Source: a virus. From it: a stretch of 25,347 bases of DNA. Shown in pieces: positions 1 to 25,347 of the stretch. The first letter of the stretch is position 1, and each line of letters begins with the position of its first letter. Position numbers and translations under genes: made by a program. A model generated the notes under the pieces. It ran no database searches. It was given only the letters and a program-made list of their open reading frames with translations, and was not told where the DNA came from. The stretch covers positions 1-25,347 of the IMG/VR virus record IMGVR_UViG_3300030380_001332; one strand, 5' to 3'.

Positions 1-149
1 TATTCTCGTTCATTTAACTTTCTTTTACCGTCTTGCCACCACTTAATTCTTTCTTTGATGGCCTCCTCCTCACAGTAACCACACAAATGTATTAGCCTGT
101 CGTAACTATCATACGAGCAGTTTTCACATTTATTATTCGTGTTCTCCAC
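1..149 (-). CDS. Partial small zinc-ribbon protein (C-terminus beyond window)
   Basis: The reading frame starts with a GTG at 149-147 and runs off the left edge, giving 49 visible residues. AGAGG lies about 7 nt upstream of the GTG, which supports this start; no ATG is available in frame. The visible protein has a CENC pair at residues 8-11, a CGYC pair at 28-31, then a charged Lys/Arg/Glu-rich helix. Two CxxC pairs 16 residues apart are the usual pattern of a small zinc ribbon. It overlaps the end of the upstream membrane-protein gene by 17 nt, as in the rest of this tightly packed leftward operon. Function is unknown; a DNA- or protein-binding zinc ribbon is inference. Confidence 0.6.
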   Translation of the reverse strand, partial: MENTNNKCENCSYDSYDRLIHLCGYCEEEAIKERIKWWQDGKRKLNERE

Positions 150-417
150 CAGTTCCTCTGCCTAAGCCACCAAAATATTGAGGTTTGCGTTTTGCTGTTT
201 CAAACGTACCAAGTGTGATGAAAATTCCTGCAATCAGTAAAGCATGAATACTAGCCGAAACACCAAACACGGTTATGCTTCCTACATACATAGAAAAGAT
301 AATGCACCACATCCACGCAAGAACTTGCATGACCATGTGACGTGTGTTTATGTCAGGAATGTGGCGTAATGGATTCTTTTCAGAATCCATTATCAGTGCC
401 CAAGTTTGTTTTATCAT
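133..417 (-). CDS. Small two-TM membrane protein, function unknown
   Basis: 94 residues from an ATG at 417. Two hydrophobic segments are clear, at about residues 30-51 (Trp/Met-rich) and 55-71. A short N-terminal polar region and a Gly/Arg-rich tail (GGLGRGTGGEHE) lie outside them. The ATG directly abuts the stop of the preceding gene. It is one of several small membrane proteins in this late operon. A holin or lysis-regulator role is possible, but a better holin candidate lies at 3252-3632, so I leave this one unnamed. The orientation of the two segments cannot be decided from sequence alone. Confidence 0.75.
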   Translation of the reverse strand: MIKQTWALIMDSEKNPLRHIPDINTRHMVMQVLAWMWCIIFSMYVGSITVFGVSASIHALLIAGIFITLGTFETAKRKPQYFGGLGRGTGGEHE

Positions 418-888
418 TTATGCAGCTTCTGTTATTGGACCGCCCGATACCCATGCGTTACAAACGCGCATTGACGCGCACTTGAATTTTATAAACTGAC
501 AATAGCCGATATCTCCAGCATCAACAGATGCGTATGGGTCTGCTCCGTCTTCAAAACCAATGCCTTTTGCAATACAGTCTTTTATTCGTGGAGTGACGTT
601 GAACGCAGCACAGTTGCCGCATCTGCTATCTTTTGCAGCCTCAATATCAGTGTTAAATGTATCCGCTATCTTTTGCCAGAACGAATCGTTCTTGCCACTG
701 TCATCTAGGTTTGGATTCAACGGTCCGTAACCATACTCATCAATAGCTTTTTGTCTGTTCTCAAGATTTAAGTCTAAGTCCTGTGTAGCAGCAGGACACT
801 CCCCTTCCATCTTGTCTACAGGTATACCATCCTGAATTTCTTTTCCAAGGTCTAAACCGTCAGGTATTATTTTTATTTCTATTCTCAT
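418..888 (-). CDS. Cysteine-rich hypothetical late protein, probable metal binder
   Basis: 156 residues. The N-terminal half is acidic and hydrophilic. The C-terminal half holds six cysteines: CGNC at 90-93, then C105, C130, C137 and C143, in the contexts GYC, FKC and RVCNAW. Six ordered cysteines with conserved-looking aromatic neighbours suggest a zinc or iron-sulfur site; C31 lies apart. The ATG at 888-886 overlaps the TGA of the upstream 333-aa gene by 4 nt (ATGA), so translation is probably coupled. Its place in the late operon suggests a virion or lysis-linked role. No established function is recognised and no catalytic motif is visible. Confidence 0.75.
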   Translation of the reverse strand: MRIEIKIIPDGLDLGKEIQDGIPVDKMEGECPAATQDLDLNLENRQKAIDEYGYGPLNPNLDDSGKNDSFWQKIADTFNTDIEAAKDSRCGNCAAFNVTPRIKDCIAKGIGFEDGADPYASVDAGDIGYCQFIKFKCASMRVCNAWVSGGPITEAA

Positions 889-1886
889 CTTATTCCTTTT
901 CTCATATCCAACTGATTAAGTAAAACATTTCCTCTTGCGGCGGGTCCTAATTCCATTTTAGCAAAAGGTGGCGCACCCGAAGTGATAGTTGTTACATTAG
1001 GTGTAAATACTTCAGGTTCGGCAAATAATTCAGGATAAGCGTTTGTAATAGACCCCGGCATTGTTAAAAAATCTTGCATAGCAGTAGGCACAGACTCCTG
1101 CTGTGTTCTAGCAACAATATCCGCTCTTGACTCACCTCTTGGCGCGGACACAGAAGCAACCATGTCATCTGCCACAGGGTCTTTCAAAACACTTGTTATA
1201 CCTTGACGCGCTCTGTCTACAAGAGAAGCTGCGGTGTCTTTAGCCTGTCCCACCGCTCTACCTACTGTTTCTGGCTCTGGTTGAAGCAAGCCACCAAAGC
1301 CACCTAAAAACTGTTCTAACAGTCCGCCTTCAGGTTGTTCGTATCCTTCAGGTAGATAACCTTCAGGAGCATATACTGTACGCCCCGCTCTTTCCAGCAT
1401 ACCGCCACCAGGAACTATCATGCTGGTTAGCAAACCACCAACACCTTCTGTAAAAGTCTGTGGTCGGACTCCAGCGGTGCGCGGCCCAGCTATAGTCATC
1501 TCACCTTCTGCGCCGCCAAACAGTTTACCAAACCCACGATCTACTGCCATCTGTGGATTGTTGAAGCGTTGTTCCGCTAGACCACCTAGTTTATTCAATG
1601 TGTTCTGCGGGATTATGTTCTGATAACTTACGTTTTTTGCTCCAAATATTCTTGAAAAGAAACTGTTTGGGTAGGGGTTTGTTACATTACCTGTGGCTTT
1701 GTCACGAATAACACCTTGGATAAACTGCCTACCACTGTCGCTGTCGCTGTCACCGCCGTCATCGCTGCTAGTGGATATATTACTGCTGCCGCTACTACCA
1801 CTAAAGTTAAACCCACCACCTAATGTGGAACCTGAACCACCACTGGCGGCTTGCTCTGCAAGTTCAGCTTCGTAAGGATCAACCAT
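885..1886 (-). CDS. Hypothetical late protein with Gly/Ser/Asp-rich N-terminus
   Basis: 333 residues with no family I can name. Residues about 13-52 are low complexity (Gly, Ser, then alternating Asp/Ser), typical of a disordered linker. The middle is rich in Gly-Leu stretches (GGLLEQFLGGFGGLLQPEPE, about 187-206), which could be short amphipathic or membrane-interacting helices. The C-terminal third is ordinary mixed sequence ending in Lys/Arg. The start ATG overlaps the upstream stop by one base (TAATG). Length, disorder and late-operon position fit an internal virion or tail-associated protein, but that is inference only. Confidence 0.7.
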   Translation of the reverse strand: MVDPYEAELAEQAASGGSGSTLGGGFNFSGSSGSSNISTSSDDGGDSDSDSGRQFIQGVIRDKATGNVTNPYPNSFFSRIFGAKNVSYQNIIPQNTLNKLGGLAEQRFNNPQMAVDRGFGKLFGGAEGEMTIAGPRTAGVRPQTFTEGVGGLLTSMIVPGGGMLERAGRTVYAPEGYLPEGYEQPEGGLLEQFLGGFGGLLQPEPETVGRAVGQAKDTAASLVDRARQGITSVLKDPVADDMVASVSAPRGESRADIVARTQQESVPTAMQDFLTMPGSITNAYPELFAEPEVFTPNVTTITSGAPPFAKMELGPAARGNVLLNQLDMRKGIR

Positions 1887-2365
1887 TATCTCAACTTCGT
1901 TGCTCTAGGGTTACCCATGTAGGCTCGGCCCATGCCACGGACAAAAGCACCGTCAGCGGCTTTGATAACCTTTTTATCATCACCACGACGTTTTAGTTTA
2001 GCTTCCTGTCTTGGAGCGGTCCGCATATACTCTTCTAATTTTTCTTCATTTTCTAACGCTTCTTCGTATGCGTCACGATCAAAGGGCACCATTTCATTCA
2101 AGTCGCCACGTTTAGGACGAGGAATTGGTCCGGTAACTGACTTACCTTTTTTAGCTTTCAACTTCATGTTTGTGTCCTCATTTGCAATGCGGTCGGCTTC
2201 TTTTGCTGCGTCTGTAAAATCGTCTACGCGTTTGTTAGCGCGTTCACGCATCCTATCTAAAACGTCTTTACCAGAATCTTTCTTTTTTCTACTAGCCATA
2301 ACTAACTTCTTTGCTTCGTTGTATGGAATGCCAAGGTCATCGGCAAATTGTTTAATCCGTGTCAT
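1886..2365 (-). CDS. Highly charged small protein with Gly-rich basic C-terminal tag
   Basis: 159 residues, dominated by Lys, Arg, Glu and Asp, with long helical stretches (about 20-65 and 100-130) that could be coiled coil. The last 20 residues are different: glycine-spaced and basic (GAFVRGMGRAYMGNPRATK). Similar glycine/basic tails end three other proteins of this operon (5961-6218, 6218-6745, 6745-10944). The ATG at 2365 is the first in frame. A scaffold, nucleic-acid-binding or virion-assembly role would fit the charge, but nothing proves one. Confidence 0.7.
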   Translation of the reverse strand: MTRIKQFADDLGIPYNEAKKLVMASRKKKDSGKDVLDRMRERANKRVDDFTDAAKEADRIANEDTNMKLKAKKGKSVTGPIPRPKRGDLNEMVPFDRDAYEEALENEEKLEEYMRTAPRQEAKLKRRGDDKKVIKAADGAFVRGMGRAYMGNPRATKLR

Positions 2366-2389
2366 GGTCCTATCCTACACTATTTTTTT

Positions 2390-2608
2390 CTAATCAACTA
2401 GCTTTACAATATACTCTTTGCCATCGATGCCAACAGCCACCTCAACCTGACGTTTCTCACACGAATAACGTGTGTCTTTTCTGTCCTTCCAGCCGTTGCG
2501 TTCTATCTGACGTTTCATCTTCAAACACTCAGACATGTTCATAGGCCCGGTGTGCTCTATAATACCACCGCTTAGATACAGCAACAATGTCATTGTTTTA
2601 GTGATCAC
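2390..2608 (-). CDS. Small possibly exported protein, function unknown
   Basis: 72 residues if it starts at the GTG at 2608, which overlaps the upstream gene by 11 nt. It has 67 residues if it starts at the ATG at 2593. Neither has a strong ribosome binding site, so the start is uncertain. The N-terminus is hydrophobic (MTLLLYLSGG), like a short signal or membrane anchor. It is followed by a polar domain with two cysteines (SECLK and YSCEK) that could form a disulfide in the periplasm. Position just after a membrane/coiled-coil protein and downstream of the holin makes a lysis-related role possible, but the sequence does not show one. Confidence 0.6.
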   Translation of the reverse strand: MITKTMTLLLYLSGGIIEHTGPMNMSECLKMKRQIERNGWKDRKDTRYSCEKRQVEVAVGIDGKEYIVKLVD

Positions 2609-2993
2609 CGTTTCGCAACTTCTCTAAATTCTGTTCAAGGTTACTTATGCGCTTTTCATAAAAGTCTAGCGTGAGCTTCTGCTGCTGGTCATGCGGTGCT
2701 CGGCCCTCGTCTATCTGCTTAGATAGTTCATCAAGTTGCTGGGCAAGGTGTTCTATCAACATAAACTGTTCTGAGTCTGCTGGCAGGCTACCCATTTCAC
2801 CACGGGGCCATTTAATGCGAAATTCTGTGTTATGCTCCAAATCAGATTTCATCATCGTGATGTTGGTCTCGATGGTATTTAATCTTTCGATAATCGAAAA
2901 ATAGGCAAAAGTTGCTAAAGATGCAGCAGCAACCATAGAAATGATATTACGAAGTGGCAGTGCTACTTCCGTATTTTCACTCAGTTTGGGCAT
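2598..2993 (-). CDS. Membrane-anchored coiled-coil protein (spanin-like architecture)
   Basis: 131 residues with one hydrophobic segment at about 15-35 and then a long, mostly helical, charged region (about 36-130) with heptad-like Leu/Ile spacing near the end (YEKRISNLEQNLEKLRNGDH). An N-terminal signal-anchor with a helical extracytoplasmic domain is the layout of inner-membrane spanins and of several virion proteins. It is third in a run of holin, small membrane protein and this gene, which favours a lysis-cassette role. No outer-membrane lipoprotein partner was found next to it, so the spanin reading is only a suggestion. The ATG at 2993 abuts the previous stop. Confidence 0.7.
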   Translation of the reverse strand: MPKLSENTEVALPLRNIISMVAAASLATFAYFSIIERLNTIETNITMMKSDLEHNTEFRIKWPRGEMGSLPADSEQFMLIEHLAQQLDELSKQIDEGRAPHDQQQKLTLDFYEKRISNLEQNLEKLRNGDH

Positions 2994-3185
2994 TTAGCTC
3001 TTCTCGTGGTTGAGCCAAACGGCAAAAGCACCAGCTAAAACGCCCGTTACGACACTAACTAGGGCCGCCTGTTGAGCAGTAGGGTCTGGCAATTCCATGA
3101 ACCACTCCACTACCCGCCAAGCGGATATTGACATCCCAATCATCATCAAGCGGGGTAGTATCTTCCACTTGAGAAATCTTTCCAT
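2994..3185 (-). CDS. Small two-TM membrane protein downstream of holin
   Basis: I choose the ATG at 3185, giving 63 residues. The longer frame would need a TTG at 3245 and adds a very basic, unlikely N-terminus. Two hydrophobic segments lie at about 12-30 (MMIGMSISAWRVVEWFM) and 40-58 (ALVSVVTGVLAGAFAVWL), joined by a short DPTAQQ loop, with a charged start (MERFLKWK). It sits immediately downstream of the holin gene. Small double-spanning proteins in this place can be second holins or antiholins; that is inference from context. No enzyme motif is present. Confidence 0.7.
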   Translation of the reverse strand: MERFLKWKILPRLMMIGMSISAWRVVEWFMELPDPTAQQAALVSVVTGVLAGAFAVWLNHEKS

Positions 3186-3251
3186 TGTTATCTCTGCCAC
3201 GATTCTTTCTCGCCTGTTCTTCTGTTGTACGTTGTGAATGATCAAATACCA

Positions 3252-3632
3252 TTACTTCTTCCTGAACTTGTCCAGTCCTTTTATTCCTAGTGCGGCACTG
3301 CACACAAGGAAAACCAAATATTGATACCAGTCCGGCAGTTCATTCAAGCGATCAAAGCCATTCTTGACTACCTGTTCCATGCCCGGAATGAAAACTAAAA
3401 TCACGGGAATTAGGATAATCACCGTGACTATTTCATCCTTAATGGACGATTTTGTAGACTCAGCCATAATCAACTCCCACTTACTGTCGTGGGTAGCTGC
3501 TGTCTTCATTATCTCCGCTTTCGCTTCCGCCTCAGTTTGCGCAAGAGTTGCTTTCGCTTTTTGCTTGGAAACTTGCCCCTCAACAAACGATCCAGCCAGT
3601 GAAGCAATGGGTCCAATAAGAGCCTGAAACAT
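3252..3632 (-). CDS. Holin, GTA-type 3TM family
   Basis: 126 residues. Layout: a short weakly hydrophobic N-terminus (about 1-18), an Ala/Glu/Lys-rich helix (about 22-45), a KWELIMAEST segment near 51-60, a strong transmembrane stretch at about 68-84 (IVTVIILIPVILVFIPG), then a Pro-Asp-Trp-Tyr turn and a final hydrophobic helix (about 103-119) before a basic tail (KFRKK). The order MAES, Lys-Asp-Glu, membrane segment, PDWYQ, membrane segment is typical of the 3TM holins of gene transfer agents and related phages. Holins form inner-membrane lesions that release the endolysin and time lysis. No endolysin gene was recognised in this window. It directly follows the portal gene. Confidence 0.7.
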   Translation of the reverse strand: MFQALIGPIASLAGSFVEGQVSKQKAKATLAQTEAEAKAEIMKTAATHDSKWELIMAESTKSSIKDEIVTVIILIPVILVFIPGMEQVVKNGFDRLNELPDWYQYLVFLVCSAALGIKGLDKFRKK

Positions 3633-3633
3633 A

Positions 3634-5961
3634 TCATTGAGTCCTCTTCAAATCAGCTTGTGTGTCGATACGATACACGTTAACAAGGTTACGGTCTTCC
3701 GCAATCTGTTCCTGTAAGTTCTGACGCTGCTGCGCTAACTCATACGCCTGCATCAACCGAGCCTGATCGATCTGGAAGTCCATCGCATCGTTCATCGCCT
3801 TGCGCTGAATCTCCTGCGTATCGTTCTGTAACTCCTGCTGACGAATAGCAACAAGCGGATCAGGCTGTTGTGGTGGTGTCAGTAGCGGTGCTAACTGTTC
3901 TGTTGTGTCAGCAATCTGTTGCGCGACTGCTGCTTCTAATGCGTCAGGATTAATCTGAGGCATAGGCTCACCAGCCTGCTGTGCTGCCTGCATGAACATA
4001 TCTTGCACCAAATCACGAGCATGCATAGCTACATGCTGCTGAACGTGAGACTGCAACATCATAAACGCTTGTGGGTTAGAAGCTGTAGCTGGTTGTTGCA
4101 ACATGGCTGCATGAACACGAATATGTGCAATGTGATCCTGTTGCGGAAACGCCTGAACCATCTGACCGGAAAGCACGTTTGCATTTTCCATGCCGGGGTC
4201 CACAGGTTGTGGCGGCTGTGGCGGCGGCAGGATGCTGTCAATGTTCTTAATATCCAGCGCGTCATACATACGACGATAAGCCTCGTACATATTGTGCATC
4301 TGCGGTGCAGCCTGTGCCAACTGAAGCTGTGTCTGTGCCAGCGACAGTCGTTGCGCCATAGAAAAGATCGACGGGTCGGATACTGGGAGAACGTCTACCC
4401 GCCCGTCGAAGTCCTGCGCCATTATTTCGGGCGGGACATTCGGGCCAATCATGTACGGATAAGGTACAGGATTAAGTGCAAATATTTCTGACAGTAATCT
4501 AAATTCGTTTTTCTGTGCGTAATGCAGCCGCTTGTGGATGCTGCTGATTACTTTTGAGCCTTGCTCGATGAGAGCCACTGTTGTGCCGACTGGAGCATTT
4601 GAATTAACGTCAGCGACCTTTGAGTCTGCCACTTGTGCAAATCTTCTGTATGGAAGAGGAATAATGGCGTTACGAATATCGCCACCAGGAGCGTCAAGAT
4701 CGCGGAACTCACCAGGATTAACAGGCTCATCGTCATTGCGAATGCGAACACCACGAGCCTTGAAACCGCCTGGTAGATTTGAGAGAGTTCCAGCATCAAT
4801 AAGCTGGCGTAGTATTGAAGTTGCTGCACGAGACAGCCCTCCTATCATATGAAGTAAGCCAAAACCATAAAAGCCAAAACCAGGCAGAAACTTATAATGA
4901 ACAAAGTACTGACGCTTACGCCGAAGCATGTCCGTCTCACGCCAGTTGCGAACAACCGACAAAATCTGTCCAGACCCTTCGTCCATTGTGACGATGTAAG
5001 GCAGCTTGATACCTGTCGCCTCACCCATCGCATCCATATCCTCAAATCCCTCAAGGTCCAAGTCCACATGGATTTCATGGATTGTAAACATCTCATCAGA
5101 GTAACCCGGACGGAGACCCTGGATATCGTCAGACTTACCCCGTATTGTTGAATCAGTCTCTTCATCTTCAGTAGCTGAGAGTGATACGTCACGATATATA
5201 CCTCCTACTTGTAGCTTTCGGATATCGTTCTCGCTCATGCGAACTACATGTGTGTACCGCTCGGCAGTCTGTAAATCTGTCGCGCTGTACGGCACAATCA
5301 AATCTTCCGCAGGCACAAACTTCGACACTGCCCTCTGTCTCATCGGGTCGAAGTATACCTTTTTGAACGTCGAACCTGTAATTGGCAAATAGAAAAGCAT
5401 CTGGTCTGTGTCCAGATCATACTCTTCCATCACCTCTGTAACCTGATAATTCATGAAGTCCTTGACCCGCTGGGCCTGATCTTCAACTTCTTTGGATTGC
5501 TGCCCTATAATCTGTGTCTTTACAGGACCACCCGGCGGCAGCATTTCCTTGTATGCCTGTGCCTGAAACTGTGTAACCGCCTCCGACAACAGCGGATGTG
5601 TCACACCAGACGCACCCATGAACGGTTCATTCCGCTCTTCATAGTTGATACCCAACAGTGTCAGACCCTTGGCAATAGCTTCTTCCCAGTCTTCACGGGA
5701 AGACTGATCTTCATCAACCTTGCCACCAAGGTCCGAGGACAAAGATCCAAGGATGGAGTCATCTAACACTTCAGCCAAGTTTGCATTGTGGTCGTAGACT
5801 TCAGCCTCGACCTCAACCATTTCCTCGTCTCCAGCAATCATAATGCCTTCAGGAAGGTCATCCATTAGTGGAAGTTGGACCTCGGTCATTTGTTCTTCTG
5901 CGGACATGCCGGGGCCACCTGCACCCATTGCAGCTTCTACTAATCTAGGGGGTAATGCCAT
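3634..5961 (-). CDS. Portal protein (P22-like type)
   Basis: 775 residues, long for a portal and close to the P22 type. Portal dodecamers form the capsid vertex through which DNA is packaged and ejected, and dock the terminase. Features seen: an acidic N-terminus (about 25-90), a helical segment SREDWEEAIAKGLTLLGI near 88-105, the stretch GASGVTHPLLSEAVTQFQ near 117-134, then ITGSTFKKVYFDP at about 195-207 and FVPAEDLIVPYSATDL at 215-230, all typical of this portal group. The C-terminal 200 residues are rich in Gln, Ala and Met and strongly helical, like the long barrel of P22 portals. The start ATG overlaps the upstream stop (TAATG). Holin follows within 2 nt. Confidence 0.85.
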   Translation of the reverse strand: MALPPRLVEAAMGAGGPGMSAEEQMTEVQLPLMDDLPEGIMIAGDEEMVEVEAEVYDHNANLAEVLDDSILGSLSSDLGGKVDEDQSSREDWEEAIAKGLTLLGINYEERNEPFMGASGVTHPLLSEAVTQFQAQAYKEMLPPGGPVKTQIIGQQSKEVEDQAQRVKDFMNYQVTEVMEEYDLDTDQMLFYLPITGSTFKKVYFDPMRQRAVSKFVPAEDLIVPYSATDLQTAERYTHVVRMSENDIRKLQVGGIYRDVSLSATEDEETDSTIRGKSDDIQGLRPGYSDEMFTIHEIHVDLDLEGFEDMDAMGEATGIKLPYIVTMDEGSGQILSVVRNWRETDMLRRKRQYFVHYKFLPGFGFYGFGLLHMIGGLSRAATSILRQLIDAGTLSNLPGGFKARGVRIRNDDEPVNPGEFRDLDAPGGDIRNAIIPLPYRRFAQVADSKVADVNSNAPVGTTVALIEQGSKVISSIHKRLHYAQKNEFRLLSEIFALNPVPYPYMIGPNVPPEIMAQDFDGRVDVLPVSDPSIFSMAQRLSLAQTQLQLAQAAPQMHNMYEAYRRMYDALDIKNIDSILPPPQPPQPVDPGMENANVLSGQMVQAFPQQDHIAHIRVHAAMLQQPATASNPQAFMMLQSHVQQHVAMHARDLVQDMFMQAAQQAGEPMPQINPDALEAAVAQQIADTTEQLAPLLTPPQQPDPLVAIRQQELQNDTQEIQRKAMNDAMDFQIDQARLMQAYELAQQRQNLQEQIAEDRNLVNVYRIDTQADLKRTQ

Positions 5962-6218
5962 TAGAATGTTCCTTTGAATGTGCCACCGCGTTTCTTCATA
6001 ACCGCACCGCCGTTTTTCATTTTCTCAACTTTTTTTCTTCTGCGAAGAGTTTGTTCAAGATCTGGGTCAAGATAAAGCGTAGTATCACCGCTTTTTAAAC
6101 GTCTTGACTGCAAAAACAAAGCATCAGCGTCAGGAGCGTCTCCTAGTTTACCGCCCCTGTCTTTTAACTGAGGACCCTTGTATTTTTTTCGTATAATTTT
6201 TGGGGCTTTTCTAGTCAC
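5961..6218 (-). CDS. Small basic protein with RGGTFKGTF C-terminal tag
   Basis: 85 residues, starting at a GTG (6218) that overlaps the upstream TAG by one base. The body is Lys/Arg-rich (IIRKKYKGPQLKDRGGKLG near the start, RRRKKVEKMK near the end). Its last 20 residues (NGGAVMKKRGGTFKGTF and the three before) nearly match the end of the neighbouring 175-aa protein, and the DNA is also alike: CCTTTGAATGTGCC occurs at both ends. The gene therefore lies between two copies of one junction sequence, which suggests a duplication or insertion event. Basic charge and position next to the portal fit a small virion or DNA-binding protein; no family is recognised. Confidence 0.7.
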   Translation of the reverse strand: MTRKAPKIIRKKYKGPQLKDRGGKLGDAPDADALFLQSRRLKSGDTTLYLDPDLEQTLRRRKKVEKMKNGGAVMKKRGGTFKGTF

Positions 6219-6745
6219 TAAAATGTCCCTTTGAATGTGCCGCCGCGAGATTTCATTACAGCCCCGCCACGTTTTTTAACTAAACGTGGACCCGGACGAA
6301 TATCAATAACACCATCTTCATTTGATGTGCCACCACCAGCACCCTTAATACTTGTAAGTTTTTTTCGGGTTTTTCTTTTTGACTTCTCGCGTTTTTCTTT
6401 TTCTTTTTGTGCTTGTTTCTGTTGATACTCTGCTCTGTTTCTAGCAGCTTTTCTGTTTATGACATCATCACTTACTTCTTTGGTAAGTAGATCTGCTTTG
6501 CCTTTTTTGTCAGCGTTGGCGTAGTCAATCGGTAAACCTTGACTTAAATTAAATTTAACTTTCCCAGATGCCTTGAAGTCTAACCTGGCAGAGTCACTAG
6601 GAGTAACATAGTGTAAGCCTTTGGCATCTACTCCTGTGCTTTTTGTCGTAACGGTTTTTCCGTCAGGAGTTTTTGCGGTCATTGTAATTCTTTTTTCGTT
6701 ATAGACCTTGCGAACACGCTTTCCATCTATTGTATATTCAGACAT
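6218..6745 (-). CDS. Basic hypothetical virion-region protein with RGGTFKGTF tag
   Basis: 175 residues. The N-terminal two thirds is mixed beta-like sequence (IDGKRVRKVYNEKRITMTA at 6-24). It is followed by a very basic helix (about 100-130, Lys/Arg/Gln-rich) and a Gly-rich linker, and it ends in GGAVMKSRGGTFKGTF. This tail is shared with the downstream 85-aa protein. The start ATG at 6745 overlaps the stop of the 1399-aa gene by one base. Function is not recognisable. It is probably a structural or morphogenesis protein, given its place between the giant protein and the portal. Confidence 0.7.
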   Translation of the reverse strand: MSEYTIDGKRVRKVYNEKRITMTAKTPDGKTVTTKSTGVDAKGLHYVTPSDSARLDFKASGKVKFNLSQGLPIDYANADKKGKADLLTKEVSDDVINRKAARNRAEYQQKQAQKEKEKREKSKRKTRKKLTSIKGAGGGTSNEDGVIDIRPGPRLVKKRGGAVMKSRGGTFKGTF

Positions 6746-9700
6746 TACATTACTTCCCTTGCCAAAGCACCGATGCCTGAGTGTATCATCTTTCGTGGTC
6801 TCAAGTCCACTTCTCCGCCTTTTGCGCGACGGATTTCACGGGTTGCGGCCTTCGTGTTGCCGCTGTCATCAAAGTCTATAATTCTTAGTCCTTCCCCGTC
6901 TGAGGCAAAAAGAACCGGAGGGCGACCAGCAACATTAGGTCCGTCTTTAGTGGAAAAAATATTATTCGGGTCCGGGTCTACTAGGTTTCCGTTTTCATCT
7001 CTTTTGTTTACATTACGACGAACAGTTCCACCGTTATCCTCAAACTCTTTTAAAGCTTTATCTACAGTCTTTTCATAAGTGTTAAAATAGGCATCCTTAC
7101 CAATAGCATCTCCTCCATGTGTTTTAAACATGTCAGCACCTGAAAAGAACACAACACCGTTTATATCATCTTCTTCTTTTGCGGTTTTAATTATAGAGCG
7201 CACTGCATACCTAAAATAATCAGATTGGTTTTTAAATGGTGGAGGCAGAATAAATCCGGTTTGGTTTCCTGACCCGGTGTACTGCTTTACTTTATTAAAA
7301 GCATCTACTTTTTCCAAGTCTATGCCCTGTGCCTCTGCTGTTTCACGGGCGTTGTCCATCAGCGTAGATTTTTCTGCGTCGCTTAAAACATCGCCAGACT
7401 GCATTATCTCTGCTCGTCTTTTATCGAACTTCATAATATCAAAAACACCTCGATTATGTCTATGCCCCAGACCACCTATGCTCTGGGCAAGGATACTCTC
7501 AAGATGAACGTCCGATAAGAGATCATCTAGGTCTAAAAAGATACGAGTCTCTTCTAAAATACCGCCCCCGTAAGTTTGTTCAAGTTCGTCTAATTTATCA
7601 GCATATGCTTTAGAAAGCTTCACCTTAGTCTCTGGACTAAAAGAAGCAACCATTTCTTTTATTTTATCACGAGTAGGAGTGCCAAATTCTGGAACGCTTT
7701 CGTCTTTAGTAAGATTAAGCCAGCTTTCGTCCTCACCTTTTAAAATCTTTCCAACAGCAGGATCTATTTCACCCAAAACTTCCGTAAGCGCAGCGTGCGC
7801 AATACCTTGTCTTCCATAAACCTCGTCGGTGGTTATTTCCCTAAAGACTCTTTCCTTAAACTCTGCTGGTGTTATGTTATTATCTGCAACTTCTCTGGCA
7901 GCAGGCGTCATCCCCCTTTTAAGTTGTCTAATATGTTTTTCTACGTTTTGAACAGTGGTAGGCTGACCAGCGGACCTTAAAGAACTTTCAATCATTCCTT
8001 CTATAAAAGATCGATTATTTTCAATGTAGTCTAGTACATAGTTGTCTACTGCGGTGAAATCACCGCCTGTATTGCTCAACCCAGAAAAGAAATCAGACTC
8101 ACCTGGCAGAGGAAGCACCGTTGCAAGATCATCTTTGTTTTGTAGCAGAAAAGACCTTGTTGTAATTTCTGGAAGTCTACGACCACGAGGACTCAATGCA
8201 ATATATGGATGCCTTGTGCTATCTACCATTGTGGCATCAAACAGAGCTTCAGTTTTATTATCTAAATCAATTAATTCATTTTCAAAACGATTGCTTTTAG
8301 TGATTTCTTCTGGAAAAAGCTTTTCCGCTACTTTTTCAAACTTTTTAGCCTCTGCGTCATAAGGTATTCTTACTTTTCCAGATTCCCCATAAGACGTAGC
8401 GTCTCCAGAAGCCCCCTGACTTGCTGGTGACTCAAAGAAAGCGTCAAGTCTTTCATCAAATGTTTTTACTTTTTGTATCTTTCTTACTACTTGCATGTCT
8501 TTTATTGTTTTGTTTTCAGCAGCAGCGCGGTCTTCAATTGCTTTTACCTCTGGCCCATCAATATCTGGAAGCTGATACTTGTTGTCCGGGTTCTGGACGA
8601 ATATGGTTTCTACATTACCGTCTTCATCCTCAAGTTTCATTCTGTAGCCTTCTTCTTTTGGCATCTCTACCCCAGAACCCATATCATAGTCTCGAATAGC
8701 ATTTGATTGTATTTCATTCACAACCAAATATCTTTTTTCGTCAGGGGTGGTAACTATGTATGTTCTGGCCCAACCAAAGTATCCGGGTATCTTTTTACCG
8801 CCGGGAGGTCCCGCAAAACCGTAGTCATGCCCTGCCATAACTGAAGGTATGTCATCAAGCGATGAACCATCATTAAATGCTATGCTATCTGGCTTGTTGG
8901 TAGAAAAAACAAATAAGGCCCCATCATCCGCCACTCGTTCCAAAGAAGGATGATAATTTGAGGGCGCACCTACCCTTGTTATTTGACCATTCTCGTCTAC
9001 ATCTCCAATGTAGGGAATACCCCGCTCCCGATAAGGTGTTTTGTTGTTAACAAAATCTTCACTATGATTTTTTAAACGGAACATTCGACTACGAACTTGC
9101 GGTAAAAACTCCTCTGCTTTTTCAATCGCGGTCACGGATTGAATTTTGTTGTTACCTTCATCAGCTAACCGGAGTAGTTCATCCTGAAATGGGCTATCCT
9201 TGTACTCGGCTTTCATAGCACCTTTAAGAAGTCTTTTGTCCAACTCTGACGGTCTAATCCCAGCTTCAGGGATTTTTTTCATTTCTTCTTGCGCATGAAG
9301 ATTTGTTAGGACAGGAGAAAAGTTATCAACCTTTTCACCAAACTCACCCGTGTCATCCACGGTATAAACCATGTTCTGAGAATTGCGGTCAGGCTTTCTT
9401 CGATACCCCGGAAGAGACATCAACGAATCATAAGTAAATTCTGGCACAGCAGGATCAAGGTCACCCATAGCTTCATCTGCCTGACGGGTTCTTCCAATGC
9501 CAACTTCAGGGCCGGGGGTTCTCGGTTGAGCCGGAGTTGCCTGCTGAGTGTTTTCTACATCGTCAAGAGCACGAGCCTGTGATGCTGCATCAAACAGTTG
9601 ATTAGCCTCGTCACCTTCTGGTGCAGTTGCTGGAGTAGCTGTAAACTCACCCTCAATAGTTTGATTCGGGGTGACATTTGCAGAATCAATTAAAACTTCA

Positions 9701-10944
9701 ACTTCGTCTTCTGTCCCTCTGCCCCCGCGAAAAGTGGCGTTCGGAGCAGCTAAAATATCCCCGGCACGAACAGTATATTCAACCAGCGGCTGTCTTTCTT
9801 CACCTCTTCGTTCACGAATACGCTGACCCGGCAACTGCCGACCTTCAATGCTTCTACTTAAACTGAAAGACTGAACCTCACCCGGCTGAATATCTCCTAC
9901 TCTAAACACTGTAACAGGTGTTTCTGGAGTTAGTTCTGCTACATCCAAGCCCATAAATCTTTCAACAAACATTTCAGCTTCATCTGCAAGTTGTGAGCGG
10001 ACATCACTAAGAACCGCGTCATTCACAGGATCCGCAGCAGCACCAAGATCATCACCTCTTCTTCGACTTAAAAGTTCGCCAGCGATATCCGCAGCGTAGC
10101 CACGATCATTTGACACAAGAGCAGCCATTAGATCGTCTGCCTCTTCCTCCTCAAGCTGCATCATAACATCTGCAAAATCACCGCGATCAACCTCTGTGGG
10201 TCTGACTGATTGCGCTGCGGGGTCTTCGCCGCGTTGAAATGCTGCTGTCTCTTCAGGCGTTGCCATGCGCTGAGTGACTTCGGTTCGTAACACCGGAAGA
10301 CCAGTAACTTCACTTCTTGGAAGGTCTGATAAACTAATATCCCCCGTAGTGTTAAAACGTACAGGTTGCTGTTCTGTTTCTACAGGTGCAAGGTCCGTGG
10401 ACCGAGTTGCGGGGGTGTCGGTCCTTGAACCTGCCTTCAATAAAGCACCAATACCTTTGAACGCAAGAAACGGATCGGCTATAAACTCACCAAACAACAT
10501 CCCCTGACGAAATGGATTCATACCCGCACGAGAAGCTGCGTCACCGCTTTCGGACTCTGCGTCCATATCTTCGCCAAATCCCATAGCACGACCGATGGCC
10601 TCTGCACCTGCGACTTTCTGAAACGCATCAAAAGCCTTAGCAAATTGTCCGCGTTCTTCTATATCCAGCGGTTCCCCGGTCACTAACTTGTTCAGTAAAG
10701 AAGGAGCGTCACGGAAAAGTAAAGCAAGCAGGTCTGCCGGAAGTCCCAGTAACCCGGCAGGAAGACCAACGCCCACACCTTTCAAAGTTTCCAAACCTTC
10801 GCGCTGTCGAGCAGCAAGACCTGCGGGAGTAAGTTCATCAGCCATAAGCTGCCGACCCAGCAGATTACGCTGGACATTTTCTATCGCTTGTCTTCTTTCA
10901 GCTTGTCTTGGAGTCTCTGGTCTTGGTTCGGGCAGGGCAACCAT
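6745..10944 (-). CDS. Giant 1399-aa terL-adjacent protein with ADP-ribosyltransferase-like segment
   Basis: The largest gene in the window. Visible regions: a Leu/Gly-rich hydrophobic stretch at about 54-78; acidic low-complexity sequence (260-330); a segment at about 343-424 with TVFRVG (R348), SFSLS (S359, S361) and EDEVEVLID (412-420), the order of the R-S-E triad of ADP-ribosyltransferases; a disordered linker (430-500); then a long globular part. Near the middle FGWARTYIVTT and YLVVNEIQSN, and near the end VVFFSG with a Tyr/Lys helix, resemble the large 'polyvalent' phage proteins that carry an EIQSDW-like motif. It ends in KGGEVDLRP..., another glycine-spaced tail. A likely role is an ejected internal virion protein that acts in the host; that is inference. 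The start overlaps the terL stop (TAATG). Confidence 0.75.
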   Translation of the reverse strand: MVALPEPRPETPRQAERRQAIENVQRNLLGRQLMADELTPAGLAARQREGLETLKGVGVGLPAGLLGLPADLLALLFRDAPSLLNKLVTGEPLDIEERGQFAKAFDAFQKVAGAEAIGRAMGFGEDMDAESESGDAASRAGMNPFRQGMLFGEFIADPFLAFKGIGALLKAGSRTDTPATRSTDLAPVETEQQPVRFNTTGDISLSDLPRSEVTGLPVLRTEVTQRMATPEETAAFQRGEDPAAQSVRPTEVDRGDFADVMMQLEEEEADDLMAALVSNDRGYAADIAGELLSRRRGDDLGAAADPVNDAVLSDVRSQLADEAEMFVERFMGLDVAELTPETPVTVFRVGDIQPGEVQSFSLSRSIEGRQLPGQRIRERRGEERQPLVEYTVRAGDILAAPNATFRGGRGTEDEVEVLIDSANVTPNQTIEGEFTATPATAPEGDEANQLFDAASQARALDDVENTQQATPAQPRTPGPEVGIGRTRQADEAMGDLDPAVPEFTYDSLMSLPGYRRKPDRNSQNMVYTVDDTGEFGEKVDNFSPVLTNLHAQEEMKKIPEAGIRPSELDKRLLKGAMKAEYKDSPFQDELLRLADEGNNKIQSVTAIEKAEEFLPQVRSRMFRLKNHSEDFVNNKTPYRERGIPYIGDVDENGQITRVGAPSNYHPSLERVADDGALFVFSTNKPDSIAFNDGSSLDDIPSVMAGHDYGFAGPPGGKKIPGYFGWARTYIVTTPDEKRYLVVNEIQSNAIRDYDMGSGVEMPKEEGYRMKLEDEDGNVETIFVQNPDNKYQLPDIDGPEVKAIEDRAAAENKTIKDMQVVRKIQKVKTFDERLDAFFESPASQGASGDATSYGESGKVRIPYDAEAKKFEKVAEKLFPEEITKSNRFENELIDLDNKTEALFDATMVDSTRHPYIALSPRGRRLPEITTRSFLLQNKDDLATVLPLPGESDFFSGLSNTGGDFTAVDNYVLDYIENNRSFIEGMIESSLRSAGQPTTVQNVEKHIRQLKRGMTPAAREVADNNITPAEFKERVFREITTDEVYGRQGIAHAALTEVLGEIDPAVGKILKGEDESWLNLTKDESVPEFGTPTRDKIKEMVASFSPETKVKLSKAYADKLDELEQTYGGGILEETRIFLDLDDLLSDVHLESILAQSIGGLGHRHNRGVFDIMKFDKRRAEIMQSGDVLSDAEKSTLMDNARETAEAQGIDLEKVDAFNKVKQYTGSGNQTGFILPPPFKNQSDYFRYAVRSIIKTAKEEDDINGVVFFSGADMFKTHGGDAIGKDAYFNTYEKTVDKALKEFEDNGGTVRRNVNKRDENGNLVDPDPNNIFSTKDGPNVAGRPPVLFASDGEGLRIIDFDDSGNTKAATREIRRAKGGEVDLRPRKMIHSGIGALAREVM

Positions 10945-12434
10945 TAGTAATACTCTCTCTTGCGTGGCGGTGCGTCGTCTTCAAACTCTTCGCCATCCAA
11001 TCTAATAAAACCGCCCTGGCGAAAGCGCATCAGGGCCATAGTCATACTATCACAAAAGTCATCATGGTCGCCATTGGGAAATGATGCAACCTCTTCGATA
11101 ACTTCGTCAGCAAATTTTTCCCCAACAGGATACCACACTTTGCCAGATTCAAAAATAGGCGAAACAATATGCATACGCGCTGTCTTGTCCAGACCTCCCC
11201 CACCCTTCCGACGACCGGGGGCAAAGGTCGCAACCGGGAGGTTCAGTAACCGCATTTCATCAGCCAACGGTTGACCAGACGCTTTTGCCTCAATCAACAT
11301 CAACTCTGGGTCCCAATACTCAAACTCTTCACGCGCTATGGTTTTAAGCTCTGGAAAGTTCCACCGACCCTTCTTTGCATCCAGCAATATTAGATGCTCC
11401 TCAGAATTTTTGTACGGGCGAAACACACCCCACGTTGTAATCGCAGAATAGTCAGCAGTTTCTTTCTTTGAATACGCGGTGTCGTAAGACTGTATTATGT
11501 AGTCTAAATCAGGAATATCGTCTTCTTCCCACTCCTGCCACCAGTCCCGCTTGACCATCGCGGTTTCTTCGGACGTAGGATTTTGTTGCCACTGCGCATT
11601 CCATTTGCCCACGGACAGCGAAGCTTTGACCTTGAGAAGCTCGTCCTTTTGCCAAAATTCAGGCCATAATGGTTCTCCCGACGGCATAATCGCAGGAAAT
11701 TCTACAACTTCCCACTGGTCAGCCATTATATCTTTGGCCTGTGCGGTCAGTAACCTGCCCGTGATATCCTTCTTTGACCACCGGGTTTGAACAATAATAA
11801 TGCTGCCACCAGGCTGGAGTCTCTGTCTAGGACCCGAAGTGTACCATTCATATGCGTTATCATAAGCAGATGTGGACAAGGCATCTTGTTCCGAGTGCGG
11901 GTCATCGATGATAAGCAAGTCCGCGCCACGACCAGTCATTGCTGCGCCCACCCCAGCAGCAAAGTACTCCCCGCCTGACGCTGTTTCCCATCTACCAGCC
12001 GCCTGACTATCCGCTTTCAAGTCCGTGTTCGGAAAGACCTCTTTGTATTTGGGGTCAGCGATGAGGTCACGAACCTTACGTCCAAATCTTACAGCAAGTT
12101 CGGTATTCATGGTAGCTTGAATAATTTTTAACTTGGGGTTCCTGCCAAGAAACCAAGACGGCATGAGATAGGATGCAAATTCTGATTTAGAATGTCGGGG
12201 TGGCATATTTACAATCAGTCTTTTTAAATCACCGCTTGCGATACGCTCCAGCTTTTCAGCTATGATTCTATGATGGGTCCCCTCTATGAAATTGTCATAG
12301 ACATGATGGACGTATGACATGAAGTCTTCTTGCGCTTTGTCACGCAGGTCAAGTCGTTTCGCCTGCTCTTCAAGCAGGTAGATTTCCTTGAGCACGTCAT
12401 CGGGCAGTAGTTCTAAGCTGGCTGTGTTCTCCAT
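10944..12434 (-). CDS. terL: Terminase large subunit
   Basis: 496 residues, full length. It is the DNA-packaging motor: an N-terminal ATPase pumps DNA into the prohead and a C-terminal RNase H-like nuclease cuts the concatemer. Seen: a Walker A variant MPPRHSKSE (77-85), Walker B LLIIDDP (173-179), a coupling motif QTRWS (216-220), then the nuclease acidic residues in SYDTAYSKK (D318), MLIEAK (E382) and HDDFCDS (D458, D462). The ATG at 12434 is the first in frame and has no clear Shine-Dalgarno. A leftward promoter candidate lies about 100 bp upstream. Unusually, its partner terS lies 2.7 kb away behind an oppositely oriented gene island. Confidence 0.95.
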   Translation of the reverse strand: MENTASLELLPDDVLKEIYLLEEQAKRLDLRDKAQEDFMSYVHHVYDNFIEGTHHRIIAEKLERIASGDLKRLIVNMPPRHSKSEFASYLMPSWFLGRNPKLKIIQATMNTELAVRFGRKVRDLIADPKYKEVFPNTDLKADSQAAGRWETASGGEYFAAGVGAAMTGRGADLLIIDDPHSEQDALSTSAYDNAYEWYTSGPRQRLQPGGSIIIVQTRWSKKDITGRLLTAQAKDIMADQWEVVEFPAIMPSGEPLWPEFWQKDELLKVKASLSVGKWNAQWQQNPTSEETAMVKRDWWQEWEEDDIPDLDYIIQSYDTAYSKKETADYSAITTWGVFRPYKNSEEHLILLDAKKGRWNFPELKTIAREEFEYWDPELMLIEAKASGQPLADEMRLLNLPVATFAPGRRKGGGGLDKTARMHIVSPIFESGKVWYPVGEKFADEVIEEVASFPNGDHDDFCDSMTMALMRFRQGGFIRLDGEEFEDDAPPRKREYY

Positions 12435-12494
12435 ACCCGAACGATAATATACGCGAATGAATTTATCAACCCTGCAACATGCATGCAGTATGGG

Positions 12495-12517
12495 CCGCAG
12501 GTCCGGTGTACCTGCGG
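12495..12517. terminator. Hairpin in the terL leader
   Basis: CCGCAGGT at 12495-12502 and ACCTGCGG at 12510-12517 form a perfect 8-bp stem with a 7-nt loop. It lies between the leftward promoter candidate (12530-12558) and terL. There is no T tract on either strand, so it may be a leader structure rather than a terminator. Its left arm contains GGCCGCAGG, the same core as the repeat modules found at 13.6-14.9 kb. Confidence 0.45.
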
Positions 12518-12529
12518 GGGTGGGGGTAT

Positions 12530-12558
12530 ATTAGAGCATAAACCCAAGTCCCGGTCAA
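12530..12558 (-). promoter_or_regulatory. Candidate leftward sigma70-type promoter for terL
   Basis: On the minus strand TTGACC (12558-12553) and TCTAAT (12535-12530) are separated by 17 nt. Transcription would start near 12523 and lead into the terL hairpin and the whole late operon. The -35 matches consensus at 5 of 6 and the -10 at 4 of 6. Position upstream of the first late gene supports it. No experimental evidence is available. Confidence 0.45.
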
Positions 12559-12576
12559 TCCCAAGTAACCCCAGAT

Positions 12577-12595
12577 TTTTCCATATAATGGAAAA
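12577..12595. promoter_or_regulatory. Operator-like inverted repeat containing TATAAT
   Basis: TTTTCCAT (12577-12584), a 3-nt centre and ATGGAAAA (12588-12595) form a perfect 8-3-8 inverted repeat in the divergent gap between terL (-) and the winged-helix gene (+). A TATAAT hexamer lies across its centre (12584-12589), but no good -35 is found upstream on the plus strand. The size and symmetry fit a dimeric repressor site. The nearby winged-helix-like gene (12692) is a possible ligand; that is inference. Confidence 0.4.
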
Positions 12596-12613
12596 GATTA
12601 TCCCATGTGTTAG

Positions 12614-12643
12614 TTGACCGGCCTATGTATTTCGTGATACGGT
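12614..12643 (+). promoter_or_regulatory. Candidate rightward promoter of the island
   Basis: TTGACC (12614-12619), 18 nt, then TACGGT (12638-12643), ending 48 bp before the first island gene. A nearly identical arrangement (TTGACC, 18 nt, TACGCT) is found at 21057-21086 ahead of the ribbon-helix-helix gene, which raises confidence that this is a used promoter form in this phage. Confidence 0.4.
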
Positions 12644-12691
12644 TGTCTTGAGGCGTCGTGCCTCTAACCAGTCAACGAAAGGATTAATCTG

Positions 12692-13096
12692 ATGACTGAC
12701 TATATAACAATCAAGACCGACAGCGACGGCACCACAATCTGGTTGCCTGCTGGCGTTAACGTCCAGACCGTAGCACCAAAGGCAGTTGAGCAGCGCAAGA
12801 CTGAAACCGTTGCCAAGCCCAGAGCAGTCGCCAAGTCTAAAGGCAAGCGTAACCGTATGCTGAACGGCATGACTTGTCAGGATGCCATACTGGATATTCT
12901 GACCCAGAAGGATGCCACCCCAAAAGGATTGGCAAGACTTACTGGATACGGGATGCAAACTTGTTTTGCCGCTATCCATATGCTACGCGCTGAAGGTCAT
13001 AAGATTGAAAAGCGCAAAGGTCGAAACGGTAAGTATCGTTATTGGGGACGTAAGGCGTTTTCAAAAGCAGTCTTTGGTGACAAGTATGGCTCATAA
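12692..13096 (+). CDS. Winged helix-turn-helix-like DNA-binding protein
   Basis: 134 residues. The first 58 residues are polar and probably flexible, with a basic stretch (KSKGKRNR, 49-55). Residues about 59-119 read as a compact winged helix: helix MTCQDAILDIL, a turn, helix TPKGLARLTGY, recognition-like helix MQTCFAAIHMLRAEG, then a basic hairpin EKRKGRNGKYRYWG. This fold usually binds DNA, so a transcription regulator is likely. It is the first gene after the divergent terL/island promoter region, which holds a perfect inverted repeat (12577-12595) that could be its site. The start has AAAGGA 8 nt upstream. Exact family not recognised. Confidence 0.7.
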   Translation: MTDYITIKTDSDGTTIWLPAGVNVQTVAPKAVEQRKTETVAKPRAVAKSKGKRNRMLNGMTCQDAILDILTQKDATPKGLARLTGYGMQTCFAAIHMLRAEGHKIEKRKGRNGKYRYWGRKAFSKAVFGDKYGS

Positions 13097-13268
13097 GACC
13101 TTAAAAGACCAGTTGCGTTTCCACTATCAGTTCTACCTTTTGATGCACACAGTAGGTCGGACCGAAGAAGCGATGCGGTCATTAGAAAAACTCGAGGGTG
13201 TTATCGAAGGCATCAGGCCCGAAATCAAGGCGGTCAATATCGATAACCTGAAACAGTCAGCAAAGTAG
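13086..13268 (+). CDS. Small helical hypothetical protein
   Basis: 60 residues from the ATG at 13086, overlapping the previous gene by 11 nt. A longer frame exists upstream but lies inside the winged-helix gene, so I take the internal ATG (MAHKTLKDQLRFHYQF). The protein looks all-helical and mildly charged, with no membrane segment and no motif. The overlap suggests translation coupled to the regulator gene; together they may form a two-gene unit. It is followed by a strong GNRA-loop hairpin at 13275-13290. Confidence 0.6.
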   Translation: MAHKTLKDQLRFHYQFYLLMHTVGRTEEAMRSLEKLEGVIEGIRPEIKAVNIDNLKQSAK

Positions 13269-13301
13269 AGGAGCGGGGGCGAAAGCCCCCGATTTACTGA
13301 T
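13267..13301 (+). promoter_or_regulatory. GNRA hairpin between a strong Shine-Dalgarno and the next start
   Basis: GAGGAG (13268-13273) is followed by a perfect 6-bp stem, GGGGGC (13275-13280), loop GAAA, GCCCCC (13285-13290), and then 11 nt before the ATG at 13302. No other Shine-Dalgarno precedes that gene. Folding the hairpin brings GAGGAG to about 12 nt from the ATG, so it may be part of the ribosome binding site. Only a short T run (GATTTAC) follows, so as a terminator it would be weak. Confidence 0.5.
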
Positions 13302-13514
13302 ATGAAATACGAAGAAATTGAAAACCCAACCTATGAACAGTTTGAAAAAGAATGCAATCGTCAGGTGACTAACATAGCTGGACTTGGCATTCATGATCTA
13401 GCAGATGCAAGCTGGCGCGATTATTTCGACGCTGGCATGTCTCCGCGCAATGCAATCGAGTGTGCTAATGATGATTTTTGGGACGGGGAACTCAGCGACA
13501 TTCTGCACGGGTAG
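13302..13514 (+). CDS. Small acidic hypothetical protein
   Basis: 70 residues, acidic (many Glu/Asp), with the stretch LADASWRDYFDAGMSPRNAI at 33-52, which reads like a small helical domain. No family is recognised with certainty. It lies alone between the GNRA hairpin at 13275-13290 and the strong hairpin at 13600-13624, so it forms its own cassette. Its small size and acidic nature are common in early phage proteins that bind and inhibit host proteins, but no target can be read from the sequence. Confidence 0.65.
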   Translation: MKYEEIENPTYEQFEKECNRQVTNIAGLGIHDLADASWRDYFDAGMSPRNAIECANDDFWDGELSDILHG

Positions 13515-13520
13515 TTGACC

Positions 13521-13595
13521 ATGAACATCCAAGCCCATGCCGCTATATCAGCGTTGATGATCTACACCGTTTACCTGTGTATCACACAATTTTAA
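13521..13595 (+). CDS. Possible 24-aa hydrophobic peptide
   Basis: A short open frame, ATG at 13521 and TAA at 13593-13595, encodes a mostly hydrophobic peptide (MNIQAHAAISALMIYTVYLC, then ITQF) that could span a membrane once. It fits exactly between the 70-aa gene and the hairpin at 13600. There is no clear ribosome binding site, and a frame of this size can arise by chance, so confidence is low. Confidence 0.25.
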   Translation: MNIQAHAAISALMIYTVYLCITQF

Positions 13596-13599
13596 TGCA

Positions 13600-13624
13600 G
13601 CAGGCCCAGCGTAGCTGGGCCTGC
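13600..13624 (+). terminator. Strong hairpin, probable terminator
   Basis: GCAGGCCCAGC (13600-13610) and GCTGGGCCTGC (13614-13624) make a perfect 11-bp stem with a 3-nt loop. It is followed by ATTGTTGTG, a weak T-rich tail. It would end transcription of the 70-aa gene. The stem itself contains GCAGGCC, the core of the repeat module that starts just after it. Confidence 0.6.
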
Positions 13625-13628
13625 ATTG

Positions 13629-13693
13629 TTGTGCGCGCCGCGCAGCCGAAGTTCGCAGGCCGCAGGCCGCCGATGTGGGCCGCAGGCCGCAGA
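13629..13693. repeat. GCCGCAG repeat module, copy A
   Basis: The module starts with a palindrome (TGCGCG-C-CGCGCA, 13632-13644), then CCGAAGT, then tandem 7-nt units GCAGGCC/GCCGCAG, a short spacer with GTGGGCC, and more units ending in GCAGAATTA. Copy B (14012-14070) has the same order of parts: a TGCG/CGCA palindrome, CGAAGT, GCCGCAG units, GTGGGCC, units, GCAGATTA. Both directly follow terminator hairpins. Confidence 0.65.
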
Positions 13694-13766
13694 ATTATTG
13701 TTTTGTGTTTATGGGATTATATGGTAGAATATAGGATAATCAAATAACCATATGAAAGGAAACATC
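13694..13766 (+). promoter_or_regulatory. AT-rich leader with weak promoter and good ribosome binding site
   Basis: Between repeat copy A and the zinc-ribbon gene the sequence turns AT-rich. TAGAAT at 13725-13730 is a possible -10 with a poor -35 (TTTGTG, 13702-13707, 17-nt spacer). AAGGA at 13756-13760 lies 6 nt ahead of the ATG at 13767 and decides that start over the ATG at 13752. Confidence 0.4.
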
Positions 13767-13973
13767 ATGTCAGTTACTAAAGATGAAGCATACACATCAA
13801 AACTGTTTAAACTGTTTAATGAAATGCCAAAGTATAAAACTAAAGGTCAGGAAGATTGTGCAGATTGCGAATGGATTGCTGACGAAACAGACGGCGAAGT
13901 TTTAATCTGTGGAGAGTGTCAGCACGAACAGCACATTAATTATCTCAAGTTTCGTGCTCGTGAAGAAAAGTAA
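13767..13973 (+). CDS. Small zinc-ribbon protein
   Basis: 68 residues. Start chosen at 13767 because AAGGA stands 6 nt before it; an ATG at 13752 would include that site inside the gene. The protein has a helical N-terminus (MSVTKDEAYTSKLFKLFNEM) and then CADC and CGEC pairs about 18 residues apart around an acidic hairpin. This is a classic four-cysteine zinc ribbon, followed by a His/Arg-rich tail. Such small ribbons bind nucleic acid or protein partners. It has its own leader and its own terminator (13980-14003), so it stands as an independent cassette. The partner is unknown. Confidence 0.7.
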   Translation: MSVTKDEAYTSKLFKLFNEMPKYKTKGQEDCADCEWIADETDGEVLICGECQHEQHINYLKFRAREEK

Positions 13974-13979
13974 ACAACA

Positions 13980-14010
13980 GGAAGGCGGCGCAAGTCGCCT
14001 TCCGTTTTTA
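13980..14010 (+). terminator. Intrinsic terminator
   Basis: GGAAGGCG (13980-13987) and CGCCTTCC (13996-14003) form a perfect 8-bp stem with an 8-nt loop, followed by GTTTTTATT. This is a good rho-independent terminator for the zinc-ribbon gene just upstream. Confidence 0.8.
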
Positions 14011-14011
14011 T

Positions 14012-14070
14012 TGTGCGAAGCGCAACGAAGTGGGCCGCAGGCCGCAGGCGTGGGCCGCAGGCCGCAGATT
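14012..14070. repeat. GCCGCAG repeat module, copy B
   Basis: It begins with TGTGCG-AAG-CGCA and CGAAGT, then GGGCCGCAGGCCGCAG (14032-14047), a GCG spacer shared with neighbouring bases, a second GGGCCGCAGGCCGCAG (14052-14067) and ATT. It directly follows the terminator at 13980-14010 and is followed at once by a promoter (14076-14103). The part order matches copy A. Confidence 0.7.
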
Positions 14071-14075
14071 AGAAG

Positions 14076-14103
14076 TTGACTTATTCTATGGTTGGGATAA
14101 AAT
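14076..14103 (+). promoter_or_regulatory. Promoter of the GP88-family gene
   Basis: TTGACT (14076-14081) and TAAAAT (14098-14103) are 16 nt apart, 30 bp ahead of the ATG at 14133. Both hexamers are close to the sigma70 consensus. Because of this, frames that start at the TTG at 14076 are not credible. Confidence 0.55.
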
Positions 14104-14132
14104 GGGAAAAGATAATAAGAAAGGGAAAAGCT

Positions 14133-14720
14133 ATGTTATCAAATACCAGTAAAATGCCAGGCAAGTCCATAAGCCTTTCAGCGTGGAAGTGTAAAACAGG
14201 CGACAAGCTAGCAAAGATTAAAGGCTCAGTTTGCCATGACTGCTACGCTAGAAAAGGCCGCTACAACATGCCAAACGTGACAGACAAAATGGAAGAGCGG
14301 TTAAAGTTTTTTAATGCTATTGATTTTGTGCCTAGAATGGTCGCTATGTTGAACAAGACAAGGTCGCCTTATTTCCGTTGGTTCGATTCAGGCGACGTGC
14401 AGAACGTCCGCATGGCGTTAAACATTATCGACATAGTTAAGGCAACACCAGAAAAGAAACACTGGATCCCCACAAAAGAACGTAAAATCTGGCTTGAAGC
14501 ATTGAAGCTTGAAGCGTTGCCAGATAATGCTGTCATCAGATACAGCGCAACAATGGTAGACGATACGCCGCCGGAAGATTGGGAACACTCAAGCGCGGTC
14601 GTAAAAAATGCCGCGCCAATTGGTCACGAATGCCCAGCCCCAACACAAGGCGGAAAGTGTGGCGAATGCCGCGCTTGCTGGTCGCGTGATGTCAAAACTG
14701 TTTCATACCACAAACACTAG
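14133..14720 (+). CDS. GP88-family phage protein (cysteine-rich, function unknown)
   Basis: 195 residues from the ATG at 14133; AAAGGG lies 6 nt upstream. The arrangement resembles the phage 'gene product 88' family: SNTSKMPGKSISLSAW near the start, a KIKGSVCHDCYARKGRY core (28-44) with C34 and C37, a central FRWFDSGDVQ (81-90), and a C-terminal cluster HECPAPTQGGKCGECRACW (165-183) with C167, C176, C179 and C182. Six ordered cysteines suggest bound metal or an iron-sulfur cluster. The family's activity is not known to me. The gene stands alone with its own promoter and terminator inside the island. Base composition does not differ clearly from its neighbours. Confidence 0.7.
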   Translation: MLSNTSKMPGKSISLSAWKCKTGDKLAKIKGSVCHDCYARKGRYNMPNVTDKMEERLKFFNAIDFVPRMVAMLNKTRSPYFRWFDSGDVQNVRMALNIIDIVKATPEKKHWIPTKERKIWLEALKLEALPDNAVIRYSATMVDDTPPEDWEHSSAVVKNAAPIGHECPAPTQGGKCGECRACWSRDVKTVSYHKH

Positions 14721-14726
14721 TACACA

Positions 14727-14757
14727 CAGCGCACCCGTCAGGGTGCGCTGATTCTTT
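14727..14757 (+). terminator. Terminator of the GP88-family gene
   Basis: CAGCGCACCC (14727-14736) and GGGTGCGCTG (14741-14750) make a perfect 10-bp stem with a 4-nt loop, followed by ATTCTTTAT. It ends rightward transcription before the convergent VRR-NUC gene. On the minus strand no T tract follows, so it is probably one-directional. Confidence 0.7.
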
Positions 14758-14886
14758 ATGCGCGAATCCTACTACATCATCCGCAGACCGCAGGCCGCAG
14801 ACCACCGGGCGCAGGCCGCAGACCGCAGAGCATCGGGCGCAGATTTAATGTTGCCCTGCCAGATGGACATAGGCCGCAGGTCATCG
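14758..14886. repeat. GCCGCAG repeat module, copy C (diverged, overlaps VRR-NUC 3' end)
   Basis: After an ATGCGCG start like the palindromes of copies A and B come several CCGCAG/GCCGCAGACC units with CGGGCGCAG spacers (14780-14853), ending in GCAGATTTA; a further GGCCGCAGGTC lies at 14872-14882. It again directly follows a terminator. Read on the other strand it encodes the Ala/Arg-rich last residues of the VRR-NUC protein (14772-15209). Confidence 0.6.
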
Positions 14887-15209
14887 GCCCTTGCACCTTG
14901 GATTTCCAAAGCTTTTCCACTCTCAAATAAAAATACATCGGACTCGAAGGACGACGAAGCAAGAAAAAAAGAAACGCCACCGCACCTAGAATGCGATAAA
15001 TGCCAAGCAATTTGGGACGGTTGTAGGGTTATCCCATTTCTTTTTATTATCTTTAATTCAACCCATACTGGTGCGCCATCGATACACATATATACATCGG
15101 GCATTCCCTCTGCCACACGATTCTCAATCCGTTGGCAATGTGTCTTTTTCGGCAGATGTTTCTTCAGTGATTGCCAAAGGTTCTTCTCTGTTTTCGATGA
15201 TTTTGGCAT
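14772..15209 (-). CDS. VRR-NUC domain endonuclease
   Basis: 145 residues. The VRR-NUC fold is a PD-(D/E)XK nuclease found in phages, often near SNF2 helicases, and in eukaryotic FAN1. Seen: a helical start (KNLWQSLKKHLP), RIENRVAEGMPDVYM with the catalytic Asp (D38), WVELK with E51 and K53, and PSQIAWHLSHSRCGG (65-79) ending the core. It likely cuts branched or flapped DNA during replication or packaging. The ATG at 15209 lies 86 nt inside the terS gene in another frame; the N-terminal helix belongs to the family, so the overlap looks real. Residues after about 105 come from repeat copy C and are not part of the conserved domain. Confidence 0.8.
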   Translation of the reverse strand: MPKSSKTEKNLWQSLKKHLPKKTHCQRIENRVAEGMPDVYMCIDGAPVWVELKIIKRNGITLQPSQIAWHLSHSRCGGVSFFLASSSFESDVFLFESGKALEIQGARADDLRPMSIWQGNIKSAPDALRSAACARWSAACGLRMM

Positions 15210-15711
15210 CAGATATTTCTCCCTCGATAAAAGCGTGTGGATAAGATTTCCGCAGTTCTGCCAGACGTGCGACTATATCCTGTTTAGTCATGCTGTCCAA
15301 CTGGTGGACGTGTTGCTGTTCTCGCCTGTCAATAGTCAGGCCACCCAAAGCGGAACGAATTTTTTCAGCATTGATTGCAGCAGAATACTGCCCAGCCTCT
15401 TCCGCTCCTCTGGACAATTCATCCAGACGTTTAAGCTGGTGCATCAGGGTCACGCCATATCTGCGTTCAGCCGCCTGTCTCAATTCTTTTATAAGTTCAA
15501 CAACGTCAGGAAAGTCTCTGCCGTTCAGAAGTTTGGATGCCATAGTGATAGAAGACTTGTCAGAGTAGCCAGCCATTCTTGCACACTCAGCGTTGCTATG
15601 TCTGCCCTCGACGTAATACTTGGCAAAAGTCTTCTGGCGTTCCGTCAATCCTGCTGGCCTACCAACTTTGCCTATAGTGTTTTCTGTGGGTTTTTCTTTT
15701 TTAATTTTCAT
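15124..15711 (-). CDS. terS: Terminase small subunit
   Basis: 195 residues. TerS recognises the packaging site and delivers phage DNA to TerL. Residues about 22-62 form the usual N-terminal helix-turn-helix (LTERQKTFAKYYVEGRHSN, then CARMAGYSDKSSI), after a basic leader. Residues about 70-125 are helical and suit ring oligomerisation. The C-terminal tail (about 150-195) is acidic and disordered, where TerL often binds. The start ATG at 15711 has no strong ribosome binding site. Its leader carries the AAGACACTT repeat cluster. The VRR-NUC gene starts within its 3' end, so the two are probably co-transcribed. Confidence 0.8.
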   Translation of the reverse strand: MKIKKEKPTENTIGKVGRPAGLTERQKTFAKYYVEGRHSNAECARMAGYSDKSSITMASKLLNGRDFPDVVELIKELRQAAERRYGVTLMHQLKRLDELSRGAEEAGQYSAAINAEKIRSALGGLTIDRREQQHVHQLDSMTKQDIVARLAELRKSYPHAFIEGEISDAKIIENREEPLAITEETSAEKDTLPTD

Positions 15712-15734
15712 TTTTCGTCTCGCGTTCCCTTTAT

Positions 15735-15815
15735 AAGTGTCTTAGTGTCTTGTAAGTGTCTTGTCTGTAACCGTTGTTGTGCAAGGGTTAAGACACTTAA
15801 GACACTTAAGACACC
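15735..15815. repeat. Inverted cluster of GTGTCTT/AAGACAC repeats (iteron- or operator-like)
   Basis: GTGTCTT occurs at 15737-15743, 15745-15751 and 15756-15762. Its complement AAGACAC occurs at 15790-15796, 15799-15805 and 15808-15814 with an exact 9-bp period (AAGACACTT units). The two triplets face each other across about 27 bp that include TAACC and GGTTA, so a long imperfect hairpin can also form. To the right lies an A/T-rich tract (15816-15862). It sits in the divergent gap between terS and the early genes. A replication origin or a repressor array would both fit. Confidence 0.75.
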
Positions 15816-15858
15816 ACTTTTCAAAAATTTTTTCAAAAAATTAAAAGGCAGAAAAAAC

Positions 15859-15886
15859 ATTATAGTCAGATGCATTTTGTTGTTGA
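15859..15886 (-). promoter_or_regulatory. Candidate leftward promoter for terS
   Basis: On the minus strand a consensus TATAAT (15864-15859) is preceded, 16 nt away, by TCAACA (15886-15881), a 4 of 6 match to the -35 consensus. RNA would start near 15852 and run through the AAGACACTT cluster into terS. Confidence 0.4.
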
Positions 15887-15910
15887 CTATCCCATGTTAT
15901 CCTATAGGAT
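15883..15910 (+). promoter_or_regulatory. Candidate early rightward promoter with palindromic -10
   Basis: TTGACT (15883-15888), 16 nt, then TAGGAT (15905-15910). The -10 lies inside a perfect 12-bp palindrome, ATCCTATAGGAT (15899-15910), which may be a control site. It would start the long early operon beginning at 15951, whose first gene has a GGAGGA ribosome binding site. Confidence 0.5.
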
Positions 15911-15950
15911 TAGATATGAAGTTATCTCAGTATATCGGAGGACAAGTGAT

Positions 15951-16208
15951 ATGACAACAGAAGCACAGAAAATACAGGACATAGGTTCGTGGATCGAGGA
16001 CGGTGATTTTAAGTTCATCAACGAAGGTTCAATCGTTTTGGTTCAGCCTATGAATGATGATGCGGCTGATTGGTTGGAAGAAGAATCAAGAGCGGCATTC
16101 AATGCTGGTATAGACTGGCAATTTTTTGGACGGTCTTTGGTCATCGAACCAAGGTACATTGATAACATTTTATGCCTTCTGAATGACGAAGGCTGGAGGG
16201 TAAGCTAA
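15951..16208 (+). CDS. Small acidic hypothetical protein, first gene of the early operon
   Basis: 85 residues. The ATG at 15951 follows a strong GGAGGA (15937-15942, 8-nt gap), so earlier in-frame ATGs are not needed. The protein is acidic with a hydrophobic centre (NEGSIVLVQPMNDDAADWLE) and no metal or catalytic motif. It is the first of about fourteen small genes reading rightwards with one- to twelve-base overlaps. Such early leading genes commonly encode host-takeover factors; here that rests only on position. No family is recognised. Confidence 0.7.
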   Translation: MTTEAQKIQDIGSWIEDGDFKFINEGSIVLVQPMNDDAADWLEEESRAAFNAGIDWQFFGRSLVIEPRYIDNILCLLNDEGWRVS

Positions 16209-16654
16209 TGGGTACAAGAGCGATATATTTTTTCGAGGAACGTTTGGCCGATGATTGCTACTACGGTGTCTACAAACATTATGACGGATACCCACAGGGT
16301 GCGGCTGCACACATTGAGAGGGCCAAAGAGTATGCTTGGCCTGTGCCAAGGTGGGAAGCTGATGAATTTGCGGCAGCGTTTGTTGCCGCAAACAAGAACC
16401 CCAAGGGTGGCGAGGTTCGACTGCTTCCAAACTTTGAACACACATCAATTCCTATGATGATGGAAGAAAACACATGCTGCGACTACTACTACATCATCAG
16501 TTGGGATGACTACGACAGGGAAATGTTTGTGACAATTTTTGAAAGTCGCTATGACGAAAAACTAGAAACGCAATACTGGCATGAGACTGCCAGCATGAGG
16601 CACAGTGAAATGCTACGGGCATATCCCGTACCTTATAGTGCGGAGGCAAGCTGA
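16208..16654 (+). CDS. Hypothetical phage protein with GTRA...HYDGYP pattern
   Basis: 148 residues. The start MGTRAIYFFEE, the motif YKHYDGYPQGAAAHIERA (22-39) and the segment PRWEADEFAAAFVAANKN (47-64) form a pattern that I recognise as recurring in hypothetical proteins of many phages and some bacteria; no biochemical role is known to me. Two adjacent cysteines precede a Tyr-rich stretch (CCDYYYII, about 89-96). Mixed alpha/beta, soluble. The ATG overlaps the previous TAA by one base, and the stop overlaps the next ATG, so it is firmly embedded in the early operon. Confidence 0.7.
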   Translation: MGTRAIYFFEERLADDCYYGVYKHYDGYPQGAAAHIERAKEYAWPVPRWEADEFAAAFVAANKNPKGGEVRLLPNFEHTSIPMMMEENTCCDYYYIISWDDYDREMFVTIFESRYDEKLETQYWHETASMRHSEMLRAYPVPYSAEAS

Positions 16655-16812
16655 TGCAGTTACTTTTACCTTTGGATCATGAGCCTTGTCTTAATCATCA
16701 AGCAAAGCTGATGGCAGATGAAATGGTTGCGTCAGGAGATTGCTTGAATTGGGATCATGCCTATGAATGTGCATGGAACGTAATTGAGGACGAAATAAAA
16801 TGGGCAAGTTAA
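16654..16812 (+). CDS. 52-aa hypothetical early protein
   Basis: ATG at 16654 overlaps the previous TGA by one base (TGATG); GGAGG lies at 16642-16646, 7 nt ahead. The 52 residues are acidic and helical (MQLLLPLDHEPCLNHQAKLM at the start), with three cysteines that do not form a CxxC pair. It ends 13 nt inside the next gene. The tight coupling on both sides and the good ribosome binding site support a real gene despite its size. Function unknown. Confidence 0.6.
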   Translation: MQLLLPLDHEPCLNHQAKLMADEMVASGDCLNWDHAYECAWNVIEDEIKWAS

Positions 16813-17105
16813 AACAGTTGATGATTGAAGAAATGGATATGGCGAACGAACATGGTGACCTGATGGGTGATGGCATCATGTTCACTACCCACCCGACTGA
16901 CCATATCAAGTGGGGTGATCTAAAAATGTTTATCGACAGATTGGAAAAGTATTACGAACTGATGGATCGTGAGATTATTGCAATCAAAAGCTATCACAAT
17001 GCTGGCTGGGATTTTATGTCGAACAGCCAAGAGAAGCCGCCAGAGAATGGCATCGAGATTCAGTGGAAGGAAAAAGACACAGAATGGAAAGGAATGTGGA
17101 TATGA
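16800..17105 (+). CDS. Hypothetical early protein, mostly helical
   Basis: 101 residues from the ATG at 16800, which overlaps the preceding gene by 13 nt. It is Met-, Glu- and Lys-rich, helical for residues 1-75, with a Trp-rich acidic end (IQWKEKDTEWKGMWI). No transmembrane segment, no cysteines and no known motif. It is coupled to the next gene by a 4-nt ATGA overlap. I cannot assign a role; the general character (small, acidic, helical) resembles phage proteins that bind host enzymes. Confidence 0.65.
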   Translation: MGKLKQLMIEEMDMANEHGDLMGDGIMFTTHPTDHIKWGDLKMFIDRLEKYYELMDREIIAIKSYHNAGWDFMSNSQEKPPENGIEIQWKEKDTEWKGMWI

Positions 17106-17281
17106 GTGATATAATATCTTTTGACTTTACGCTGGACAATATTCTCAGCGTTAAAGCACCGAAGGACACGGATCCAGATACACTGCACGAGGCAGTGAGG
17201 GACAAGTTAATCACATTAATTCAAGGCAAGCATGAATGCTTCATGTTTGAAGGCACGTTTGAGGAGGACAGCAATGACTGA
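17102..17281 (+). CDS. 59-aa hypothetical early protein
   Basis: Start taken at the ATG at 17102 (ATGA overlap with the previous stop) rather than an in-frame ATG at 17063 inside the upstream gene. The 59 residues begin MSDIISFDFTLDNILSVKAP and end EEDSND. Beta-strand-like start followed by one helix; acidic overall. Its last 22 nt, including the stop, are repeated exactly at the end of the next gene (17378-17399). Function unknown. Confidence 0.6.
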   Translation: MSDIISFDFTLDNILSVKAPKDTDPDTLHEAVRDKLITLIQGKHECFMFEGTFEEDSND

Positions 17282-17399
17282 TGGGTACACCTATAAAGAA
17301 GAAAACTGCGAATGCGGTTTAACTGAAGACGGTGTCTGGAGTGACGAAGTTTTTGACCGCTTTGGATGCACTTGTGATGAGGAGGACAGCAATGACTGA
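17260..17399 (+). repeat. Direct repeat bracketing the 41-aa gene
   Basis: A 22-nt sequence with core GAGGAGGACAGCAATGAC occurs at 17260-17281 and 17378-17399. Each copy holds a strong ribosome binding site, the start of the next gene and the stop of the previous one. Removing one copy plus the gene between would leave a perfect junction. Confidence 0.85.
17274..17399 (+). CDS. 41-aa protein with CxC knuckles between direct repeats
   Basis: ATG at 17274, 8 nt overlap with the previous gene, preceded by GAGGAGG. The protein has a CEC pair at residues 12-14 and a CTC pair at 33-35, followed by an acidic tail EEDSND identical to that of its upstream neighbour. Four cysteines in two CxC pairs could hold one zinc ion. 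The gene is exactly flanked by the 22-nt direct repeats at 17260 and 17378, so it looks like an inserted or duplicated unit. No family is recognised. Confidence 0.55.
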   Translation: MTDGYTYKEENCECGLTEDGVWSDEVFDRFGCTCDEEDSND

Positions 17400-17670
17400 A
17401 GTTGAAAAATCATTTGAGCGCATACAGCGTAGGCGTATGCCGTTGCACATGGTCGCTGAATCATGGGGCGGTGGCTATGACCTACGGGACACAGAACTGT
17501 GCGTGTTTTATTTTGGTGACGGGCAGTTTGTTTTGCGCCCGAAGACAATCAGGACAGGAGACTTGGAGCAAGAATGCACAGCCATTCACATGGGTGGAGG
17601 TTTCGACAAAATATTCGTGGTGTTGGAAGACATCGAAACAATCAACGAATTTTTATTTGGAGTGTACTAA
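17392..17670 (+). CDS. Hypothetical early protein
   Basis: 92 residues; start at the ATG at 17392, with the ribosome binding site GAGGAGG supplied by the second direct-repeat copy. Longer in-frame starts lie within the upstream gene and lack such a site. The protein has a basic helix (FERIQRRRMPLHM) and then beta-rich sequence with two glycine turns (WGGGYD, HMGGGFDKIFVVLE). It may be a small alpha/beta fold. No catalytic or metal motif. The stop TAA overlaps the next ATG by one base. Confidence 0.65.
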   Translation: MTEVEKSFERIQRRRMPLHMVAESWGGGYDLRDTELCVFYFGDGQFVLRPKTIRTGDLEQECTAIHMGGGFDKIFVVLEDIETINEFLFGVY

Positions 17671-18077
17671 TGCCTAGAGTAATTATTTCATGGGAATGGG
17701 AAGATGCCTTCTCAAAGTTCGGGTTCGGTGACGGTGATGGCTGGAACGGAACGCATGAGGTCGAGGGTGAGATTGAAAGCCTTGGCTATGAGGTCGTGAC
17801 GGACACATGGGGCTGTCACAACTACATGATCTTTGACATCAAGAAGGACGGCAAGTCCATCCTGTTTCCAGAAGACAAAGAACATGGACACAATCTGGAT
17901 GACTGGTTGCCAGAGGTAGAACAAAGGATCGGGGATCGAGATGCGTCAGCAAAAGACCCCAGACGCAGGTCGCTTGAACCGTTGGGCTATGAAGAGCCAC
18001 GCCTGTATCTACCAGACGACATTATCAAACATCTGGACAGTGTCTTTACGGACGACTGGGAAGAGCCGTATGACTGA
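17670..18077 (+). CDS. Hypothetical acidic early protein
   Basis: 135 residues from the ATG at 17670 (TAATG overlap). Residues 1-60 look alpha/beta with many Gly/Asp/Trp (WEWEDAFSKFGFGDGDGW), which could be a nucleotide- or Ca-type loop but matches no signature I know. The C-terminal half is charged (about 90-102, SAKDPRRRSLEPL) and acidic at the end (DDWEEPYD). It is coupled to the next gene by an 8-nt overlap. Function unknown. Confidence 0.65.
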   Translation: MPRVIISWEWEDAFSKFGFGDGDGWNGTHEVEGEIESLGYEVVTDTWGCHNYMIFDIKKDGKSILFPEDKEHGHNLDDWLPEVEQRIGDRDASAKDPRRRSLEPLGYEEPRLYLPDDIIKHLDSVFTDDWEEPYD

Positions 18078-18252
18078 TTATCATTGCACAGAGTGTGCCG
18101 CCCAGGCGATAGTAGTAGAGCAGGGGCGGTACTACTGCCCCAAGTGTTGGTTTAAACTGTTTACGAAAGTGTATGATAATGACAAAATTAAAGACCGTGA
18201 GTTCGGGGTCAAAGAAAAATCAAAGGTACTACAGGGTCGGGCTGGTCGTTGA
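18070..18252 (+). CDS. Small zinc-ribbon early protein
   Basis: 60 residues, ATG at 18070. CTEC at residues 6-9 and CPKC at 23-26 surround a short hairpin (AIVVEQGRYY), a textbook four-cysteine zinc ribbon. The tail is Lys/Arg-rich and could touch nucleic acid. It overlaps the previous gene by 8 nt and the next by 80 nt, since the following frame opens inside its tail. A transcription- or translation-related adaptor is possible, but no partner can be named. Confidence 0.65.
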   Translation: MTDYHCTECAAQAIVVEQGRYYCPKCWFKLFTKVYDNDKIKDREFGVKEKSKVLQGRAGR

Positions 18253-18403
18253 GTTCTACAAAGACCAGTTCGTCAAGGCCGTGGACGCAGAAGAAGCCAA
18301 AGAATTAGCAGAGAACAGGTTGCGTAGGCGCACAGGTTTGATGAATAGTCTGGGTTTTTCAATAGGTGATCTTGAGATTATAGACGTGGAAGAAAAACAA
18401 TGA
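18173..18403 (+). CDS. 76-aa hypothetical protein with large overlap
   Basis: Starts at ATG 18173 (or ATG 18179), overlapping the zinc-ribbon gene by 80 nt. The segment RYYRVGLVVEFYKDQFVKAV, then DAEEAKELAENRLRRRTG, reads like a small beta-strand plus helix domain that begins within the overlap, so the early start is probably right. There is no strong ribosome binding site; reinitiation is likely. It couples to the next gene by a 4-nt overlap. Function not recognised. Confidence 0.55.
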   Translation: MIMTKLKTVSSGSKKNQRYYRVGLVVEFYKDQFVKAVDAEEAKELAENRLRRRTGLMNSLGFSIGDLEIIDVEEKQ

Positions 18404-18660
18404 AGAACAAGCAGGATGAAAAGCTAGGCGAAGCAGCCGCAGAAATTGTGAGCGACACCGTTCATACTTTGAATGAACTGGGTATCGATCAGGACTATGC
18501 CGCCTATTTATTACTGTCCGCAGGCATGGGGTTGGCAATCATGGGTAATCGTAAAAGTCCTATTGTTACTACCCAGCTACTAGCATCAGCGATGATGGTT
18601 GCCAATCAACAGATCATGCACATGGAGGATGATGACGATGACAAACCTAAATACCACTGA
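18400..18660 (+). CDS. Helical hypothetical early protein
   Basis: 86 residues, ATG at 18400. Entirely helical, with Ala/Leu/Met-rich stretches (YAAYLLLSAGMGLAIMG at about 34-50, TTQLLASAMMVANQ at about 57-70) that are hydrophobic but not clean transmembrane segments. It ends in an Asp run (EDDDDDKPKYH). A helical bundle protein is likely. Its end overlaps the next gene, whose ribosome binding site (GGAGG, 18624-18628) lies inside it. Confidence 0.65.
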   Translation: MKNKQDEKLGEAAAEIVSDTVHTLNELGIDQDYAAYLLLSAGMGLAIMGNRKSPIVTTQLLASAMMVANQQIMHMEDDDDDKPKYH

Positions 18661-19009
18661 GCCGCAGTTTGCACTGCCTTCAAGTAATTGCCCAAGATGC
18701 TCAAGCAATTTATCGTTGAACAAAGCGACAGGTGATGTAGCTTGCAGTGTATGCGGCCTTGAAATTATTGACAGTTGGATGATATCTGATAGGATATCAG
18801 ACAGTAACGAGGAGTCCGATATGGAAACACATTTGTTACCTGACGAAGCTACTATCGCGGCTAAAGAACCGAGGATGAAGTGGCAAGAAGCGGTGACCAC
18901 CATTGATAAAGTCATAGAAGATTGGCTGGACGCACAGTTTGTTGGTGACGTGGGTGGTGAAGTAGAAACTAACATCCGTGCCGCATGGCATAGAATTTTG
19001 CAGGGCTGA
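18638..19009 (+). CDS. Zinc-ribbon early protein with helical C-terminus
   Basis: 123 residues if started at the ATG at 18638, which is 9 nt after GGAGG; ATGs at 18629 and 18632 are too close to that site. CPRC (about residues 18-21) and CSVC (about 37-40) form a zinc ribbon, followed by an acidic linker and a helical part containing WQEAVTTIDKVIEDWLDAQF. A perfect small inverted repeat, CTGATA-GGA-TATCAG, lies inside the gene at about 18786-18800. TFIIB-like or adaptor ribbons look like this; the function is unknown. Confidence 0.65.
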   Translation: MTNLNTTEPQFALPSSNCPRCSSNLSLNKATGDVACSVCGLEIIDSWMISDRISDSNEESDMETHLLPDEATIAAKEPRMKWQEAVTTIDKVIEDWLDAQFVGDVGGEVETNIRAAWHRILQG

Positions 19010-19011
19010 TT

Positions 19012-19248
19012 ATGACAGATGACAATGTAGTTTATCTACACAGCAAACTTGTCTTTAAAAAAGACCCCGTACCTACAGTCTGTGAAGTGGCAGGGCAGAT
19101 GTTGAAGGACGTGGTTATTTTGGGGGAAGCGGAAGACGGCACTGTAAAGATGATGACAACACAGCCCGATCCCGCTGAATTATTATTCTATCTAGAGTCT
19201 GCCAAGTTCGCCATCATGTCAGGTGGTATGGATGAAGATGAGGATTAG
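19012..19248 (+). CDS. Small acidic hypothetical protein upstream of the helicase
   Basis: 78 residues from the ATG at 19012, 2 nt after the previous stop. It begins MTDDNVVYLHSKLVFKKDP and ends in an acidic run (GGMDEDED). The middle is beta-like (VVILGEAEDGTVKMMTTQPD) and then a helix (AELLFYLESAKFAIM). No motif is recognised. Its TAG directly abuts the helicase ATG, so the two genes are probably translated together; it could be a helicase partner, which is inference. Confidence 0.65.
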   Translation: MTDDNVVYLHSKLVFKKDPVPTVCEVAGQMLKDVVILGEAEDGTVKMMTTQPDPAELLFYLESAKFAIMSGGMDEDED

Positions 19249-20706
19249 ATGTTCAGGTACAAGACGAAACCATATGAGCACCAGAAGGTTGCCCTTGAGA
19301 AGTCGTACGACAAAAAGAACTTTGGATACTTCATGGAGATGGGGTGCGGCAAGTCAAAGGTCTTGCTCGACAACATCACATGGTTATACGACAACAAACT
19401 TATCGACACAGCAGTTATTGTTGCCCCGAAGGGTGTGTATAGAAACTGGGAGGTATCAGAAATACCGACTCATCTTCCAGAAGACATTCAACCCGAAGTT
19501 TATGTATGGAGTGCGAACCCGAACAAGGGTCAACGTGAAAGATTGTCGGAGGGTGTTAATAAGACACGGACTCTTCGCATACTGCTCGTCAATGTCGAAG
19601 CATTTGGAGCGTCGAAGAAGGTTCTTCAATATCTGGAACACTTTGTACGCGACTCGACTTTCCTACTTGCGGTCGATGAAAGCACAACTATTAAGAACCC
19701 CAAGGCCAAGCGGACTAAAGCTCTGGTTAAGATTGGTCAGAGTGCAACGTACAAACGCATCCTTACAGGGTCGCCCGTTACGAAATCGCCTATGGATTTG
19801 TATGCACAGTGTGGATTCATGGACAAGGACTTGCTGGGATTCGACAGCTACTATTCGTTCCAAGGACGCTACGCTATTACAAGGACTCAACGCATGGGTT
19901 CGCACAGCTTTCAACAGATTGTGGGCTACCGTAACTTAGCTGAACTGAGCGACAAGTTGGACAGATTTTCTTTCAGGGTCACAAAAGAAGAAGCCCTTGA
20001 TCTACCCGACAAGATCTACACCGTTCGTGAAGTCGGAGTGACCGATGAACAGTTGAAGTATTATCAGTCAATCAAGACAGCAGCTATGGCGTTGCTTGAC
20101 GACGGTGAACTGGTATCTGCGCCAGCGATCATGACACAGCTATTGCGATTACAGCAGGTGCTGTGTGGTCATGTCATGACAGACGATGGTGACCTTGTAG
20201 AGTTTCCAACCAAGCGTATGGATGCTTTGCTTGGTACGTTGGAAGAAATGTCAGGTAAGGTAATTATCTGGTCACGATTCAGGTACGACATACGAAAGAT
20301 AACCGTGATGCTGGAGTCAAAGTATGGGCCAGGATCTACGGTCAGCTACTTCGGTGACACGTCTGATGACGACAGGCAAGCAGCGATACAGGCGTTCCAG
20401 TTTGGAGATGCAAGGTTCTTCGTTGCCAACCCACAGACGGCAGGCTATGGCCTGACACTGACGGCTGCAACCAATGTGATCTACTATGCCAATGACTTCA
20501 ATCTTGAGACACGGGTTCAGTCTGAGGATCGTGCTCATCGGATTGGTCAGCATCATCCGGTGACATACGTTGACCTGATGACAAAGGGCACGGTTGATGT
20601 TCACATTGTAAAGACTCTTCGGAATAAGATTGATCTATCAGCGAAGACGTTGGGTGAAGAAGCCCGTCAATGGTTGGAACTTGACCCCCGTCGAAGTGTC
20701 GGTTAG
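19249..20706 (+). CDS. SNF2-type DNA helicase/translocase
   Basis: 485 residues, a compact two-lobe SF2 enzyme. Seen in order: YEHQK Q-like motif (9-13), Walker A MGCGKSK (31-37), Ia-region VIVAPKGVYRNWE (57-69, typical of SNF2), motif II DEST (143-146), motif III LTGSPVTKSP (172-181), then in lobe 2 VIIWSRFR (338-345), GYGLTLTAA (399-407) and motif VI QSEDRAHRIGQ (424-434), which is the hallmark of SNF2 and its relatives. Phage enzymes of this type move on duplex or branched DNA during replication or recombination, often with a VRR-NUC nuclease, which is present at 14772. Its 3' end overlaps a convergent nuclease gene by 209 nt. Confidence 0.9.
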   Translation: MFRYKTKPYEHQKVALEKSYDKKNFGYFMEMGCGKSKVLLDNITWLYDNKLIDTAVIVAPKGVYRNWEVSEIPTHLPEDIQPEVYVWSANPNKGQRERLSEGVNKTRTLRILLVNVEAFGASKKVLQYLEHFVRDSTFLLAVDESTTIKNPKAKRTKALVKIGQSATYKRILTGSPVTKSPMDLYAQCGFMDKDLLGFDSYYSFQGRYAITRTQRMGSHSFQQIVGYRNLAELSDKLDRFSFRVTKEEALDLPDKIYTVREVGVTDEQLKYYQSIKTAAMALLDDGELVSAPAIMTQLLRLQQVLCGHVMTDDGDLVEFPTKRMDALLGTLEEMSGKVIIWSRFRYDIRKITVMLESKYGPGSTVSYFGDTSDDDRQAAIQAFQFGDARFFVANPQTAGYGLTLTAATNVIYYANDFNLETRVQSEDRAHRIGQHHPVTYVDLMTKGTVDVHIVKTLRNKIDLSAKTLGEEARQWLELDPRRSVG

Positions 20707-21049
20707 ATGCCTGTTGTTCTGCATATTTCACAGCGTGGTTCTGTGGTGAATGGGATAGCTGGTACGGGTACAAGGCACAGGACCCAGTTTCAAGGTCCAC
20801 ATACAGAAGACGGACACCCAGTTTCTTTTGGATGTCCGACAACAGACGAGAGATTATTGAGCCGTTCTTTCTACGGCCTACAGTCTTCACGTCAAACAAC
20901 AACAATTCACCCTTCGGGGTGAGGGCGATGAGGTCTATCGGGCCTTGTTCAATAAACGGAGTGTAGACATAACAGTTCTGGGACATCAACCAAGAAGCTG
21001 CAATGAGTTCAGATCTTTTACCATCACGAACCTGATGTGCTGGTCTCAT
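20498..21049 (-). CDS. PD-(D/E)XK (Holliday-junction-resolvase-like) nuclease
   Basis: Start at the ATG at 21049 gives MRPAHQVRDGKRSEL...; longer starts upstream look unconstrained. Motifs: E14 in GKRSELIAASW, QGPIDLIAL (35-43) with D39, and LLLFDVKT (49-56) with D53 and K55, so the catalytic pattern is E...D...DxK. This is the core of small restriction/resolvase-like nucleases that cut branched DNA. The recognised domain ends near residue 100; the remaining 80 or so residues are polar, and the last 69 lie antisense to the end of the SNF2 gene. It is the only minus-strand gene in the replication module. Whether the tail is translated to 20498 is uncertain only in its value, since no earlier stop exists. 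Confidence 0.7.
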   Translation of the reverse strand: MRPAHQVRDGKRSELIAASWLMSQNCYVYTPFIEQGPIDLIALTPKGELLLFDVKTVGRRKNGSIISRLLSDIQKKLGVRLLYVDLETGSCALYPYQLSHSPQNHAVKYAEQQASNRHFDGGQVPTIDGLLHPTSSLIDQSYSEESLQCEHQPCPLSSGQRMSPDDADQSDEHDPQTEPVSQD

Positions 21050-21056
21050 TTTTTTC

Positions 21057-21086
21057 TTGACCCCCCGATCAATTATGATGTACGCT
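21057..21086 (+). promoter_or_regulatory. Candidate promoter of the ribbon-helix-helix gene
   Basis: TTGACC (21057-21062), 18 nt, TACGCT (21081-21086), about 35 bp ahead of the ATG at 21121. It lies in the divergent gap next to the start of the nuclease gene (21049). The hexamers and spacing almost match the candidate at 12614-12643. Confidence 0.45.
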
Positions 21087-21120
21087 ATGACGGTAACACA
21101 GTATTTTGAAGGTTGCAAAC

Positions 21121-21264
21121 ATGGACACCACTAAATGGAAATCAATCGCGGTTGAGGTACAGATATATGAGTACCTAAAGAAACGCGCACAACAGAACGA
21201 CAGAAGTGTGAGCAAAGAATTGACACACATACTGAAGGAAAAACGTGCACAAGAAGCCGCTTGA
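21121..21264 (+). CDS. Ribbon-helix-helix (CopG/Arc-type) DNA-binding protein
   Basis: 47 residues with GAAGG 8 nt before the ATG at 21121. After MDTTKWK comes a short beta strand SIAVEVQIY, then helix EYLKKRAQQNDRS and helix SVSKELTHILKEK. The order strand, helix, turn with Ser/Asn/Asp, helix is that of ribbon-helix-helix repressors, which bind DNA as dimers through the paired strands. It is likely an autoregulator or the switch for the replication genes downstream. Right after its stop lies a promoter-like sequence overlapped by a perfect inverted repeat (21274-21295), a plausible operator. Confidence 0.7.
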   Translation: MDTTKWKSIAVEVQIYEYLKKRAQQNDRSVSKELTHILKEKRAQEAA

Positions 21265-21295
21265 CATACCCAAGGAGAGTGGGTTAAGACTCTCC
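21261..21295 (+). promoter_or_regulatory. Promoter with overlapping inverted repeat
   Basis: TTGACA (21261-21266, a perfect -35) and TTAAGA (21284-21289) are 17 nt apart. GGAGAGT (21274-21280) and ACTCTCC (21289-21295) form a perfect 7-bp inverted repeat around an 8-nt centre that covers the -10. No T tract follows, so this fits an operator better than a terminator. It would control the replication operon from 21348. Confidence 0.5.
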
Positions 21296-21310
21296 ACCAC
21301 ACCCGAAGGG

Positions 21311-21323
21311 GTTAAACTTTAAC
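21311..21323. promoter_or_regulatory. Small perfect palindrome in the replication-operon leader
   Basis: GTTAAACTTTAAC (GTTAAA, one base, TTTAAC) lies 25 bp ahead of the gene at 21348, after the inverted repeat at 21274-21295. It may be a second regulator site or a small RNA structure near the ribosome binding site AGGAG (21336-21340). Confidence 0.35.
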
Positions 21324-21347
21324 GTAGAAAGTACAGGAGAATGTACG

Positions 21348-21911
21348 ATGAGCGATGTGTTTTCGCTATTTGATGAGGAAGTCGATGCCTCTAAGTTCGA
21401 CAAGGTGAATGATGAGAAGGGCAAGACTTTGTCCGATCTCATCCGCCAGTCTATGAAGATCGATGAAGAGGTTGCACAAGCAGAGCAATATCTGAAGGAT
21501 CTTAAATTCAAGAAACGCAAAGTGAATGAAGAAGACATACCTAACCTGATGCAGGAGATGGGCATGGATTCTGTGACAGTCGATGGCAACAAGGTTGCTT
21601 TGCGACAGTTCGTTCATGCGCGTATTCCAGAAGAGAAAAAGGAAGAAGCATATAACTGGCTTCGTTCCATTGGTGAAGGTGACATCATCAAGAATGATGT
21701 CGTCGTGTCCTTCGGTTCTGGTCAGGACAACATGGCAGGGGCTGTCGTAGACGACCTCCGCAATCAGGGTCTTGAGCCAGCGCAGAAGACACACGTCCAC
21801 CCACAGACGTTAAAAGCGTGGGTCAAAGGACGCATCGAGGCAGGTAAGGATATCGACTTCGATACCTTCGGTGTGTACGTCGGAACTGAAGCTAAAATAT
21901 CAAGGAGCTAA
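21348..21911 (+). CDS. Hypothetical replication-module protein with coiled coil
   Basis: 187 residues; AGGAG stands 8 nt ahead of the ATG. Residues about 25-55 are a charged helix that could coil (DLIRQSMKIDEEVAQAEQYL, then KDLKFKKRK), followed by an alpha/beta part (MDSVTVDGNKVALRQFVHAR) and, near the end, VHPQTLKAWVKGRIEAGKDI with FGVYVGTEAKI. I recognise this overall shape as a recurring phage protein found next to ssDNA-binding proteins and primases, but I know no proven function. A role as a replication or recombination accessory is inferred from position. Confidence 0.7.
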   Translation: MSDVFSLFDEEVDASKFDKVNDEKGKTLSDLIRQSMKIDEEVAQAEQYLKDLKFKKRKVNEEDIPNLMQEMGMDSVTVDGNKVALRQFVHARIPEEKKEEAYNWLRSIGEGDIIKNDVVVSFGSGQDNMAGAVVDDLRNQGLEPAQKTHVHPQTLKAWVKGRIEAGKDIDFDTFGVYVGTEAKISRS

Positions 21912-22143
21912 AGATGGCTGAAGCAGTCAAAGACATTTCTGAAACTCACGACTATGTTTACACAGTTGAACTAGCCGTTCAGTTTCACATAGTTGCAAAT
22001 GAAAAAGCTGACGATTGGAAGCAGGATATTCGACAGCAATTTAAAGAACGATTGATTGAACGTGTAGAACAAGATGACCTTCCGTTCACAATTGTCGATC
22101 AAAATTATCACCCGAAGTGAGGAGCTAAAGATGGCTGAAGCAG
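21903..22143 (+). repeat. Direct repeat bracketing the 68-aa gene
   Basis: A 24-nt sequence beginning AGGAGCTAAAGATGGCTG occurs exactly at 21903-21926 and 22120-22143. Each copy is a ribosome binding site plus start codon and first residues (MAEA) of a gene. The 68-aa gene lies between them, so recombination between copies would cleanly remove or duplicate it. Confidence 0.85.
21914..22120 (+). CDS. Small hypothetical protein between direct repeats
   Basis: 68 residues, ATG at 21914 with AGGAG 6 nt before it. Begins MAEAVKDISETHDYVYTVEL, strand-like, then a helix (DDWKQDIRQQFKERLIERVE), then a final strand. A small beta-alpha-beta fold is likely. Its first 24 nt region is copied exactly at the start of the next gene, so the gene appears to be an inserted or duplicated unit. 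No cysteines and no catalytic residues stand out. Function unknown. Confidence 0.6.
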   Translation: MAEAVKDISETHDYVYTVELAVQFHIVANEKADDWKQDIRQQFKERLIERVEQDDLPFTIVDQNYHPK

Positions 22144-22928
22144 CAGTAGTAAAAAAAGAAAGCACAGCAGTTGCTAACATCATGGACGATCTGTACGAAG
22201 CGGCAGGTCAGGGCATGGAAACCATTGGTGCAGATGATATGCAGATTCCGTTCTTGCGGATTCTCCAGCCTCTGTCACCGCAGTTAATAAAGAACGACCC
22301 GAAGTTTATCAAAGGCGCATCCGCTGGCGATATCTTCAACACCGTAACAGGTGAGTACTGGGAAGCTGATGAGGGTGTGGACGTACTGATGTGTGCGTAC
22401 ACCACGAAGTTTCTGGAGTTCCAGTTGCGTGAGAACGGTGGTGGATTTATGGGTGAGTTGGATGCCAACAACCCAGACGTTCGCCAGACCAACCGTGTTG
22501 GTGCAAATGAAATGCTGCCGAACGGCAACGAACTTGTTCGCTCTGCACAGTTCCTTGTGCTTGCGTACAACGCTGACGGCATGACCACGCAAATGATCTG
22601 TGACATGAAGAAGACACAGATGAAGATTGCGAAGCAGTGGAATACCCGTCGCGCTGGTCTGAAAATCATGCATCCAAGCAAGGGCCTGTTCAACCCACCT
22701 ATGTGGGCTGTGCCGTGGAAGCTGACCTCAACCCAAGAGTCCAATGACAAAGGTTCGTGGTTCAACTATCAAGTGCAGCAGCTTGAGATGGAGTCCGTGC
22801 CGATGCCTGCATTGCAGGAAGCGCGTGACTTGTACAACTCATACCGTGCCGGAGAAATTAAGATGAGTACAGGTGAAGACAGTCAGACTGATACAGTCAC
22901 GACTGACGAAACAGACGTACCATTTTAA
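22131..22928 (+). CDS. Putative ssDNA-binding protein with acidic VPF tip
   Basis: 265 residues from the ATG at 22131, chosen for its AGGAG site; the longer frame begins inside the previous gene. Core features: ADDMQIPFLRILQPLSPQL (34-52), then PKFIKGASAGDIFNTVTGEY (57-76), and a beta-rich middle typical of OB-like folds. The tail is disordered and acidic and ends DETDVPF, the same kind of tip (acidic residues, then Pro-Phe) that bacterial SSB and T7-type ssDNA-binding proteins use to recruit partners. It lies directly before the primase. I infer that it coats ssDNA at the fork; the core family itself is not one I can name. Confidence 0.6.
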   Translation: MAEAAVVKKESTAVANIMDDLYEAAGQGMETIGADDMQIPFLRILQPLSPQLIKNDPKFIKGASAGDIFNTVTGEYWEADEGVDVLMCAYTTKFLEFQLRENGGGFMGELDANNPDVRQTNRVGANEMLPNGNELVRSAQFLVLAYNADGMTTQMICDMKKTQMKIAKQWNTRRAGLKIMHPSKGLFNPPMWAVPWKLTSTQESNDKGSWFNYQVQQLEMESVPMPALQEARDLYNSYRAGEIKMSTGEDSQTDTVTTDETDVPF

Positions 22929-22935
22929 GCCAGTA

Positions 22936-22970
22936 GGGGGCGGGTGTTTTATTCCTTTCTTCCCGTCCCC
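22936..22970 (+). terminator. Attenuator-like hairpin before the primase gene
   Basis: GGGGGCGGG (22936-22944) pairs with CCCGTCCCC (22962-22970) with one G-T wobble and a 17-nt T-rich loop. It sits in the 65-nt gap between the ssDNA-binding-like gene and the primase. No T tract follows, so it may stabilise the upstream mRNA end or reduce read-through rather than stop transcription. Confidence 0.4.
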
Positions 22971-22993
22971 ACCCTCTCTGCCCGGAGTGAGTT

Positions 22994-24526
22994 ATGAACC
23001 AAGCTGAACGGTTCATGGCGGCGTTTGAAGGCTTCAGTGCCGCGCATGGACAGACACAAATATCAGATGAAAGACGCGCTGGAAAACAAAAGGCAAAGTC
23101 AATCATCGTTCGGAAGCCACTAACCTTGGAACTTATTGTCGCACACCTTGAGGGTAAGCACGGCGTAGGTTCTATACCCATCAACGAAAACAGCCAATGT
23201 AAGTTCGGTGCGCTGGACATTGATCAGTATCCGCTGGACCTTGTCGCACTTGACAAGAAGCTGCGTGACAACGATATTCCATGTGTGGTCTGCCGCTCAA
23301 AGTCAGGTGGTGCCCACATCTTTTTCTTCTTTACAGAATTTTTTAGTGCAGGTGTTTTCCGTGACAAAGCCACAGAGATTGCTGCCTACCTTGGATACGG
23401 TGGCTGCGAAATATTCCCGAAGCAAGAAGAGATTCTTGTCGAGCGTGGCGATGTTGGAAACTTCATTAACCTTCCGTACTTTGATGCGGAACAGACAATG
23501 CGTTACGCTGTCAAAGAAGACGGAGACGAAGCGGACCTTACCGAATTTCTGGATATAGTAGAAGCCAGAAGAACCAACCCCAAAGATTTTGAAAAGCTAC
23601 AGCTTGGTGAACCTGTCAATGAGTTTGAACAGTGGGCACCGTGCTTGTCACATATGTTTAGTCAGGGCATACCAGAGGGTACGCGCAACACAGTCATGTT
23701 TGCCGCCGCTGTTGGTGCCAAGAAAGAACAACCTGAAAAATGGAGAGAACGTCTTGAAGAAATTAATGTCAAATACTGTACGCCCCCTTTACCAGCTTCT
23801 GAAATCGTCACTATTCAGTCTCAACACGAGAAGAAGGAATATGGTTTCCCCTGTGATCAAGAACCACTCAAGTCGTTCTGCAACAAGAGTCTCTGCAAAA
23901 CGAAGACATGTGGGATAGGTAGTCACGTCCAGCATGTAGAGATTACTGGTCTGTGTGTGGTCAAGTCCGAGCCGCCAGTCTGGTTCTGTGACGTGGGTGG
24001 TCGTCGTGTCGAACTGACAACCGATGATCTGCAAACACCACAGCGTTTTCAGAAAGCTTGCATGGAACAGATTCATGTCATGCCACCGATGATGAAGGTA
24101 GCTGACTGGCAAGAGGTTGTGTCCATGTTGATGGATGGCATGAGTGAAATAGATGTGCCGGAAGAACTTACCTATAAAGGCCAGTTCATGGACCTGCTAG
24201 AGGCGTTCTGTGATGGTCGGGTACAAGCCCAGTCTGCCGAAGAGATTGCACTTGGCAAGCCCTTCACGGACGAAGAAGAGGGGGTTACATACTTTAAGCT
24301 AGAGGCACTGCTTAAATATCTACGCAATCAGAAGTTCGACAGTTACAGTCGTGGTCAGATTCAGGAACGGTTGAAAGAGTTAAACGATAACGGCACAGCG
24401 AATGGCAAGAAATATTTTGACACGACCAAAGGCCAGCAAAAACAACTGCGCGTTTGGTGGGTGCCAGCTTTCAATGCCGAGGTCCAAGTGCCAAGCATTC
24501 AGCTTGACAGTGAGGTGCCGTTCTAA
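22994..24526 (+). CDS. Archaeo-eukaryotic-type primase (AEP superfamily)
   Basis: 510 residues. The AEP core is visible: GALDIDQYP with the metal-binding D75 and D77, RSKSGGAHIFFFF (101-113) with H108, CEIFPKQ (138-144) and INLPYF (158-163). These match the motif set of AEP primases of phages, plasmids and conflict-type systems. EGTRNTVMFAAAVGA (228-242) begins a PriCT-like helical domain, followed by a C287-C296-C301-C306 cluster that likely binds zinc or Fe-S. The C-terminal part is helical and ends DSEVPF, an SSB-like tip. It would make primers for phage replication. GGAG precedes the ATG at 22994. A DnaG-type primase was not seen in the window. Confidence 0.8.
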   Translation: MNQAERFMAAFEGFSAAHGQTQISDERRAGKQKAKSIIVRKPLTLELIVAHLEGKHGVGSIPINENSQCKFGALDIDQYPLDLVALDKKLRDNDIPCVVCRSKSGGAHIFFFFTEFFSAGVFRDKATEIAAYLGYGGCEIFPKQEEILVERGDVGNFINLPYFDAEQTMRYAVKEDGDEADLTEFLDIVEARRTNPKDFEKLQLGEPVNEFEQWAPCLSHMFSQGIPEGTRNTVMFAAAVGAKKEQPEKWRERLEEINVKYCTPPLPASEIVTIQSQHEKKEYGFPCDQEPLKSFCNKSLCKTKTCGIGSHVQHVEITGLCVVKSEPPVWFCDVGGRRVELTTDDLQTPQRFQKACMEQIHVMPPMMKVADWQEVVSMLMDGMSEIDVPEELTYKGQFMDLLEAFCDGRVQAQSAEEIALGKPFTDEEEGVTYFKLEALLKYLRNQKFDSYSRGQIQERLKELNDNGTANGKKYFDTTKGQQKQLRVWWVPAFNAEVQVPSIQLDSEVPF

Positions 24527-25347
24527 TGCAGACCACAATCTTTGGGCCACCAGGCACAGGCAAAACAACCAAGCTTATATCTATCGTCAAGCAGGAACTT
24601 GAAGATGGTACAAGGCCGGAGGATATAGCGTTCGTGTCCTTCAGCCGTAAGGCAGCGGACGAAGCGCGGACTCGTGCTTCCGCTGCGCTGAGTATGAACC
24701 CTGATCAAATGGTTTGGTTTCGTACTCTGCATTCGATGGCTTTTCAGTACATGGGTATCACTACCCGACAGGTACTGAAAGGAACTGACTTCACGCAACT
24801 TGGTCAGATACTGGGGGTAGAGTTTTCATCCAACGCCTCTATCCGTATGGAAGATGGGCAACTCTTCTCACCGGGCAAGGGTGGAGATGCTTATCTATCC
24901 ATGATCCAGTTGGCTAGGGTGCGTGGAGTCAGCCTCGAACAGCAGTTCAGTGACACCAACAACAGGCATTTACACTACCAGCAATTAAAAGTGGTGGACG
25001 AAGTGCTGCGTGATTATAAGCGTGACACAGGTAAGTTGGACTTTGTGGACATGATTGACCGCTTCATAGAACAGGGCGAAGGTCCGAGGTTGGAGGTCCT
25101 GATAGTCGATGAGGCGCAAGACTTGGCCCCGTTACAGTGGCGCATGGTTCATGAGGTGTTGAAGCCACGGGCAAAACGTATCTATTTCGCAGGCGATGAT
25201 GACCAATGCATCTACTCTTGGATGGGTGTAAACGTGCGTGACTTCTTGAATGCATCAGACAATAAGATGGTGTTAGATAAATCATATCGTCTTCCACGAA
25301 ACATATATAACGTAGCGGATTCTCTGGTAAATAGAGTGGTTGTGCGA
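24526..25347 (+). CDS. UvrD/PcrA-like SF1 helicase (3' end beyond window)
   Basis: 274 residues visible, then the window ends. ATG at 24526 overlaps the primase TAA by one base. Motif I FGPPGTGKTT (6-15), Ia FSRKAADEAR (39-48), then TLHSMAF (68-74), motif II VDEAQDL (194-200), motif III GDDDQCIYSWMG (223-234) and motif IV SYRLP (253-257) are all present and intact. This is the N-terminal half of a superfamily 1A helicase, which moves 3' to 5' on ssDNA. Coupled to primase and ssDNA-binding-like genes, it may be the replicative or a recombination helicase. Confidence 0.9.
   Translation, partial: MQTTIFGPPGTGKTTKLISIVKQELEDGTRPEDIAFVSFSRKAADEARTRASAALSMNPDQMVWFRTLHSMAFQYMGITTRQVLKGTDFTQLGQILGVEFSSNASIRMEDGQLFSPGKGGDAYLSMIQLARVRGVSLEQQFSDTNNRHLHYQQLKVVDEVLRDYKRDTGKLDFVDMIDRFIEQGEGPRLEVLIVDEAQDLAPLQWRMVHEVLKPRAKRIYFAGDDDQCIYSWMGVNVRDFLNASDNKMVLDKSYRLPRNIYNVADSLVNRVVVR

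Follow-up and report, generated by a model that had tools for sequence, protein, structure and literature searches.

Gene cassettes of integrons usually lack a promoter of their own. In T4-like phages, the promoter early stem-loop (PeSL; Arbiol 2010, Comeau 2014) is a composite of terminator and promoter found in a hypervariable region and, in the part of the literature consulted here, is said to mediate gene shuffling (PMC4503421). Halovirus HF2 has intergenic repeats whose positions are conserved and which were shown to carry promoters (PMC8707807). The start-associated sequences of cluster K mycobacteriophages are one-strand repeats upstream of non-structural genes; they are common to gene families and have an extended form with inverted repeats (PMC3203893). 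Finally, the ribbon-helix-helix protein Omega (ParB) of pSM19035 cooperatively binds contiguous 7-bp units that overlap promoters (PMC9499535).

The locus compared here with these systems belongs to the IMG/VR virus record IMGVR_UViG_3300030380_001332, of which a stretch of 25,347 bases was analysed as a whole (the window). An island of small plus-strand genes lies there between the minus-strand genes of the large (terL) and small (terS) terminase subunits, with a GP88-family gene in last position, and each of its cassettes has the order promoter, gene, terminator, module (Table 1). No description of arrays such as those found in the modules was encountered in the literature searched. We favor, with a probability of roughly 0.55, the reading that single-gene units are under the control of this terminator-array-promoter header, probably because proteins bind its repeats, and that recombination also uses it as a joint.

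Oriented arrays between the island genes

Table 1. Coordinates of the island, its modules and its borders in the window
Feature	Position	Strand	Basis	Remarks
terL, terminase large subunit	10944-12434	-	phrog_38, E = 6e-104; Terminase_6C	left border of the island
Isolated GGCCGCAGG unit in the terL leader	12493-12501	+
Island gene	12692-13096	+		no Pfam match
Island gene	13302-13514	+		weak DUF5419 match, score under the gathering cut-off
Terminator-like hairpin A	13600-13624	+	sequence; folded	weak T run
Module A	13631-13694	+		TGCGC-GCC-GCGCA hairpin and CGCAG heptad units
Putative promoter A	13703-13730	+		TTGTGT-N16-TAGAAT
Cassette gene	13767-13973	+		present or absent among close relatives
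Terminator B	13980-14003	+	sequence	T run 14005-14009
Module B	14013-14069	+		TGCGAAGCGCA hairpin and CGCAG heptad units
Putative promoter B	14076-14103	+	sequence	TTGACT-N16-TAAAAT; same promoter scored in relative L053
GP88-family gene	14133-14720	+	PF17338, E = 3.5e-26
Terminator C	14728-14749	+	sequence; folded
Nuclease-like ORF	14772-15209	-		beside terS; 3' end reads through module C
Module C	about 14778-14886; core 14782-14844	+		nine heptads in register
terS, terminase small subunit	15124-15711	-	PF03592, E = 2e-09; phrog_51	right border of the island

The preliminary description had reported tandem GCCGCAG units behind three island genes, and the modules are indeed located where it placed them. 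GCCGCAG is present 13 times in the window, always on the plus strand, when 2.3 copies are expected on both strands and none of 100 shuffles reaches 13. The repeats are real, but their unit is better read as a CGCAG core followed by two nucleotides, the 2-nt linker giving the 5-nt core a pitch of 7 nt: eight CGCAG pairs are spaced by exactly 7 nt within 13601-14900 (shuffle mean 0.00, maximum 1 in 1000 shuffles). Modules A and B have the same order of parts, as had been noted (TGCG..CGCA hairpin, CGAAGT, units, GTGGGCC, units, GCAGA). Module C had been considered a diverged copy; two of its nine in-register heptads do have a degenerate core, but the preserved register of CGCAG plus two nucleotides makes it more than that. 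All three modules come after a hairpin, although the first hairpin directly follows a hydrophobic ORF of 24 codons and not the gene at 13302-13514. This ORF (13521-13595, MNIQAHAAISALMIYTVYLCITQF) is nearly identical in two relatives (L053 and L064). The genes starting at 13767 and 14133 each have, as proposed, a putative promoter of their own after a module; no promoter is found downstream of module C, which falls inside the 3' end of the nuclease-like ORF encoded on the other strand. The unit that had been pointed out in the terL leader is present, as a single copy that may be due to chance.

The hairpins of the modules were also studied. A strict "palindromic tetramer plus 3" hairpin was discarded: folded as RNA, the modules surpass shuffled sequences only slightly or not at all (z = -3.0, -0.4 and -1.3, neighbouring terminators included). 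There are 14 distinct CTGCG..CGCAG inverted repeats; of the 8 positions of their outer stems, 6.93 pair, versus 4.95 when the arms are re-dealt, and a compensatory pair separates the hairpins of L089 and L090. No Rfam family and no tRNA was detected in scans of the window.

Concerning the proteins, the C-terminal half of the product of 12692-13096 reads like a winged helix-turn-helix, a fold judged by eye only. The nuclease-like ORF matches phrog_2165 (E = 4e-24, annotated as DNA helicase) and the endonuclease phrog_93 (E = 0.003), and a GMPDVY..VELK motif was spotted in it by eye. An AlphaFold model of the GP88 protein made without an alignment was uninformative (pLDDT 31). The 1,399-residue protein that adjoins terL (6745-10944) has no Pfam or PHROG match.

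Distribution of the arrays among relatives

The same organization is found far beyond the window, in aquatic, uncultivated phages that form a large family and carry the island between terL and terS. The first set of relatives was picked by the module pattern itself; since this choice entails a selection bias, a second set anchored on terS alone was added. In this module-blind set, arrays are present in 41 of the 60 loci that have at least 600 bases of island, and their orientation is uniform, since all 119 of them lie on the strand of the island. The 19 loci below the array threshold include some with looser units (L108-L111), one with CCGAC repeats (L127), the array-less members of a GC-poor clade (L130-L135) and most of L141-L154. 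In L127, CCCCGACC repeats stand in for modules (121-230 and 1500-1680, island orientation) and abut TTGACA. The situation that the preliminary description named as refuting it, the same genes in relatives that lack modules, is encountered in part: one close clade (L128-L135) is devoid of arrays, but the only array-less island that was read through, that of L133, consists of different genes in close succession. One of these, at L133:4160-5290 (island orientation), is cytosine methyltransferase-like.

The header layout recurs as well. Upstream of the modules, at a distance of no more than 130 nt, there is a terminator-like hairpin in 71% of 164 cases versus 4% of shuffles, the 48 modules without a scored terminator being genuine exceptions, though the scorer is simple. 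In 58% of 76 leaders, versus 10% in shuffles, the module is followed within 75 nt by a promoter-like TTGH/TANNNT pair, and none of 193 modules overlaps a recurrent plus-strand island gene. The distance between array and -35 box varies in the window clade (median 17.5 nt over all leaders), which counts against the header reading, as does the lack of a promoter after array C, next to terS, and after most of the arrays with a CAAGC core described below.

The proximity of module C to terS brings up another scenario, in which this module would be the packaging start, a TerS-binding (pac) site, and modules A and B side copies of it. In favor of this scenario, module C is long and present in most relatives. 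Yet, array strand follows the island genes: each of the 603 arrays found up to 2.5 kb from a GP88 or c0 gene (the alternative occupant of the same slot) has the strand of that gene, and this holds whether terS is opposite to it, as in one clade, or in the same orientation, as in another. Moreover, the core type switches or vanishes inside the terS clade that bears CGCAG, and further arrays are found at other cassette borders, so that a packaging site appears very improbable.

Across clades, the core has 5 nt and the linker 2 or 3. Linkers are mostly GC or GT in the window clade and the pitch is 7 or 8 depending on the clade; the combination of a fixed pitch with free linkers is thus established for the CAAGC clade only, the HTVC027P-like phages, which also weighs against the header reading. 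There the cores are spaced by exactly 7 nt in 1,076 of about 1,190 cases, arrays being defined as cores at most 15 nt apart and larger spacings being therefore uncounted. Positions of the core register are 91-93% conserved, while linkers carry 3.68 of 4 bits and are close to random. These loci were found through a 19-base heptad pattern, so the presence of arrays in them reflects selection, but this does not apply to the variety of their linkers, to the adjacent promoters, or to strand and gene neighbourhood. All 80 have a homologue of the island, packaging or primase genes of the window. TTGAC[ATC] occurs within 30 nt of 78 of the 223 array ends (145 have none), and in 54 of these 78 the -35 box starts immediately behind the last core.

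One could also consider the arrays as intergenic minisatellites of little function, generated by slippage or by hairpin-templated copying, with units derived from a hairpin arm (CCTGCG-n-CGCAGG). Copy number is variable, a single module at L138:3540-3824 (island orientation) having reached 28 cores in some 285 bases; perfect hairpins with the unit as one arm exist in L089-L095 and L027; and neighbouring linkers in the CAAGC clade are identical slightly more often than expected (17% vs 11%). Nevertheless, slippage would copy linkers together with cores, contrary to the near-random linkers and conserved core of the CAAGC clade, and the strand bias of 119 to 0 also argues against this origin, which we regard as unlikely.

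Several other features were recorded. The units at L136:4002-4080 (island orientation), GCAAGGCC, are intermediate between the CGCAG and CAAGC forms, and in phage 023Pt_psg01 another motif, GGGTGGGCCC..CGAGC, recurs between the genes of the corresponding locus (L083:2410-5475). The idea that linkers evolve in concert inside a genome was not retained (a modest effect in one clade, none in another), nor was GGCC avoidance, for which counts were near or under expectation in several loci without a clear pattern. A host origin was set aside on weak grounds: a single scan of genome contigs with a double-unit pattern gave mostly GC-rich actinobacterial and scattered other matches, and no set of marine hosts among them.

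Cassette turnover and its joints

The comparison of relatives largely confirms that the island is made of single-gene cassettes with a common separating element, since gene content varies between modules whose flanks are constant. The slot adjacent to terS is occupied by c0 (41 loci) or by GP88, also called c1 (31 loci), in 72 of 78 loci, and the other slots vary; the cassette gene of the window is missing in L053, L093, L089, L091 and L092. The genes c0 and GP88 are both cysteine-rich but unlike each other; they interchange beside terS (L034 vs L038) and are also present in other phage groups. Their distant homology was unsupported by hhalign, with shallow alignments, and no such arrays were seen by eye in the autographiviruses CRP-118 and CRP-171, which carry c0/GP88.

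The 70 pairwise joints that were listed are non-independent, and those located within modules reduce to two clear cases. L053 lacks the cassette and its single module is a chimera of modules A and B of the window; L105 also lacks a cassette and its single module is a chimera of modules 1 and 2 of L021. A third similar case, L089, L091 and L092 versus L090, involves the gene already seen in the first. In the favored reading, the recurrence of the same array at every border also provides the direct repeats by which whole cassettes are deleted or gained. Many indel or swap joints, including the c0/c1 swap, are at gene edges and stop codons, which counts against this reading.

Several scenarios may explain this turnover. 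The chimeric joints, the exchange of genes between modules and a constant layout whose motif differs by lineage might reflect a boundary element only, in which terminator, repeat and promoter would be kept as a safe homologous joint resembling PeSL and the array would be protein-free. However, a pure homology joint requires neither a fixed 7-nt pitch with varying linkers, nor -35 adjacency, nor a strict strand rule, and the joints at gene edges do not favor it either; we hold it as rather doubtful. Alternatively, the interchangeable single-gene units in a row could be the product of an integron-like or other site-specific system, as the preliminary description suggested. It had itself seen no integrase, and the searches made with ORFs of the window, a record of 25 kb where related complete phages have 57-62 kb, revealed no integrase or recombinase, IntI tyrosine integrases included. 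Contrary to integron cassettes, most units here have their own promoter; the motif is lineage-dependent and the joints correspond to ordinary direct-repeat homology. No match to the RYYYAAC/GTTRRRY boxes of attC was seen by eye on modules and hairpins. Such a system is extremely improbable.

Proposed control of the cassettes and comparison with known systems

The header consists of three successive parts: the terminator that closes the upstream gene, an oriented array made of 5-nt cores and short linkers, and a putative promoter of sigma70 type that serves the downstream gene. According to the favored control-and-joint reading, it would turn most island genes into independent transcription units. 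Since the core is conserved, the pitch fixed and the promoter adjacent, we infer that the array is bound by protein: it would probably be a multi-site platform for a putative DNA-binding protein, on which the strength or the timing of the neighbouring promoter would depend. A more precise version, which we propose tentatively and at less than even odds, is that a phage or host protein binds the array next to the -35 box cooperatively, reading a heptad code of five fixed and two free positions, and thereby gives the single-gene cassettes a separate temporal class; the code would drift by lineage (CGCAG, CGCAAGG, CAAGC, perhaps CCGAC) and the layout would be kept.

HTVC027P has four CAAGC arrays, and gp34 and gp33 are its only genes with an array before their start. 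In a published time course, these two genes form their own expression cluster, high at 6-9 hpi (PMC12753301). This fits a control role, as a single case made of two genes and one published class. Upstream of gp34 there is also a long stem-rich non-coding stretch (L081:3171-3720), possibly an RNA.

Elements related to this one are found in numerous contigs of aquatic phages, among them relatives of cultured pelagiphages. Should the arrays control timing, they would offer a handle on gene expression in these phages, which have no RNA polymerase of their own; if they are joints, they would provide a concrete and testable case of single-gene exchange without a dedicated recombination system.

Among the known systems, the repeats of HF2 differ from these short-pitch arrays in being 58 and 29 bp long and in belonging to an archaeal virus (PMC8707807), and those of cluster K are isolated 13-bp sites placed where the ribosome binds rather than arrays upstream of promoters (PMC3203893). 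The contiguous 7-bp units of Omega at promoters have a counterpart in the CAAGC clade and partly in the window clade, but they are WATCACW heptads in either orientation in a plasmid system (PMC9499535), whereas the cores here are CGCAG or CAAGC. As far as the accounts of PeSL consulted describe it, the likeness is in the succession of a terminator stem-loop and a promoter between genes, and in recombination joints inside the element, though other joints exist here too. The differences are the oriented array of 5 plus 2 or 3 nt intercalated between terminator and promoter, the sigma70-like promoters and the phages themselves, which are relatives of pelagiphage HTVC027P and not T4-like. Because these T4 features are lacking, the element is not classified as a PeSL; by analogy, it would work like a PeSL with an added array.
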